Below the pieces are notes generated by a model, which saw nothing but the letters and a program-made list of their open reading frames with translations, ran no database searches and was not told where the DNA came from. Below are positions 1 to 64,000 of a stretch of DNA of 64,000 bases, piece by piece (the stretch's first letter is position 1; each line of letters opens with the position of its first letter). The position numbers were made by a program, and so were the translations under genes. The stretch covers positions 2,877,501 through 2,941,500 of the forward strand of contig NZ_CP053557.1 in the NCBI RefSeq assembly GCF_014524545.1, given 5' to 3'. Source of the DNA: Exiguobacterium sp. Helios. Lineage in GTDB: Bacteria > Bacillota > Bacilli > Exiguobacteriales > Exiguobacteriaceae.

Positions 1-1026
1 TAAGTTAATCGGAAACTGAAGTCCGCGTAGCTCTCGTTCAATCAGATAAATACTGTTTTCACCATGCCCTAGCAATACTAGTGTCGTTGGATTAAATTGA
101 ATGATTTGTCGGCAAATCTCTGATCCAATCGATCCGCCTGCTCCGGTCACAAGAACCGTTCGTCCTTCAATTTCAGATTTAATCCCTGAAATATCGAGTT
201 CAACCGGTTCACGACCAAGTAAATCTTCAATCGAAACATCACGGATTGCACTGACGGAAACTTTCCCGGTAATCAATTCTTCTATCATCGGCAACGTCTG
301 AACGTTTTTACAAAGCGTTTTCGCTTCCGTGATCAGTTCGACTCGTCGTTGTTGCGTTAATGACGGAATTGCAAGCACAATCGCTTCAATCCGGTGCTTT
401 TCGATGACCGACTTTAAGTTCGCTGTTGTCCCAACCACTTCAATCCCTTGAATCATGAAATGCATATTTTTTGGATCATCATCCAAAAATGCAACAGGCT
501 TTAGCTCATGGAACGGAGATACGTATAATTGGCGGACTAAAGACCTTCCAGCTCGACCTGCTCCAATGACAAGAGTTCGTTTACGCGACTTGACCAATTT
601 TCTTGGTAATGCGTATTTTCGCCAATGTTGTCCGATACCAAGTAACCGTAAAGCGACACGAATCGCTCCAAGCAATAATAATGAAATACAAAAACTAAGA
701 ATCGTGATACGTTCAAGCACTTGTCCGAACACAATTTTTTGATAAACCATCAGTCCAATTGAACTGGCACCGAGTGACAAGGACAAGGTCAGTGCCTCTT
801 GGATACTGGCATACTTCCAGTTGACACGATACAACTTCATTAAAAAAGCCAATGTGACGAACAACAAGGCAAAGACAGCAGCTGATTGAAGCAATAGTTT
901 ACTATCAATCAAATCAAACAGTTCTTTGGGATATAAGAAGAAGTAGGTGAATCCCATCGCAACCCCTAAGGCTACGGCATCAATGCAGGCTAAGGTCAAC
1001 GTGCGGTAATAATAGTAGAATTTCAA
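1..1026 (-). CDS. EpsC/CapD-like nucleoside-diphosphate-sugar epimerase/dehydratase (3' end cut by window)
   Basis: The gene enters from the left edge, so only its N-terminal 342 codons are present, and the frame is open throughout. The start is TTG at 1026, preceded by the strong RBS GGAGAG. About four membrane helices occupy the first ~120 residues, followed by a Rossmann motif (VIGAGRAGR, ~residue 145) and a second one, the SDR motif TGAGGSIGSE, near residue 295. This two-Rossmann, membrane-anchored layout is that of the EpsC/CapD/PglF family, which makes 4-keto-6-deoxy UDP-sugars for capsule or exopolysaccharide. The catalytic region lies beyond the edge, so the exact reaction cannot be read. 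Its position next to galU and the Wzz/kinase/phosphatase trio supports a polysaccharide role. Confidence 0.85.
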   Translation of the reverse strand, partial: MKFYYYYRTLTLACIDAVALGVAMGFTYFFLYPKELFDLIDSKLLLQSAAVFALLFVTLAFLMKLYRVNWKYASIQEALTLSLSLGASSIGLMVYQKIVFGQVLERITILSFCISLLLLGAIRVALRLLGIGQHWRKYALPRKLVKSRKRTLVIGAGRAGRSLVRQLYVSPFHELKPVAFLDDDPKNMHFMIQGIEVVGTTANLKSVIEKHRIEAIVLAIPSLTQQRRVELITEAKTLCKNVQTLPMIEELITGKVSVSAIRDVSIEDLLGREPVELDISGIKSEIEGRTVLVTGAGGSIGSEICRQIIQFNPTTLVLLGHGENSIYLIERELRGLQFPINL

Positions 1027-1065
1027 AGGACACTCTCCTTTCTCGTTTGGTGGTTATAGCATTTT

Positions 1066-1959
1066 TCAGACTAACGAAGATGCCTTCGCCCGTTCTGCGA
1101 GTAAGTCTGCCATCATCTTAGCAACGTCGTCTCCAAGATCATCCCGTTTCAAGGCAAACTCGAGTGTCGTTTGAATAAATCCTAGTTTTTCCCCGACATC
1201 ATAGCGCTTGCCGTCGAATTCATAGGCAAAGACCCGTTGCATCTCATTGAGTCGTGTAATTGCATCCGTCAATTGAATCTCACCGCCGGATCCGACTTCC
1301 TGTGTTTCCAAGTATTTAAAAATTTCCGGTGTCAGAAGATAACGACCTAAAATCGCTAAGTTCGATGGTGCTGTTCCTGGTGCCGGTTTTTCAACAAATG
1401 ATTTCACCTTATGTAAGTTCTCTGAGATGCTTGTGCTTGGATCGACAATACCGTAACGGTGTGTATCTTTATCCGCAACAGGTTGAACGCCGATGATGGA
1501 ACTGTTTGTAATCTCATACTGTTCAATTAATTGCCGGGTACATGGAACATCGGCTTGGACGATATCATCCCCGAGCATGACGACGAACGGTTCATTACCG
1601 ATAAATGCTTTTGCCTGTAAAATTGCGTCACCCAGTCCTTTTGGTTTCGATTGACGGATAAAATGGATATTGATGTTCGTTGTCGCTTCGACGAGATGCA
1701 ACAGCTCCGACTTATTTTTCGCAATCAAGTTCGCTTCCAGTTCCGGAACGGAATCAAAATGATCCTCAATCGCCCGTTTCCCTTTACCGGTGATGATTAA
1801 AATATCTTCAATCCCCGATTCAATCGCTTCTTCGATGATATATTGAATCGTCGGCTTATCGACAATCGGTAACATTTCTTTCGGCATCGCTTTGGTTGCC
1901 GGTAAAAAACGTGTGCCGAGCCCAGCAGCTGGAATAACAGCCTTTTTGACACGAGTCAT
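1066..1959 (-). CDS. galU: UTP-glucose-1-phosphate uridylyltransferase
   Basis: This enzyme makes UDP-glucose from UTP and glucose-1-phosphate for polysaccharide, teichoic acid and glycolipid synthesis. The N-terminal nucleotide-binding signature [19 protein letters not shown] and the downstream [12 protein letters not shown] and [10 protein letters not shown] blocks are typical of GalU/GtaB/YngB. The length (297 aa) is normal. An in-frame ATG five codons earlier exists, but the RBS GAGGAGGGG sits correctly for the MTRVKK start chosen here. The product can supply Ugd (19709-20950) with UDP-glucose. A perfect cre box lies about 120 nt upstream, suggesting CcpA control. Confidence 0.95.
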
Positions 1960-2077
1960 GATACCCCTCCTCATCTCACTTAATTCTCCTATAATATAAT
2001 TAATTTGGAATTCTTTATGTAATTTACATTAACACATCCATCAATGACACTTCTATAAAATTTTCCATATACCTAAA

Positions 2078-2093
2078 ATGTAAACGATATCAT
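2078..2093. promoter_or_regulatory. CcpA catabolite-responsive element (cre) upstream of galU
   Basis: ATGTAAACGATATCAT matches the Bacillus cre consensus WTGNAARCGNWWWCAW at all 16 positions. It lies in the noncoding gap between the phosphatase terminator and galU, about 120 bp upstream of the galU start. Whether it represses or activates depends on the transcription start, which I could not place confidently. Confidence 0.7.
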
Positions 2094-2094
2094 C

Positions 2095-2122
2095 GAAAAA
2101 AGAGAGTGTATTTCCACTCTCT
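2095..2122 (-). terminator. Rho-independent terminator after the Wzz-kinase-phosphatase operon
   Basis: An 8-bp stem AGAGAGTG/CACTCTCT with a 6-nt loop is followed on the minus strand by a T-run. It separates the phosphatase gene from galU. Confidence 0.85.
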
Positions 2123-2147
2123 TTACAATTTCTTGACATTACATCTT

Positions 2148-2912
2148 TTATACCCACTGACCTTTCCAGTTTTTTTCAACCGGATTCGGAGGATTGATTG
2201 TCACGAGTTGGTTTAAAAGAACTGCTTCATTATTTTCATAAATTTCTTCATACAACCAGTCTTCTAATTCATGCTCTAGATATGTCCGGCATTGTTCCCA
2301 ATAAAACGGGCGTTTTTCAGTATGGTGGGCGTCTGATGCCACAAGATGCGCCAAACCGTTTTCGAGTAACGCAACGGCAAAACGTTGGACATCTTTACCG
2401 TACTTACCGATCAGGCTGGCACATGTCACTTGGCTGATTGCCCCGTTTGAAATCAAATCAAACAACAATGTCGGGTTTTGAATGATCGCTTTGTTTTTTT
2501 CCGGATGAGCGATGACGGGAACATAACCATCTGAAATCAATTCGGCAAACATTTGTCGTGCATACGACGGAATTCCGGTCGAAGGAAACTCAATCAGTAA
2601 ATAACGGGAATTCGCGAGAGGTAGCGCTATGCTCTTTTGAACTTCTTCGATTAAATCCCCCGTCAAACGAATCTCATGCCCGGGGTAAACAACAATCGGA
2701 ATATTTCGTTGATGGAGTAAGACGTTTAGTTCATCGACGGTCAGTTTCACATCGACGTCTTCCGTCTCAAACTGCGGATGGAACAGGTGAGGTGTCGCAA
2801 TGATTCGTGTGATACCTTCACTCGCGGCCTGCTCTGCCAGCTGTAACATTTGCTCGACACTCGCCGGACCATCGTCGACCAGCGGTAATAGATGACAATG
2901 AAGATCAACCAT
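2148..2912 (-). CDS. CpsB/CapC (YwqE)-type manganese-dependent tyrosine-protein phosphatase
   Basis: This is a PHP-family phosphatase that dephosphorylates the cognate BY-kinase and so controls capsule or exopolysaccharide output. Metal-ligand motifs are visible: DLHCHLLPLVDDGP at the N terminus, ATPHLF near residue 40, HPE near 135 and ASDAHH near 190. The length, 254 aa, is standard. It follows the kinase gene by 11 nt with RBS AAGGGGTG, so it is the third gene of a Wzz-kinase-phosphatase operon and is followed by a terminator. B. subtilis YwqE is the nearest named relative I recognise. Confidence 0.92.
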   Translation of the reverse strand: MVDLHCHLLPLVDDGPASVEQMLQLAEQAASEGITRIIATPHLFHPQFETEDVDVKLTVDELNVLLHQRNIPIVVYPGHEIRLTGDLIEEVQKSIALPLANSRYLLIEFPSTGIPSYARQMFAELISDGYVPVIAHPEKNKAIIQNPTLLFDLISNGAISQVTCASLIGKYGKDVQRFAVALLENGLAHLVASDAHHTEKRPFYWEQCRTYLEHELEDWLYEEIYENNEAVLLNQLVTINPPNPVEKNWKGQWV

Positions 2913-2923
2913 AATGGCACCCC

Positions 2924-3619
2924 TTATTCATAGGAATAATAGTATTGATAAGCTGAATCATCCGTCAGCTCCCGGCGGTTCAAGACGACACCGAGAATCT
3001 TCGCTTCTGCCAGTTCGAGTTGTTCTTTTGCTTTAAGGACACGTTGACGATCCGATGTCATACAGCTGACGACCAGGACGACTCCGTCCGTCAATTTAGA
3101 CGTAATCCGGCTGTCCGCGACTTGAAGTAGCGGGGGTGCGTCCAAGATGATGACATGGTACTCTTCCCGTAATTTTAAAATGAGGTTTTCCATTGATTTG
3201 GATGATAACAATTCAGCCGGGTTCGGTGGGATTGGTCCTGCGGTCAGGATCGATAAATTTTCGATTTTTGTCGGCATGATTGCTTTTTCAAGTTCCGCTT
3301 GCCGCGTTAATAAACTGGATAGACCAAGACCGTTTGCGACACGGAACGTATAATGCACGGTCGGACGGCGCATATCCGTATCGATAATCAATACCTTTTT
3401 CCCTTGTTGCGCATATGCGACGGCAAGATTAGAAGACGTTGTCGATTTCCCTTCGCTTTGTGTGGCTGATGTCACGAGTATGACTTGAATCTCTTTATCC
3501 ACTGCCATGAATTCAATATTTGTCCGGATGGTCCGGTATTGTTCTGCAATCGGCGACTTCGGTTGAGTGACCGTAATTAAATTACGGGCATCTTTGTTCA
3601 TCTTATTTTTCTTAGCCAT
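2924..3619 (-). CDS. CpsD/CapB (YwqD)-type bacterial tyrosine kinase
   Basis: This is a cytoplasmic BY-kinase that autophosphorylates on a C-terminal tyrosine cluster and is activated by the adjacent Wzz-like membrane protein. It has the Walker A motif SEGKSTTSSN (~residue 52), Walker A' VLIIDTDMRRP, Walker B VIILDAPPLL, and a tyrosine-rich tail (SAYQYYYSYE). At 231 aa it is the kinase half of the split Firmicutes arrangement. The start overlaps the end of the Wzz gene by 8 nt with RBS GGGAGG, indicating translational coupling. Confidence 0.93.
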   Translation of the reverse strand: MAKKNKMNKDARNLITVTQPKSPIAEQYRTIRTNIEFMAVDKEIQVILVTSATQSEGKSTTSSNLAVAYAQQGKKVLIIDTDMRRPTVHYTFRVANGLGLSSLLTRQAELEKAIMPTKIENLSILTAGPIPPNPAELLSSKSMENLILKLREEYHVIILDAPPLLQVADSRITSKLTDGVVLVVSCMTSDRQRVLKAKEQLELAEAKILGVVLNRRELTDDSAYQYYYSYE

Positions 3620-4343
3620 ATTGTTTTGCCGCCTCCCGTTTTGCTGCTTTCGCTGATGACTTAAAGACTTTGCTGTCGATATCCGGAATACTTCCTAAAA
3701 CAGGCAGATCAAGAATTTGCTGAACCTGCTCCTCTGTCCGGATCCGGCGGTCAAGCACTTCACGTAAGAAGGCAAGACCTACTCCCAATAAGAAGCCAAC
3801 AACTGCAGCGATGGCTGTATTTAAAATGATGTTTGGACTGACCGGAGCTGTCGGAATGCCCGAAACAGATAACACTTTGACGTTATCGACATTCATCAGA
3901 TCCGTAATATCTTCACTAAACACGCTCGCAACCGAGTTTGCGACGTTCGACGCAAGAGCGGCATCCGTATTCTGAACGGAGACGTTGATGACTTGCGAAT
4001 TTTGTTCACTTTCAACGGTGATCATATTGTTTAAGGCGTTAATGCTAGTGGGAGCATTTTCCACTTCTGCCTGAACCTTTTCGAGAATAGCCGGACTCTT
4101 GATGATGACGCGGTATGTATTGACAAGTGTGACGGACGATTGGACTTGTGAAGCATCAATCACATCGTTTTCCTGTTTTTTCGGTGTGACCAAAATTTGC
4201 GTACCGGCTTGATATGTCGGTTTGATCAAAAAGGTACTGACGGCAAATGTGATGATGGCTGCGACGATGGTCAGTGCGAGAATCCGCCAAAGCGATTTTC
4301 TCAAAATTGAAAATAATTCCTGTAAGCTGATCGTTTCATTCAT
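3612..4343 (-). CDS. Wzz/YveK-family polysaccharide chain-length regulator and kinase activator
   Basis: This membrane protein has two transmembrane helices (about residues 18-37 and 178-200) flanking an extracytoplasmic segment, with the PVSPN proline motif before TM2, as in YwqC/YveK/CpsC proteins. The C-terminal cytoplasmic tail normally activates the separate BY-kinase, which is encoded next with an 8-nt overlap. The length, 243 aa, is typical. It is the first gene of the minus-strand operon and is divergent from the gene at 4542. Confidence 0.92.
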   Translation of the reverse strand: MNETISLQELFSILRKSLWRILALTIVAAIITFAVSTFLIKPTYQAGTQILVTPKKQENDVIDASQVQSSVTLVNTYRVIIKSPAILEKVQAEVENAPTSINALNNMITVESEQNSQVINVSVQNTDAALASNVANSVASVFSEDITDLMNVDNVKVLSVSGIPTAPVSPNIILNTAIAAVVGFLLGVGLAFLREVLDRRIRTEEQVQQILDLPVLGSIPDIDSKVFKSSAKAAKREAAKQYG

Positions 4344-4402
4344 AGTTTAATTATTCTCCTTTATTTGTCTAATACGGTGTCTTTTTTCATCAACTAGAAC
4401 TC

Positions 4403-4411
4403 AGTATAACA
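4403..4411 (-). promoter_or_regulatory. Probable extended -10 promoter of the Wzz-kinase-phosphatase operon
   Basis: On the minus strand TGTTATACT is an extended -10 element (TGnTATAAT with one mismatch) about 60 nt upstream of the Wzz start. The -35 region is weak. Confidence 0.45.
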
Positions 4412-4541
4412 AAAAATTGGGAAATGGTTGATTAAATTTCAGGAAATAACATACGTTTTTTGAAATTTGTTGCGTATAATAAAGAATGACATGTTTCGTT
4501 TTACATGAATTTCCGGATATCAACATAGGAGGAAGATCTTC

Positions 4542-5699
4542 ATGCATCGCTCTCTACAAGCCCTTCAATACTATACATCGCACTCGGAAGAAGACATCCG
4601 TCGCCTTCATGAGCGGATTCGTTTAAGCCTTGCTTCGACAGAATCGTTAACGGATACGATGATTCGTTTGACCGGCCAAACACCACTTGTTCCATTTAAG
4701 CAGGATACAGTGACCGCCGAAGAATGGTCAGCTTTTTTAGCCGGCAAACATCACCATGAATTGGCGGATTTTTATGGAACACTCGTGGCTCGTCCGATTC
4801 TTGAGGAAGATGGCCCTGTCGAACCTAAAGAGGATATCGAAATTGCTCCATCCCTATCGCGGACGCACCGTGAACCAGAAGCCATCCGTCGAAACAAAGT
4901 GAAAACCCGACCAGAACAACGCATTAAAAGAAAATTCCCTTGGGGTTGGGTTGCTCTACTGATTTTATGTTTCCTTCTTGGTGCCGGTGGAACATATGTC
5001 TATTCCAATTACATCGCGAGTCCATCTTCCAGCAAACCGAAGTCAACAATCGAACAACCGGTCACTGTTGAAAAAGAAAAGGAAAAAACAAAAGAACCAA
5101 CGCCGGAGGTCAAAGAAGAATCAAATGTCCTTTACGTCAAAAGCAGAAACAGCAACATCTATAGTGACTCTGCCTTGACCGATCTACTTTTTGAAGCTGA
5201 CTTTGGTGACGGTTACCGGGTTCTTGAAACGACCGACTCTATCAGTAAGATTGAATTGACGGATGAATTGACAGGTTATATCAAAAATAACGATACGACG
5301 AAGTCTTTAAAAGGAGACGCGATTGCTGACGAATCCCTATTGACGTGGGTCAATGACAATCTCGATACAAGCTTCGTCACCGAGACGCTCATTGACCTTA
5401 TCGGCAAAAAAGCCGAAGATTTAAATAGTACTTATGGTCCACCGGAACGGACGTTTTCCGATGAAGTCAACACGTATCTGTTTTACGGAACTCATTTTTT
5501 TACCCTTCAAAATAACAAGGTCATTGCGATTGACTGGGCTGAAACAGCCATCACCAATGCTGAACTAGCGACACTCGCTCCTCTCCAACTCGAAACAGAG
5601 ACGACTGGTCTTGTGACTAGTAATTCTTATCGCCTGCAACGGTTTGAACAAACAGAAACAAGTACCAGCCGGGTGCGATTGGCTGAACAAAATCTATAA
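4542..5699 (+). CDS. Membrane-anchored protein with SH3-like extracytoplasmic region, function unknown
   Basis: No firm family was recognised. The 385-aa product has a cytoplasmic N-terminal part (~130 aa, charged, ending in a KRKFPW basic patch), one transmembrane helix at about residues 133-155, a Lys/Glu/Pro linker, then a segment resembling a bacterial SH3 domain (VLYVKSRNSNIYSDSAL, ~200-245). After it comes a GKKAEDLNSTYGPPERTF stretch, like the repeat in CAP-associated or DUF4309-type secreted domains. The start is supported by RBS AGGAGGA. It is divergent from the capsule operon and convergent with the LCP gene, so an envelope role is plausible but is inference. Confidence 0.75.
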   Translation: MHRSLQALQYYTSHSEEDIRRLHERIRLSLASTESLTDTMIRLTGQTPLVPFKQDTVTAEEWSAFLAGKHHHELADFYGTLVARPILEEDGPVEPKEDIEIAPSLSRTHREPEAIRRNKVKTRPEQRIKRKFPWGWVALLILCFLLGAGGTYVYSNYIASPSSSKPKSTIEQPVTVEKEKEKTKEPTPEVKEESNVLYVKSRNSNIYSDSALTDLLFEADFGDGYRVLETTDSISKIELTDELTGYIKNNDTTKSLKGDAIADESLLTWVNDNLDTSFVTETLIDLIGKKAEDLNSTYGPPERTFSDEVNTYLFYGTHFFTLQNNKVIAIDWAETAITNAELATLAPLQLETETTGLVTSNSYRLQRFEQTETSTSRVRLAEQNL

Positions 5700-5703
5700 C
5701 AGT

Positions 5704-5738
5704 AAAAGGGACAATCCATTTTTCGGATTGTCCCTTTT
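5704..5738. terminator. Bidirectional terminator between the unknown membrane protein and the LCP gene
   Basis: A perfect 14-bp stem (5704-5717 with 5725-5738), loop ATTTTTC, is flanked by A- and T-runs. It can serve both convergent genes. Confidence 0.9.
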
Positions 5739-5740
5739 GT

Positions 5741-6721
5741 TTACTCCAGACCAAGCGAGTAACGTAATGCGGTTTTCGTTTGGGCCAGTGAATCATCAGT
5801 CGGATGCCAGTAATAAATGCCATCCGCTTCTTTTCCACCTGTTCCTTCAAGCTTTAAATTCTTTTGATTTTTAAACGCATCCATGTAATCAAAGGCAAGT
5901 GTCCGCATCGGTTTGAATGATACATTTGTCTGAGCATTTTTACCTACGACATCCATGATCGCATTGAACTTACTGACGGAAACATCCGATGATAATTTAG
6001 CGACAACTTGTTCGATGACTTGGCGTTGACGCATTTGACGACCGAAGTCACCACGCGGATCTTCATAACGCATCCGTGTATACTTTAAGGCTTCATCACC
6101 GTTTAAGTTAATTTTTCCGACCGTGAACTGTTTATCGCCGACTTTGAAATCTAGATCGTTATTAACAGTCACTCCACCAACCGCATCAACGAGTGAGGTG
6201 AATCCTTCCATATTGATTTCTACATAGTAGTTGATTGGAATATCGAGAAACTTCTCGACGGTTTTAATCGCCATTTCCGGTCCACCAAACGAATAGGCAT
6301 GGTTGATTTTATCATTTTTCCCCTTACCGACGATCTCAACTTTCGTATCGCGTGGGATACTGATCAAACGACTTTCGTTTTGTGTCGGGTTGAGCGTCAT
6401 GATCATAATCGAGTCGCTTCGCCCGTTTGTTTCGCCTTTACGACGATCGACACCCAGCAATAAAACAGACACCGGTTTTTGTTTCTCGACGACTTCGTCA
6501 CCCGTATTTTTGATTGGCGACTGGATCTTTTTGACGGTTTGATCAACCTGATAATACGTGTAGCCGATAAACCCTCCGATTCCGACGACCAGTACTAGAG
6601 CGATTAACAGCATAACCTTTAACGGCGTCCAGCGCTTTTTGACTTTCCTTCTTTTTTTGACACGTTCCACTTTCCCACGTTCCCTTCTATTATATGTTGC
6701 TTGTTTCCTATGTAACTTCAT
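5741..6721 (-). CDS. LytR-CpsA-Psr (LCP) family cell-wall polymer ligase
   Basis: LCP enzymes move lipid-linked teichoic acid or capsule onto peptidoglycan outside the membrane. The protein has a very basic N terminus, one signal-anchor helix (~residues 33-55) and an LCP domain with the hallmark arginines: LLGVDRR, GRSDSIM, ISIPRDT and YTRMRYEDPRGDFGRQMRQ. The length, 326 aa, is normal. The ATG start has a weak RBS. A TATAAT box at 6689-6694 lies inside the first codons, so a downstream GTG start is possible. Its position beside the capsule genes suggests attachment of that polymer. Confidence 0.9.
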   Translation of the reverse strand: MKLHRKQATYNRRERGKVERVKKRRKVKKRWTPLKVMLLIALVLVVGIGGFIGYTYYQVDQTVKKIQSPIKNTGDEVVEKQKPVSVLLLGVDRRKGETNGRSDSIMIMTLNPTQNESRLISIPRDTKVEIVGKGKNDKINHAYSFGGPEMAIKTVEKFLDIPINYYVEINMEGFTSLVDAVGGVTVNNDLDFKVGDKQFTVGKINLNGDEALKYTRMRYEDPRGDFGRQMRQRQVIEQVVAKLSSDVSVSKFNAIMDVVGKNAQTNVSFKPMRTLAFDYMDAFKNQKNLKLEGTGGKEADGIYYWHPTDDSLAQTKTALRYSLGLE

Positions 6722-6811
6722 GAGTTCTCGTTATTATCGGTCAAATAAAAACGATCTTACAGTCGAGTATACTGAAAATCGACCGGGAATTGTAAAAAAC
6801 GGGAAAAGATG

Positions 6812-6843
6812 AAAAAAAGAGTCTACCGGTTGGCAGACTCTTT
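6812..6843 (-). terminator. Terminator of the subtilase/small-secreted-protein operon
   Basis: A 9-bp stem AAAGAGTCT/AGACTCTTT with a 10-nt loop is followed by a 7-nt T-run on the minus strand. Confidence 0.85.
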
Positions 6844-6851
6844 CGTCCTTA

Positions 6852-7541
6852 TTAATATGACATTTGACTTGAGACAGTGTACGTTTTCTTTTTTACATTG
6901 TATTCGAGCATGACAAATTTTTTCTGTTTTGTCGAAGTCGGGAAGACATATGTTTTAAACTCTGATTTAATCGCAAGTCCTAAATCGATCTCCTGCTTAG
7001 TTTGGACAGATGTCATATCAATTGAATCCAGTCCTGTCCATTCGCCCAATCCTTTTCCTGACAATACACCATCCAATTGTTTTTCAGTCATTCCTGTTTT
7101 AATTTTCGCGCCTTTTGCAAGTTTCATCTTACTTTCACGCGCGCCTGTCGAAGAGTCACGGAACAGATCAAGCGACTTCGATGTCAAACGATAAACCGAA
7201 CTATTTTTCTTCGTCATGAACATCAGCGTCGTAATATCAGAAGGCACGATTTCCTTTTTGTCATAAAAACTATAAATCGTCGTCTTTTGACCTTGTGTCG
7301 TGCTCGTCGCCTCTGCTTTTTGCTTGAGGACGGTCATTCCGTTCTTTTTAGTTAATTGTTTTTTATAGTCTTTTCCGTAAAGAACTTTTGCTGCCTGTTC
7401 AATCGTCATCCCATTCTTCAACGTCTTGAATTGTGTCGTTACCTTTGTTTCTTGTTTCGTTGCCGCTTCTGCTGTTCCGGCGATCAGTGTTGATCCGGCG
7501 ATTAATGCCGCGATTGTGAGTTTACCAAATGTTGTTGTCAT
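6852..7541 (-). CDS. Secreted two-repeat protein (GMT-motif, BLIP/SmpA-like), paralogue 1 of 3
   Basis: The function is unknown. It has a signal peptide ending AEA before ATKQE, giving a mature basic protein of about 203 aa. Two halves each carry a motif of the form K-x-GMT-x5-VL-x-GK: NGMTIEQAAKVLYGK (~residue 43) and TGMTEKQLDGVLSGKGLG (~148). This pattern resembles the SmpA/OmlA and beta-lactamase-inhibitory-protein (BLIP) fold, but that is inference from motif shape. It is the last gene of an operon with two paralogues and a subtilase upstream (33-nt gap) and is followed by a terminator. Confidence 0.8.
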   Translation of the reverse strand: MTTTFGKLTIAALIAGSTLIAGTAEAATKQETKVTTQFKTLKNGMTIEQAAKVLYGKDYKKQLTKKNGMTVLKQKAEATSTTQGQKTTIYSFYDKKEIVPSDITTLMFMTKKNSSVYRLTSKSLDLFRDSSTGARESKMKLAKGAKIKTGMTEKQLDGVLSGKGLGEWTGLDSIDMTSVQTKQEIDLGLAIKSEFKTYVFPTSTKQKKFVMLEYNVKKKTYTVSSQMSY

Positions 7542-7574
7542 GTGTGTTCACTCTTTTCTGTTTTAATTTAAGGT

Positions 7575-8285
7575 TTAGTCTAGTTCTTGATCACTCGAGA
7601 AGGTCTCAGCGCCACTGACGCGATAGTTTTTTTTATCTAAATCAAAGGCCATCTCAATTCGCAACCGCTCGTTCGGATGATTGGTCCGGAAAAGATAGAC
7701 TTTCCCTCGTCCTTTCCCTTGACCCAATCCCATTCTTTCCATGTCCCGCTTGGACAGCGTATGACTGAAGTCGGCTGCTGACCAGGTCATCCAGTCGCCA
7801 AGTCCCTCTCCTATCAACACTTTATCGAGTTGCTGTTCCGTCATACCATTCTTAATTTGTTTTCCTCTTTTCAGTTGTTTGTCGCTTTGCCGGACGCCCA
7901 TCGGATTTTCCCCACGGAAATCAAGTGACTTTAAAGCTAAGCGGTATACCTTTTCCTTCGGTTTGACCGTAAAGAGGAAAGTCATCAGATGCTCCGATTT
8001 TTCATCCCCGACGAGGTAGTACCTGTAATCCATCAGTGTGTCAGAATCCCGCTTCGGTGACTTTTCTTTTAAGATGACCCGGCCGTGTTTCTTCGTCAAT
8101 TGCATTTTATACGTTTTGCCGTAGCGTACTTTCGCAAACTCGGTAATCGTCATACCTGTCTTATATTTCGTAAAATCCGTCGTGACTTGTTTTTCCTGTT
8201 TGGTTGCCGCATCGACAGAGCTGATTACTAGAGTTGATGTCATGAGTGACACCAGGACAGCGTATTTCAACATTCCTTTTAACAT
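7575..8285 (-). CDS. Secreted two-repeat protein (GMT-motif), paralogue 2 of 3
   Basis: The function is unknown. It is clearly homologous to its two neighbours: signal peptide ending VDA, mature start ATKQEKQVTTDF, repeat motifs TGMTITEFAKVRYGK and NGMTEQQLDKVLIGEGLG, and a closing beta-rich segment (RIEMAFDLDKKNYRV). The product is 236 aa with a short acidic tail. The start ATG has RBS AGAAAGGAAC. It lies 17 nt after paralogue 3 and 33 nt before paralogue 1, consistent with one transcript. Confidence 0.8.
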   Translation of the reverse strand: MLKGMLKYAVLVSLMTSTLVISSVDAATKQEKQVTTDFTKYKTGMTITEFAKVRYGKTYKMQLTKKHGRVILKEKSPKRDSDTLMDYRYYLVGDEKSEHLMTFLFTVKPKEKVYRLALKSLDFRGENPMGVRQSDKQLKRGKQIKNGMTEQQLDKVLIGEGLGDWMTWSAADFSHTLSKRDMERMGLGQGKGRGKVYLFRTNHPNERLRIEMAFDLDKKNYRVSGAETFSSDQELD

Positions 8286-8302
8286 GAATGAGTGTTCCTT
8301 TC

Positions 8303-9004
8303 TTACTTCTTCTTAATCGTATGAATCGAATAGTTGTTCATCACGTAATGTTTCTTTTGATAATCAAACTTCATCATTACCTCAATCTGCTTTTTCGGAT
8401 TTGAACTTTTGAACGTATAGATTTTCATTTGACCGCGGTATTTGTATTCTTTTCGTTCCTGTTTCGTTTGGACCGATTTATAGTCCAAAGACCAACGCAT
8501 CCCTACCTGACCTAAGCCTTTACCGGACAACAGTTCATCGAGTTCCGCTTCCGTCTCATCTCCCCGGATGTAGGTTACATGTTTGAGCGTTCGGCTGCTC
8601 TCCCGTAATCCGCTATTCGTGTCCGCTGCAAACTGTAATATTTTTTGGACCAGGAAATACGTCTTCTGATTTTTTTTCGTGTGGAATTCAAACATTATCA
8701 GTCGTGGTAACGTCTTCGATTGATCATAAAATGAATACTCCCGCGACCGGTATCCTTGTTTATTCTGAGTCCAATCGGCTTTTTTCTTAAAGACCGTCGC
8801 GCCATCGGTTTGTTTCAAATGTTGTTTGTATGATGGACCGTACATGACTTTGGCGACCTGCGTCAGCGTCAAACCAAATTTAAACGACCGGTATTCTTTT
8901 AATACATTTTGTTCTTCCTTGGATGCAGCATGTCCGTCGAGTGCCCCGCTCAAGCACAGGACACCGATGATAAGGACCAGCACCAATTGTTTTAAACACT
9001 TCAT
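8303..9004 (-). CDS. Secreted two-repeat protein (GMT-motif), divergent paralogue 3 of 3
   Basis: The function is unknown. The signal peptide ends GHA before ASKEEQNVL. The first repeat motif is recognisable (FGLTLTQVAKVMYGPSYKQHL). The second has lost the GMT (GDETEAELDELLSGKGLG), so this is the most diverged copy. Like the others it ends in a basic, beta-rich segment. It starts 16 nt after the subtilase stop, which ties the three paralogues to that protease in one operon. Confidence 0.78.
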   Translation of the reverse strand: MKCLKQLVLVLIIGVLCLSGALDGHAASKEEQNVLKEYRSFKFGLTLTQVAKVMYGPSYKQHLKQTDGATVFKKKADWTQNKQGYRSREYSFYDQSKTLPRLIMFEFHTKKNQKTYFLVQKILQFAADTNSGLRESSRTLKHVTYIRGDETEAELDELLSGKGLGQVGMRWSLDYKSVQTKQERKEYKYRGQMKIYTFKSSNPKKQIEVMMKFDYQKKHYVMNNYSIHTIKKK

Positions 9005-9020
9005 GATGTTCCTACTCTCT

Positions 9021-10589
9021 TCATTTCAGTAATCGAACTGCCCGATCCGCATCGAGTCGCCCGTATCCGTACGACGGGTCGTATCCTTTTGCGCCAAGAT
9101 CCTGTGCCGACTTCTTAAGGATTGCTTCCACTTCCGACGCTTTGATCGTCGGCTTCAGACTGTAGAGGAGACTCGCAACACCGACGACGTGCGGAGCTGC
9201 CATCGAGGTCCCACTCCAAAAAGCGGACTCACCGTCACTGAGATAACTCGGGATGTCTTGTCCCGGAGCGACTAAATCCAGTCCCTTGCCATAGTTTGAG
9301 AACGACGACCGTTTATCGAACCGGTTCGTCGATCCGACCGAAAACGCATACTGGGACCGGGCCGGATACGACAATTTACTTTGTCCTTCGTTCCCGGAAG
9401 CGACAATGACGAGAACCCCTTTTTTCTTCGCATAGGCGAGGGCGTCTTCAATTGCCCGGGATGAGAACCCACCGCCGATACTGATATTGATGACTTTGGC
9501 TTTTTGTTTGACGGCATGTAAAATGCCTTTCGCGATATCCGAGTTCAACCCGTAGTTGTCTTCCCCGAGCACTTTAATCGGAATGATCGAAGCCTTTACA
9601 TTAATACCGGACATACCGTACGTATTGTTACTGTTCGCCGCAATGATACCGGCGACATGCGAGCCGTGCCCATGATCATCAATCGCGACTTGCCGGCGGT
9701 TGACGAAATCGTAACCAAGATCCATCCGGACACGTCCGGCAAAGTCCGCGTACGTCGGATTGATGCCGGTATCGATGACCGCGACGAGCACCGTCGATTG
9801 TTTCTTCCCGGCAATCCGTTTCTTCATCGCATCGAAGTTGATATCGGCGCCTTTGACGCCACCGCGTTGCCCTGTATTGTTCAGTGACCACTGATACGAT
9901 TTGAAGACATCGCCTCCGAGTCCGTGCATGGAGCTGTCGAGCTCGACGTACGCGACACCACTCGCCTTCGCGAATTGCCGTTTCGCTGCTAGTGCCTGCA
10001 TGACCGTCCGGTACGTGAACTTGACGAGACCGAGGCCGGCATCAATTGTTTCGTGCTTCACGGCTGCCGTCTTCTCCGACAGTTGTTGTTTCTGGCTGCT
10101 CGTGCCTGTTATCTTGACGACGAGACTGCTCGACTTCGCGACCGTACCTGATTGTCCAATCGATTCCCGAAGCGGCTGCAACCGCTCAAGCTTAAACGGC
10201 ACGACAAACGCTGTATTTTTCTTCCCTTCGATTTCTATGTATTGACGACCACTCCAACTGAGCGGGAAGACGAGCGACTGATCCGTGACTTGATCATATC
10301 GTCCGTAAACCAGTTGTCGTTTGTAGTCGGATTGTGATTTATAAACGGTGACGGCTTCTGTCTCGTCGGCAGCAAATTTCAGATGGGTTCCGCCTGTCAG
10401 GTAGGTTTTCGTATCGAAATAAAATAATGCTTTTCCTTTACTGTCAAACTTGCCTTTGATATAGGCTTTCTTTGTTTTCGCGTCCAGCGTCGGTAATTTT
10501 TTGGCACCGGTTCCTGCTGCTTCTATTTGAGTCGGGATCATCGTCCCGAGAAGACCTGCTACTGTTAATCCTGCAATCCATTTTTTCAT
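9021..10589 (-). CDS. Secreted subtilisin-family serine protease (S8), operon copy
   Basis: This is an extracellular endopeptidase of 522 aa. A signal peptide comes first, followed by a beta-rich N-terminal domain (~45-145, containing PLSWSGRQYIEIEG), an I9-like propeptide (~150-225), then the catalytic domain. The triad is visible: Asp in AVIDTGINP, His in HGHGSHVAGI, Ser in SGTSMAAPHV, plus the oxyanion Asn in VASGNEG. RBS GAAGGAGTGAGG precedes the ATG. It heads the operon with the three small secreted paralogues and is a close paralogue of the subtilase at 10748-12358. Confidence 0.93.
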   Translation of the reverse strand: MKKWIAGLTVAGLLGTMIPTQIEAAGTGAKKLPTLDAKTKKAYIKGKFDSKGKALFYFDTKTYLTGGTHLKFAADETEAVTVYKSQSDYKRQLVYGRYDQVTDQSLVFPLSWSGRQYIEIEGKKNTAFVVPFKLERLQPLRESIGQSGTVAKSSSLVVKITGTSSQKQQLSEKTAAVKHETIDAGLGLVKFTYRTVMQALAAKRQFAKASGVAYVELDSSMHGLGGDVFKSYQWSLNNTGQRGGVKGADINFDAMKKRIAGKKQSTVLVAVIDTGINPTYADFAGRVRMDLGYDFVNRRQVAIDDHGHGSHVAGIIAANSNNTYGMSGINVKASIIPIKVLGEDNYGLNSDIAKGILHAVKQKAKVINISIGGGFSSRAIEDALAYAKKKGVLVIVASGNEGQSKLSYPARSQYAFSVGSTNRFDKRSSFSNYGKGLDLVAPGQDIPSYLSDGESAFWSGTSMAAPHVVGVASLLYSLKPTIKASEVEAILKKSAQDLGAKGYDPSYGYGRLDADRAVRLLK

Positions 10590-10707
10590 TTCCTCACTCC
10601 TTCATCCACCTTTTGACCTATAAAACCAGTATAATGGAAAATTTTACGCTAAACACCTAATTTTTACGTTTCGAGCAGATTTTTTTCTGTTTTCAAGTCA
10701 CTTCACA

Positions 10708-10745
10708 CAAAAGGTGGATCCGGCGTCAACCGGATCCACCTTTTG
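10708..10745 (-). terminator. Hairpin terminator after the second subtilase
   Basis: A perfect 15-bp inverted repeat (10708-10722 with 10731-10745, 8-nt loop) lies directly behind the subtilase stop. The minus-strand T-run is short (TTTT within the stem), so efficiency may be moderate. Confidence 0.75.
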
Positions 10746-10747
10746 TT

Positions 10748-12358
10748 TCATTTAATGTAACTCGTCGCCCGGTCAGCATTCAGACGACCGGAACCATAGG
10801 TCGTATCATATCCTTTCGAACCGAGGTCCTTCGCTGATTTTTTGAGGATACTTTCGACGTCCGCTGACTTGATCGTCGGCTTGAAACTGTACAAGACACT
10901 GGCGACAGCCGCGACATGCGGCGCTGCCATCGAAGTTCCGCTCGCAAAGGCGAGTTCTCCATCTGCGAGATAACTCGGAATCGAGACGCCGGGTGCAACG
11001 AGATCAAGTCCCGTTCCGTAGTTCGAGAAGGACGCTTTTTTATCCGTCCGGTCGGTCGCACCGACTGACAGTACATATTTCGAACGAGCCGGATAAGACA
11101 ATGCCTTTTTTCCAGCATTGCCGGAAGCGGCGACAATCAACACGTTTTTACTTTTCGCATAAGCCAGTGCCGACTCGACCGCCTTGGAAGAGGTATCGCC
11201 ACCGAGACTGAGGTTAATGACTTTGGCACCTTTTTTCACCGCATGATTGATTCCACTGACCAAGTCCGACGTATAGCCGGCACCGTTCTCATCGAGGACC
11301 TTGATCGGAATAATCGAGGCTTTGGCATTAATCCCTGTCATCCCATACGTATTGTCACTTCCGGCTGCAATGATACCGGCGACATGCGACCCATGCCCGT
11401 AATCATCCCACGCCGTCTTCGAACGGTTGACGAAATCATAACCAAGATCCATCCGGACTTTCCCGGCGAAATCGGCATAACTCGGATTGATACCGGAATC
11501 GATGACCGCAACGAGCGTTGTCGACTGTTTTTTCTTCGCAATCCGTTTCTGCATCGCCGTCAGACCGATATCCGCTCCTTTCAACCCTTTTTTCTGACCG
11601 GTGTTCAGGAGCGACCATTGATGATGCTTGAAAGCGTCCGTTCCGAACGCTTGAATCGGCGTATCATATTCGACGTAGGCCGTCGCACTCGACTGCTCAA
11701 ACTTTTGTTTCGCTAATTTCGTTTCCGCCGCTGAACGATACGTCAATTTTTCTAAACGCAATTCCGGAGCAAAAGCTTCGACAGACTTGGCACCAAGACT
11801 GCTGCTGCGTACCATACCCGCTTTTGTCTGGATGATAAGAGCCGTTGTCGTACTCGCTTTCGTTTTAACAGAGGAACTGCTCGTCGCATCAATCGGTTCG
11901 TAACGCGAGACACTGAACGGGACGGAATATCTATCGCCCGGGTAACCTTCTAAAATCAAGTACTGCCGTCCACTCCAGCTGAGCGGGAAATACATCGTCT
12001 CGTCGTTACGCTGGAAATAACGATTGTAGACGCGTCCCGCATCAATGTCTGCCTTACTCGTAAACATCGTGCCGTAGACATCCCAATCCAGTTCAAATTC
12101 AAGATGAGTTCCGTCCTGAACAAAGTCTTTGGCGTCCATGTACCAGATAGCAAATCCGTCTTCATCAAATCGTCCTTTCATCGGTGTTCCGGCATAACTG
12201 CCATGGAATGTCGGTAACGTTTTTGCTTGATTGATTTGTTTTGCACTGACAGTTTTTTGTGTTGTACCAGCAATTTTTTGTTGCGCGACGGCTTCCCCGT
12301 TTACGCTGAGTCCCATGAACAAACTCGCGGCAAGACTTCCTGCAATGATTTTTTTCAT
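10748..12358 (-). CDS. Secreted subtilisin-family serine protease (S8), stand-alone copy
   Basis: This 536-aa secreted protease has the same architecture as the 9021-10589 protein: signal peptide, beta-rich N-terminal domain with PLSWSGRQYLILEG, propeptide, and S8 domain with AVIDSGINP (Asp), HGHGSHVAGI (His), ASGNAG (oxyanion Asn) and SGTSMAAPHV (Ser). The catalytic domains are nearly collinear, so the pair arose by tandem duplication. RBS GGGGTGAAGGA precedes the ATG. It has its own upstream gap and terminator and so is a separate transcription unit. Confidence 0.93.
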   Translation of the reverse strand: MKKIIAGSLAASLFMGLSVNGEAVAQQKIAGTTQKTVSAKQINQAKTLPTFHGSYAGTPMKGRFDEDGFAIWYMDAKDFVQDGTHLEFELDWDVYGTMFTSKADIDAGRVYNRYFQRNDETMYFPLSWSGRQYLILEGYPGDRYSVPFSVSRYEPIDATSSSSVKTKASTTTALIIQTKAGMVRSSSLGAKSVEAFAPELRLEKLTYRSAAETKLAKQKFEQSSATAYVEYDTPIQAFGTDAFKHHQWSLLNTGQKKGLKGADIGLTAMQKRIAKKKQSTTLVAVIDSGINPSYADFAGKVRMDLGYDFVNRSKTAWDDYGHGSHVAGIIAAGSDNTYGMTGINAKASIIPIKVLDENGAGYTSDLVSGINHAVKKGAKVINLSLGGDTSSKAVESALAYAKSKNVLIVAASGNAGKKALSYPARSKYVLSVGATDRTDKKASFSNYGTGLDLVAPGVSIPSYLADGELAFASGTSMAAPHVAAVASVLYSFKPTIKSADVESILKKSAKDLGSKGYDTTYGSGRLNADRATSYIK

Positions 12359-12465
12359 TCCTTCACCCCTTCAATTGTCTTAGGTCCATACACCTATATA
12401 CCCGTTAATTTTGGAATAATGTGGAATATTAAAAATCATTTACCTGATTCCTTTATTTTTGGAAT

Positions 12466-12499
12466 AAAAATATCCACCACCTCAATAGGTGATGGATAT
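12466..12499 (-). terminator. Terminator after the GtfC-like gene
   Basis: A 13-bp stem with one mismatch, loop CAAT, is followed by TTTTTA on the minus strand. Confidence 0.8.
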
Positions 12500-12504
12500 T
12501 CGCT

Positions 12505-15186
12505 TTACTTCACGATGACTTTGAAGGTTTTAACGACCTTGTAATTTCCGACAGTCGTATAGGTAACGCGAATTGATGTTGTTCCTTTAGTGACTGCTTT
12601 AACTTGTCCTTTTGTGTTCACCGTCGCGATTTTTTTATTGAGCGACGCATAGCTGACAGATTTGATTTTATCGGTTGCTGACGCATAAATGATTGTCATT
12701 GTTTGACCTTTTTTCAATGTTTTTTGCGTAGCTTTCAGCTTCACTTCATTGACTTTCGTTTCGATCGGCAATGTAGTCGTCAGGACGAAACCGTCTTTTA
12801 ATGTCACGGTTGCCGTCACAGTCGTCTTGCCTGATGCTTTACCAACGAGACGTCCCGTTGTATCAACTGTTGCTTTTGACGTGTCCGCTACTTGATAACG
12901 AATCGATGACACAGTAGATGATGTATGTGAGACTTTTGTTTTCAGGTTGATACCTTTTCCTTGATAGACACTTGCTTTCTCGATTGTTGCTGTCGGTGCT
13001 TTTGTTGTTTGCGGAACGAAGACACCGAGGTATCCATTTACTTCTGCCGTTCTCATCCCTTTAACTGGAACGGTCAGGATTCCGTTTTTGTCTGTGACAA
13101 GTTTTGTTTGGTTTACACCACTAGCATCGACAAAGACCTGGTTCGTATGTTGTTTTCCCATATCGACTTTGATTGTCGTGTTAAGTGCTGATTTCTTCCC
13201 GATGACTGTCGCAACACCTGTGTTACGGTCTTTACCGAGTCGGACACTTGAAATCAAATGACTGCCGGCAACTTTTGAAGTGTTCGTCGTATGATACGCC
13301 ACTTTCTGTGCACCGTATGCATATTGTTTACGGACTTTCAATAAGTTTGTGATTTCATCATAGTATGGCGTTTGCTTAGACATATATGAAGTATCCGTCT
13401 GATACAAGTCACCATAGTAAACAGTCGGGACCGTATCTTTGTTCGTCAGCAAGAACGCATATTGTGAGACGACGTTATCCACTGAATACTTTTTCTTTGT
13501 GCTTGCGAGTTCTGCATTGTAGATTGCGAGTGCTTTCTTTTCTGTATCTTTATCGTACATTTTTTCAAACGATTTCGGCTCTTCGCCTGCTTTGTACTGA
13601 ATACCTGTTTTGATGCCGTACAGATCGAGCATGATCTGGTTGACGCGGTTCTTCTCTTGATCGTGGTTATTAACGAATGACCAGTTAGCTGATACATCTG
13701 TTGCACCAGTCGCTGAACGATTAACAGTTGAACCTGTCACGATGGCACTTAAGGGACGTTTTGACGCTTCATTTCCAAGGGCATTCCGCATCGTGAAGTA
13801 AAGTGGTGAGTCCATGATCAGCTGCTCATCGTTATTTGCCTTCATGTATGCTTTTTGCTCTGACTTATAGCTCTCGATGTAGCTTAAATGCTCTTTTTTA
13901 CCAAAGTGTTCTTTTGCGACTTCTGCTTCCGCTTTTAAAATCGCCGTATCGTAGTGTGACGCTGCATCGATCCGGAAGCCGTCGAACTTGTATGTTTCAA
14001 GCATCCACTTCATCCAGTTCTTTTGTTCTTTGATGACTTCTGTGTTCGAGTTGGCTAAGTCTACGCCAAGTAAGAACTCATCGTTATTCGTCATCGTCTT
14101 GTTATAGGCTTGAAGCGGGAATCCTGTTTCATCTACGAAGAGGAACTGATCTTCGATATCGATGCCCGAGTTATCGTTTTGATACGAACGTTCTTCTGTT
14201 CCGTATCCGTAAGTTGCTTGTGTCTTCATGTATTCTTCCGTCAACTTCGCAATCGTTCCATTGTCCGCTGACGCGAGGAGTGCTTCTTTTGTCTCGAAAC
14301 CATTTTCTTTCATATAAGCAAGGTAACCCGGATCCTTCGCGTATTGCGATAACATCGGTTTCCAGTTCTGCGGTGAAACTTCATACCAACCGTCAGCCGC
14401 GAGATAAGTATCGACGACATTCAAGTTTTGAGTTTTAGACGCTTCAATCAACCATTCAGGTAAATAGTTTTTCTCATTCTCCGGTCCAAAGTAACGGTAC
14501 GGTTTACCGTCTTTGTCCGTCATGACACGTCCTGTACCTTGACCTTGAAGCGATGTTCCGTTTAAGAAGGTTTTGTTCCACTCTTTGAGGTACCCGTATT
14601 TCTCTTGTCCCTGTCCGCCACCTTTTGTATAGGCGAGGTAAGGTGTCGCGAGCGTTTTTGTTGTCTGTCCGCCCGTGTATGGATTCGTGAATAACTCACC
14701 TGAGCTTGTCGCACGACGTACGAAAACAGCTTCCCGCTTGTTTAATCCAAGCATCTGGTTTGGAACCAAGTCCATTTGAACTTTGATGTTGTCATCATGC
14801 AACATGTCGACCATCATCTCGAGATGACTGGCTTTACCGTATTTCGTCGCCGTTGTCCCGCCTGGTCCTTGTGGGAATTCACCTAAGTCATACCGATCGG
14901 CAATAGCATACCCTTCCATGTAACGCGCCATATCAAACGAACGATACGCAGGCGGCATCCATACATCTGTTACTCCCCATGAGTTTAACAGGTCACCTTT
15001 TTTAGCAAGAGTCCGGTACATATTGCTGTCATATGGTTGGTAGAGGCTGAAGCTCTGGAAGATGACATGGTTATCCAATTTCTCACCTGACGTATAAGCT
15101 GCTGCTTGTTTTGGTGCTACACCGAAGCTACTTGTTGCTACGAGGGTAGCAAGCAGTCCAGCCGATACTTTTTTGGTATTCTTCAT
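12505..15186 (-). CDS. gtfC: GtfC-type (GH70) 4,6-alpha-glucanotransferase with C-terminal Ig-like domains
   Basis: This secreted alpha-transglycosylase of the GH13/GH70 clan is 893 aa from the ATG. Counting from it, the nucleophile is D407 (GFRIDAASHYD), the acid/base is E438 (LSYIESYK) and the third Asp is D509 (FVNNHDQEKN); motif I reads QMDLVPNQML. The barrel is in non-permuted (GH13-like) order, and about 160 C-terminal residues form two Big2 Ig-like domains. I recognise this combination from the Exiguobacterium sibiricum GtfC enzyme, which turns starch alpha-1,4 chains into products with alpha-1,6 linkages. A plain alpha-amylase is the alternative. TTG at 15189 is a possible start, but the ATG has RBS AAAGGGGA. 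Confidence 0.85.
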   Translation of the reverse strand: MKNTKKVSAGLLATLVATSSFGVAPKQAAAYTSGEKLDNHVIFQSFSLYQPYDSNMYRTLAKKGDLLNSWGVTDVWMPPAYRSFDMARYMEGYAIADRYDLGEFPQGPGGTTATKYGKASHLEMMVDMLHDDNIKVQMDLVPNQMLGLNKREAVFVRRATSSGELFTNPYTGGQTTKTLATPYLAYTKGGGQGQEKYGYLKEWNKTFLNGTSLQGQGTGRVMTDKDGKPYRYFGPENEKNYLPEWLIEASKTQNLNVVDTYLAADGWYEVSPQNWKPMLSQYAKDPGYLAYMKENGFETKEALLASADNGTIAKLTEEYMKTQATYGYGTEERSYQNDNSGIDIEDQFLFVDETGFPLQAYNKTMTNNDEFLLGVDLANSNTEVIKEQKNWMKWMLETYKFDGFRIDAASHYDTAILKAEAEVAKEHFGKKEHLSYIESYKSEQKAYMKANNDEQLIMDSPLYFTMRNALGNEASKRPLSAIVTGSTVNRSATGATDVSANWSFVNNHDQEKNRVNQIMLDLYGIKTGIQYKAGEEPKSFEKMYDKDTEKKALAIYNAELASTKKKYSVDNVVSQYAFLLTNKDTVPTVYYGDLYQTDTSYMSKQTPYYDEITNLLKVRKQYAYGAQKVAYHTTNTSKVAGSHLISSVRLGKDRNTGVATVIGKKSALNTTIKVDMGKQHTNQVFVDASGVNQTKLVTDKNGILTVPVKGMRTAEVNGYLGVFVPQTTKAPTATIEKASVYQGKGINLKTKVSHTSSTVSSIRYQVADTSKATVDTTGRLVGKASGKTTVTATVTLKDGFVLTTTLPIETKVNEVKLKATQKTLKKGQTMTIIYASATDKIKSVSYASLNKKIATVNTKGQVKAVTKGTTSIRVTYTTVGNYKVVKTFKVIVK

Positions 15187-15324
15187 CAATATAAGTCCCC
15201 TTTATTATCTGTATTTAATTGATTATTTTTTCCTTTAATTACTAAACAACATCACATAATTTAACATCTTTCTTTCAAGATAACACCTTCTATTTTTCAA
15301 AAAAAGTCAATAGATTTAACAAAA

Positions 15325-15338
15325 TGCAATCGATTGCA
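15325..15338. promoter_or_regulatory. LacI/MalR-type palindromic operator upstream of gtfC
   Basis: TGCAATCGATTGCA is a perfect 14-bp palindrome with the central CG typical of LacI-family operators (MalR-like CGCAANCGNTTGCG pattern). It lies about 140 bp upstream of gtfC in the gap after the S-layer gene terminator. Confidence 0.55.
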
Positions 15339-15349
15339 CTAATTGTCAT

Positions 15350-15391
15350 AAAAAAGAACACCTTCCATCCATTTCCGGACGAAAGGTGTTC
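15350..15391 (-). terminator. Terminator after the S-layer-like gene
   Basis: A 9-bp stem GAACACCTT/AAGGTGTTC encloses an 18-nt loop and is followed by a CTTTTTTA run on the minus strand. Confidence 0.8.
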
Positions 15392-15398
15392 GAGGGAA

Positions 15399-18300
15399 TT
15401 AGTTTAATCCGAGAAGAACTGCTTTCTCGTAACCGCCAGTCAAGACTGAGTTGTCGTATGACTGAAGATCTTTGTTGACGACAATGACGTTCGACAACGT
15501 TTTGAGTGTACCAGCCGGGACTTTGATTTTAACGATATCAAGTCCGTTCGATACGATGTCATCTGAGTCAGCAAGCGAGATACTTGTTCCGACCGGAAGT
15601 GATTTTCCGTTCAGGATGTAGTTCGCTGTGCTTGTCGCATCGTACATACCAGAGTATTGAACGCCCTCTGTGAACTTGATGCGGATGACGTCTTTCTCGT
15701 TTTTCTCGTTCGCTGATACTTTAACGATTTCGAACGGTGTCAAGACTGGTTTAACAGGCGTTTTCATGAGTTTGAAGTCATGTGTCGCTGTTGCAACCGT
15801 GTTACCGACATCATCAGACAATGATTTGACGACGACTTTCCAGTCTTCGCCGTACCCTTCCATGTCGACGAGTTTTTGCAGGCTCTCGTTTGCTTTGACT
15901 TGGAAGTTTTTGTCCGTTGTATCCGTGTACTTGACGACAGATCCGTCGATTGTAACGATTTTTCCATCTTTGTTCTTACCGATGAATTCAACTGTCGTTT
16001 TCGGAGGCAAGACGATACCGTCCGCATTGATCAGTGGCGTGTTGTACTCATCGAGGTCACGGATTTTCACCGGCTCGCTCATCATGACAACGAAGTCGTT
16101 TGTCATTGGTACGCGGTCGATCGTGTTGATTTCAGCACTCTTCAGGTCCGGCGTGTTGAGCGGCGATCCTTCATAGCTGAGGTCAAGGATTAACGCGTCG
16201 TTCTTCTCACCGTTCGCTTCGGCCTGGATGGCACCTTTTTCGAGCGTGATGCGGAACTTATCGTTGTAGTAGTTTTCTTTCGTGTTGACTGTATCGTAGA
16301 TTTCCGTCCAGTCTTTCATCAACTCGATGACAGCTTCGCCCGTCTCTTTGTTGTAAGACGTGACATTGACATACTTGCTGAAGTCTTCGTATTTCTTCGT
16401 GTTCGAGTTGTAACGCTCAAACTTCAGTTCGTTATCAAGCAATGCAAGGATATTCGAATTTTTGAGGCCTTTGCTGAACATCACGCGGAATTGTTCAGGT
16501 GATTCAACGACAACGCCAGCTGTCGGTTTGACTGTATCTGCCGCAACTGTGAAGTCGAGGTTTTGTGTCGTTCCGATGTTGCTTTCATCTGAAAGTGCTG
16601 CGAAGTCCATTGTATCCCAGACTTGAAGTGAGTGTTTGCCTGCTGCGAAGTAGCCTTCTTTGACGCCCGGATAATCATCATTCAACATGATGCGGACTGT
16701 ATCGCGACGGTCGACACCTGTTTTGTTATCAAATCCGTAATGGATGACTTTGAAGTACTTCTCTCCGTATTGTCCGTCGATTTTGAATTTCGCAGAATCA
16801 ACCGCTTCAGAGAATTTCACTTCGAGTTGGTTCAGACCGACTGCTTTAACAGACGTTACTTCAGCCGGACGGGCATCCGTCAATTTGAAGCTTGCTTTTG
16901 ATTTCACTTCTGTATCCGTGCTGCTCGTGATTTTCGCTGTCAATTTGACGACTGCGTTGTCCTGGAGTGGTGTTTCTTTGTCCAAGATCAATTCGAACGC
17001 TTTTGGATTCGAAGGAATCGCTTTGACACCGATAACACGTTTCATGCCATCGAATTGTTCGATTTGGATGTTGTCGTTTGCCAAGTAATCTTCTTCGTGA
17101 AGACCTGGGTAGACTTTATCGAGTCCAAACGATTTGAGTAAGAGTTCACGTGAAACAGCTTTATCAAGGAAGACCGTGACACGATCTGCCTGATTCGATT
17201 CAGCTGCCAGGACGTTGATCATCTCGATCGGTGCTGGCGTGACAGCGATTGTGCTGAATTTGACTTTCGTCTCTCCAGAAATCTTACCGATGAGGTTTTT
17301 GTAGTCGCCTGCTGCTGTTTCGATGATTTCTGCACGGATCATAGCTTCGAGATCTGTGTTGCTGAACTCTGAAGTGAGGATGACCGTTGCTTTTCCGTCC
17401 TGGATTGTCACGCGGTCTTTCGCCAGGGCACCGAATGATGTTGATAATTTCAAGACGATATCGTCTGCATTTTTATCGACTTCACCAGTTGCTTTGTCTT
17501 TGAGTAAGAACGTGACTTCTGTGTTGTCGGCACCGTTTGCGACGATTGTCGACGCTTTTGGTGAGACTTCAAGCATCCAGAGGTTTTCAACGCCTTGTGT
17601 CATGAAACTCATTGAACCGAGGTCACGAGCGACGCCGCCGATCATGATGCCTTTCGCTTCCACTGTGTAGTCTTTATCGTACTCAAGACCTGACACGTCA
17701 AGGAGTGCTGATTTTTTATCCGGGCTGAGGGTAACAGCTGTCACTGTTCCGCCTGCGATTTTGAAGTTTTCGACTGAAGCGCTATCAACCGCGCGTGAGA
17801 ACGAGACTTCCACTTTTTTGTTGCCGATTGCTTTTGCTGACGTCAACATCGTGTTCGCTACCGTGAAGTCCATTGCTGCTGATTTCACATCGCCGATTTT
17901 CACGACATAGCTGTGTGTACCTTCAGGAATTCCGCCTTTCGAAGCCATGAATTTCCCTTTTGAAAGCGTCCCTTTGACGACGATTGGTGCTTTGGACATA
18001 TCTTTACCTGGGTAAATTAAGAGTTCTGTCATTGCGCCTGCCGCTGCGTACATGACGTCTGCTTTAACAGAAAGTGTCTGATCATCGACGCTTCCCATGA
18101 CGTTCATGATATTCGCTGCTTTGACTTCATAGTTGATTGAACCTGTCACGACAGAGTTCGCACCTTTGTATGAGTAAGCAAGCTTATACTTGCCTGCTTT
18201 TGATGTGTTTGGTGTTTTCAGGTTGAATTTGCTGATCGGGCGTTTAACGATGATACCTGATTTGTAACGGATGCTGATTGTGCTTGGAAGAACAACTTTT

Positions 18301-18698
18301 CCTCCGACTGCAACTGGTTCGAGGACTGGTTCGAGGACATCAACCGGATAGTTCTGAAGTTCTACTTTGAGGATTGCTTTTTTCGAAGTACCAGAAACTG
18401 TTCCATACAAGACTTGGAACTTGTTAATGTACTTTTTCTCGAACTTCACGGTACCGTTCCACTTCACTGAACGCATTTCGTACTTGCCGTTTGTGAGCTT
18501 GACTTTGACTTTCGTCGGTAACATCAATTTCTTAACAGCGTACTTATCACCGCCTGCATGTTTCATCAAGATCGGTTCGATGTATTTGACAGAGACCTTC
18601 GAAGCCGCGTCAGCAGCAACCGGTGCGACGACAGATGCAGTGACTGCGAGTGCAGTTGCAGCAGCGTACAATTTGTTTGATTTTTTCGTGTAAGCCAT
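15399..18698 (-). CDS. Large secreted S-layer-like surface protein
   Basis: This 1099-aa protein has a signal peptide (cleavage after AADA, ~residue 32). Serial beta-sandwich modules follow, with repeated openings such as AKAIGNKKVEVSFSRAVDS, VKAVGLNQLEVKFSEAVDS and MVVMMSEPVKI, which match SbsC/Big-type Ig-like domains of Bacillales surface-layer proteins. The N-terminal ~190 residues hold two Ig-like units and may bind the wall. No SLH domain and no sortase motif was seen. RBS AGGAGGA, a leader of about 500 bp, strong codon bias and a terminator fit an abundant surface protein. The S-layer call is inference from architecture. Confidence 0.8.
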   Translation of the reverse strand: MAYTKKSNKLYAAATALAVTASVVAPVAADAASKVSVKYIEPILMKHAGGDKYAVKKLMLPTKVKVKLTNGKYEMRSVKWNGTVKFEKKYINKFQVLYGTVSGTSKKAILKVELQNYPVDVLEPVLEPVAVGGKVVLPSTISIRYKSGIIVKRPISKFNLKTPNTSKAGKYKLAYSYKGANSVVTGSINYEVKAANIMNVMGSVDDQTLSVKADVMYAAAGAMTELLIYPGKDMSKAPIVVKGTLSKGKFMASKGGIPEGTHSYVVKIGDVKSAAMDFTVANTMLTSAKAIGNKKVEVSFSRAVDSASVENFKIAGGTVTAVTLSPDKKSALLDVSGLEYDKDYTVEAKGIMIGGVARDLGSMSFMTQGVENLWMLEVSPKASTIVANGADNTEVTFLLKDKATGEVDKNADDIVLKLSTSFGALAKDRVTIQDGKATVILTSEFSNTDLEAMIRAEIIETAAGDYKNLIGKISGETKVKFSTIAVTPAPIEMINVLAAESNQADRVTVFLDKAVSRELLLKSFGLDKVYPGLHEEDYLANDNIQIEQFDGMKRVIGVKAIPSNPKAFELILDKETPLQDNAVVKLTAKITSSTDTEVKSKASFKLTDARPAEVTSVKAVGLNQLEVKFSEAVDSAKFKIDGQYGEKYFKVIHYGFDNKTGVDRRDTVRIMLNDDYPGVKEGYFAAGKHSLQVWDTMDFAALSDESNIGTTQNLDFTVAADTVKPTAGVVVESPEQFRVMFSKGLKNSNILALLDNELKFERYNSNTKKYEDFSKYVNVTSYNKETGEAVIELMKDWTEIYDTVNTKENYYNDKFRITLEKGAIQAEANGEKNDALILDLSYEGSPLNTPDLKSAEINTIDRVPMTNDFVVMMSEPVKIRDLDEYNTPLINADGIVLPPKTTVEFIGKNKDGKIVTIDGSVVKYTDTTDKNFQVKANESLQKLVDMEGYGEDWKVVVKSLSDDVGNTVATATHDFKLMKTPVKPVLTPFEIVKVSANEKNEKDVIRIKFTEGVQYSGMYDATSTANYILNGKSLPVGTSISLADSDDIVSNGLDIVKIKVPAGTLKTLSNVIVVNKDLQSYDNSVLTGGYEKAVLLGLN

Positions 18699-19135
18699 GT
18701 TTACAATTCCTCCTCTTGTCTTTCAAAACTAAATGCGACAATCCCAACCAGATAACCTACACTTAAAGTAAAATATTTGTAAATATTTACTTTAACCATT
18801 CAACTGATTTTCTGTCTTCTTCGGAGGAATACGTTCTGTTTCACACGCCGATCCATCGCCTATACAGTAGACGATCGTCAGTGATCCATTATGTATCCAG
18901 TTTGGGATGAACAGAAAAACGTTGTCGAACGCTTCATTCACAAAGCTTTCTGTATGTTGTAGGTTCGTACCAAGTCTCACTTCGAGATAAGTGAATCACT
19001 CAGCTACAGCTCAAATATACAAAACTCAGAAACTAACGACAATAGGTTTTTTGTAAAAAATAGGTGAATAGTAGTAACTAGTAAAATATATTTACAGGTT
19101 GTATATGGAAATTAAAAAACTGGTCATACCTTTTT

Positions 19136-19151
19136 GGGAAAACGCTTACAT
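19136..19151. promoter_or_regulatory. cre-like site in the S-layer leader
   Basis: GGGAAAACGCTTACAT matches the cre consensus WTGNAARCGNWWWCAW except at the first two positions. It lies just downstream of TATATA-type boxes on the minus strand. Confidence 0.45.
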
Positions 19152-19191
19152 TTATATATAATTTCACTGAAGTCAATATTTTTCTGAAATA

Positions 19192-19225
19192 CAATAAAGC
19201 CACCACGCTTTTGAACGTGACGGCT
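19192..19225 (-). terminator. Putative weak terminator after the 19232 gene
   Basis: GCC-CACG pairs with CGTG-GGC around a 2x2 internal loop, followed by TTTATT on the minus strand. It is imperfect. Confidence 0.45.
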
Positions 19226-19231
19226 TCTATC

Positions 19232-19645
19232 TCAGGGTATACTCTGATTTGCTTGTTCGACTGCCTCTAGAAACGATTCGCGCTGAAACCGGTGATCGGC
19301 ATCCGCCGTCAGTTCAATCATGTCGTCCAAGCGACGCAATTGAATCGGCAGACCACGTGCGATCCATTCGAGTTGCTGCTGGAGATGTCGTCTGGCCCGG
19401 TCAATCGTATGTCGTTCTGCTGCTGCGAACTGCCGTAAGTACTGCAAGGCGTAACCGAATCCGAATTCAATCGGAATCCGTAATTCGGCGCCCTTATCTT
19501 TAATCCGGATCAGACCTGCCCCATAATGAATCGCCCGTTCCCACTCTTCGCTGATCCTTTCATACCAGTTTCCATTCGTCAGACAATGTGTTTCCAGTGC
19601 TCCTTTAGGACCACTCGGCATGACGCTGAAGTAATCGATTTTCAT
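19232..19645 (-). CDS. Conserved-looking cytoplasmic protein of unknown function (137 aa)
   Basis: I do not recognise a family. The start MKIDYFSV is chosen because AAGGAG sits 7 nt upstream. The longer frame starting at 19666 would begin inside the previous terminator. The protein is soluble and mainly alpha-helical, with an Arg/Gln-rich middle (HTIDRARRHLQQQLEW) and no signal peptide or membrane helix. It is transcribed alone, between ugd and the S-layer gene. Its good RBS and flanking terminators support it being real. Confidence 0.65.
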   Translation of the reverse strand: MKIDYFSVMPSGPKGALETHCLTNGNWYERISEEWERAIHYGAGLIRIKDKGAELRIPIEFGFGYALQYLRQFAAAERHTIDRARRHLQQQLEWIARGLPIQLRRLDDMIELTADADHRFQRESFLEAVEQANQSIP

Positions 19646-19664
19646 CCGCCTTCTCCTTTTCCAC

Positions 19665-19700
19665 AAAAAATAGGATGAATCCTTGATGGACTCACCCTAT
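19665..19700 (-). terminator. Terminator after ugd
   Basis: A 13-bp stem (19670-19682 with 19688-19700, two G-U pairs in RNA) is followed by TTTTTT on the minus strand. Confidence 0.8.
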
Positions 19701-19708
19701 ATGACAGG

Positions 19709-20950
19709 TCAAAGCGTTGGATTGTTCGAAAATGTTTTACTCGGACGACCGATGCCTTCATATTGGACGTTCCCCGGTTCATCGACGAATGTCCAACAAT
19801 TCCGGCCATCAATCAAACGTGCCGTTTTCATGTTATCCGTCAGTTGTCGTGGAGTGACGTGCTTGATCTCATCCCATTCTGTCATGATAACTGCTATATC
19901 TGCCCCTGAGACCGTCTCTTCAATCGTACTTTTTTGGTCGAGTAATGTTTTGGCAGCCGGGTCATATCCTGTGACGATGACACCCATTTTAGCCAGACGC
20001 TCCGCTAGACGTAGCGCCGGTGCATCACGTAAGTCATCCGTTCCCGGTTTAAAGGATAGCCCTAACAAAGCAACCCGATGTCCTGGTCTTGGATTGATTT
20101 TTTGAAGGACATATTCTAGTTGTGCTTCGTTTGTCCGGTCTGCCGCCTCGATGACATGAAGATGTTCCCCTTGTCGCTGCGCCAGTGTCGTCAAAGCAGC
20201 GATGTCTTTTGGAAAACATGATCCCCCGTAACCGGCACCGGCTTTTAAGAAGGCCGGACCAATCCGTGGATCAAGACCGATTCCATGGGCCACATCCTCG
20301 ACGTCTGCTCCGACGATATCCGCCAACCGTGCAATCTCATTGATGAAACTGATTTTGACCGCCAAAAAGCTGTTGGCTGCATATTTTGTCAGTTCTGCCG
20401 TCGTCGGATCCACATGAACGATTGGTGCATTCGTTTTGAACAAATCCGTCAACGTCTCGGCCAATTGTTGATCATACGCCCCGATGATAACGCGATGCGG
20501 ATTACGCATATCACGAATCGCTGTGCCTTCCCGTAAAAACTCCGGAACCATCGCAAAACGTAACGATGGATAGGCCGTCTGCAACTTTTCCGTCGTTCCT
20601 GGTGGTACCGTCGACTTCATGACGACAGCCGCATCTGGTTGAATCGAATGGATTAACTTAACCACCGCTTCGACTGCCGATAAATCACAACTCCCATCCG
20701 CTCCTTCCGGCGTCCCGACCGCTACTAGATACAAATCTGAGACTGGATACTCCGTTGTAAAGGTCAGGCGATTTTGATTTTTTTGTAAGGCTTCTTCAAT
20801 TCCTTCTTCCGTAATCGGTGCAATTCCTTTTGACAACTGTTCCATTCGTTCTCTATTTAAATCGACACACACTACATCGTGTTTCGCATCAGCTAGTCCA
20901 ATCGCGGTCACAAGACCAACATATCCTGTCCCAATTACCGTTACTTGCAT
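19709..20950 (-). CDS. ugd: UDP-glucose 6-dehydrogenase
   Basis: It oxidises UDP-glucose to UDP-glucuronate with two NAD+. The N-terminal NAD site VTVIGTGYVGLVTAIGLA, the central DVEDVAHGIGLDPRIG, the catalytic-Cys motif GGSCFPKD and the C-terminal GLSFKPGTDDLRDAPA are all present. The length from MQVTVIG is 413 aa, in the usual range; the longer in-frame extension to 21013 lacks conservation. The RBS is AAGGATG. The gene stands alone with a terminator. With GalU in the same window it supplies UDP-GlcA, probably for exopolysaccharide or teichuronic acid (TuaD/YwqF-like). Confidence 0.93.
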   Translation of the reverse strand: MQVTVIGTGYVGLVTAIGLADAKHDVVCVDLNRERMEQLSKGIAPITEEGIEEALQKNQNRLTFTTEYPVSDLYLVAVGTPEGADGSCDLSAVEAVVKLIHSIQPDAAVVMKSTVPPGTTEKLQTAYPSLRFAMVPEFLREGTAIRDMRNPHRVIIGAYDQQLAETLTDLFKTNAPIVHVDPTTAELTKYAANSFLAVKISFINEIARLADIVGADVEDVAHGIGLDPRIGPAFLKAGAGYGGSCFPKDIAALTTLAQRQGEHLHVIEAADRTNEAQLEYVLQKINPRPGHRVALLGLSFKPGTDDLRDAPALRLAERLAKMGVIVTGYDPAAKTLLDQKSTIEETVSGADIAVIMTEWDEIKHVTPRQLTDNMKTARLIDGRNCWTFVDEPGNVQYEGIGRPSKTFSNNPTL

Positions 20951-21066
20951 CTCATCACATCCTTCATCAGTTTCCCTGTCTTCACTATACGGGAGCGAAA
21001 GTGATTTGTGCATCGAAAAAGCTTTTCGAATACGCTATACTGAATACGGGAATGGGAGGAATGCTC

Positions 21067-21306
21067 GTGGCGATTATCATCTTTTGCCTCGTATGTCTCT
21101 TCGCATATCGTATCCGTAAGCTTCCCGAAGCGATTCGGACGATCTTACTCATCCTCGGTTTACTCAGTGGATGGTTCGCGCTGTTTGAGATCATCAGTTA
21201 TCTAGAAGCGAATCCTTACCTGGCCGCTATCCCGATTGCACTCGGGCTCGGCTACTGGTTTTGGCGCCGCAAGAAAAAACGGACAACCGATTCTTCCTCA
21301 GTTTGA
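21067..21306 (+). CDS. Small membrane protein of unknown function (79 aa)
   Basis: This is a short protein with three predicted membrane segments (MAIIIFCLVCLFAY, TILLILGLLSGWFALFEII and AAIPIALGLGYWFW) and a basic C-terminal tail RRKKKRTTD. The start is GTG at 21067, with GGGAGG seven bases before it; the ATG at 21061 is too close to the RBS. It is one of few plus-strand genes here, divergent from ugd, and is followed by a strong terminator. No family was recognised. Confidence 0.65.
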   Translation: MAIIIFCLVCLFAYRIRKLPEAIRTILLILGLLSGWFALFEIISYLEANPYLAAIPIALGLGYWFWRRKKKRTTDSSSV

Positions 21307-21339
21307 GGTCGAGCGGTGTCCGCCTATCGATCACATAAG

Positions 21340-21370
21340 ACCAGTCCGTTTGACGGAACTGGTTTTTTTT
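21340..21370 (+). terminator. Terminator of the small membrane protein gene
   Basis: The stem ACCAGTCCG/CGGAACTGGT (one bulge) is followed by eight T residues on the plus strand. Confidence 0.85.
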
Positions 21371-21374
21371 GTCG

Positions 21375-22223
21375 TCACAAGACGGCTGGCGGTCCGAACT
21401 TCCCATCATGGTAATCCCGGTACGCCTGACGAATCTCGTCTTCCGTATTCATGACGAACGGTCCGTAGGCAATCGTTTCTTCCCGAATCGGTTCACCCGA
21501 ATAAATCAGCACCTTCGTCCGACTGACAGCCGTCAATGCGAGTGCACTGTCCCCTTGCGCCTGTTCGTCAAACGTCAATGTTGCTGCCATCGTCTTCGCG
21601 AGGCGGGTCCCGCTTGTCCCGGCTTCCAGTTCGCCTGCAAGGACATATAGAAAAGTGTTATGATTCGCCGGTAAGACATGCGAATACGTCGCTCCGGGAG
21701 CCAGCGAAATCTCACTCATCGTAATCGGCACCAGACTCTCGAGCGGTCCCGTCACGCCGGCAATCGCACCGGAATAGACCCGGACGTGTCCACCGGCAAG
21801 CGGCACGACCGGTGCCTGTTCCAGCAGGACGTTTTGATACGATGTCGTCGTCTCTTTCAAACGTTTCGGCAGATTGAGCCAGAGTTGTAACGTATGGATC
21901 AAATCGTCATCGACCGCTTCTTCGGCATGCCGTGCCGCCCAGCCGGCGTTCATGTACTGGACGTCCCCGGCGTCTAAAATCGAGTGTCCGCCATGATTAT
22001 CGATATGTTCAAGCCGGCCATCGATGACATAGGTAATCGTCTGGAAGCCGCGGTGCGGATGATCGGAAAACGTTCCGCGTTTGAACCAATCTTCCGCCAT
22101 CAGGATAAACGGATCAAACTCGTCCTTCCGCTCCGGTGACAGGACCCATCCTTGCTGCACATGCGGATAACCATTTTGTTGATACGTCACTTGCCAATGG
22201 TTCTTAACATCACGTTCGAACAT
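21375..22223 (-). CDS. Pirin-family bicupin protein
   Basis: Pirins are iron-binding bicupin proteins; some act as quercetin 2,3-dioxygenases. The N-terminal cupin has the diagnostic metal motif FSDHPHRGFQTITYVIDGRLEHIDNHG (shown by its His/Glu residues near 53-77), followed by MNAGWAARHAEE. The second cupin (~150-270) lacks clear metal ligands, as usual. The start MFERDVKN is supported by AAGGGG; upstream Met codons have no RBS. The gene is monocistronic and convergent with the small membrane protein. The substrate is unknown. Confidence 0.88.
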   Translation of the reverse strand: MFERDVKNHWQVTYQQNGYPHVQQGWVLSPERKDEFDPFILMAEDWFKRGTFSDHPHRGFQTITYVIDGRLEHIDNHGGHSILDAGDVQYMNAGWAARHAEEAVDDDLIHTLQLWLNLPKRLKETTTSYQNVLLEQAPVVPLAGGHVRVYSGAIAGVTGPLESLVPITMSEISLAPGATYSHVLPANHNTFLYVLAGELEAGTSGTRLAKTMAATLTFDEQAQGDSALALTAVSRTKVLIYSGEPIREETIAYGPFVMNTEDEIRQAYRDYHDGKFGPPAVL

Positions 22224-22311
22224 TTTCCCAACCCCTTCGTTCATTATATTTTCATTGTCGCACAACCGAGTCCGGAAGCCGCATTCGTTTGCTTATCAAA
22301 GGGTTTCGTTC

Positions 22312-22345
22312 ATAAAAAACGACCCCGGTCAGTTAACCGGAATCG
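22312..22345 (-). terminator. Terminator after the HTH regulator
   Basis: A 9-bp stem with two G-U pairs, 8-nt loop, is followed by TTTTTTA on the minus strand. Confidence 0.8.
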
Positions 22346-22360
22346 TTCAGCTCTTTCAAA

Positions 22361-22792
22361 TTAAAGACGTGACGCCTTTTGTTCGAGGACGGCAATTTTC
22401 TCTTCGATTTCGAGCAACTTCAGTTCATGTTCGAGTTCGAGGCGACGTTTTTTACGTTTTAATTGGCTCAGTTCTTCCGCAACCGATTCCGGTGATGCTT
22501 CCGGACGTGGCGGTGCTGACTGATCCATCGACTGGCGGAGCGGATCAAACAGATTCGACTTCGCGAACTTCGCTGCTTCCGGACCAAACAGGTCGTTGAT
22601 GATCGGCAAGACTTTGTTCATCGCGTTGCCTGGAATCTGTGACTTCTCGTCGACGAGACGTTTTAACGCCAACTCATCGACCAAGTACCCTTTACCATCC
22701 TGTTCGGCATGCAGTTCGCCTGTCCGAATCCAACGACGGACCGTTTCTTCCGAGACACGTAACAATTCACTGATCTGTTTTGTTGTTAACAT
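22361..22792 (-). CDS. MerR/excisionase-type HTH DNA-binding protein with C-terminal coiled coil
   Basis: The N-terminal ~50 residues form a helix-turn-helix of the HTH_17 (excisionase/MerR) type: TTKQISELLRVSEETVRRWI followed by a wing-like GELHAEQDGKGYLVDE. The C-terminal third (~95-143) is a long Lys/Glu/Leu coiled coil, probably for oligomerisation. The product is 143 aa from the start with AGAGGG upstream. Its own promoter contains CA/GT-rich dyads, suggesting autoregulation. There is no ligand domain, and no integrase or prophage context, so a chromosomal regulator is more likely than an excisionase. Confidence 0.75.
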   Translation of the reverse strand: MLTTKQISELLRVSEETVRRWIRTGELHAEQDGKGYLVDELALKRLVDEKSQIPGNAMNKVLPIINDLFGPEAAKFAKSNLFDPLRQSMDQSAPPRPEASPESVAEELSQLKRKKRRLELEHELKLLEIEEKIAVLEQKASRL

Positions 22793-22825
22793 CGTCATCC
22801 CTCTTTCCATTCATTTGATACCCTT

Positions 22826-22855
22826 AATATACACACGTGTGTGCGTGTGTGTCAA
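22826..22855 (-). promoter_or_regulatory. Sigma-A promoter of the HTH gene
   Basis: On the minus strand TTGACA (22850-22855) and TATATT (22826-22831) are separated by 18 bp, upstream of the HTH gene RBS. The spacer contains a 12-bp perfect palindrome. Confidence 0.75.
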
Positions 22856-22867
22856 TCAAGACACACA
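22831..22867. promoter_or_regulatory. Two CA/GT-rich dyads, candidate autoregulatory operators
   Basis: ACACACGTGTGT (22831-22842) is a perfect palindrome between -10 and -35. TGTGTGTC-AATCAA-GACACACA (22846-22867) is an 8-bp inverted repeat covering the -35. Both sit at the promoter of an HTH regulator. Confidence 0.5.
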
Positions 22868-22906
22868 TCAAAAAGCCCTCTGAACCGATTCGGTCCAAAG
22901 GGCTTT
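22868..22906 (-). terminator. Terminator after the SdrD-B-like surface protein
   Basis: The stem AAAGCCCT/AGGGCTTT, with an inner ACCG/CGGT pairing, is followed by TTTTTGA on the minus strand. Confidence 0.8.
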
Positions 22907-22910
22907 CCTA

Positions 22911-24470
22911 TTATCCAGCGCGTCGTAACAATAACCAAACTCCGACTACAGCGAGACCTGCTCCAGTTGCTGCATATGGGAATGGTTTGTCTTCACCTGC
23001 TTGTGGGAGACGTTCGTTTGACGTCGTGTTCGTTGTTTGTTGATCCGCTACGTTCGTCGCCGGTGCTTCGACCGTCTTGACCGATGTTTTCGTCGGTGTC
23101 GGTGTTGGCTTCGGTGCTACGACCGGTTTTGCTTTCACGATTTCCGCGACGAGGAAATACCCCATCGTGTCTTCCGTCAATATGATCGAATCGGTTGTTG
23201 CTTTGCGTTCGAACAGTTTCAAGAACTCATCGTATTCCGGGAATTCTTCTTCCTCTTCATCCGCCATGCCGACTGCCAATGCTTTGACGCTGGCTTTCGT
23301 CATTTCAAAATCAAACGAATCCATCAAGTCGTCCAGTGAGATGTGGTGCATCGCTTCAACCGTGTATCCGGAAGCGACTTCTGTTTTGACTGTGTACGTA
23401 CCAGGTGTCAATTCAATCATCAATGCGTCGTCTTTCCCGACTTTCTCCGTATAGACGTCGCTGCCTGTGATTGCATCCGTCACCGTATACGTCGCAGGAA
23501 GTGTTTGCTCCGAGTAACCTGGAATCTTGTCGGCGTTCGCATCAAAGAAGTTCGTGACGAGCAATAAGTTTGAAAAATCCATCTCTGCTTCTTCATCATA
23601 ACCGTATAAACCGGCATCGATTTCTACATTCTCACCGGCTGTCAGTTTAACTTTCGCCATATCATCCTCATCAAGGTCAGAATCGATTGTCGGGTCCGTC
23701 CCCTCGTGTTGCGGTGACGTGGAGTAGTATCCGATGTCCATTCCGTAGACGTCGATGTAGTATGTGCCCGGCTTCAGGTCTTTGAACGAATAAAGACCGT
23801 CTTTTGTATAGGCTTCGTCGACAACGTCATAGTCCCTGTCCAAGAGGTAGACCGGCACATCACTGATGCGCGTTTCTTTGTCTTGACGGATTCCGTCTTC
23901 GTTTTCATCGTACCAGATCGTTCCGCTGATCGTTCCTGTCGTCGCGACCGGTTGTTCCGTCTCCGGTTTTGGTTCTTCCTTGACCGGTTCTTCCTTGACT
24001 GGTTCTTCTTTAACCGGTTCTTCTTTAACTGGCTCCTCGGCAGGAGGATCTTCCTTGATTGGTTCTTCTGCCGGTGGTTCTTCCGTCACCGGTTCTTCTG
24101 CCGGTGGTTCTTCCGTCACCGGCTCTTTTGGTGTCGGTTCCTCTTTGACTTCACGGCCAAACTCAATCAAGACCGTTTTCGTTTGATTGGCCGAGACAAT
24201 CTTGACGACTGGTGCCGTCTCTGCCGTGAACGTCACGATTGGTGTTTTCGCGATGTCGATGTCTTGTCCTGTCACGCCCTCTTCAAAAACCAATGCGGTT
24301 TCGGATTCGAGGTTGACGACTCCTTCACCCGTAAAGGTTAATGTGTAAGGATTCGTTCCCGTTCCTTTGACGTCCCACATCAGTGCTGTTTCGGCTTGTG
24401 CCGGTGTGATGACACCCAAAACAAGCAAACAAGCCAGTATGTACATGCCTAATTTTTTCATTCTGTTCAT
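22911..24470 (-). CDS. Cell-wall-anchored SdrD B-like surface protein with LPQAG sorting signal
   Basis: This 519-aa secreted protein has a signal peptide (cleaved after AQA, ~27), a short beta domain, a Glu/Pro/Val-rich stalk (~120-175, units like EEPVK), then an SdrD B-type domain (SGTIWYDENEDGIRQDKETRISDVPVYL, key residues ~183-210) and a further prealbumin-like unit. The C terminus has LPQAG (488-492), a hydrophobic helix and RRAG. LPxAG is a variant sortase-A-type signal. The ATG has GGGG just upstream. It is likely a wall-anchored stalked adhesin, but the ligand is unknown. Confidence 0.85.
   Translation of the reverse strand: MNRMKKLGMYILACLLVLGVITPAQAETALMWDVKGTGTNPYTLTFTGEGVVNLESETALVFEEGVTGQDIDIAKTPIVTFTAETAPVVKIVSANQTKTVLIEFGREVKEEPTPKEPVTEEPPAEEPVTEEPPAEEPIKEDPPAEEPVKEEPVKEEPVKEEPVKEEPKPETEQPVATTGTISGTIWYDENEDGIRQDKETRISDVPVYLLDRDYDVVDEAYTKDGLYSFKDLKPGTYYIDVYGMDIGYYSTSPQHEGTDPTIDSDLDEDDMAKVKLTAGENVEIDAGLYGYDEEAEMDFSNLLLVTNFFDANADKIPGYSEQTLPATYTVTDAITGSDVYTEKVGKDDALMIELTPGTYTVKTEVASGYTVEAMHHISLDDLMDSFDFEMTKASVKALAVGMADEEEEEFPEYDEFLKLFERKATTDSIILTEDTMGYFLVAEIVKAKPVVAPKPTPTPTKTSVKTVEAPATNVADQQTTNTTSNERLPQAGEDKPFPYAATGAGLAVVGVWLLLRRAG
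23971..24123. repeat. Tandem 15/30-bp repeats encoding the EEPV stalk
   Basis: Four 15-bp units of form GGTTCTTCYTTRACY run from 23971 to 24030, and two identical 30-bp units occupy 24061-24090 and 24091-24120. They encode the Pro/Glu/Val repeats and could change copy number by slippage. Confidence 0.85.
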
Positions 24471-24562
24471 TTCGCCCCATTCTTTAAATATGTTCTACCT
24501 AGATTTTAAACAATAAAGGAAAAATAAACCACATGAAATCTTAAATTCAATTGTTTTTCATT

Positions 24563-24599
24563 AAAAAAGGTCGCTTTTGCTCAAAGAAGCAAAGCAACC
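24563..24599 (-). terminator. Terminator after the copper-storage-like gene
   Basis: The stem GGTTGCTTTGCTT with AGCAAAAGCGACC (a few mismatches) is followed by TTTTTT on the minus strand. Confidence 0.75.
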
Positions 24600-24625
24600 T
24601 GGATGGATTTTATCGGTTTTGTTCA

Positions 24626-24949
24626 TCAGATCAATGCTTCACACGCTGTCGCACAAGCTTCACACGCTGTCGCACATTTTTGGCAATGATCGTGTTCATG
24701 TTTGCCGCATTCTTCTGCACACGCTCGACAAATCTCCACACACGCCGCCGCCAGAGCCGCGATGTTCGGACTGTTTCGGGCAATCGCTTGGCTGAGGAGA
24801 CTACAAATATCGGCACAATCACGATCAAGACGGATACAATCTGCCATATGACCGACATGCGGCTCGTTTAGACAAGCGTCAAAACAGACATTACAGGCTG
24901 TGATGCACTTTTGTAATTCGTTTAATGCATCTTGTTGATGTTCAGACAT
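24626..24949 (-). CDS. Csp-like four-helix-bundle copper-binding protein
   Basis: The 107-aa protein contains 16 cysteines spaced as CxxxC and CxxC along predicted helices (CITACNVCFDAC, CADIC, CVEICRACAEEC, CATACEACATAC) and a His-rich loop HEHDHCQKC. This is the pattern of the Csp/DUF326 (YhjQ) copper-storage family, whose bundles bind many Cu(I) ions through core cysteines. No signal peptide is present, so it is a cytosolic Csp3-like form. The start MSEHQQD has a perfect AAGGAGGA; the longer frame to 25129 crosses a terminator and is not used. No copper exporter or CsoR gene is adjacent. Confidence 0.9.
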   Translation of the reverse strand: MSEHQQDALNELQKCITACNVCFDACLNEPHVGHMADCIRLDRDCADICSLLSQAIARNSPNIAALAAACVEICRACAEECGKHEHDHCQKCATACEACATACEALI

Positions 24950-25021
24950 GGTTCGTTCCTCCTTCATTTTTTTGACTAAGTATTCCTTTGAGAAATTCCC
25001 TCTTTTAGCTACTAGAAACAT

Positions 25022-25076
25022 GAAAAAAAGAACCATACGATAACCGGGGAACCGGTGGTTATCGTATGGTTCTTTT
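25022..25076 (-). terminator. Strong terminator after the fabZ operon
   Basis: A perfect 20-bp stem (25026-25045 with 25057-25076) with an 11-nt loop, followed by TTTTTTTCA on the minus strand. Confidence 0.92.
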
Positions 25077-25079
25077 CCA

Positions 25080-25502
25080 TTAACGGACGACTTCAAGCGG
25101 AATTTCAATTCCACGTCCGGCGCCGGCATCGATGATTAAAACCGGCAGACGGTTTTCATCGAAGACTTCTTTTTCAATAGTCGTATCCGAGGTATATGTT
25201 CTGATTTCCCCCATTTTTTTCGCCGTAAACGAAACGAAGGGGAACGGAATCGACTGATTGGCAACATCCAGTCGAATATCGACCTGTTGGTCATCCAGCC
25301 GGATGTCGTTTGCCGTCCGAATCGTCAGACGCATCCGATCATTTTCCGTCGCTGAAATCTGAGCCGAGATGTTTTCCGTTTGTCCAGCACGTGTGACAGG
25401 ATCGATGATGACCGTCGGGGAAGCAGTCTCCACCTCGTCAGCATGCTGACAACCGGTAATGACAAGCAGCGAGATTGCCAAAGGAATCAGCACACGCTTC
25501 AT
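25080..25502 (-). CDS. Small lipoprotein of unknown function
   Basis: This 140-aa secreted protein carries a clear lipobox (LVITGC, Cys ~18). The mature part is beta-rich (SPTVIIDPVTRAGQTENISAQ opening, AKKMGEIRTYTSD later), and no family was recognised. The ATG at 25502 lies 7 nt after the fabZ stop without a strong RBS; the GTG at 25505 is an alternative. The close spacing suggests translational coupling to fabZ. A 20-bp terminator hairpin follows. Confidence 0.75.
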   Translation of the reverse strand: MKRVLIPLAISLLVITGCQHADEVETASPTVIIDPVTRAGQTENISAQISATENDRMRLTIRTANDIRLDDQQVDIRLDVANQSIPFPFVSFTAKKMGEIRTYTSDTTIEKEVFDENRLPVLIIDAGAGRGIEIPLEVVR

Positions 25503-25509
25503 CACGGAT

Positions 25510-25932
25510 TCACTTGATTGCGAAAGTCAGTTCAGCAGTACAGGCGACTTCCCCATCGACTGTTGCTATGGCACGTCCTTTACCAATCGGTCCACGCAGT
25601 TTCGTCAGTTCGACTTCCAGTCGGAGCTGGTCACCGGGAACGACCTGACGTTTAAAACGACAATTCTCGATGCCGGCAAAAAAGGCCAGTTTGCCCTGGT
25701 TTTGTTCCATCTTCAAAACAGCAAAGGCACCTACTTGCGCCAATGCCTCAACGATCAAAACACCAGGCATGACGTTGTAGTCCGGGAAATGGCCATTGAA
25801 GAATTCTTCGTTTGCCGTGACATTTTTAATGCCGACAGCACGTTTTCCTTCTTCGACTTCTAAAATCCGGTCGACGAGTAAAAACGGGTACCGGTGCGGA
25901 ATCACTTCCTTGATTTGTTCAATCGTATACAT
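25510..25932 (-). CDS. fabZ: 3-hydroxyacyl-[acyl-carrier-protein] dehydratase FabZ
   Basis: It dehydrates 3-hydroxyacyl-ACP in type II fatty acid synthesis. The hot-dog fold signature with catalytic His and Glu is present: [21 protein letters not shown] (~residues 48-68), and [13 protein letters not shown] near the N terminus is diagnostic. The 140-aa product starts at ATG 25932 with TTGGAG upstream. A TTG five codons earlier is possible. It is the second gene of epuA-fabZ-lipoprotein. In B. subtilis fabZ also lies in the region of mbl and flhOP. Confidence 0.95.
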
Positions 25933-25959
25933 ATCACACAGCTCCAATCACTGGTTAAT

Positions 25960-26256
25960 TTAAGATTGTGTCCAAAAATCGGTGATGCGGGTCCATGTGT
26001 CGAGCTTGAGGACATCCATCGCTTCGCCACCACCAAGTGTCGCATACCCAACCATGGCACCGATCACTAACGCAAGGACAATAAGAAGAACAATGATCAA
26101 TAAACGAACAAGGATGGGAACGCGGCGTGAAGAATACTGACGCAGCTTTTTACGTTGTTTCGGTTCCTGCTCCTGTTGCTCTTCGTTTTTGATCTGTTGA
26201 TTACGTTTCAGACGTTCACGGGTCGGTTGGTCCGTTCCGGCTTGATTTTGTACCAT
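25960..26256 (-). CDS. EpuA-family small membrane protein (often annotated RNA polymerase subunit beta)
   Basis: The 98-aa protein has a basic, Gln/Lys/Arg-rich cytoplasmic N terminus, one transmembrane segment (VPILVRLLIIVLLIVLALVI, ~47-66) and a short external tail with GAMVGYATLGGGEAMDVLKLDTW. This is the EpuA family, which databases misleadingly call DNA-directed RNA polymerase subunit beta. Its true role is not known to me. The ATG has AAAGGTG upstream. It is the first gene of the operon with fabZ. Confidence 0.8.
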   Translation of the reverse strand: MVQNQAGTDQPTRERLKRNQQIKNEEQQEQEPKQRKKLRQYSSRRVPILVRLLIIVLLIVLALVIGAMVGYATLGGGEAMDVLKLDTWTRITDFWTQS

Positions 26257-26290
26257 CTTGATCACCTTTCATTGGTTCAGTCTAAAGAAC

Positions 26291-26299
26291 AGTATAGCA
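26291..26299 (-). promoter_or_regulatory. Extended -10 promoter of the epuA-fabZ operon
   Basis: TGCTATACT on the minus strand, 35-43 bp upstream of the epuA start, with a weak TTTAAT -35 at 17-bp spacing. Confidence 0.5.
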
Positions 26300-26380
26300 T
26301 ATTAGTACCTGGTATTAAATAGTTGCAGTTTAGCTACAAAACGGTTCTTTTTTTTAGTGTAACATGCACAAACGATGAAC

Positions 26381-26410
26381 TTGTAAAAAAAGTTCCGCAT
26401 TTTGTATATA
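26381..26410 (+). promoter_or_regulatory. Candidate promoter of the duplicated surface-protein gene
   Basis: TTGTAA (26381-26386) and TATATA (26405-26410) with an 18-bp spacer, about 155 bp upstream of the start. The rest of the 26266-26563 gap shows nothing else I can define. Confidence 0.4.
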
Positions 26411-26563
26411 AGGAAGAAACCGAACCGTTCATACTTTTTTTAAAAAACTTTTTCAATTTTCCAATCCAAACAAAAACCAGGTGCGTATGCTGTTCAGAAC
26501 GATACAGACAACAACTACCAAATACTAACTAGATATCACCCAAATTTGAGAGGATGAGACAAG

Positions 26564-27934
26564 ATGAAAAACACAAAAAAATTCGCAGCAACAGCAATGG
26601 CAGCAGCACTCGTATTACCAGGAACGGCAGCATTCGCTTCCGGTGGCGGAGACGACATGAAACATGAAGAGAGCGCGAAGAACGTCACGGTCAAAACAAA
26701 AGCCGCTGACCTCCGTGCAACACTCGATCAGTTACTCTCTGAGCACTTCGTGCTTGCCGTCATGGACATGAAAAAACAATATGACGGATCAAAAGATGCG
26801 AAGTATTATGAAGCAGCACTTAAACAGAACGCACTCGACATGACACCGGCGATCGCTTCTGTCTATGGCGATGAAGGTGCAAAACAATTCGAAAAAATCT
26901 TCGTTGATCACAACAAATACACAACGGATCTCGTCAAAGCTGTGAAAGCGGACGACCAGGACGGCATCAACGCGTCAAAAGCGGAAACAGAAGAGTTCGT
27001 CCAGGATCTCTCGAGCTTCCTCGATACAGCAACTGAAGGTAAACTGCCGAAGGCAGCAGCGGAAGAAGTCCTCCGTGCCCATGAAGCCGACGTCTATAAA
27101 ACATTCCAACAATATGCAGCCGGTGACTACGAAGGATCGTACAACACGTTCCGTGAAGGCTACAGCCGCATGTATGATATCTCAAAAGCACTCTCAGTCG
27201 CGATCACAACACAAATGCCTGAGAAGTTCGACAACACGAAAGCCGACACAAAAGCAGCTGACCTCCGGTCAACACTCAACAGCCTTGCAGCGGAGCACGT
27301 CGCCCTTGCCAACATCAGCATGACGGCTGGCGTCGATCAAGCGAAAGACTACGATGCAGCGAACTGGGCAGAAGACATGCACACAGCTGACTTCAAAGCG
27401 GCAATGAAATCCGTCTACGGTCAAGCGGGTGCGGATCAGTTCGAGCAAGTCTGGACGAAAAACCACATCGAAGCGCAAGCGAACCTTGTCACAGCAGCAA
27501 TCAACGACGACAAGAAAATGATGGGTGACGCACAAGACATGCTCAAAATGTTCTCAAATGACTTTGGTGCATTCCTTGGTGCAGCAACGGAAGAAAACCT
27601 TCCGACAAAAGCAGCACAGGAAGCAATCTCTGGTCATGAGACATACGTCCAAGATACGTTCATGCAGTATGTCGAAGGCGACTACAAAGGATCAGTTGAT
27701 ACGTTCCGTGAGTCATATGCTTACATGTACGGTGTCGGTGAAAACCTCGGTGGCGCAATCGTCAAACAATCACCTGAGAAATTCATGGATGGTACACCAG
27801 GTTCAATGCCGAACACAGGTAACGGCGGCATGAGCGACAACAATACAGCAGGTACAACTGGTGCGATCGCTCTCTTCGGTCTTGCACTCGGTGCAGCCGG
27901 AATCGTCCTCGCACGCAAACGTCAAAACGCATAA
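26564..27934 (+). CDS. Wall-anchored surface protein with two His-containing helical repeats (MPNTG signal)
   Basis: This 456-aa secreted protein has a signal peptide to ~25. Two homologous all-helical repeats (~45-222 and 228-406) follow, each with three histidines at matching positions: H61/H245 in (S/A)EH, H116/H301, and H173/H358. Both repeats end in YxxGDYxGSxxTFRExYxxMY. The C terminus has MPNTG (415-419), a Gly/Asn linker, a hydrophobic helix and ARKRQNA, an LPXTG-like sorting signal. Conserved His in a helical bundle suggests metal or heme binding (inference). A sortase gene follows after a terminator. Codon bias suggests high expression. Confidence 0.85.
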   Translation: MKNTKKFAATAMAAALVLPGTAAFASGGGDDMKHEESAKNVTVKTKAADLRATLDQLLSEHFVLAVMDMKKQYDGSKDAKYYEAALKQNALDMTPAIASVYGDEGAKQFEKIFVDHNKYTTDLVKAVKADDQDGINASKAETEEFVQDLSSFLDTATEGKLPKAAAEEVLRAHEADVYKTFQQYAAGDYEGSYNTFREGYSRMYDISKALSVAITTQMPEKFDNTKADTKAADLRSTLNSLAAEHVALANISMTAGVDQAKDYDAANWAEDMHTADFKAAMKSVYGQAGADQFEQVWTKNHIEAQANLVTAAINDDKKMMGDAQDMLKMFSNDFGAFLGAATEENLPTKAAQEAISGHETYVQDTFMQYVEGDYKGSVDTFRESYAYMYGVGENLGGAIVKQSPEKFMDGTPGSMPNTGNGGMSDNNTAGTTGAIALFGLALGAAGIVLARKRQNA

Positions 27935-27948
27935 GATTTCGGGTATAC

Positions 27949-27982
27949 TAAAAAGGATAGCGCCTCGGCACTATCCTTTTTC
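27949..27982 (+). terminator. Terminator between the surface protein and sortase genes
   Basis: A 10-bp stem AAAAGGATAG/CTATCCTTTT with a 10-nt loop and trailing Ts. Read-through could set a low sortase level. Confidence 0.85.
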
Positions 27983-28020
27983 TGTGTAAGAGGCTTTGTC
28001 TCGGAAAGGAGTGACGTGTC

Positions 28021-28953
28021 ATGAAAAAATGGTTATTACCGGTCAGCATCCTCTTGATGCTCGTTTCAATCGGTACGTTAATTTTTCTACTGTTTGGAAA
28101 CACGAATGAACCGGAAACGAATATTACGCAAGGCGATACAAAAACGGACGCTGCGACATCTTCCGAGACAAAGGAAGATCCACTCAAACCGTCCGAAATC
28201 TTTAAAAAAGAATTTAAAAATCTCTCTACGAATCAAGTAGAACTGCCAAAGACCCTGACGATTGATTCGCTTAAAGTTAAAACCAACGTGGAACAGGTTG
28301 GCCTCGATAAAAAAGGCGCCATGGGGACGCCGAAAAACGAACAGCAAGTCGGGTGGTATAAATTCGGTCCCCGTCCGGGTGATGTCGGAAATGCCGTCAT
28401 CGACGGACATACCGATACGAAGACCGGTCCCGCCGTCTTTTATCAACTGCACGAACTCAAAAAAGGCGATACGGTCAAAATCAAGGATGAGTCAGGCCGT
28501 AATCTCGTCTTCCGGGTCAAAAAACTGGTCGAGTACGGTCATCTCGATGCACCGCTCGAAAAAATCTTCGGGACCTCTGATCAGCGTAACCTGAACTTGA
28601 TCACGTGTATCGGTACGTACGATGAAAATGAAGGCACGTACGACAATCGGCTCGTCGTCTTTACTGAATTAGATGAGAAGGCATCCGATCCCGTCAAAAC
28701 ACCACCAAAACCAGCGACGAACGTCCGCGTCTCGGGTGGGTTCGTTAACTGGTATGCATCGACTGATGATGAAGTCGTCGCGTATAACATCTATCAGGAA
28801 CAAAAAGGAAAACGGAAAAAGCTTGGTTCGACGGAATCGATCGAACGAAAAGCCTTCCCGTTACCAAAAGATAAGACCGGACGTTTTATCATCACGGCTG
28901 TCAACAAAGCCGGGATTGAATCAGAAGAAGCATTCAGTGCCGTTCAAAAATAA
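28021..28953 (+). CDS. Class F/D-type sortase with C-terminal fibronectin-III-like domain
   Basis: This membrane-anchored transpeptidase links surface proteins to peptidoglycan. It has a signal-anchor (~5-25), a linker, then the sortase domain (~75-220) with catalytic His130 (VIDGHTDT), Cys196 (LITCIGTY) and Arg210 (YDNRLVVF). The GWYKFGPRPGDVGNAVI and GPAVFYQLHELKKGD blocks are like class F sortases. Residues ~229-305 form an FN3-like beta domain (PPKPATNVRVSGGFVNWYA), an unusual appendage. RBS AAGGAGTGA. The upstream MPNTG protein is the obvious substrate candidate; the LPQAG protein at 22911 is another. Confidence 0.88.
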   Translation: MKKWLLPVSILLMLVSIGTLIFLLFGNTNEPETNITQGDTKTDAATSSETKEDPLKPSEIFKKEFKNLSTNQVELPKTLTIDSLKVKTNVEQVGLDKKGAMGTPKNEQQVGWYKFGPRPGDVGNAVIDGHTDTKTGPAVFYQLHELKKGDTVKIKDESGRNLVFRVKKLVEYGHLDAPLEKIFGTSDQRNLNLITCIGTYDENEGTYDNRLVVFTELDEKASDPVKTPPKPATNVRVSGGFVNWYASTDDEVVAYNIYQEQKGKRKKLGSTESIERKAFPLPKDKTGRFIITAVNKAGIESEEAFSAVQK

Positions 28954-28957
28954 TCCG

Positions 28958-29002
28958 ACTGACCGACTCCAGCAGCTGCCTGCAGGGGTCGGTCAGTTTT
29001 TT
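28958..29002 (+). terminator. Terminator after the sortase gene
   Basis: A 10-bp stem ACTGACCGAC/GTCGGTCAGT is followed by six Ts. It overlaps the 3' end of the convergent gene at 28993. Confidence 0.85.
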
Positions 29003-29586
29003 GGTTGATTCAGCGGTACACGCAACTGTTTCTCACCCGATTGGGTTTGATAAAGTAAATCAAGATGTCCCGTCGTCAGCTGTTTCTGCTCCGTCCGGAT
29101 GAACAGGACTCCCATTCGTTCTTCTCCCGCCCGGTACGTGCCGACGAGCGGATGATTTTCATGTAAAATCGATGTTCTTTTCCCGTTCGTCTCATACTTG
29201 CCAAGTTTTTTGGACAAATCAATCGGATCGTCCGATTGATTTTGAAGCGTTACGGTCAAAGCCAGTAACCGGTCCGTTCCTGTGCCGACTTGCACCAGTT
29301 TTTCTTTTGAAACTATCACCCGTAACAACGGGGTCGCCCGAATCGTATTGCGTTGCTTCATCGCTAACGTCTCGACCTCCAATCCGCCGAGCGTATACCG
29401 GGTACCGACCCGGTTTTCCCGGTCAAATTGTTTCAATTGATCTTCACCCCATTTTTGCATGACAGGAATGGGATTCGGCTTGACCGGTTCAGAGTCTGCT
29501 CCCCACCCTGAGACGGGAATGATCCACTTGACGATCACGAAAATAACGCATACCGGTATCAGGACATACAACAGGATTGTTTTCAC
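28993..29586 (-). CDS. Membrane-anchored DUF4352-like extracytoplasmic protein
   Basis: The 197-aa protein has an N-terminal signal-anchor (~5-27), then an Ig-like beta domain with LLALTVTLQNQSDDPIDLSKKLGKYET and GVLFIRTEQ, the pattern of DUF4352-type secreted domains. The start is GTG at 29586 with AAGGAATC upstream. It is convergent with the sortase gene and overlaps that gene's terminator. The function is unknown. Confidence 0.7.
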   Translation of the reverse strand: MKTILLYVLIPVCVIFVIVKWIIPVSGWGADSEPVKPNPIPVMQKWGEDQLKQFDRENRVGTRYTLGGLEVETLAMKQRNTIRATPLLRVIVSKEKLVQVGTGTDRLLALTVTLQNQSDDPIDLSKKLGKYETNGKRTSILHENHPLVGTYRAGEERMGVLFIRTEQKQLTTGHLDLLYQTQSGEKQLRVPLNQPKN

Positions 29587-29682
29587 ACCGATTCCTTCTC
29601 TCCTACTCTGACGTCAACGTTCTTCCCCTCATTATGTCGGTTTCAATTCAATAATTATACATTTTTTCACAATTATAATAGC

Positions 29683-29711
29683 AAAAACCCCCGAGCAACT
29701 GCTCGAGGGGG
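29683..29711 (-). terminator. Terminator after the winged-helix regulator
   Basis: The stem CCCCCGAGCA/TGCTCGAGGGGG (one bulged A) is followed by TTTTTGC on the minus strand. Confidence 0.8.
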
Positions 29712-29720
29712 CAGACTTCC

Positions 29721-30044
29721 TTAATAGGTGATGTGCTGCTTGCTCCAGGCAATCGATTCCTTGAACTGGCGAACGAGTTCTTCCGCCGGACTGGTCAAGG
29801 AATAGGCAAGTCCATGGACCTTTTCCGACATCTGTTGCAAGACGAGTCCGTCTTCAATCAATTCCTGCAATTGTTCGAGAATCTGACCGTGCGACTGATC
29901 GAGACGTTGTTCAATCTCACCAATCGTCAGCGCCCCATCCCGCAAAATATAGATGACACTCGACTTGAGACTATTTTCGAAATTGTGCTGAAACTTTTGG
30001 AGGGCCAATAAATCAGCCTGTTCTTCTACGTGACGTTGATCCAT
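29721..30044 (-). CDS. Winged-helix transcriptional regulator (HxlR/PadR-like)
   Basis: The 107-aa protein has a compact winged HTH: SSVIYILRDGALTIGEIEQRLDQSHGQILEQLQELIEDGLVLQQMSEKVHGLAYSLT (key parts ~30-85) reads as helix-HTH-wing and ends in a helix. It resembles HxlR, PadR or ArsR-type regulators; there are no metal-binding cysteines. The start MDQRHVEE has AAGGGG 10 nt upstream. It is monocistronic beside the AI-2E transporter gene, whose start lies more than 1 kb away, so the target is unclear. Confidence 0.7.
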   Translation of the reverse strand: MDQRHVEEQADLLALQKFQHNFENSLKSSVIYILRDGALTIGEIEQRLDQSHGQILEQLQELIEDGLVLQQMSEKVHGLAYSLTSPAEELVRQFKESIAWSKQHITY

Positions 30045-30116
30045 CTGACACATACCCCTTTCGTGACACAATCGACTACTCTTTCAGTATGACCGAACTG
30101 TCCTGAAAATTCAAAG

Positions 30117-31274
30117 TCAGTCTTTTGTCGTCACGATTGTATTAAACGTCTTATCGTCTTCTGCGATAACCATCTTTTTTTGCGACCGCAGATGATACAG
30201 ACGACGGATGTTCAGGATGACGACCTTCATGACCGCGTAGAATGGAACACCGAGCAGGACACCAAAGAATCCGGCGATGTTTCCGGCGACGAGCAGAACG
30301 ATGATGATTGTCAACGGGTGGACATCAAGCGTTTTCCCTTGGACGAGCGGTGACATGATATGCGAATCAATCTGTTGGGCGACCGTCATGACGATGACCG
30401 CATAGACGGCAAGAATCGGATCCTGGATGAACCCGACGATCAAGGCGGGTACGACGCCGATGACCGGACCGAGGAACGGGATGATGTTCGTCAATGTCGC
30501 AAACAACGCGAGCAACAGCGCGTAATCAATTCCGATGATCAAGTAACCAATATAGGCGATGATCCCGACCCCGATACTGACGATGACCTGGCCACGGATG
30601 TAACTCATGATCGTTAAATGGACATCATGCAGAATCTTTTTCGTTTCCTTATGGTATTCAAACGGCATCATCTTGACGAGGTTGCCTTTCAACTTATCTC
30701 CGTCTAGTAGCATATAGATCAACATGATCGGAATGATGATAACCGTCACGACCGTCGTCGTGATGACGCTGACGACACCGCCGACACCGGTTCCAATATT
30801 TTTCAGGAACGATGACGCATATTCCGAGACGCTTCCGGAAAACTTATTAAACAGGTCATCTTGTCCGCTGAGGAAACGGGAGAAGAAGGCACTGTTTTCA
30901 AGTTGATCCCGGACATCAACCAATTGACGCTGAAACTGGGAAGCGAGTGTTGGAATCGAATTGACGAATTCCGTAATCTGATCCGACAACATCGGACCAA
31001 AGATGAATCCGAGCGTCGTCAGGATACTAATCAAACCTATCAACACAATGATGACAGCAGGACGCCGTTTCATTCTCTTCTCGAGCAGCTCGACAATCGG
31101 CAATAGGACATAATACAGAATACCGGCAATCGCGAGTGGTGGAACGACCATCTGCAATAAAATCGCAATCGGTCGGAACAGGAACGTCACGTGGTTGCCG
31201 ATCCAGACGATGATCAGCAGTGTCATGATCCACCAGGCACCGCGGTACCATTTGTTCTCAAACATTTTTTGCAT
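30117..31274 (-). CDS. AI-2E family transporter (PerM/YueF-like)
   Basis: This 385-aa polytopic membrane protein has about eight helices. The family-typical stretch GIIAYIGYLIIGIDYALLLALFATLTNIIPFLGPVIGVVPA (centred ~250) and QQIDSHIMSPLVQGKTLDVHPL (~320) are diagnostic. Members include putative autoinducer-2 exporters and Na+/H+ antiporters; the substrate here cannot be read. The start ATG has RBS AAGGAAGTGA. It is transcribed alone. Confidence 0.9.
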   Translation of the reverse strand: MQKMFENKWYRGAWWIMTLLIIVWIGNHVTFLFRPIAILLQMVVPPLAIAGILYYVLLPIVELLEKRMKRRPAVIIVLIGLISILTTLGFIFGPMLSDQITEFVNSIPTLASQFQRQLVDVRDQLENSAFFSRFLSGQDDLFNKFSGSVSEYASSFLKNIGTGVGGVVSVITTTVVTVIIIPIMLIYMLLDGDKLKGNLVKMMPFEYHKETKKILHDVHLTIMSYIRGQVIVSIGVGIIAYIGYLIIGIDYALLLALFATLTNIIPFLGPVIGVVPALIVGFIQDPILAVYAVIVMTVAQQIDSHIMSPLVQGKTLDVHPLTIIIVLLVAGNIAGFFGVLLGVPFYAVMKVVILNIRRLYHLRSQKKMVIAEDDKTFNTIVTTKD

Positions 31275-31557
31275 CTTGTCACTTCCTTATGATTAAAATG
31301 AGGGCTTCTCCTTCATTAGATTCCCTTTATCCCGACTCTTCTAATCCTTATTTTCAAAAAATAGTTGAAGGATTGTTTATTCGATTTCTTCCATAAAAAT
31401 TGATTACTTTTTTATTCATTCTACAAATCTAGTAATTAAAATATCTTTTTTGCATCTTTGCGTGTTAAAGTTTGATGAATGCCTGTTTTATTAAGTAAGA
31501 TAAAAATGCTGGATTAATTCTTTGAACCTTAGAAAATAATATACGGAGGATAAACAA

Positions 31558-34101
31558 GTGAAATGGATTAATCAAAAAATCGGTCGCCAGTTGATGTTTG
31601 CCTTTTATATGGTTTTCATCGCGCTCAGTCTGACATCAGCTATCGTCTATAACTATACAGAACGAAAGATCGACCAGACGAATGCCGCGTTCGATGATTT
31701 ACGGGAACGCCGAACGAATGCCAATACATTAGCCAACGAATGGACACTTGTGCAGAGCAATGTGAAATCGTATGTGCTGTTCGGTACACCAGAAATACTC
31801 GATACGATCAAAGCGAACCAACGGGAAATTAATCGTTTGACGACCTGGTTCGAAAAAAATGCGATTTACGAACAAGGAAAGGAATACGCTATTGCGACCC
31901 GAACACTTTACGACGATTACTTCGGGACCGCCCTCCCCTTGTTGACGGAATATGTCACCGGGAAAAAACAAGGTTCAATCGACGAGACATTCCTTGATCC
32001 GAAAACACTTGCTTCCTTATCGAATGGTGAAGATTTATTTAATGAGAACGGCACATTAAAAGGATCAAACAGTCAATTGACGACAAATACGGATGCAGCC
32101 GGTATCGAGACGTTACTCAGGGACTACTTGACGTTGATTCAAAACAAAGAGACGGAAGCCAAAACGAACCTGCTCGGCGAAATGCGGGTGGCCCAGTTCA
32201 TCTGGCTGTCGAATCTCGTCGTTCTAATCATCATCCTGTTACTGCTCGTGCGTCCGTTCATCAGCCGGGTGACGAAGCAGGTCAATACGTTATCCCGTGA
32301 CAGTTCCCTGCTCGCCAGTGGTGAAGATATCAATAACATTCCTTTACCAAAGCGTCATGATGAACTGTATACATTAACGACATCATTTAACCGGATGGCA
32401 ACATCGATCGCCGACAATAAAGTTCATATGCTGTCGAAAAATGAAGAGCTACAAGCGCAGCAAGAAGAACTCGTCGCCCAGCAGGAAGAACTGCAGGCGC
32501 AGCAAGAGGAACTCGAAGAGGCACTCGAAATCACATTGCGCAGCGAACAGCATCTCAAATACCGCAATGAACTGACGGAGACACTTGCGTCACGCGAGAC
32601 ATTAACGGCGTATCCGGAAATCATCGAAAAGCTCGTCGCCATCACGCACTCGGAAATCGGTGCCCTGCTGTTCCTCGATCAGCATGACGTCCGCTCGACG
32701 ATTGAGTATGGGATGACGGAAGAGATGGTCGGTCAGCTCGTCAAGGACGATCAGTCCCTGTTCCACCGGGCCCGCGTCCTGAAACGACCGGTCCATTCGT
32801 CGAAACAAGTTGCCCACGACAGTCCGTTGCCGTATCCGTACTATATGTATGAGGTCGCCGTTCCGATCCTTGATCCGAATGAAGAACAGATCATCGCCTG
32901 TGTCTACCTTGTCCGTTACCGGGATGCGTTCACACCGGAACAGATGGGTGACATCCTGTCGTTCTCGCACCAGTTGTCGCTCTCGCTGATGCGGATGGGG
33001 ATTTATGAAAAAATGATGCACGAGAAAAATAAGACCGGCCAACTCCTGAACTCGATTCGCGAAGCCGTCGTCTACATTGAACATGAATCAGATGAACTGC
33101 TCGTCAATGAACCATTGATGAAACTTTTCCCGGAAGTCCAGACGGAATACCAGGACGAAAGTAATCTCTCGTCGTTCCGCCAGGCGATGTCGGCCCTCTC
33201 TGCCATCATCGATGAGCCGGAACCGTTCGAACAGTATATCGAACAAATCGTCGAACAGAATCTGCCGAAAGAGAGTCTTGTCGTCTCGATCCGCTCGCAA
33301 AGTGCCTACATCCAGATTTATGCGGAAAAAATCCAGATCAATCAGGTCTGGGTCGGCACGATGCTCGTCTTACGGGATGTCACGAAGGAAACGGAAGCGG
33401 ACCGGATGAAAGAAGAGTTCGTTTCGACAGTCTCCCATGAACTCCGGACACCGTTGTCCTCAATCTATGGTTTCACGGAACTGATGCTCAACCGGGAAAT
33501 CGATTCCCTGAAACAACGGAAATACCTGACGACGATCCACTCGGAGACAGGTCGCTTAACGACACTCGTCAATGACTTCCTCGATGTCCAGCGGATGGAG
33601 TCGAGCGAACAACGGTACCAGATGGCGACGTTCGATCTCGTCCAGCTCGCAAGCGAACTGATTGATTTCCACGACGCCTCGCACACAACGCACCAGTTGT
33701 CCTTTGAAGCGGAAGGTCCAATCATGATTGATGCCGATGCGGAAAAAATCAAACAGTTGCTGAACAACCTGCTCAGTAATGCAATCAAGTATTCACCGGA
33801 TGGCGGCGATGTCGCCATTCAAATCGAGAACAACGACGGCTTCGCAGAAATTACGATTCGGGACCAGGGAATCGGGATTCCGCAAGAAGCGATGTCGAAG
33901 TTGTTCGATAAGTTCTACCGGGTCGACAATTCGGAAACCCGGAAAATCGGTGGAACCGGACTCGGTCTATCGATTTGTAAGGAAATCGTCAAACATCATA
34001 ACGGGACGATTGATGTCGAATCGACGATTGGTGCCGGATCGACGTTTACGATCCGTTTCCCGATTGCGGTCATCTCGACCATCCTCACGTACGAAGAATA
34101 A
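31558..34101 (+). CDS. Orphan multidomain sensor histidine kinase (HAMP-coiled coil-GAF-PAS-HisKA-HATPase)
   Basis: This 847-aa membrane kinase has TM1 ~10-32, an extracytoplasmic helical sensor, TM2 ~213-232, HAMP to ~285, then a Gln/Glu coiled coil of EELxAQQ repeats (~292-320). A GAF-like domain (~335-480) and a PAS-like region (~500-610) follow. His627 lies in STVSHELRTPLSS; N, G1 and G2 boxes (NNLLSNAIKYSP, RDQGIGIP, GGTGLGLSIC) are intact. The start is GTG at 31558 with RBS CGGAGGA. No response regulator gene is adjacent, so its partner lies elsewhere. The 283-bp upstream gap is AT-rich with no site I can define. Confidence 0.92.
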   Translation: MKWINQKIGRQLMFAFYMVFIALSLTSAIVYNYTERKIDQTNAAFDDLRERRTNANTLANEWTLVQSNVKSYVLFGTPEILDTIKANQREINRLTTWFEKNAIYEQGKEYAIATRTLYDDYFGTALPLLTEYVTGKKQGSIDETFLDPKTLASLSNGEDLFNENGTLKGSNSQLTTNTDAAGIETLLRDYLTLIQNKETEAKTNLLGEMRVAQFIWLSNLVVLIIILLLLVRPFISRVTKQVNTLSRDSSLLASGEDINNIPLPKRHDELYTLTTSFNRMATSIADNKVHMLSKNEELQAQQEELVAQQEELQAQQEELEEALEITLRSEQHLKYRNELTETLASRETLTAYPEIIEKLVAITHSEIGALLFLDQHDVRSTIEYGMTEEMVGQLVKDDQSLFHRARVLKRPVHSSKQVAHDSPLPYPYYMYEVAVPILDPNEEQIIACVYLVRYRDAFTPEQMGDILSFSHQLSLSLMRMGIYEKMMHEKNKTGQLLNSIREAVVYIEHESDELLVNEPLMKLFPEVQTEYQDESNLSSFRQAMSALSAIIDEPEPFEQYIEQIVEQNLPKESLVVSIRSQSAYIQIYAEKIQINQVWVGTMLVLRDVTKETEADRMKEEFVSTVSHELRTPLSSIYGFTELMLNREIDSLKQRKYLTTIHSETGRLTTLVNDFLDVQRMESSEQRYQMATFDLVQLASELIDFHDASHTTHQLSFEAEGPIMIDADAEKIKQLLNNLLSNAIKYSPDGGDVAIQIENNDGFAEITIRDQGIGIPQEAMSKLFDKFYRVDNSETRKIGGTGLGLSICKEIVKHHNGTIDVESTIGAGSTFTIRFPIAVISTILTYEE

Positions 34102-34104
34102 GCT

Positions 34105-34142
34105 GACGTGCCTTTGTCATCAGACAGGGGCACGTTTTTTTT
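34105..34142 (+). terminator. Terminator after the orphan histidine kinase
   Basis: The stem ACGTGCC/GGCACGT is followed by TTTTTTT on the plus strand. Confidence 0.85.
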
Positions 34143-34210
34143 GTCAGGTTACTGACCGTTGCAGGACGGGTATTGAGAAAAAGAGCTAAAAAACGAAGGG
34201 AGTTTTATTG

Positions 34211-35074
34211 ATGGTATTAGGATGGATTGGATTAGGTCATATGGGAGTACCGATGGCGTTACGTCTCAGACGGGCCGGACACCCGGTCAACGTCTATAAC
34301 CGGACGGTCGAGAAGACAGCGTCCCTCGTCAAAGAAGGGGCCGTCGCACTGAAGTCGCCCCGCGCCGTCGTCGAACAATCGGAGATTATCTTCGTCATGC
34401 TGGCGGATGGTCCTGCCATCACGGCAGTCTTTGAACAGGAAGACGGTCTGCTGACAAGTGCGCTGTCGGGGAAGACTCTCGTCAACCTGAGTACCATTTC
34501 ACCGGAACAATCGACTTCATTTGCGGAACGTGCCGAACAGGCCGGGGCGACGTATATCGAAGCACCGGTCTCAGGATCCGTCGGGGTCGCTGAAGCCGGT
34601 CAACTCGTCCTGTTACTCGGCGGAGATGAACAGGCGATCGCCGCATGTCGTCCCTACTTCGACATTCTCGGTAAGGAAAGCATTCACTTCGGAGCATATG
34701 GAACCGGGAGTTCAGCAAAACTTGCCATCAATCTACTGCTGGGTCTAGTCGGTGAAGGAGTCGCCGAGACCTTATTGCTCGGCGAACGTGCCGGACTCGA
34801 CAAAGAAAAGCTCCTCCAGCTGATTGGTGCTTCCGGAATGAACACACCACTTTTCCAGGGCAAACAAACAATGTACCGGGACGAACAATTCCCGCCTGCG
34901 TTCCCGCTTCGCCTGATGGCAAAGGATCTCGGATTGATCACGGAAGAAGCGAAACGATTGACGCTCGATCTGCCACTGGCCACGACGGCAAACAAGCAGT
35001 ACCAACATGCTTTAGAGGATGGTCACGGTGATGAAGACATGGCGGCGATTTATCTTGCGTTGAAAAAAAACTAA
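34211..35074 (+). CDS. NAD(P)-dependent beta-hydroxyacid dehydrogenase (GLYR/HIBADH family)
   Basis: The 287-aa enzyme has an N-terminal Rossmann motif GWIGLGHMGVPMALRLRRAG, the linker APVSGSVGVAEAGQL (substrate-binding block) and the catalytic Lys in GTGSSAKLAINLLLG. The C-terminal KDLGLITEEAKRLTLDLPLATT fits 6-phosphogluconate-like dehydrogenases. Likely reactions are glyoxylate/succinic semialdehyde reduction or 3-hydroxyisobutyrate oxidation; the motifs do not decide. The start is ATG 34211 (RBS AAGGGAG), just after a TTG. Monocistronic. Confidence 0.88.
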   Translation: MVLGWIGLGHMGVPMALRLRRAGHPVNVYNRTVEKTASLVKEGAVALKSPRAVVEQSEIIFVMLADGPAITAVFEQEDGLLTSALSGKTLVNLSTISPEQSTSFAERAEQAGATYIEAPVSGSVGVAEAGQLVLLLGGDEQAIAACRPYFDILGKESIHFGAYGTGSSAKLAINLLLGLVGEGVAETLLLGERAGLDKEKLLQLIGASGMNTPLFQGKQTMYRDEQFPPAFPLRLMAKDLGLITEEAKRLTLDLPLATTANKQYQHALEDGHGDEDMAAIYLALKKN

Positions 35075-35104
35075 CAGCATCTACTGACATCATCAGTACG
35101 CACA

Positions 35105-35147
35105 GAAAAGAGGGGGGCGGATTTTTAACATCCGGCCCCCTCTTTCA
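35105..35147. terminator. Bidirectional terminator between the dehydrogenase and flhP
   Basis: A GC-rich 16-bp stem with one mismatch (AAAGAGGGGGGCGGAT with ATCCGGCCCCCTCTTT) lies between the convergent genes. Confidence 0.85.
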
Positions 35148-35171
35148 TCTATCCAAATATACAATTTCCGC

Positions 35172-35957
35172 TTATTTCAGCGACGTCACGATGCCCATCA
35201 TCTGGTCCGATGTCGTCAAGGCTTTTGAATTGAACTGATAGGCCCGCTGAATCTGCGTCAAGTTCGTCATCTCCGTCGCCATATCGACATTCGAGGTCTC
35301 AAGTGTTCCGACCGTCAACGGATTCACGGTTGTCGTGTTCTGGTATTGTCCCGTCGCGGTAAAGAGTCCGCCTCCGACATCCGTTAATTCCCCGTGGTTC
35401 GGAATATCAGCGACGCCAATCCGGGCGAGTACACGCCGTTCCCCGTTCAGGACACCGGTGATGTTGCCATCCTTGTTCAGTTCAATCGAAGTCGCATTGT
35501 CCGGGAACGTGATTGGTTCGTTCGCCTGATTGATGACCGATCGTCCGGCATCATCCGTCAACAAGACTTGACCGTTTGCCTGCGGTGACAATTCAAAATT
35601 GCCGTCGCGTGTAAACTTCGTCACGCCGTCCGCATCAATCACGCCAAAGAAATGATGGGGATTGCTGAGGGCCGCATCCAGCTTGCGCCCGGTATTTTGG
35701 AACGTCCCGGTTGCGAAGCGTGTCGCTTCATTGGCGACGTATCCGCCGACACCGAGTCGGAGACCAGCAGGTGTCGTCAGCGGTCCGGTCGTCAGTCCCG
35801 CCGGTTGGTTATTCAGATTCCGGACGAGCAGTTCATTGAACTGGGAATCCCGTCGTTTGTATCCGTTCGTATTGGCGTTCGCCAAATTATGCCCCGTCGT
35901 ATCAAGCTGTTTTTGAAGCTGAGCCATCGTACTGGCCGATGTATAAAGTGATTGCAT
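35172..35957 (-). CDS. flhP: Flagellar basal-body rod protein, FlhP-like (FlgG family)
   Basis: This is a distal-rod or hook-basal-body protein of 261 aa. The N-terminal rod motif LDTTGHNLANANTNGYKRR and the C-terminal ETSNVDMATEMTNLTQIQRAYQFNSKAL are hallmarks of the FlgG/FlgF/FlgE rod-hook family. It follows the FlhO-like gene with a 15-nt gap, as in the flhO-flhP pair of B. subtilis located downstream of mbl. The two proteins likely form rod components exported by the flagellar type III apparatus. Confidence 0.92.
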   Translation of the reverse strand: MQSLYTSASTMAQLQKQLDTTGHNLANANTNGYKRRDSQFNELLVRNLNNQPAGLTTGPLTTPAGLRLGVGGYVANEATRFATGTFQNTGRKLDAALSNPHHFFGVIDADGVTKFTRDGNFELSPQANGQVLLTDDAGRSVINQANEPITFPDNATSIELNKDGNITGVLNGERRVLARIGVADIPNHGELTDVGGGLFTATGQYQNTTTVNPLTVGTLETSNVDMATEMTNLTQIQRAYQFNSKALTTSDQMMGIVTSLK

Positions 35958-35972
35958 GAATTTCCTCCTTGA

Positions 35973-36761
35973 TTAACGGACGCGTCCGATTTCCGAGACT
36001 GCTCTTTCAGCGGTCCGGTCATAGGCCTGGATGACTTTCTGATTGGCTTCGAATTGACGGAGACCGGCGTTCATCTCTGTCATCGTCTGTTCGACTTCGA
36101 CATTCCCGAGTTCGAGCACTCCTTGATCGACTTTGACGGCACCGGCGTTTAACGCGTCCGGCGAACGGAACAGACCGTTCCCGGTCCGTTCAAGCGTCTC
36201 CGGCTGATTCGTCACGACAAGACCGAGGTTACCGATGGCTTGACCGTTCCCGTCCGTGACGGCACCGTCCGCACTGACAACAAAATCTTCATTGACGACG
36301 TTCAGCGGTTGACCGTCTTCACCGAGGACAAGATCATTTTCCGTCGTCCGCAGGAGACCGTCCTGTCCGACGGCGAACTGACCGTTCGTCGTATAGAGTG
36401 TCTCTTCTTCACCGGTCGCAGGATCGGCATGCCGGATCGTAAACAGGGCTGCTCCTTCAAGCGAACTGATTTGAATATCCGTTGCGTTACCTGTCTCTGT
36501 AATCGAGCCGAGAGCGAAGTTCGGTGTCGCGGCCTGCATGAAAACACCGGTCGCAAGTTTCCCGACTGTCCCGCGCGAGCGGACACCGGATTGTTCGTTG
36601 ACGCCCGACTGCTGGATCATCATCTCCGGAAAGGTCCGGAGGGACGCCTGATCGGCCCGGAAGCCCGGCGTCCGCGCATTGGCCAGGTTATTACTTAACA
36701 TTTCTTGTTGCCGTTGTAACGCCTGCATCGCACCAGACGCCGTATACATTCCTCGTAACAT
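35973..36761 (-). CDS. flhO: Flagellar basal-body rod protein, FlhO-like (FlgG family)
   Basis: The 262-aa protein starts MLRGMYTASGAMQALQRQQEMLSNNLANARTPGFR, the typical FlhO-type rod N terminus, and ends with the conserved LELGNVEVEQTMTEMNAGLRQFEANQKVIQAYDRTAERA (both ends pair into a coiled-coil rod). It is the first gene of the flhO-flhP pair. A sigma-D-like -10 (ACCGATAT) lies about 50 nt upstream. Paralogy with flhP is evident. Confidence 0.92.
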   Translation of the reverse strand: MLRGMYTASGAMQALQRQQEMLSNNLANARTPGFRADQASLRTFPEMMIQQSGVNEQSGVRSRGTVGKLATGVFMQAATPNFALGSITETGNATDIQISSLEGAALFTIRHADPATGEEETLYTTNGQFAVGQDGLLRTTENDLVLGEDGQPLNVVNEDFVVSADGAVTDGNGQAIGNLGLVVTNQPETLERTGNGLFRSPDALNAGAVKVDQGVLELGNVEVEQTMTEMNAGLRQFEANQKVIQAYDRTAERAVSEIGRVR

Positions 36762-36808
36762 ATGTGTTGGCTCCTCATTGACTTATTGTTCAATTCTGTT
36801 CCTTAAGT

Positions 36809-36816
36809 ATATCGGT
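36809..36816 (-). promoter_or_regulatory. Sigma-D-like -10 box upstream of flhO
   Basis: ACCGATAT on the minus strand matches seven of eight bases of the sigma-D -10 (GCCGATAT), about 50 nt upstream of flhO. No convincing TAAA -35 was found at 15 bp, so this is tentative. Confidence 0.3.
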
Positions 36817-36951
36817 CAATTTTTTGGAAATTCGATGTTTTTTTCAAAATAAGGCAATGAATCTCGTAGATGCATCGAAAGGCCTACCCCTGTTGTTCAA
36901 AAACATTTGCTTATTTTTCAACAGACACGATATGTCTAAATTCCATAAATT

Positions 36952-36960
36952 GTTATAATC
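36952..36960 (+). promoter_or_regulatory. Extended -10 promoter of the solo PAS gene
   Basis: TGTTATAAT is a perfect extended -10 element 30 bp upstream of the start; the -35 region is weak. Confidence 0.6.
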
Positions 36961-36990
36961 GACCTATAACGACACTAATGAGGTGAGTTC

Positions 36991-37428
36991 ATGCCTTTCT
37001 TCAAAAAGAAGAACACAGAATCCTTCATCAACGGCTCCTTGGATTTTAAACAATTGGTCGACGCGACCCACTTTCTCGAAAATCATCCGGATGCGGTCTA
37101 TATCTTGAATTTAGAAGGAGAAATCGTCTCTTACAATCAAAAACTGTCCCTGCTTCTCGGCTATGGTGGGAAACAACTTCACCATCAACATTTCAATGAG
37201 TTCATCACACCGACCGAAGCGAAGCGGAGGACGCCGCTTAAACAACGGATTTTGACGGATATCATCCATCTGAAAACACTGATTGAACCGCTCGCCGTGA
37301 CCGAACTCGAGAACGGACTGTTTCACTACTCGGCCGACTATAAAATCCGCGCCCAGTCGGGACAAATCATGAAGGTGCTCGAAACATCCGAACAACTGAA
37401 GCTGGATAAATTCTTCGTGTTATCCTGA
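36991..37428 (+). CDS. Stand-alone PAS domain protein
   Basis: The 145-aa cytoplasmic protein is essentially one PAS domain: LENHPDAVYILNLEGEIVSYNQKLSLLLGYGGKQLHHQHFNEFI (~29-72) and the closing beta strands EPLAVTELENGLFHYSADYKIRA. There is no output domain. It could sense a small ligand and act through protein contact. RBS GAGGTGAG. It has its own promoter and a terminator. Its partner is unknown; the orphan kinase at 31558 is the nearest signalling gene but is not linked by operon. Confidence 0.75.
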   Translation: MPFFKKKNTESFINGSLDFKQLVDATHFLENHPDAVYILNLEGEIVSYNQKLSLLLGYGGKQLHHQHFNEFITPTEAKRRTPLKQRILTDIIHLKTLIEPLAVTELENGLFHYSADYKIRAQSGQIMKVLETSEQLKLDKFFVLS

Positions 37429-37440
37429 CGTTGCTACATC

Positions 37441-37481
37441 AAAAAGGCGGTCCCGATGCAGAATCAGAACCGCCCTTTCGT
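37441..37481. terminator. Terminator between the PAS gene and the MFS gene
   Basis: The stem AAAGGCGGT/ACCGCCCTTT (one extra C) with a 17-nt loop lies between convergent genes. Flanking A/T runs permit use from both sides. Confidence 0.75.
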
Positions 37482-37486
37482 ATGCT

Positions 37487-38683
37487 TTAAGAATGTTTTT
37501 TACTGAGGACAGCCGTTTGCGTCCGTTCGAGCACCGCGTTCGTGATGACAATCAGACCAGTGAACAGGAACAACGCTTCAAAGCCGAAATGACCGGCAAT
37601 CTGGCCACCGGCAAGTGGTCCGAGGAAGTTCCCCATGAACTGGGCCGACTGGTTATATCCGAAAATCCGACCCGACGCATTCGCCGGCGTATGTTTCCGG
37701 AGAAGCGCCTGGACCGACGGCATCAAAGCGGCGGTCGCAAAGCCGATACCCATCCGTAAAATGATCAATTGACTCGTATCCGTCACGAATGCTTGCGGAA
37801 TCAGGAAGGCGGCGAAAATCAGTAAGGCGAAGAACAAGACGCGTTCCGCCCCGATTTTATCCGACAGCCGACCGAGCCGCTGCGCGGCAATCAAGGCCGC
37901 AATCCCTGGAGCCGACGCGACGATACCGGACAGTAAGGCCAATCGTTCCGTACCAGGACTAAGTTCCCGGACGTACAGCGATAGAATCGGACTGATCGAT
38001 TGTGCTGCGAACTGAATCAAAAACGTCGTCAAAAAGAGACTTAAAATCAGTTCCGGATGACGTAACGACTGGATGATTTGTTTCGCTGACGCCATCTGCT
38101 TTGTCTGAAGCGGCACGAATTCTTCTTTGACGAAGAAATACGTGACGAGGAACGTCAGGAAGAGCGGAATGCTCGTAAAGAAAAAAACGGGTCGAAGCCC
38201 AATCATATCGGCAAGGAATCCTCCAATCAGAGGTCCGAGTAATCCACCGGCAATCCCACCGGTCGATAATGTACCGAGCGCCCAGCCACTTTTCTCTTTT
38301 GGGGTTTGTGACGCAATTAATGTGATTCCGGCAGAGATGAATCCGGAGACGGCTCCCATGACGAGTCGTAAGAAAACGAGTTGATACACATCTTGAACGA
38401 AGCTGATTAAGAACATGACGATCGACATACCGAGACTTGCCCGCAGTAACATCAACTTCCGGCCTTTTTTATCGGCCAAACGTCCCCAAATCGGTGAGAC
38501 GATTGCTGCGACGAGGAAAGTTGCACCAAACGCTACGCCGGACCAGGTCGTGATTTCCTGGCGTCCGTGGACACCAAGTTCTTCAATGAATAAGGGCAAA
38601 AACGGTAAGACTAAACTTAACGCGGCAGCAGTCAAAAAACTACCGATCCATACGACGACTAAATTTCGTTTCCACAATGGCAT
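37487..38683 (-). CDS. MFS drug/efflux transporter (DHA1, 12 TM)
   Basis: This 398-aa membrane protein has the major facilitator signature in loop 2-3 (GRLADKKGRKLMLLR), a repeat of it in loop 8-9 (GRLSDKIGAERVLFF), and the antiporter-like motif GGIAGGLLGPLIGGFLAD near TM5. It resembles the YitG/MdtG-type proton-coupled exporters. Substrate unknown. RBS AAGGAAGTGA. It stands alone. Confidence 0.9.
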   Translation of the reverse strand: MPLWKRNLVVVWIGSFLTAAALSLVLPFLPLFIEELGVHGRQEITTWSGVAFGATFLVAAIVSPIWGRLADKKGRKLMLLRASLGMSIVMFLISFVQDVYQLVFLRLVMGAVSGFISAGITLIASQTPKEKSGWALGTLSTGGIAGGLLGPLIGGFLADMIGLRPVFFFTSIPLFLTFLVTYFFVKEEFVPLQTKQMASAKQIIQSLRHPELILSLFLTTFLIQFAAQSISPILSLYVRELSPGTERLALLSGIVASAPGIAALIAAQRLGRLSDKIGAERVLFFALLIFAAFLIPQAFVTDTSQLIILRMGIGFATAALMPSVQALLRKHTPANASGRIFGYNQSAQFMGNFLGPLAGGQIAGHFGFEALFLFTGLIVITNAVLERTQTAVLSKKHS

Positions 38684-38864
38684 TGTGGCATCACTTCCTT
38701 TTTAATGGTAATTCCGTTTCAATTCAACAACTTCTAATATACACTTCATAAAGTGAAATGTCTAGGATTTGAACTGATTCTTAGGACTCTCGTACTTTCG
38801 GCTTATATCCAAATTGCACCGGACGACCGATAATAAGATAACTTAAGTATAGGGAGTGAACGAT

Positions 38865-39734
38865 ATGAAACGCTTCATTATCAGTCTGATTTGTCTTACG
38901 ATGGCTGCGACGCTTCTACCTGCCAAAACCGAAGCGGCCGTCACCGTCACGCGTCATACCGTAATGTGGTCCATTCCTGAAGCGAAACAAATTTCAACGA
39001 AAGTCACACAGCTGGCAAACAGACAGATGAAACGTGTCTACCTGCATGTCGCTGTCGAGGGTGACCGAACTCTCTACCGCACATTCGTTGAAAAAGCCCA
39101 TCTTGCCGGGATCGAAGTCTATTTCTTGTTCGGTCAGCCCGCATGGATTACGAATGAAGGGACGACGAACCGGCCGAACGTCGAAGATCCGTTAGCCTGG
39201 ATCAATGTCTATCTTCAGGAAACAATGGAACGTCCCGATGGCATCAGTGTCGATCTCGAGCCTTATGCCTTACCGGCCTGGGAAACGGATCAAGCAGCCG
39301 TTATCTCCTCTTATCAACGTATGTTGACAGCTTTTCACGATGCCAGTGCGTCGAAACGTCTTCCGTTGCAACTGTTCCTGCCGTTTTGGTTCCATACCGT
39401 TCCGGATGCTTCCGGACAACCGCTTAGCGAATGGGCAATGGAACTGGCCGACGAAGTCACTTTAATGAGTTACCGGACCGTCTACGGCGGCGGAAACGGT
39501 CTCGCTGCGATTACGATGACCGACGCGCTCTACGCCGCCAGTCATCAACATCGTCTGTCGTATGCTCTGGAATTCACGGAACTGCCGGACACACCAAGTA
39601 TCACGTTTTACGGACAGACGCGGACCGCCCTCAATCAGCTCGTCAATCAAACGATGAACAGTTCACTGCCGCCAAGTGCGATCGTCTATCATGATTTTGA
39701 TGCGTATCAGGCCTTCATGCGCAATACGCAGTGA
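38865..39734 (+). CDS. Secreted TIM-barrel-like, glycosidase-like protein
   Basis: The 289-aa protein has a signal peptide (cleaved after TEA). The mature part alternates helices and strands like a (beta/alpha)8 barrel: VYLHVAVEG, VYFLFGQP, GISVDLEPYALP, LFLPFW, VTLMSYRTV. The strand-4-like motif DGISVDLEPY resembles the catalytic DxxDxDxE of GH18-type chitinases and deacetylases, with the Glu in place, so it may hydrolyse or only bind glycans. The family was not firmly recognised. The start is ATG 38865 with AGGGAG eight bases upstream. Confidence 0.7.
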   Translation: MKRFIISLICLTMAATLLPAKTEAAVTVTRHTVMWSIPEAKQISTKVTQLANRQMKRVYLHVAVEGDRTLYRTFVEKAHLAGIEVYFLFGQPAWITNEGTTNRPNVEDPLAWINVYLQETMERPDGISVDLEPYALPAWETDQAAVISSYQRMLTAFHDASASKRLPLQLFLPFWFHTVPDASGQPLSEWAMELADEVTLMSYRTVYGGGNGLAAITMTDALYAASHQHRLSYALEFTELPDTPSITFYGQTRTALNQLVNQTMNSSLPPSAIVYHDFDAYQAFMRNTQ

Positions 39735-39751
39735 TTTTTACTTTTCGCTCC

Positions 39752-39792
39752 ATTAAAAAAAGGTTCATTTCCATTGTGGAATGAACCTTTTT
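39752..39792. terminator. Bidirectional terminator between the TIM-barrel gene and mbl
   Basis: An AAAAAGGTTCATTTCC/GGAATGAACCTTTTT-type stem with a short loop lies between convergent genes. Confidence 0.88.
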
Positions 39793-39800
39793 GATTCGTC

Positions 39801-40784
39801 TTATTTCCCTAAATGATCAAGCATGATCCCTGTCCCGCGTGCAACGCATAACATCGGATCTTCTGCGATCAAGACCGGAAGTCCAAGCTCTTTCGCCAGC
39901 AACTGGTCGATGCCGTCAAGTAATGCTCCGCCACCCGTCAGGATGATCCCGCGGTCGATGATGTCTGCCGCAAGTTCCGGTGGTGTTTTCTCGAGGACAC
40001 GTTTTGTTGCTTCAACGATTTCCATTGCGGCTTCCGCCAATGCTTCATGCATCTCCTGCGATGAAATCGTGATGTTGTCCGGGAGACCTGTCACGAGATT
40101 CCGGCCACGAATGTCCATCTCTTCCTGACGCCCCTCATCTGAAACGGTCGCGACCGTCATCTTGACGTTTTGAGCCGTCCGTTCCCCGATGATGAGTTTA
40201 TGGTTATCTTTGATCGCACGGATGATGTCGTGGTCAAACCGATCCCCTGCTACTTTGATCGTTTCACCGCAGACGATATCGCCCATCGACAGGACCGCGA
40301 CATCTGTTGTCCCGCCACCGATATCAATGACCATGTGACCGGCCGGCATCCAAATGTCCATACCCGCTCCGACGGCTGCGACTTTCGGTTCCACTTCAAG
40401 GAAAACTGTTTTCGCGCCTGATTTTTCACCTGCTTGACGAATCGCTTTCGCTTCGACCGTCGTGATGCTGGCCGGTGTACAAATCAACATCCGGACTCCG
40501 CCGAACATACTTCTCACTTCAATTTTATCGATGAAGTGACGTAACATCGCTTCCGTCATCTCGAAATCAGCGATGACCCCATCGCGTAATGGACGGATGG
40601 CAACGATGTTACCCGGTGTTCGGCCGACCATTTGGTGGGCTTCCGTTCCGACCGCATGAATTTTGCCTGTTACTTTATCAATAGCGACGACTGACGGCTC
40701 GTCGAGTACGATTCCCTTACCTTTTACGTGAATGACGACATTCGCCGTCCCTAAGTCAATTCCGATATCCTTTGTCAAAAACAT
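39801..40784 (-). CDS. mbl: MreB-like actin homologue Mbl
   Basis: This ATP-dependent filament protein directs cell-wall elongation. Actin-fold motifs are clear: phosphate 1 GIDLGTANVVIHV, phosphate 2 VIDIGGGTTDVAVLS, adenosine motif GIILTGGGALLDG. The sequence MVGRTPGNIVAIRPLRDGVIADFEMTE is Mbl/MreB typical. The length, 327 aa, is close to B. subtilis Mbl. The context supports Mbl rather than MreB, since no mreCD follows. In B. subtilis spoIIID precedes mbl; it is absent here, as expected for a non-sporulating organism. Confidence 0.9.
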   Translation of the reverse strand: MFLTKDIGIDLGTANVVIHVKGKGIVLDEPSVVAIDKVTGKIHAVGTEAHQMVGRTPGNIVAIRPLRDGVIADFEMTEAMLRHFIDKIEVRSMFGGVRMLICTPASITTVEAKAIRQAGEKSGAKTVFLEVEPKVAAVGAGMDIWMPAGHMVIDIGGGTTDVAVLSMGDIVCGETIKVAGDRFDHDIIRAIKDNHKLIIGERTAQNVKMTVATVSDEGRQEEMDIRGRNLVTGLPDNITISSQEMHEALAEAAMEIVEATKRVLEKTPPELAADIIDRGIILTGGGALLDGIDQLLAKELGLPVLIAEDPMLCVARGTGIMLDHLGK

Positions 40785-40891
40785 CTCGCGTGATCTCCTT
40801 TATCCACTGGCTATTATTCCAAAATTTAGAACGTCGCTTGGACGTCTAACCCATTTATGTATACATACCTTTCAATTCTAGCACAGGGAAA

Positions 40892-40926
40892 CAAAAAGAG
40901 ACGACTTTCTTTTTGAGAAAGTCGTC
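40892..40926 (-). terminator. Terminator after murA
   Basis: A perfect 11-bp stem GACGACTTTCT/AGAAAGTCGTC, loop TTTTG, then CTTTTTG on the minus strand. Confidence 0.88.
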
Positions 40927-40953
40927 AAGAATGTATTGGAATGAAATAATAGC

Positions 40954-42258
40954 TTAAAGCTTCGTCGCTGCTGTCTCTTCGATGGCGACTGTTTCTTCCG
41001 TGATGCGTTCGACATCTGCGCCGAGTGCTTGTAATTTAAGATGGAAATCAACGTATCCGCGATCAATGTGATGCAAGGCACCAACACGTGTTTCGCCTTC
41101 TGCAATCAATCCTGCCGTGACAAGTGCTGCCCCTGAACGAAGGTCCGTTGAAAGGACTTCTGCGCCTTGAAGCTGGATGCCGCCTGTGATGATGGATGAA
41201 CGTCCTTCGATCTTGATGTCAGCGTTCATACGACGGAATTCTTCGACATGCATGAAACGGTTTTCGAAGACTGTTTCCGTGATGACAGAAGTGCCTTCTG
41301 CTTTTAAGACCAACGCCATCATTTGCGCTTGAACGTCTGTCGGGAAACCAGGGTGTGGCATCGTCTTGACATCAATCGCAACGAGTTTCTTCGGTCCGAC
41401 GACACGAAGTCCTTCTTCTGTGTCTGAGATTTTAACACCCATCTCTTCCATTTTCGAGATCAATGGACGAAGGTGTTCACGCTCAGCACCGATGACTTCA
41501 ACGTCACCTTCCGTGATGGCAGCTGCAATCATGAATGTACCGGCTTCGATCCGGTCTGGAATGACATAGTGGTTGCCACCGTGAAGTTTTTCGACACCTT
41601 CGATGCGAATCGTCTCTGTACCGGCACCGCGGACTTTTGCGCCCATTGCGTTCAGGAAGTTTGCGAGATCGACGATTTCCGGTTCTTTCGCGACGTTTTC
41701 GATGACTGTCGTACCTTCAGCAAGTGTCGCTGCCATCATGATGTTTTCTGTTGCACCGACTGACGGGAAGTCGAGGTAGATTTTTGCACCTTGCAGGCGA
41801 CCGTCAACGTGTGCTTCAACGAATCCGTTGCCGATGATTGTTTTTGCGCCCATCGCTTCGAATCCTTTTAAGTGAAGATCGATTGGACGTGAACCAATCG
41901 CACAGCCACCCGGCATGGCGACACGTGCACGACCGAGACGCGCAAGGAGTGGTCCCATGACAAGAATTGACGCACGCATCTTCCGAACGTATTCAAGTGG
42001 TGCTTCGTCTTTCAATTCTGCTTCTGCATTGACCGAGACTGTGTTTGCTTCAGCATCGAATGTTACTTCTGCGTTCAAGTTCCGTAAGACGTTATTGATG
42101 GTATAGACGTCTGCCAAACGGGGAACGTTTTGAAGGACCGATGTACCTTCTGAAGCCAGCAATGTTGCGACCAATGTTTTCAAGACTGCATTTTTGGCAC
42201 CTTCTACTTTTACCGTTCCAGCTAATTTACGTCCGCCACGGACAACGATTTTTTCCAT
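40954..42258 (-). CDS. murA: UDP-N-acetylglucosamine 1-carboxyvinyltransferase
   Basis: It catalyses the first committed peptidoglycan step, adding enolpyruvate from PEP to UDP-GlcNAc. The substrate Lys in [12 protein letters not shown] and the catalytic, fosfomycin-sensitive Cys in [15 protein letters not shown] are present, and [12 protein letters not shown] and [17 protein letters not shown] lie downstream. The length is 434 aa. RBS AGAGGAG. Its position downstream of ywzB and the atp operon identifies it as the MurAA orthologue. No ywmB or spoIID gene accompanies it, unlike in Bacillus. Confidence 0.95.
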
Positions 42259-42493
42259 TACTCATACTCCTCTGCTTTCGTTTCTGTTCTATTATGTTCA
42301 ATTCGCGATTGGTGTGCATCATAGTTGAAGACCAACGCATGATAGAAGAGAAACACCCTATAGTTAATCTCTCATTCCAAATCCAACACGACTTTTCAGC
42401 TTTACAATGGTTACGTTTCTTCATTATAAGAATACTATCCTGTTCCATACTAAATCAGATTGATGATTTAGGGTTTACAACGAAGTTACAAGT

Positions 42494-42727
42494 TCACCCG
42501 ACTAAGAACTGGAGACGCTGTGCGAATCCTGAATAGTCGAGCAAAAAACGGGCGATCAGCGAACCGAGCGCAACGGCAAGCAACACACGTAAGACGACAG
42601 CCTGTGGTCCTTTCGGATGTTGCAGGAACTTCTCCCACTTGACTGGAAGGAGTGCCCACCAGGCGAAGACAATCGCCGTTAAATAAACGAGCATACTGAT
42701 TAATGCACTTAAACCGATTGACGTCAC
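42494..42727 (-). CDS. ywzB: YwzB/DUF1146 small membrane protein
   Basis: The 77-aa protein has two membrane helices around WWALLPVKWEKFLQHPKGPQAVVLRVLLAVALGSLIARFL (key parts), the DUF1146/YwzB pattern. The start is GTG at 42727 with AGAGGTG upstream. In Bacillus ywzB lies between atpC and murAA, exactly as here. Its role is unknown. The 235-bp gap to murA contains no further gene. Confidence 0.85.
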   Translation of the reverse strand: MTSIGLSALISMLVYLTAIVFAWWALLPVKWEKFLQHPKGPQAVVLRVLLAVALGSLIARFLLDYSGFAQRLQFLVG

Positions 42728-42999
42728 TGCTACTGCACCTCTTCTGTTAAGGTTTTTCCAACCTTACCATGATTTCATACAATGAATGATTGCGCAAACA
42801 AAAAGGCACAAGATAATTTATTTTATCCTATAAAATATATTATGAAAAGATGATTATGGAAAATTCCACATAATAAGATTGAAAAATGTGTGAAGAGGAC
42901 ACATATATGTCCTTTTACTTTTTTTAGCGTTGTTAAACCTGAATCACCCAACAGATTTGTGAAAGCGATTGTCCTGCAGGAAATCATTGACCTCTCCTC
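42728..42999. other. Noncoding gap between atpC terminator and ywzB
   Basis: Very AT-rich. On the minus strand TTTTCA (42843-42848) and TAAAAT (42820-42825) at 17-bp spacing form a candidate ywzB promoter. On the plus strand a 6-bp hairpin AGGACA/TGTCCT (42896-42913) precedes a T-rich stretch, with no gene before it. No reading frame was accepted. Confidence 0.45.
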
Positions 43000-43039
43000 A
43001 AAAAAAGACCCGGCTTCCATGACGGAAACCGGGTCTTTT
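43000..43039 (-). terminator. Terminator of the atp operon
   Basis: The stem AAAAGACCCGG/CCGGGTCTTTT, extended by partial inner pairing, is followed by TTTTTTGAGG on the minus strand. Confidence 0.9.
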
Positions 43040-43047
43040 AACTTGGA

Positions 43048-43461
43048 TCAATCGCGACCGTACTCTTTTAGGTTGAGACGGTTGATTGCGCGTTTCAATG
43101 AAAGCTCAGCGCGTTTGAACTCAAGATCTGATAATTTCGTGTCCTGGAGGCGACGTTCTGCCCGGACTTTCGCAGCCGAGGCACGGTCGTAGTCGACCTT
43201 ATCCGCTGCTTCAGCCGTTTCAGCAAGAACCGTCACTGTATCCTGGCGCACTTCCATAAAGCCACCGCTGATAGCGATCAACGTGCGTCCGCCATCTTCG
43301 TGGCGCAACTTCAAGATGCTGATGTCGAGTGGTGTTACGAGTGGTACGTGGTGCGGGAGAACCCCGATCTCACCAGATATCGTTTTCGCAACGACCATAC
43401 GGACATCGCCATCATACACTTCGCCATCCGGGGTGACGATATTGACATGAAGTGTGTTCAT
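43048..43461 (-). CDS. atpC: ATP synthase F1 subunit epsilon
   Basis: This is the rotor-stalk subunit that couples and can inhibit F1. The 137-aa product shows the N-terminal beta-sandwich ([34 protein letters not shown]) and C-terminal helices with the [12 protein letters not shown]-like segment. It is the last gene of the operon, 26 nt after atpD. Confidence 0.96.
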
Positions 43462-43487
43462 CTCAAGTCCCCCTTATGCTTTGTCAC

Positions 43488-44921
<1,434 letters not shown>

Positions 44922-44941
44922 CTATCATTACGCCGAGTAGA

Positions 44942-45799
<858 letters not shown>

Positions 45800-45850
45800 T
45801 CACCACCTTGTTAGTATCAAGAGTGTTCCGCCGAGTCTAAGAGAAATCCC

Positions 45851-48472
<2,622 letters not shown>

Positions 48473-48485
48473 CTACTTCTAATAT

Positions 48486-48550
48486 CTACATAAGGGAGCC
48501 TCAGCCCCCATGACGGTTCACTCTAGTGGAACGAATAACGCCCTATGTAG
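48486..48550 (-). ncRNA. Structured intercistronic element between atpE and atpF
   Basis: CTACATAAGGG (48486-48496) pairs with CCCTATGTAG (48541-48550) with one bulged base, and an inner GTTCAC/GTGGAAC arm can form inside the 44-nt loop. There is no T-run, so it is not a normal terminator. It is more likely an mRNA processing or stability element within the atp transcript. Confidence 0.5.
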
Positions 48551-48582
48551 CTCAGTTCTTGGTACGTAAAATTAAATACGGA

Positions 48583-48870
<288 letters not shown>

Positions 48871-49614
48871 TTAATGGTCGTGCGCTGCCTTATGCCCGAT
48901 GTAAACCATCGTTAAGATAAGGAAGATATACGCTTGGATTGCTCCGATGAAGAGTGAGAATCCTTGCCAGATCAACATTGGGATCGCTGACAGGATGACA
49001 CCGACTGGTCCGAGGAATTGGAAATCGTTCGTTCCAGAGATGATACCGATCGAGAGAATGATACCAATCATGATCTCACCCGCGAAGATGTTACCGTAAA
49101 GACGAAGACCAAGTGTCAACGTGTTTGCGAATTCTTCGATGATGGTAATAATAAACATCGGCGTCATAAACGTTTTCGCATACGAGCCGAAGCCGCGCAT
49201 TTTCACACCGTAATAATGGCTCATGACCACTACCATAGATGAAAGTGCAAGTGTCACATACGGATCTGCAGTTGGTGAGTTGAACCAAATGTAGTGACCC
49301 GTCACAACGTTAAAGGGAAGACCCATTAAGTTGGACACGATGATGAACAGGAACAGTGTCATTCCGAAAGTTAGGAAGCGACCCCCTGTTTTCCAGTCCA
49401 TCGTGCTGCTGATGATTCCGCGAACGAACTCGAGGAACATCTCCATCACGTTTTGAGCACCGGTCGGCTTCATCACAAGACGTCGCGTACCGGCCACGGC
49501 AATCAGGAAAACGAGAGCAGCTGCAATCAGCACTGTGATCAAGTTTGTCCAGCTACCGTACAGAACGAAGTCGCCCCAGAGTGGGATTTCGTAAAGTGGC
49601 ATTTCGTGGTTCAT
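48871..49614 (-). CDS. atpB: ATP synthase Fo subunit a
   Basis: This proton-channel subunit of 247 aa from ATG 49614 is polytopic. The essential-Arg helix TLTLGLRLYGNIFAGE (Arg in LRLYGN) and FVRGIISSTMDWKTGGRFLTFGMTLFLFIIVSN (key FTLF-like parts) are visible. The RBS AGAGGTG overlaps the atpI stop. An in-frame GTG at 49626 would overlap atpI by 4 nt (GTGA). Confidence 0.96.
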   Translation of the reverse strand: MNHEMPLYEIPLWGDFVLYGSWTNLITVLIAAALVFLIAVAGTRRLVMKPTGAQNVMEMFLEFVRGIISSTMDWKTGGRFLTFGMTLFLFIIVSNLMGLPFNVVTGHYIWFNSPTADPYVTLALSSMVVVMSHYYGVKMRGFGSYAKTFMTPMFIITIIEEFANTLTLGLRLYGNIFAGEIMIGIILSIGIISGTNDFQFLGPVGVILSAIPMLIWQGFSLFIGAIQAYIFLILTMVYIGHKAAHDH

Positions 49615-49622
49615 TTGATTAT

Positions 49623-50009
49623 TCACCTCTTTTCCCGCTTAAGTTCGTGAGTAAAATACTCACAAAATTGTATGACGTGGCCGGCGAGAAGGCCTATTAC
49701 CACCGCAGTTAATGACAATTCGGCTTCATACTTCAAGCCGATCATCACACAGAGTACCGCGACCGCCATGCGTGATACGGTCCCTCGAGACATCGGCTTG
49801 CGCCCACGCTCGATTACACGATACATTCGATCGACGCTTAATCGTTGCAGCGTCAAGATCATGAAGCTACCTGCCCCACCCAGCGCCAGTCCATAAATCA
49901 CCGGATCACTCGGATAACCGACAAGTAACAGAACGGCAAGGATTCCATAGTAGAGTCCAAACCATCGTAAGTACGCACGATACAACGCATCTTGAAGGAT
50001 GATATTCAT
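49623..50009 (-). CDS. atpI: ATP synthase subunit I (AtpI)
   Basis: This small membrane protein aids c-ring assembly. The 128-aa product has about four helices (YGILAVLLLVGYP, VIYGLALGGAGSFMILTL, MAVAVLCVMIGLKY, AVVIGLLAGHVIQFCEYF), typical of Bacillales AtpI. The start is ATG 50009 with AGGAGAC upstream, overlapping the AtpZ-like gene by 4 nt. A longer frame to 50417 has no conserved content. Confidence 0.88.
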   Translation of the reverse strand: MNIILQDALYRAYLRWFGLYYGILAVLLLVGYPSDPVIYGLALGGAGSFMILTLQRLSVDRMYRVIERGRKPMSRGTVSRMAVAVLCVMIGLKYEAELSLTAVVIGLLAGHVIQFCEYFTHELKREKR

Positions 50010-50224
50010 GTCTTGTCTCCTAACAAGTGCCTGATCATTGCGATCATGCAGAGAATTCCGATGAAAATCCCGATGAACACTGCAAACGTCGCGCCCATCT
50101 TTTGCCACCAGTCCTGCTGTTCCCCATAGTTCCCAACAAGAAAGCCGATGACGATCGGTGCGGCTAGTGCCGTCGAAATTTGCGAGGCCATGACCATACT
50201 CGTCGCGAGCCCTTTTTGGCGCAC
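50006..50224 (-). CDS. atpZ: AtpZ/AtpI-family small membrane protein
   Basis: The 72-aa protein has two membrane helices (STALAAPIVIGFLVGNYG and MGATFAVFIGIFIGILCMIAMIRHLL), the AtpZ pattern found upstream of atpI in several Bacillales. AtpZ/AtpI have been linked to Mg2+ supply in alkaliphilic Bacillus. The start is GTG at 50224 with AAGGGGG upstream; an internal ATG is possible. It is the first gene of the atp operon. Confidence 0.82.
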   Translation of the reverse strand: MRQKGLATSMVMASQISTALAAPIVIGFLVGNYGEQQDWWQKMGATFAVFIGIFIGILCMIAMIRHLLGDKT

Positions 50225-50296
50225 TAGAGACGACCCCCTTTTCCCAGTTGTGAGTTCTTTTTCTTTCCCACAATTTGCGGATTTTCATACTAGTCA

Positions 50297-50326
50297 AGAA
50301 TACAATGAGAACCATTTCATAGTCAA
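50297..50326 (-). promoter_or_regulatory. Candidate sigma-A promoter of the atp operon
   Basis: On the minus strand TTGACT (50321-50326) and TATTCT (50297-50302) with an 18-bp spacer, about 70 bp upstream of the first gene. Confidence 0.5.
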
Positions 50327-50580
50327 ATGAATTCACAATTAAAATGGACCGTCGAAACCATTGTATATCAACAATTGATAAGGTTTTCACAGAGGTCTCC
50401 CCCGGCACTCTTTTCACGAAGATGTGAAGAAAATATGTAGTACTATCAACGTTTATCGAGATGGTTCACTAGGTGAACAAAACCATTGAACAGTAACGTT
50501 ATATCGTCTTTCATAATGAGAAACAAGTCATCTAAATTTGATTTGTGTCGATTTTGTGAAAAAACATTTTTTCTTCACAA

Positions 50581-50596
50581 TTGTAAACGCTTCCGT
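50581..50596. promoter_or_regulatory. cre-like box upstream of the atp operon
   Basis: TTGTAAACGCTTCCGT matches WTGNAARCGNWWWCAW except at positions 13 and 15. It is about 255 bp upstream of the candidate atp promoter. Confidence 0.4.
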
Positions 50597-50871
50597 TTCG
50601 GGACACGAAAACCCCTCTGACATCTGTTTGTAACAAAGCCCGCAGACGATTTCCAATTCGTTTCGTGTGTGCCTTGTCACAGCTTAAAAATTCACGGATG
50701 ATTTGCTGCTTTCAAGGTCATAGTGCAGCTGTTTTTTTACAAAAATCATATATTTAGTTCTTCCATTTGAGTGGAACCACTGCTCGTTTACTCGTTAATT
50801 GTGATTTGAAAATGATTGTCTACATATGGTAAAAAGAAGTGACATGAACAAATCAAAAGGATGTGAAGAGA

Positions 50872-51663
50872 ATGGAAACCGAACGCTTTCGAGTTCAGTG
50901 CGGGGACTGCTTCGGATTGTGTTGTACGGCACTCGCTTTTTCCGCCTCAAGCGATTTTGGTCACAACAAACCGGAAGCGACACCATGCCGGAATTTAGAT
51001 GCTGATTACCGTTGCGGGATTCATGACCGTTTGCGCCCGAGCGGGTATAAAGGATGTACCGTTTATGACTGCTTTGGTGCCGGACAACAGATTTCGCAAG
51101 TGACATTTTCCGGCGTGTACGATGAGACGACAAAACCGGTCATGTACGCCCTGTATCCGAAGATGGTCCATCTGCAGGAAATGATGTGGTACCTGACAGA
51201 CGGCATCCGGCCAGCCACCCGCTCGATTCATCATCTGCTAGAAAATAAGCTGGCTGAACTGGATGCAATGACCGGTTCTTCTCCGGACGAGCTTGCAGCA
51301 CTCGATCTCGATCAGGTAAGGGCAACATTGCTACCGCTCCTTGCAAAAATCGAAGGACTGGTTCAAACACCGTTTTCAGGGACGAGCAGACGCCCACTTC
51401 CCCGCGACTGGATCGGGAAAAATCTTGCCGGACAGGACTTTTCCGGCATAAGTGTCCGCGGACAGTTTTTGCTCGCGACGAACTTATCGAACAGCCGGTT
51501 GCGTGGCGTCAACTTCCTCGGTGCCGACCTGCGTGACTGTCAGTTGGCAGGAGCCGATCTGACCGACGCGCTGTTTTTGACGCAGGCGCAGGTCAATGCG
51601 GCGCAAGGCAATATGAAGACACGTCTTCCGGAACGGTTGCTCCGCCCGTCGCACTGGGCGTAA
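50872..51663 (+). CDS. CxxCxxxCC cluster protein fused to pentapeptide repeats
   Basis: The 263-aa protein has an N-terminal Cys cluster (CGDCFGLCC, then CRNLDADYRCGIH and GCTVYDCFGAGQ, to ~70) like the YkgJ/CxxCxxCC metal-binding family. A helical middle follows, then pentapeptide repeats (~175-240: AGQDFSGISV, LLATNLSNSRLRGVNFLGADLRDCQLAGADL in part) forming a right-handed quadrilateral helix. The start is ATG 50872, with a GTG three codons earlier. It probably binds a metal; function unknown. I recall similar fusions in other Bacillales and actinobacteria. Confidence 0.82.
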   Translation: METERFRVQCGDCFGLCCTALAFSASSDFGHNKPEATPCRNLDADYRCGIHDRLRPSGYKGCTVYDCFGAGQQISQVTFSGVYDETTKPVMYALYPKMVHLQEMMWYLTDGIRPATRSIHHLLENKLAELDAMTGSSPDELAALDLDQVRATLLPLLAKIEGLVQTPFSGTSRRPLPRDWIGKNLAGQDFSGISVRGQFLLATNLSNSRLRGVNFLGADLRDCQLAGADLTDALFLTQAQVNAAQGNMKTRLPERLLRPSHWA

Positions 51664-51763
51664 GGGAACAATGGGGTATTAATTATTGTCCAAAAGAAGT
51701 GCCGTCTCTTTCCCAAAGATAATGCGTCATTCTATCGTGACAGGTGTTCCGCCCTCTTCCTCA

Positions 51764-51885
51764 TTCGCTTTCCGCAGGCGAGACACAAGCCAGCTTTCCT
51801 GCACCTGTGGTCAGGAAACCGGGTCTTGTTTGTCTCTGACAGCGCAAAAAACGCGCTTTTCCCTGCAGGAGTCGCATGAAATGAG
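51764..51885. repeat. Bacillaceae-type structured intergenic repeat (candidate)
   Basis: The stretch opens with CGCTTTCCGCAGGCGAGAC and closes with CCCTGCAGGAGTCGCATGAA, end signatures I associate with common dispersed repeats of Bacillaceae genomes. Between them an imperfect ~25-bp hairpin (51779-51838) and a second stem AGCGC/GCGCT (51841-51857) followed by TTTT can form. Only one copy is in the window. Confidence 0.5.
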
Positions 51886-51956
51886 GACGTTCACTCGGAC
51901 TGTTGACACATCGTTCGTACGTCCATCTTTGGAACAGATGATCTGTTGGATTCCAT

Positions 51957-52000
51957 AAAAGGACCGGTGCCTCCGTTTTTGACGGGGACATCGGTCCTTT
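51957..52000 (-). terminator. Terminator after mnaA
   Basis: A long stem AAAGGACCG(G/A)TG pairs with CA(T/C)CGGTCCTTT and an inner CCGT/ACGG; the T-run on the minus strand is short (TTTTAT). Confidence 0.75.
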
Positions 52001-52020
52001 GCTGTATGTCTAAACTTTCG

Positions 52021-53157
52021 TCAGTTTTCGACTTTAAACGGCTCAAACTCCGCATCCTGATTAAAATGTTCCAGAATCGCCGCTGCAATCCGTTCGGAAG
52101 CATGACCATCTCCGTAAGGATTTGAAGCCTGGGCCATCTTGTTATACGCTGCTTCGTCCTCGAGCAACTCACTCGCGAGACGATAGATTGTTTCTTCATC
52201 CGTTCCGGCCAGCTTCAGCGTTCCCGCTTTAACGCCTTCCGGACGTTCGGTCGTATCGCGTAAGACGAGAACCGGCACACCGAGTGACGGAGCTTCTTCC
52301 TGAACGCCGCCGGAATCCGTCAAGATAAGGTGCGCCCGGCTCGCAAAGTTATGGAAGTCAAAGACGTCGAGCGGCGGAATCAAGGTGATGCGGTCGTGTC
52401 CTCCGAATACGTCACTCGCCGCCTTCTGGACGACAGGATTCAAGTGAACCGGATACACGACATGAATGTCCGGATGGTCGTCGACAAGACGCCGGATCGC
52501 CCGGAACATCTGGTGCATCTTCGCACCTAAATTTTCCCGCCGGTGCGCCGTCATCAGGACAAGTCGCTTCGAACCGATCTTTTCGAGAACGGGATGCACA
52601 TAATCTGTCTGGACCGTCGTTTGCAGGGCATCGATCGCCGTATTCCCGGTCACGAAAACGCCCGCGTGTCTGTTTTCCGATGCCAGATTCGCTGCCGCCT
52701 GCTCGGTCGGTGCAAAATGCAGATCGGCCAGCGTCGAGGTCAGTTGCCGGTTCACTTCTTCCGGGAACGGTGAGTACTTATTGTATGTACGGAGTCCGGC
52801 TTCGACATGTCCCACGGCGATTTGATTGTAGTAGGCAGCGAGACTGCCGACGAACGTCGTCGTCGTGTCGCCATGGACAAGGACGAGATCCGGTTTGACT
52901 TCCTTCATGACAGCATCGAGTCCCTCGAGACCGCGTGTCGTGATATCGACCAAGGTCTGCCGCGCTTTCATGATGTTCAAGTCGTGATCCGGTGTAATCT
53001 CGAACAGCTCCAATACTTGATCGAGCATCTCCCGGTGTTGGGCCGTAATTGTGACATGGACGTCAAACGCAGGATTGTTCTTTAAGACGTTGACGAGCGG
53101 TGCCATTTTGATGGCTTCCGGTCGCGTGCCGAAAATCGGCATGACTTTGATGGGCAT
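52021..53157 (-). CDS. mnaA: UDP-N-acetylglucosamine 2-epimerase (non-hydrolysing)
   Basis: It interconverts UDP-GlcNAc and UDP-ManNAc for wall teichoic acid linkage units and other polysaccharides. The 378-aa product shows FGTRPEAIKMAPLV, VHGDTTTT, GHVEAGLRT, TAHRREN and the C-terminal DSGGVQEEAPSLGVPVLVLRDTTERPEG (key parts). The length and motifs match MnaA/WecB. It lies between upp and the pentapeptide gene; in Bacillus it lies likewise between upp and atpI. Confidence 0.96.
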   Translation of the reverse strand: MPIKVMPIFGTRPEAIKMAPLVNVLKNNPAFDVHVTITAQHREMLDQVLELFEITPDHDLNIMKARQTLVDITTRGLEGLDAVMKEVKPDLVLVHGDTTTTFVGSLAAYYNQIAVGHVEAGLRTYNKYSPFPEEVNRQLTSTLADLHFAPTEQAAANLASENRHAGVFVTGNTAIDALQTTVQTDYVHPVLEKIGSKRLVLMTAHRRENLGAKMHQMFRAIRRLVDDHPDIHVVYPVHLNPVVQKAASDVFGGHDRITLIPPLDVFDFHNFASRAHLILTDSGGVQEEAPSLGVPVLVLRDTTERPEGVKAGTLKLAGTDEETIYRLASELLEDEAAYNKMAQASNPYGDGHASERIAAAILEHFNQDAEFEPFKVEN

Positions 53158-53239
53158 ACAGACTTCCTCCTTCTTGCTTCTGCTCCTATTAAAACATATT
53201 CCATGTCACGTGCGCAGTTCACACTTGTGGCAACTCGTA

Positions 53240-53274
53240 CAAAAAAAGGCGCTCCCTTCACAGGAAGCGCCTTT
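53240..53274 (-). terminator. Terminator after upp
   Basis: The stem AAAGGCGCT/AGCGCCTTT with inner CC/GG pairing is followed by TTTTTTTG on the minus strand. Confidence 0.88.
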
Positions 53275-53285
53275 CAGTCTGCTGA

Positions 53286-53915
53286 TTATTTCGTACCAAA
53301 CAGACGGTCACCCGCATCCCCGAGTCCAGGAACGATGTAACCATGGTCATTCAATTTCTCATCGAGTGCCGCGAGATAAATGTCGACATCCGGATGTTCT
53401 TCCTGAATGCGTTTGACGCCTTCAGGTGCCGCACAGAGGCAAGCCAGCTTAATGCTTTGTGCACCCTGTTTTTTCAAAGAGGAGATTGCGTCAGCAGCAG
53501 AACCGCCGGTCGCAAGCATTGGATCGACGACGACGAAATCACGTTCTGCGACGTCTGTCGGTAATTTGAGATAGTATTCCGTCGGCTCAAGTGTTTCCGG
53601 ATCACGGTAAAGACCGATATGTCCTACTTTGACGTTCGGCATCATGCGAAGCATGCCGTCCACCATCCCAAGACCTGCACGAAGAATCGGAACGATTCCC
53701 AGTTTCTTACCCTCGATCATTTTTTGCGTCGTTTTCGTGACCGGTGTCTCGATTTCAACGTCAGTAAGTGGAAGATCACGCGTGAGTTCATATGCCATCA
53801 ATGAAGCCACTTCGTCGACAAGCTCCCGGAATTGTTTCGTTCCTGTTTCGACTTTACGCATGATCGTCATCTTGTGCTGAATCAATGGGTGATCAAATAC
53901 ATGTACTTTACTCAT
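53286..53915 (-). CDS. upp: Uracil phosphoribosyltransferase
   Basis: It salvages uracil to UMP using PRPP. The 209-aa product from [10 protein letters not shown] shows the PRPP-binding loop [12 protein letters not shown] and the uracil-binding C terminus [18 protein letters not shown]. The RBS GAGAGGAG confirms this start; the frame continues open to 54038 but without homology. The atp-mnaA-upp-glyA order of Bacillus is retained, with insertions. Confidence 0.97.
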
Positions 53916-53991
53916 TGTTTTGCATCTCCTCTCCATTCTCTTTTCGCATTGTACTCCAAAAAGCGACTGCTTGGGAACTGTTTTCTTCGAA

Positions 53992-54969
53992 TCAATCTCC
54001 CAGCGTACTCTTCCCTTGAAGGATTGCCTTCGCAGCATATGACCATTCGTTGTCCGGTTGTTTCGCTAACTCCTGTAATGTCGTCTTGTAGTTTCCGACT
54101 TTGTTTTTTTGTTCGTAAACAGCCTGCATCCATAAGACATCACTCATGTAACCGGATTCTGGAAAATCATTCCGGTAGGCCAGGTAGTCACTTTGTTTCG
54201 TTTCCTTCAGCTTTCCGGCTGCAATCAATTTGTAGAAACGCGCCATACCGGCTGTTTCTTTATTCGTCAGGACCTTTCCGGTCAACAATTGGTTCGCCGT
54301 TTCATACTCATTGGACTGAACGGAAGAAACTGCCTCCTGAAGGGCCTGCTCAGGATCCTTCGTTGACGCCTGCGGCTCCTCTTGTTCCATTTCTTTCGAT
54401 TGATCGGCTTTGGTTTTTTTTGTTTCCGTCTTTTTTTCTTCAGATGCCACCAGCTTCTCATTTTTTTGTTTCAGCTGTTCGACTTCTTTTTCTAAAGACG
54501 CAAGCTTTTGTTCAACGTTCGTTTGTTCGGAAGTTTTTTTAGACGGAGCTTCCTCGGAAAAATCAACTTGCGTAATTCCGACTGCTAATAGGCCGGCTAC
54601 GACTAGTCCACCTAACCACAACGGATTGCTCCGCAGATTTTTTTTCCATGACTTCAGTTGCGAATGATTTTGTACAACAGAAGGATATGCCGAAAAACGT
54701 TTTCGGGCCAATCTTTTCCCACCGATTTTTCCCGCAATCGCCAATCGGTAACGGTAAATCTCCGCCGGTAACGGAAGAGGTTTCCACTGCATGAACCGTG
54801 CATCGGCCTGTTCATAAAAACCGGCTTGTTCCATGATGACAATGGCTTTAAAATCTTCAACCAATCGTTTATAGTCACGTTTTGATAAACTTTTATCTTC
54901 CAACCATTTCGTAATGTGTGCCGTATTAATCGTCTCTAGTTCCGATCGTATGAATTTAGATAAGTCCAT
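53992..54969 (-). CDS. Membrane-anchored coiled-coil/TPR-like protein, unknown function
   Basis: The 325-aa protein has a cytoplasmic helical N terminus (~115 aa, [20 protein letters not shown]), one transmembrane helix (~117-134, [16 protein letters not shown]), and a Lys/Glu/Gln coiled coil (~148-200, [18 protein letters not shown]). The C-terminal helical-repeat region (~210-325, [21 protein letters not shown] onward) resembles TPRs. No family was recognised. The topology matches the unknown protein at 4542, but sequence similarity is not evident. It interrupts the Bacillus-like upp-glyA order. Confidence 0.7.
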
Positions 54970-55013
54970 CGTTTAAATCCACCCTTAAATTATTCGTGTT
55001 CAGTTCAGTATAT

Positions 55014-55069
55014 CAAAAATACTGCTCCAACTTTTATTTTTCGTGCGAAAACAAAAGTCAGAGCAGTAT
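55014..55069 (-). terminator. Terminator after the ABC transporter operon
   Basis: ATACTGCTC..ACTTTT pairs with AAAAGT..GAGCAGTAT around a 2-nt internal loop; TTTTTGA follows on the minus strand. Confidence 0.85.
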
Positions 55070-55075
55070 CCCGTT

Positions 55076-55720
55076 TTAATTGATTTCTTGAATCTGTCCA
55101 TCTTCCATCCGTAAGACACGGTCACAATACGTCAGCATCCGTTCGTCATGGGTGATGACGATGACCGTCTTGCCGTGCTCATGTGCCTGTCGCTGCAACA
55201 ACTCCATCACCTGTCGGGCATTCGTATAATCAAGACTCGCCGTCGGTTCATCCGCCAAAACGAGACGCGGATCATTGACAAGCGCCCGGGCAATCGCCAC
55301 CCGTTGCCGTTCTCCGCCGGATAAAGCGTGCGGCAAGTGATGACGTCTCTCACGTAATCCGAACACTTCCAGCTGAGCTGCTGCATCAATCGTTCGTCCG
55401 GCTTCTTCCGCAACGAGCTCCAGTTGTTCCGCTGCTGTTAAGAAGGGTACAAGATGGGATTCCTGAAAAATAAAGCCGATTGCCTCAAGACGCATCCGGC
55501 GCCGTCCTTCATCCGACGTATCTCCAAGCGGACTTCCATCAAATTGAATCAGACCGGCGGATGGTGTCTGCAACAGACCCAGCAATTGGAGTAACGTACT
55601 TTTCCCGCTGCCGCTCGGTCCGACAAGCGCAATTAATTCTCCTTCCCGGGCTTCGAACGAGACGTGTTGCAACACCTTCATCGCACCATATGTTTGTTCG
55701 ACATCTGTCAGCTTAATCAT
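55076..55720 (-). CDS. ABC transporter ATPase (MacB/LolD type)
   Basis: The 214-aa ATPase has Walker A GPSGSGKST (~34-42), the Q-loop IFQESHLVPF, signature LSGGERQRVA, Walker B LVLADEPTASLD and the switch His in VIVITHDE. It belongs to the MacB/LolD/FtsE-type mechanotransmission group. Its start overlaps the permease stop by 4 nt (ATGA), so the two form one complex. The two-component system encoded just upstream probably controls it. Confidence 0.94.
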   Translation of the reverse strand: MIKLTDVEQTYGAMKVLQHVSFEAREGELIALVGPSGSGKSTLLQLLGLLQTPSAGLIQFDGSPLGDTSDEGRRRMRLEAIGFIFQESHLVPFLTAAEQLELVAEEAGRTIDAAAQLEVFGLRERRHHLPHALSGGERQRVAIARALVNDPRLVLADEPTASLDYTNARQVMELLQRQAHEHGKTVIVITHDERMLTYCDRVLRMEDGQIQEIN

Positions 55721-56748
55721 CCTGTCATTCCTCCAATCGCATCAGCCGGTTCCAGTTTTCTCAAAGCACGCAACGGAATCAGACCGCCCAGCAAAGCCAT
55801 CAGGATAATCAGTCCACCATACAGCAGACTGGTCGTCCATTCAAACCGGAATGGTAAATCGTCCGGCAACAATTGTCCGACCGTCCAAGTCAAAAGCAGA
55901 CTGACCGAAAACGAGACGACCGTCAGCAGGAAAACCTGTAGGACGAGTCCTTGCCCAATCGTCCGCGTCCGAATCCCGATTGCCTTCAAGATACCAAGTT
56001 GTTTCATTTTTTGCATCGTCAAGATGTAAAAGAAAGCCGTCAAAATCAACGAACCGATGATGATCAGTGCGAGCCGCATCATTTGGAACGAGTTTTGTTC
56101 CGCCGCGTAACCCGGCACTTGTTCGACAATTTGCTGTTTCGTATACGTTGCAAGCTTTGTTTTAATCGAATCCCGGCTGATGAATGCCGAGACATAACTC
56201 GAGTCCATCTTTTTTTGCCAGGCATCCCATGTCGAAATCGTCATCCAGACGACCGGTGCATGGCTGTAGCGTCCGTCGTTGACCGTACCGACGATTTCAA
56301 ACGTCTGTTTCGTCCGGAAGTCCGTGACCGAATCGCCGACTTTCGTGCCGCTCTGTTCGGCGTACTGTCGATCGACCAGGACTTGACCGTCCTTTAAGTC
56401 CGCTAATTGCTGCGGTCCGTAACGCGTATCACTCGGAGAAGCAAACACCGTCACATCTTCTTTTGTCCCATTTTTCTTTTCAAGCACCATGTTTTGCACA
56501 CCTAATGCTTCCGTCGCCACCGGTTGATCCGTCCGTTCCAAAAAGGATCGTGTCAGCTGCCCTTCCGCATCTTTACTCAAGGCAACCTGCTCGATCGGCA
56601 AGTTGCGGACAACCGCTCCATTGTCATAAGCCAGTCCGTCGGCCAGTCCGGAAATCATTAAAATCAACAAGACGATCAACGTCGTCACGATTGCCATCAA
56701 GAAGAAGCGTTGTCGCATCCGAATCAATTCACGCCATCCCATCTTCAT
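55717..56748 (-). CDS. ABC transporter permease (FtsX/MacB-like)
   Basis: The 343-aa protein has an N-terminal helix (RFFLMAIVTTLIVLLILMISGLADGLA), a large extracytoplasmic domain (~50-220), and three C-terminal helices (IIIGSLILTAFFYILTM, VFLLTVVSFSVSLLLTW, LLYGGLIILMALLGGLIPLRAL). This is the FtsX-like permease topology of MacB/LolC systems, with MQKMKQLGILKAIG as the characteristic loop. The substrate may be a peptide or antimicrobial compound (inference). It lies 70 nt after the histidine kinase gene. Confidence 0.92.
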   Translation of the reverse strand: MKMGWRELIRMRQRFFLMAIVTTLIVLLILMISGLADGLAYDNGAVVRNLPIEQVALSKDAEGQLTRSFLERTDQPVATEALGVQNMVLEKKNGTKEDVTVFASPSDTRYGPQQLADLKDGQVLVDRQYAEQSGTKVGDSVTDFRTKQTFEIVGTVNDGRYSHAPVVWMTISTWDAWQKKMDSSYVSAFISRDSIKTKLATYTKQQIVEQVPGYAAEQNSFQMMRLALIIIGSLILTAFFYILTMQKMKQLGILKAIGIRTRTIGQGLVLQVFLLTVVSFSVSLLLTWTVGQLLPDDLPFRFEWTTSLLYGGLIILMALLGGLIPLRALRKLEPADAIGGMTG

Positions 56749-56818
56749 CTTTCATCCCTCCTGTTTGTACGTTACAGGTTTGATTGTAGAGGTGAAAGAT
56801 GAACGGAACATGAACGAT

Positions 56819-58189
56819 TCAGTCCTGACTTACAAAAGTCAGCACAATCGTTGTTCCCGTATCCGGAATCGACTCGATTTGAATCTGTCCATCCAATTGA
56901 TCCATCGTTTCCTTGACGATCGCCAGTCCGAGACCGGTTCCACTCGTCCCGCGTGACGCATCACCTTGATAAAATCGTTCGAAGGCATGAGCGATTACTT
57001 GCTCCGTCATGCCCGGTCCTTGATCTTTGATCTGAACGATGACGGAATCCGCTTGTGTGTCGACTTGAATCGTAATCAAGTCGCCTTCCGCCGAGACATG
57101 TAAGGCATTTCGAATCAGATTTTGAAAAATCTGTTCCAGCGCCAATTCATCTGCACGAATCACCGGATCATCCGATGCATCGAGTGCGACGGCCACTCCA
57201 CGTTCGTCCAACTGATAACGAAGTGTCTCCAGTGTCGCCTGAATCGACTGGATGAGCTGAATCGGCTGGCGTCTCAGCGGACGCCCCTCGTCAAGCCGGG
57301 CCAAGGTCAGTAATTGACGGGTCAATTCGGCCATTCGTGTCGCTTCCTGTCCGATTGTCCTTAATTTCAACCGGTCTTCGGGTCGCGCAGACCGGTCGAG
57401 TTGTCCGGCGTATCCTCTGATTGTCGTCAGTGGTGATTGGAATTCATGTGAGACATTGGCGACGAATGCTTTTCGTTCGGCGTCCGACTTGGCAACGGCC
57501 TGCGCCATCTCGTCGAACCGTCGCGATAATTCCCCGATTTCATCTTGCCCGGTCGTCGCGACCGAAATCGAGTAATCCCCCTTCGTCATCCGTTCCGTCG
57601 CCGTCGTTAATCGTTTGATCGGACGCACCAGGTAACGGATCGAAAAGACGAGCAGCAGGAAGCTGAGCAGGATGAGTAACGCCAGGAACGCACCGACGAA
57701 CAGATGCAGCTCACGAATCTGCCGGCTTAAGTCCGGACGAATGAACACGGCATCCGTCCCCGTATCCGTTTCTAAGGACGTTCCGTACGTATTGATGACT
57801 TCATTATCAAACAATCCAAGCAGGAACAAATGGAACGGGTAGTCCCGCATCCCTTGATAGACCTGTCCTTCTTGCACTGATTGAATGACAGCAGGTGCGA
57901 TTGTCTCATTACGGAACGGATTCCCGTACCGCTTGACCTGTCCGGATTCCGACACGACATAAAGTTGAAAGCCGGTCGCACTGAGCATCTCGTAAAACGA
58001 ATCGACACGCCGGTCCCCGTGTCGTTCGTAATAAGCGAACGATGTCTCGACCGCCTCTTCTACCTTCTGACTGTAAGAAGCTTGCCACACGGTGTAATAC
58101 AAGACATTACTGATCAATAAGGCAATCAATGCGGAGACGAGCAGAACCAGACAGACGAGCCCGACAATTTTCACATACAACGATTTCAT
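56819..58189 (-). CDS. Two-component sensor histidine kinase
   Basis: The 456-aa membrane kinase has TM1 (~8-32), an extracytoplasmic sensor (~33-160), TM2 (~163-188), HAMP, the phospho-acceptor H-box VANVSHEFQSPLTTIRG, and the N, G1 and G2 boxes QNLIRNALHVS, DQGPGM and GTSGTGLGLAIV. The start overlaps the response-regulator stop by 4 nt. The pair is followed by an ABC transporter, an arrangement typical of systems that sense and remove envelope-active compounds. Confidence 0.95.
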   Translation of the reverse strand: MKSLYVKIVGLVCLVLLVSALIALLISNVLYYTVWQASYSQKVEEAVETSFAYYERHGDRRVDSFYEMLSATGFQLYVVSESGQVKRYGNPFRNETIAPAVIQSVQEGQVYQGMRDYPFHLFLLGLFDNEVINTYGTSLETDTGTDAVFIRPDLSRQIRELHLFVGAFLALLILLSFLLLVFSIRYLVRPIKRLTTATERMTKGDYSISVATTGQDEIGELSRRFDEMAQAVAKSDAERKAFVANVSHEFQSPLTTIRGYAGQLDRSARPEDRLKLRTIGQEATRMAELTRQLLTLARLDEGRPLRRQPIQLIQSIQATLETLRYQLDERGVAVALDASDDPVIRADELALEQIFQNLIRNALHVSAEGDLITIQVDTQADSVIVQIKDQGPGMTEQVIAHAFERFYQGDASRGTSGTGLGLAIVKETMDQLDGQIQIESIPDTGTTIVLTFVSQD

Positions 58190-58857
58190 GCCGTCGCCTC
58201 CAACCGGTATCCGAGACCGCGGACAGTCTGGATTTTGATTGCGTCCGTCTCCTGCAGTCGTTTGCGCAGTCGCTTGATATGGACGTCAACCGTCCGGTCG
58301 TCCCCCATGAAGTCGAGTCCCCAGACGTGTTCGATCAATTCTTCCCGGCTGAAGACCCGTCCCGGAAAGTTGGCCAATTGGTGCAACAATTCGAACTCAC
58401 GGCGGGGAATCGTCAACCGGGTCGTTCCGATCGTCAGCTGCTGGCTCTGTTTATCAATCGTAACCTCACCAAATTGTATGATGGGGACAACGGCTTTTTG
58501 ATACCGCCGGGCAACGGCATGCAGACGGAAAACCAGTTCTTCCGGATCAAAGGGTTTCGTGATGTAATCATCCGCTCCCGATGAAAAACCGTCACGTTTA
58601 TCGGTCAGTTCTCCGAGAGCTGTCAGCATCAAAATCGGAATTTCATGACTTTCCCGCAACAAGGTACACAATTCAAAACCGGTTCGTCCCGGCACCATCA
58701 CGTCCAGCACGGCTGCTTCGAACAGTTGGTCGTCCATCCATCGGGCCGCTTCGTTCCCGTCCGCCGTCGCGACAATCTGATGGCCGTCCGCTTCAAGTGT
58801 CTCCCGGACAAGTCGCTGAATATGCAGATCATCTTCCACGACTAAAATCTTCATCAT
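58186..58857 (-). CDS. OmpR/PhoB-family response regulator
   Basis: The 223-aa protein has a receiver domain (acidic pocket VEDD, phospho-Asp in AVLDVMVPG, Lys in ITKPFDPEEL) and a C-terminal winged helix (SREELIEHVWGLDFMGDDRTVDVHIKRLRKRL in part). It starts with two adjacent ATG codons (58857 and 58854) behind GGAAGTGAAGG. It is the first gene of the RR-HK-permease-ATPase cluster. Confidence 0.95.
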   Translation of the reverse strand: MMKILVVEDDLHIQRLVRETLEADGHQIVATADGNEAARWMDDQLFEAAVLDVMVPGRTGFELCTLLRESHEIPILMLTALGELTDKRDGFSSGADDYITKPFDPEELVFRLHAVARRYQKAVVPIIQFGEVTIDKQSQQLTIGTTRLTIPRREFELLHQLANFPGRVFSREELIEHVWGLDFMGDDRTVDVHIKRLRKRLQETDAIKIQTVRGLGYRLEATA

Positions 58858-58889
58858 CCTTCACTTCCTTTCCGATTAGCTGAAGGTCA

Positions 58890-58941
58890 TCAAAAAAAAA
58901 CCACCCCGCACTTCTCATCAATCGAAAAGGTCGAGGTGGTG
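58890..58941 (-). terminator. Terminator after glyA
   Basis: The stem ACCACCCCG/CGAGGTGGT (one mismatch) with a 23-nt loop is followed by nine Ts on the minus strand. Confidence 0.8.
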
Positions 58942-58957
58942 ATTGTACGCTTAAAAC

Positions 58958-60217
58958 TTAACCGCGTTCCGGGTAAAGCGGGAAACGACCTGTCAATGCC
59001 AGAACTTGCTTGTGGGCACTTGTCAGTGTTTCTTGATCTTCCGGGTTTTTCAGAACGAGTTCAATCAGCTCTGCGATTTGTTTCATCTCGGCTTCTTTGA
59101 ATCCACGCGACGTCATCGCTGCCGTCCCGATTCGGATTCCGCTCGTAACGAACGGGCTCGCCGGATCAAACGGAATCGTGTTTTTGTTGACCGTGATGCC
59201 GGCTTCGTCCAAAGCATGCTCCGCAAGCTTGCCCGTGATGCCTAGCGGTTGGAGATCAACGAGAAGCAGGTGGTTGTCGGTACCGCCAGAGACGATCCGC
59301 AGTCCACGTGCCGTCAACTCTTCGCCGAGGACTTTCGCATTGGCCACGACTTGCTCGATGTACTCCTTGAAGTCAGGTGCTAATGCTTCCGCAAAGGCAA
59401 CGGCTTTCGCTGCGATGACGTGCATGAGCGGTCCGCCTTGGATTCCCGGGAAAATCGATTTATCGATGGCTTTGGCATGTTCTTCCTTACAAAGAATCAT
59501 CCCGCCGCGTGGTCCGCGAAGTGTCTTGTGCGTCGTCGTCGTGACGAAATGCGCATGTTCGACCGGATTCGGATGGAGACCTGCCGCGACGAGTCCCGCG
59601 ATGTGCGCCATGTCGACCATCAAGTAGGCACCGACACTGTCCGCGATTTCACGGAATCGTTTGAAGTCGATGACGCGCGGATAAGCCGATGCTCCCGCGA
59701 CGATCAGTTTTGGTTTGTGTTCTTCCGCAAGCTTCGCGACGACATCGTAATCGATCATCTCTGTTTCTGGATCGACGCCGTACTCAACGAAGTTGTATTG
59801 AACACCGGAGAAATTCACAGGACTACCGTGTGTCAGGTGACCACCATGGGAGAGGTTCATCCCGAGGACCGTGTCGCCCTGATCGAGAATCGTGAAGTAG
59901 ACCGCCATGTTGGCCTGTGCACCTGAGTGCGGCTGAACATTGACATGTTCTGCTCCAAAGATGGCCTTCGCACGATCACGTGCCAAGTTTTCCGCTAAAT
60001 CGACGAACTCACAACCGCCGTAATAACGACGACCCGGATAACCTTCTGCGTATTTGTTCGTCAGCACGCTGCCTTGAGCTTCCATGACCGCTTGTGAGAC
60101 AAAGTTTTCTGACGCAATCAACTCGATATTATCGCGTTGACGCCCTAATTCCTTGCGCATAGCCGAAAAGAGTTCCTCATCTTGCTGTTTCAGATACGTT
60201 AGTGGTGTTTGTTCCAT
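58958..60217 (-). CDS. glyA: Serine hydroxymethyltransferase
   Basis: This PLP enzyme interconverts serine and glycine with tetrahydrofolate. The 419-aa product from MEQTPLTYL shows [37 protein letters not shown] and the PLP-Lys motif [14 protein letters not shown]. The RBS is GGGGGAATTC; codons upstream to 60235 are not conserved. The position after ywlG matches Bacillus. Confidence 0.97.
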
Positions 60218-60292
60218 CTGAATTCCCCCATTCATTTCGATAGACCTATCTTAACACGAATAATCACTTGCGGGCACCCTCTAAAAATCCAT

Positions 60293-60322
60293 TAAAAAAG
60301 CAAGGGGAGTGCAACCCCTTGC
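60293..60322 (-). terminator. Terminator after the YwlG-family gene
   Basis: A perfect 8-bp stem GCAAGGGG/CCCCTTGC with a 7-nt loop and TTTTTTA on the minus strand. Confidence 0.88.
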
Positions 60323-60327
60323 GCAAA

Positions 60328-60867
60328 TCATTCGTATTTAGCACGCGCGCCACCAATTAGTTTTGGTCGCGTGACGGCAGCTGTCACATGTGCCTCACCG
60401 ATTTCGCGGTGCGGCAGACGGACCGGAATCGCCACTTGCTTCAAGTGCATCCCGATGAATGTGTCTCCGATATCAATCCCGGCATCGGCCTGGATCGCTT
60501 CGACGACGACCGGTGCCGAAAAACGTTGATAGGCGACACTCGCCATCGAACCGCCTGCTTCCGGAACCGGAACGACCGTCACCGCTTCCAGTCCGAGCCG
60601 TTCGACGATTTGCCGCTCCAGCGTCAAGGCACGATTGATATGTTCGCAACCTTGAAACGCCAGATCGACTTGATGCGAACGACGGAACGTATCAAAGACA
60701 TCGAACAACGCTTCTGCGACTTCGGGCGAACCCGCCTTACCGATTTGTTTGCCGATGACTTCGCTTGTCGAACACCCGATGACGAGTAGTTTCCCTTTTA
60801 ACGGGAATCGTTCATTCAGTTCCGTCAACGACGCTTCGAGATCTTGTTTGATTTGTTCCAGATCCAT
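60328..60867 (-). CDS. ywlG: YwlG/UPF0340 (TIGR01440) family protein
   Basis: The 179-aa cytoplasmic protein shows the family blocks LVIGCSTSEVIGKQIGKAGS, AFQGCEHINRALTLER, VPVPEAGGSMA and GDTFIGMHLKQVAVPVR-like IGMHLKQVAIPVR. Its role is uncertain. It starts directly after the rpiB stop with no spacer, and the rpiB-ywlG-glyA order is that of Bacillus. Confidence 0.92.
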   Translation of the reverse strand: MDLEQIKQDLEASLTELNERFPLKGKLLVIGCSTSEVIGKQIGKAGSPEVAEALFDVFDTFRRSHQVDLAFQGCEHINRALTLERQIVERLGLEAVTVVPVPEAGGSMASVAYQRFSAPVVVEAIQADAGIDIGDTFIGMHLKQVAIPVRLPHREIGEAHVTAAVTRPKLIGGARAKYE

Positions 60868-61308
60868 TTACTTCACCTCATAATCTGAGATTTTGCAGAC
60901 GCGGTTTTCGTGACGTCCGCCTTCGAACTCCGTCTCAAGCCAGATTTTCGCGATGTCACGCGCAAGACCCGGTCCGATGACACGTTCGCCCATCGTCAAG
61001 ATATTCGAGTTGTTATGCTGACGTGTCGCTTTGGCGCTGAACGTATCATGGACGAGTGCTGCCCGGATGCCTTTGACTTTGTTCGCAGCGATACCGATTC
61101 CGATACCTGTCCCGCAAATTAAAATCCCTCGGTCGAATTCACCGTTCGCGACCGCTTCCGCGACCGGAATCGCGACGTCCGGATAATCGATTGATTCAGA
61201 CGAATACGTTCCGAAGTCCGTATAATCAATTCCGAGCTCCTGTAAGAGTTCATTCAGTTCCGCTTTTAACTTAAAACCACCATGGTCTGCTCCGATTGCT
61301 ACTTTCAT
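60868..61308 (-). CDS. rpiB: Ribose-5-phosphate isomerase B
   Basis: The 146-aa enzyme isomerises ribose-5-P and ribulose-5-P. It carries IGADHGGFKLK at the N terminus and the active-site block GILICGTGIGIGIAANKVKGIRAA in part, with the catalytic Cys. HNNSNILTMGERVIGPGLA is also typical. It lies 6 nt after ywlE in the same operon. Confidence 0.95.
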   Translation of the reverse strand: MKVAIGADHGGFKLKAELNELLQELGIDYTDFGTYSSESIDYPDVAIPVAEAVANGEFDRGILICGTGIGIGIAANKVKGIRAALVHDTFSAKATRQHNNSNILTMGERVIGPGLARDIAKIWLETEFEGGRHENRVCKISDYEVK

Positions 61309-61314
61309 CGTTAA

Positions 61315-61830
61315 CTATTCCCCCGTTTGTTTAGGTTGTTTTTTCGGAAGCTTCCGGTTGTCCGGTGCTTTTCTTCCGTTTCCGTTCTGCGTCAATTTTA
61401 ACACAAGACGGTTGACGAGGGGTTCGAGTTCATTTCGGACCTGGCGGTAAACGTTCATCGATCCGCCGTACGGATCATTGATATCCCGTTCAAGGCCGGT
61501 CACGTACTCGTACAGCGTAAACGTCCGGTCTTTCAGTTCCGGGTACCGTTCGCCGACTTCCTGTTTATGGCTGCGTGTCATCGTCAAGATGATATCCGAC
61601 CAACGCCCGAGGACGTCGTCAAATACTTGCGTATAGTGTTCAAGTTCAATGCCGCGCTCACGTAAAACCTGCAATGCGTTTTCAGAAGCATCGAATCCTT
61701 GCATCGAACGCAGACCGGCGGAACGGACATCAAATTCTTGATCGGCCACTTTTGACCGTAATAATGCCATTGCCATCGGACTGCGGCATGTGTTTCCTGT
61801 ACAGATAAACAATACACGACGTGTGCTCAT
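61315..61830 (-). CDS. ywlE: Low-molecular-weight protein arginine phosphatase (YwlE)
   Basis: The N-terminal P-loop FICTGNTCRSPMA has Thr in the position that gives YwlE-type enzymes specificity for phosphoarginine rather than phosphotyrosine. The catalytic Asp lies in DINDPYGG near residue 120. The 171-aa protein has an extra basic, Pro/Lys-rich tail (~150-171) not needed for the fold. It counteracts McsB kinase; mcsB is not in the window. Confidence 0.92.
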   Translation of the reverse strand: MSTRRVLFICTGNTCRSPMAMALLRSKVADQEFDVRSAGLRSMQGFDASENALQVLRERGIELEHYTQVFDDVLGRWSDIILTMTRSHKQEVGERYPELKDRTFTLYEYVTGLERDINDPYGGSMNVYRQVRNELEPLVNRLVLKLTQNGNGRKAPDNRKLPKKQPKQTGE

Positions 61831-61847
61831 CTCAGTATCCTCCTTCT

Positions 61848-62846
61848 TTACGGGCGAATGATCCGACCACCTGCTGCCTTGTGGAGCCGATTTCGGACTG
61901 CCAGCCCAACCCCTTCTTCTGATAGATCCCGTACAAAAATCTGATCTACTGTCGTCTGATCAAATCGCCGTAAACAATCGTAAAGACGTTGCGCAGCTGT
62001 TTCCATCGTCGTTCCGAGGAAACAACGGACATCGGCTTCGATGTCTTCTCCGTCAAAGAGAATGACGCCTGTCTTTTGTCCGGTTTGGCGTGCTTCATCG
62101 ATGAGTTGCTGCAGGAATGAGAGGTCACCCGCTACAACGGATAACGTTGCTTCCGGTGCATAGTGCGTGTACTTCATGCCTGGTGCCTTCGGTGTCTGGT
62201 CTTTCATCGATAAGGCAGGATCAAGTGACACGTCCCCGATGATCGATTCGATCTGTTCCCGCGTCACACCACCCGGCCGTAAAATCACCGGTGGATTCAC
62301 GGTACAGTCGATGACCGTCGATTCGACACCGATTCCGGTCTCCCCGCCGTCGACGATTGCGGCGATGCGGCCCGAGAGGTCATGTGCGACATGCGCAGAT
62401 GACGTCGGTGAAGGTTTTCCGGAACGGTTGGCACTTGGTGCTGCCAGACCTAACCCAGTCGCTTCGATTAACTCAAGCGCCAGCGGATGGTCCGGCATCC
62501 GTAATCCGATCGTATCCAGTCCTGCGGTGACGAGTGAGGATGCACGTCCGTTTGATTCTAAAATGATCGTCAAGGCACCCGGCCAAAACGTATCCATCAA
62601 TTGAGTCGCGACATCCGGAATATGAGTGACGAACTGCTTTGCCTGTTCGATGGATGCGACATGGACAATCAACGGATTGTCGGAAGGTCGACCCTTCGCG
62701 GCGAAAATTCGCCGAACGGCCGTTTCGCTCGTCGCATCCCCTGCGAGACCATAGACCGTCTCCGTCGGAATCGCGACGACTTCACCTTCTTGTAATAGTC
62801 GTACCGCTTCATTTAATGTCTTCTGCTGAATCATTTCCGTCTTCAC
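61848..62846 (-). CDS. ywlC: Threonylcarbamoyl-AMP synthase (Sua5/YwlC)
   Basis: It makes threonylcarbamoyl-AMP for the t6A37 modification of ANN-decoding tRNAs. The N-terminal YrdC domain has EGEVVAIPTETVYGLAGDA, KGRPSDNPLIVHV and AAPSANRSGKPSPTSS; the C-terminal Sua5 domain (~210-332) follows APGMKYTHYAPEA. The chosen start is GTG 62846, which overlaps the prmC stop as GTGA and has AAAGGA upstream. The ATG at 62834 is also possible. Length ~332 aa, normal for Sua5. Confidence 0.94.
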   Translation of the reverse strand: MKTEMIQQKTLNEAVRLLQEGEVVAIPTETVYGLAGDATSETAVRRIFAAKGRPSDNPLIVHVASIEQAKQFVTHIPDVATQLMDTFWPGALTIILESNGRASSLVTAGLDTIGLRMPDHPLALELIEATGLGLAAPSANRSGKPSPTSSAHVAHDLSGRIAAIVDGGETGIGVESTVIDCTVNPPVILRPGGVTREQIESIIGDVSLDPALSMKDQTPKAPGMKYTHYAPEATLSVVAGDLSFLQQLIDEARQTGQKTGVILFDGEDIEADVRCFLGTTMETAAQRLYDCLRRFDQTTVDQIFVRDLSEEGVGLAVRNRLHKAAGGRIIRP

Positions 62847-63691
62847 TCTGGACAATCCTTTCGTTCCGCATACACGATACGGTCTTTACCGTTTATATCT
62901 TTTAAAATACCCGTTTCTACAGTTGGATAACGTTTTTTTAACATCATTTGCACTTCATCGCCCTGATTGTGTCCGATTTCGAACGCAATCAAACGAAAAT
63001 CATCGCGCAGGATCCGACTGCTGTCTTCAATCAGGCGGCGGTAGAACACGAGTCCGTCTTTCCCGCCAAACAACGCGAGGTGGGGCTCATGGTCAAACAC
63101 GACGTCACTGAGCAATTCATCTTCTTCAATATAAGGGGGATTCGAGACTAACACCCGGACTGACCGGTCAGCAAGCGGTGCCAGCAAATCCCCTTCCAAA
63201 AAGGTGACCTCTCCGCCAAGCATCTGTTGATTTTCTTTGGCAACCGCAATCGCCTCCGCCGAAATATCGACCGTCGTGACCGGTTGTTTCAGTTCAAGGG
63301 CAAGCGTCAGACAAATCGCTCCGCTGCCGGTTCCGATATCGACGATTTCACCGGGTTTGAATGTTTCTCCTTGCAGGCGTCCCGTCACGAATTCAATCAA
63401 TTCTTCCGTCTCCGGCCGCGGAATCAAAACAGCGGGTGACACGCGGAAGTCGCGTCCGTAAAACGGCTGGTATCCGATCAAATGCTGGACCGGGACACCA
63501 TTTAAATGGGCCAGTAAATATTCACTGAACAACAGGTCCTGTTCCGGCTCAAGTTCGTCCGACAAACGGATCAACAATCTGGTCCGGTCGACCTGTAAAA
63601 CGTGCATAAGTAACCATTCGGCACTCGAGGCCTCGCGTCCTGCCGTCAAGAGCATCGTTTGTGCCTGATTCAGACGTTTTGCGATTCGCAT
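62843..63691 (-). CDS. prmC: Release-factor glutamine N5-methyltransferase PrmC
   Basis: It methylates the Gln of the GGQ motif in release factors using SAM. The 282-aa product has an N-terminal helical domain and the SAM motif IVDIGTGSGAICLTLA, then the substrate motif LVSNPPYIEEDEL. The start overlaps the prfA stop (TGATG), and the end overlaps ywlC by 4 nt, so the operon prfA-prmC-ywlC is translationally coupled. Confidence 0.95.
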   Translation of the reverse strand: MRIAKRLNQAQTMLLTAGREASSAEWLLMHVLQVDRTRLLIRLSDELEPEQDLLFSEYLLAHLNGVPVQHLIGYQPFYGRDFRVSPAVLIPRPETEELIEFVTGRLQGETFKPGEIVDIGTGSGAICLTLALELKQPVTTVDISAEAIAVAKENQQMLGGEVTFLEGDLLAPLADRSVRVLVSNPPYIEEDELLSDVVFDHEPHLALFGGKDGLVFYRRLIEDSSRILRDDFRLIAFEIGHNQGDEVQMMLKKRYPTVETGILKDINGKDRIVYAERKDCPE

Positions 63692-64000
63692 CAGTTCGCC
63701 GCCTCCGATGCCCGGGCCTGATACTCCATGACGAGAGTATCGATGACTTCATCCATCTCACCTTGCAGAATCCGGTCAAGTTTTTGAATCGTCAAACCGA
63801 TCCGGTGATCAGTGACACGGTTTTGGGCAAAGTTATACGTCCGGATCCGCTCTGACCGGTCACCCGTTCCGACCGCTGATTTCCGCTTTTCATCGTACTC
63901 GGCCTGCTGCTCGCGTTGAATCTTATCGTAAACACGTGCCCGCAGCACCTTCATCGCTTTTTCTTTATTTTTAATTTGTGACTTTTCATCCTGACAGCTG
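63691..64000 (-). CDS. prfA: Peptide chain release factor 1, C-terminal part (cut by window)
   Basis: Only the C-terminal 102 codons are in the window. They read [16 protein letters not shown] then [14 protein letters not shown] and [22 protein letters not shown], characteristic of RF1. The GGQ motif lies beyond the right edge. Its stop overlaps the prmC start. Confidence 0.95.

What the first reader, a model, noticed from the sequence alone, without database searches (positions are those of the whole stretch)
6852..10589. Operon linking a secreted subtilase to three tandem BLIP/SmpA-like secreted paralogues
Four genes run head-to-tail with gaps of only 16, 17 and 33 nt and one terminator: a full S8 protease, then three small basic secreted proteins that are paralogues of each other, each with two GMT-type half-repeats. 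The motif pattern resembles the BLIP/SmpA fold, which in known cases binds enzymes. A protease co-expressed with three diverged binding proteins suggests inhibitors, chaperones or targeting partners of the subtilases. I know of no described system of this form. The fold and function are inference; the operon and paralogy are seen.
Basis: partly seen in the sequence, partly recalled or inferred. Interest (0 to 1): 0.75.

Follow-up and report, generated by a model that had tools for sequence, protein, structure and literature searches.

The report
Protease operon with swappable secreted binders
In Exiguobacterium a secreted-protease gene is followed by one to six copies of a small exported protein that looks folded like a known enzyme inhibitor; near-identical proteases can sit beside very different, swapped small proteins, so these probably bind something other than that protease.

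Summary
The operon is real: an S8 subtilase (SubA) and three exported paralogues, FamP, FamM and FamD, on the minus strand with gaps of 16, 17 and 33 nt and one terminator-like hairpin. In 14 of 14 genomes with a SubA orthologue fam lies directly behind it, 1-6 copies; no fam was found outside the genus. New here: fam genes were replaced as whole genes or single repeats. G007 and G014 share SubA at 98.9% but FamD at 56.3%; G009 and G007 share FamD fully but FamP at 60.5%. Differences between types concentrate in one alternating strand register, perhaps the face BLIP binds with; within a type this register is conserved (omega 0.12), so no running arms race is seen. FamM, however, tracks SubA. 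Best reading: secreted BLIP-type binders with fixed, distinct specificities, mostly not aimed at SubA. Partners and binding are inferred.

The parts
9021..10589 (-). subA: S8 subtilase with export signal, 522 aa (N-terminal beta-rich region, I9-like propeptide about 155-217, catalytic domain about 262-520; Asp273, His308, Asn400, Ser462)
   Evidence: Pfam PF00082 2.6e-56; the four residues invariant in 12 aligned sequences; b-a-b-b-a-b in the model; phmmer match 167-514 to 3whi, a 365-aa chain named Subtilisin E whose length points to the pro-form
8303..9004 (-). famP: protease-proximal exported tandem BLIP-fold protein, 233 aa
   Evidence: allele replacement
7575..8285 (-). famM: middle exported tandem BLIP-fold protein, 236 aa
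   Evidence: half-gene mosaic against G004
6852..7541 (-). famD: distal exported tandem BLIP-fold protein, 229 aa
   Evidence: model; structural matches; two allele types
7161..7457 (-). famD repeat 1 (residues 29-127): helices, then beta strands
   Evidence: model secondary structure; repeat alignment
6855..7145 (-). famD repeat 2 (residues 133-229)
   Evidence: model secondary structure; repeat alignment
6815..6844 (-). intrinsic-terminator-like hairpin with T run after famD
   Evidence: 13 pairs, 4-nt loop
10748..12358 (-). subB: upstream subtilase paralogue (55% identical to SubA), separated from subA by a hairpin at 10707-10746 that the scan lists for the plus strand; neighbour, not counted in the operon

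Best explanation
An operon makes an active-looking secreted subtilase together with a recombining tandem set of exported two-repeat proteins of the BLIP-like fold. Shown: operon layout, paralogy, fold match of a model, conserved linkage, copy number 1-6, replacement of single genes and single repeats between species, and concentration of inter-type differences in one register of the beta strands. Inferred: the variable register is the open (concave) sheet face with which BLIP holds its target; each paralogue or allele type is therefore a secreted binder with its own fixed specificity; recombination reshuffles these specificities; the main partners of FamP and FamD are extracellular proteins other than SubA (foreign exoenzymes, or surface proteins that differ between strains), with the protease co-expressed under the same conditions. 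Most likely the binding blocks or masks the partner, as BLIP does.
For: Fold: FamD model pLDDT 87.3, pTM 0.81; VIA-align rows 1-15 are all BLIP, BLIP-I or BLP, Z 8.4-7.0, 141-148 residues, rmsd 3.9-4.6, model 33-229 (one row 32-229), next row Z 6.1. Linkage: 14 of 14 genomes with a SubA orthologue. Swaps: G007-G014 subA dS 0.10, famP 0.07, famM 0.20, but famD saturated, dN 0.44 (SubA 98.9%, FamD 56.3% identical); G009-G007 subA dS 0.30, famM 0.21, famD 0.06, but famP saturated (FamD 100%, FamP 60.5%); G000-G004 famM repeat 1 dS 1.05 against repeat 2 dS 0.05; DNA identity steps agree. FamD type II joins G018 of one species clade with G007, G009, G010, G012 of the other (support 96/97). Register: alternation of rates within strands, 47 of 5000 shuffles reach it; register chosen on 30 rows of clade B and the E. 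indicum-type genomes and tested on clade A: variable sites 25/34, 25/34, 29/34 in it against 74/168, 67/168, 90/168 elsewhere (Fisher 1.4e-3, 3e-4, 3.5e-4). SubA omega 0.05-0.08 in six clade-A genomes.
Against: No partner is known and no complex could be modelled. In 18 non-redundant recent orthologue pairs the variable register has omega 0.12, like the rest (0.09 and 0.10): no sign of current positive selection. FamM distances follow SubA distances (rho 0.93, 2 of 720 permutations), as a SubA partner's would. LCP, downstream of famD, fails to follow SubA too (rho 0.07) and has dS 0.74 between G007 and G014, so some famD swaps may be parts of longer exchanges from the exopolysaccharide side. 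That the variable register is the concave face is not shown: I had no coordinates, and assigning faces by hydrophobicity gave inconsistent strands. Foldseek gave no match below E 0.038; the BLIP sequence model finds none of these proteins. The constant place of the array behind subA is explained here only by co-expression.
Confidence: 0.45

Rival explanations
1. Cognate regulators: the fam proteins are secreted inhibitors or modulators of SubA and SubB that hold the protease in check near the cell; several copies give graded or broader control.
For: Fixed position directly behind subA in 14 of 14 genomes; of 19 genomes 14 have a SubA orthologue and fam and 2 have neither (G008, G015); BLIP is an inhibitor fold (PMC2954215, passages, proposes inhibitory function for the superfamily); FamM distances follow SubA (rho 0.93).
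Against: SubAs of G007 and G014 are 98.9% identical while their FamDs are 56.3% identical; SubA seems to carry its own propeptide; 3 of 19 genomes (G005, G013, G016) have fam without a SubA orthologue, G008 has a 50% identical subtilase and no fam, and unlinked fam copies exist.
Confidence: 0.22
2. Neutral shuffling: the locus lies beside an exopolysaccharide locus that recombines, and fam diversity is carried along without selection on binding.
For: LCP distances also fail to follow SubA (rho 0.07); no omega excess at the variable register in recent pairs.
Against: LCP differs by at most 7.5% while FamD reaches 44.5% in the same six genomes; between G009 and G007 famP alone is replaced while both flanks match, which a border effect does not give; differences sit mainly in one strand register.
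Confidence: 0.15
3. Substrate pair: SubA processes or releases the fam proteins, which then act (for instance as surface or antagonistic proteins).
For: Protease and fam proteins are encoded together with export signals.
Against: The modelled mature protein is folded from residue 29 on, leaving little room for a propeptide. A conserved cleavage site was not looked for.
Confidence: 0.08
4. Dedicated chaperone or foldase of the subtilase.
For: Conserved adjacency.
Against: SubA seems to have its own propeptide; FamP and FamD differ widely beside near-identical SubAs; G005, G013, G016 and G008 keep a subtilase without fam beside it.
Confidence: 0.05
5. True beta-lactamase inhibitors.
For: Best structural matches are BLIP, BLIP-I and BLP.
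Against: 11-14% identity in those matches; below Pfam's BLIP cut-off; BLP, of the same fold, has no detectable beta-lactamase inhibition (PMC6121496, passages). I did not search the genome for beta-lactamases.
Confidence: 0.03

Closest known systems
BLIP, BLIP-I and BLP of Streptomyces (PF07467)
   Same: Secreted, tandem alpha-beta repeat (PMC8363833, abstract and passages), whole-length structural match
   Different: 11-14% identity; Pfam cut-off not reached; not in a protease operon or recombining array as far as I recall; inhibition of beta-lactamases untested here
BamE/SmpA_OmlA (PF04355)
   Same: GMT-type helix motif; 4 of 18 fam members hit it, best 22.3 bits against a cut-off of 23.2
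   Different: BamE is a single-domain outer-membrane lipoprotein (recalled); fam proteins have two repeats and no cysteine beyond residue 35 in 50 of 50 sequences
BLIP/DUF3862-type proteins of other Bacilli
   Same: GMT repeats; of the three over the BLIP cut-off the fam profile hits one with 25.3 bits and one with 15.1, and not the third
   Different: No S8 gene on the stretch fetched in 12 of 12 loci from the BLIP search
DUF2874 / PepSY / BLIP superfamily described with BVU2987 (PMC2954215, passages)
   Same: Tandem repeats of one BLIP-like domain, exported, inhibitory function proposed
   Different: No protease operon of this layout in the passages seen
Protease plus inhibitor operons such as staphylococcal sspABC (staphostatin)
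   Same: Protease and small co-encoded protein in one operon (search listing only; details recalled)
   Different: Different protease class and inhibitor fold, one inhibitor gene rather than an exchanged array (recalled)

Membership tests
BLIP-like superfamily (fold level) | Tandem alpha-beta repeat with helices packed on a beta sheet | tested here: met
   AlphaFold2 pLDDT 87.3; 15 best VIA-align rows BLIP/BLIP-I/BLP, Z 8.4-7.0 over 33-229, 3 of them at 8 or more; halves align, P 1e-4. Caveat: Foldseek alone not significant
BLIP family PF07467 | Score above Pfam's curated cut-off (26.7 bits) | tested here: not met
   2 of 18 members hit at all, best E 0.022, 15.8 bits; no match at E 0.01 in any of 19 Exiguobacterium genomes
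BLIP family PF07467 | Inhibits class A beta-lactamases | not testable with these tools
   Needs an assay
BamE family PF04355 | Score above Pfam's curated cut-off (23.2 bits) | tested here: not met
   4 of 18 members hit, best 22.3 bits, E 1.1e-4
Peptidase S8 (SubA) | Subtilase domain with Asp, His, Ser and oxyanion Asn | tested here: met
   PF00082 2.6e-56; D273, H308, N400, S462 invariant in 12 rows; their roles assigned by motif, recalled
Peptidase S8 (SubA) | I9-type propeptide acting as internal chaperone and inhibitor | tested here: inconclusive
   b-a-b-b-a-b at 155-217 with block pLDDT 79-92 in a model of mean 65; phmmer match from residue 167 to a 365-aa Subtilisin E chain; no Pfam I9 hit at E<=5
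Protease-inhibitor operon | Co-encoded protein binds and inhibits the protease | not testable with these tools
   Two chains could not be co-folded; indirect evidence is mixed

The most novel reading that the evidence does not exclude
A bacterial repertoire of secreted binding proteins: the two-repeat BLIP fold serves as a constant scaffold whose open sheet face differs between copies, and strains exchange whole copies or single repeats to change the set of extracellular targets they can capture, all driven from the operon of an exoprotease.
Probability: 0.25. Interest if true: 0.8.

Novelty: new variant of a known kind. Interest (0 to 1): 0.52.

Why it matters
If right, BLIP-like proteins are not only isolated inhibitors but can form exchangeable sets with separate specificities, natural material for the question how one sheet surface is re-aimed at new protein targets. 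The natural pairs (SubA 98.9% identical, FamD 56.3%) make the choice between 'inhibitor of its own protease' and 'binder of something else' directly testable.

Tried and rejected
Fam proteins in phages or plasmids: tblastn of FamD found none in 50,697 phage and 72,556 plasmid records; a viral-contig scan gave 10 pattern stretches and no relative. PHROGs: nothing for FamD and FamP at E 1, only E 0.07 or worse for FamM. NCBIfam: nothing for the three. PDB by sequence: best E 0.031, ribosomal protein S8, taken as chance. Foldseek alone: best E 0.038, no BLIP among the 50 rows shown of 791; the BLIP match appears only after realignment by VIA-align, whose note warns that Z under 8 may be a common arrangement; 3 rows reach 8.

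Face assignment by hydrophobicity gave opposite registers in neighbouring strands and was dropped; I then used alternation of rates (register chosen and described on the same rows) and a split in which the register was chosen on one set and tested on another. 49 distinct of 50 fam rows were used; the clade-A tests had 6, 6 and 7 rows. Unlinked copies as control: groups of 7 and 5 showed no enrichment (10/31, p 0.22; 3/33, p 0.86), but they are 76-97% and 88-97% identical among themselves, so the control is weak; short or broken pieces (L088, L093, L095), ungrouped copies (L085, L086), the window genome's own copy (L006) and outside proteins (L116, L117, L119) were not in it. Positive selection in recent pairs: 46 pairs with dS 0.03-0.9, reduced to 18 non-redundant; not found. 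The fam tree carries a long-branch warning and the FamD type I group is less well supported (88/81, 91/95 with the lone copies) than type II (96/97).

Literature: searches (Exiguobacterium with protease or secretome terms; BLIP, SmpA, BamE, PepSY with protease or fold terms; protease-inhibitor operons) listed no paper on this operon; only the listed part of each result was seen, and only open-licence PMC papers are held. PMC8407118 (genus genomics): nine passages for six terms; they count S08 peptidases and do not mention such an operon. PMC10653890, PMC2954215, PMC8363833 and PMC6121496: passages only.
Full report
What is there. On the minus strand subA (9021-10589), famP (8303-9004), famM (7575-8285) and famD (6852-7541) follow each other with gaps of 16, 17 and 33 nt; the only minus-strand terminator-like site in 5500-12000 lies after famD, at 6844-6815. 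A 17-pair hairpin (10707-10746, listed for the plus strand) lies between subA and the upstream paralogue subB. FamM and FamP are 38% and 37% identical to FamD. None of the three hits any Pfam model at E 5 or NCBIfam model at E 1. The names famP, famM, famD (proximal, middle, distal) are mine. That the genome is an Exiguobacterium follows from the named relatives.

The protease. SubA is a Peptidase_S8 (2.6e-56) with Asp273, His308, Asn400 and Ser462 invariant in 12 aligned SubA/SubB sequences. Its model is poor overall (mean pLDDT 65), but residues 155-217 form beta-alpha-beta-beta-alpha-beta with block pLDDT of 79-92, and phmmer aligns 167-514 with 3whi, a 365-aa Subtilisin E chain. I read this as an I9-like propeptide; Pfam's I9 model was not hit. 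So SubA probably has its own internal chaperone and inhibitor.

The fold of the fam proteins. From 18 family sequences AlphaFold2 gives FamD with pLDDT 87.3 and pTM 0.81: two rounds of helices and beta strands. The two halves align with each other (P 1e-4). Realignment of Foldseek's 1000 best chains puts BLIP, BLIP-I and BLP in the first 15 rows (Z 8.4-7.0, 141-148 residues, 11-14% identity, model 33-229); the next row, a different family, has Z 6.1. Foldseek's own E-values were not significant. Sequence adds little: BamE in 4 of 18 members (one at E 1.1e-4, just under the cut-off), BLIP in 2 of 18 at 0.022 and 0.058 amid chance-level hits to other families; the BLIP model finds nothing in 19 Exiguobacterium genomes at E 0.01; the fam profile hits a two-repeat BLIP/DUF3862/BamE protein of another genome of the class with 25.3 bits. 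I take the BLIP-like fold as well supported, and membership of the Pfam families BLIP and BamE as not met.

Distribution and linkage. Fam was found in 17 of 19 Exiguobacterium genomes, the window's own included, and in 0 of 42 other genomes; in a class-wide search 17 of 398 genomes matched, all of this genus; a scan of genome contigs gave 8 loci, all Exiguobacterium. In 14 of 14 genomes with a SubA orthologue (66% or more identical to the window's; 62-99% among themselves) the fam array lies directly behind it, on the side of an LCP gene of an exopolysaccharide locus; intact copies number 1 to 5, and G002 has a sixth, broken one. Three genomes (G005, G013, G016) have one fam gene beside an Ig-domain protein gene and integrase genes, with a 51-52% identical subtilase some 24-36 kb away; G008 has a 50% identical subtilase and no fam; G015 has neither. 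A divergent fam copy, broken in G002, G009 and G011, lies elsewhere in all 17 genomes with fam; on the 18 stretches fetched around these (8.7-15 kb) no S8 gene was found.

Exchange of alleles. Between G007 and G014 synonymous divergence is 0.10 in subA, 0.07 in famP and 0.20 in famM, but famD is saturated (dN 0.44); SubA is 98.9% and FamD 56.3% identical. LCP, beyond famD, has dS 0.74 there, so that swap may reach further. Between G009 and G007 dS is 0.30, 0.21 and 0.06 in subA, famM and famD, but famP is saturated (60.5% identical): one gene replaced between matching flanks. Between G000 (the window) and G004 subA has 0.22, famD 0.16, famP 1.98, and famM 1.05 in its first repeat against 0.05 in its second. 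DNA identity along the operon steps accordingly. FamD falls into two types; type II unites G018 with G007, G009, G010 and G012 although G018 belongs to the other species clade (support 96/97; type I less well supported). In six genomes FamD and FamP distances do not follow SubA clearly (rho 0.04 and 0.47), LCP does not either (0.07), SubB does (0.72) and FamM does strongly (0.93; 2 of 720 permutations). So exchange is plain for famD and famP; famM tracks SubA at gene level and is mosaic within the gene.

Where the differences lie. Site rates alternate along the strands more than in shuffles (47 of 5000 reach the value). When the faster register was chosen on 30 rows of clade B and the E. indicum-type genomes and tested on clade A, 25/34, 25/34 and 29/34 of its sites varied in FamP, FamM and FamD, against 74/168, 67/168 and 90/168 elsewhere. 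FamD types I and II (3 and 4 rows) differ by 90 fixed sites of 229, none in residues 1-27. The conserved register is rich in Phe, Tyr and Leu, so I infer that it packs on the helices and that the variable one lies on the open face, in BLIP the concave binding surface (PMC8363833, passages). This is inference without coordinates. Against a running arms race: in 18 recent pairs the variable register has omega 0.12, no more than the rest (0.09, 0.10). The unlinked copies show no such enrichment, but that control is weak. The picture is of distinct, then frozen, specificities.

How it most likely works. A strain secretes SubA and, from the same message, one to several BLIP-type proteins, each with its own sheet surface and so its own partner. 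As near-identical SubAs stand beside FamDs that are 56% identical, SubA is an unlikely main partner of FamD and, by the same logic, FamP; FamM may be one. Foreign exoenzymes or strain-variable surface proteins fit better. Co-transcription, binding, blocking and partner identity are inferred.

Known or new. The fold and the protease are known kinds. A protease operon with an exchanged array of BLIP-fold proteins was not found in the searches named under Tried and rejected. I rate it a new variant of a known kind.

Noticed in passing
window 12505-15189 (-): Large exported enzyme labelled 'amylase' in my scripts: Pfam Glyco_hydro_70 (7.4e-60), alpha-amylase (5.6e-11) and a C-terminal Ig-like Big_2 domain; GH70 enzymes of Exiguobacterium are known as far as I recall.
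   Followed up: partly
window 15399-18698 (-): 1099-aa exported protein with a Big_4 Ig-like match (labelled 'SLHlike' in my scripts; no SLH domain was found). Its identity to relatives does not follow the species order (partly on fragments), and a distant relative lies beside the lone fam gene of G005, G013 and G016.
   Followed up: partly
L055 10110-11692 (G009) and L056 10735-12359 (G010): subB is split into two ORFs in these two genomes while subA and the fam genes are open; decay and sequencing error not told apart.
   Followed up: no
L048 4061-6174 (G002), L049 10273-10961 (G003): Broken fam copies; in G002 transposase-like ORFs lie between array and LCP, in G007 one lies there too, and in G010 one lies beyond subB (labels from reading the sequence, not from a search).
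   Followed up: no
L050 5784-7437: Two convergent phage-integrase-family genes next to the lone fam gene of G005 (Pfam), with similar ORFs in G013 and G016: a possible mobile setting.
   Followed up: partly
window 4542-5699 (+): Protein with one likely membrane segment and only sub-threshold Pfam hits, on the opposite strand between the LCP gene and the capsule genes, one of the faster-changing neighbours (59-94% identity).
   Followed up: no
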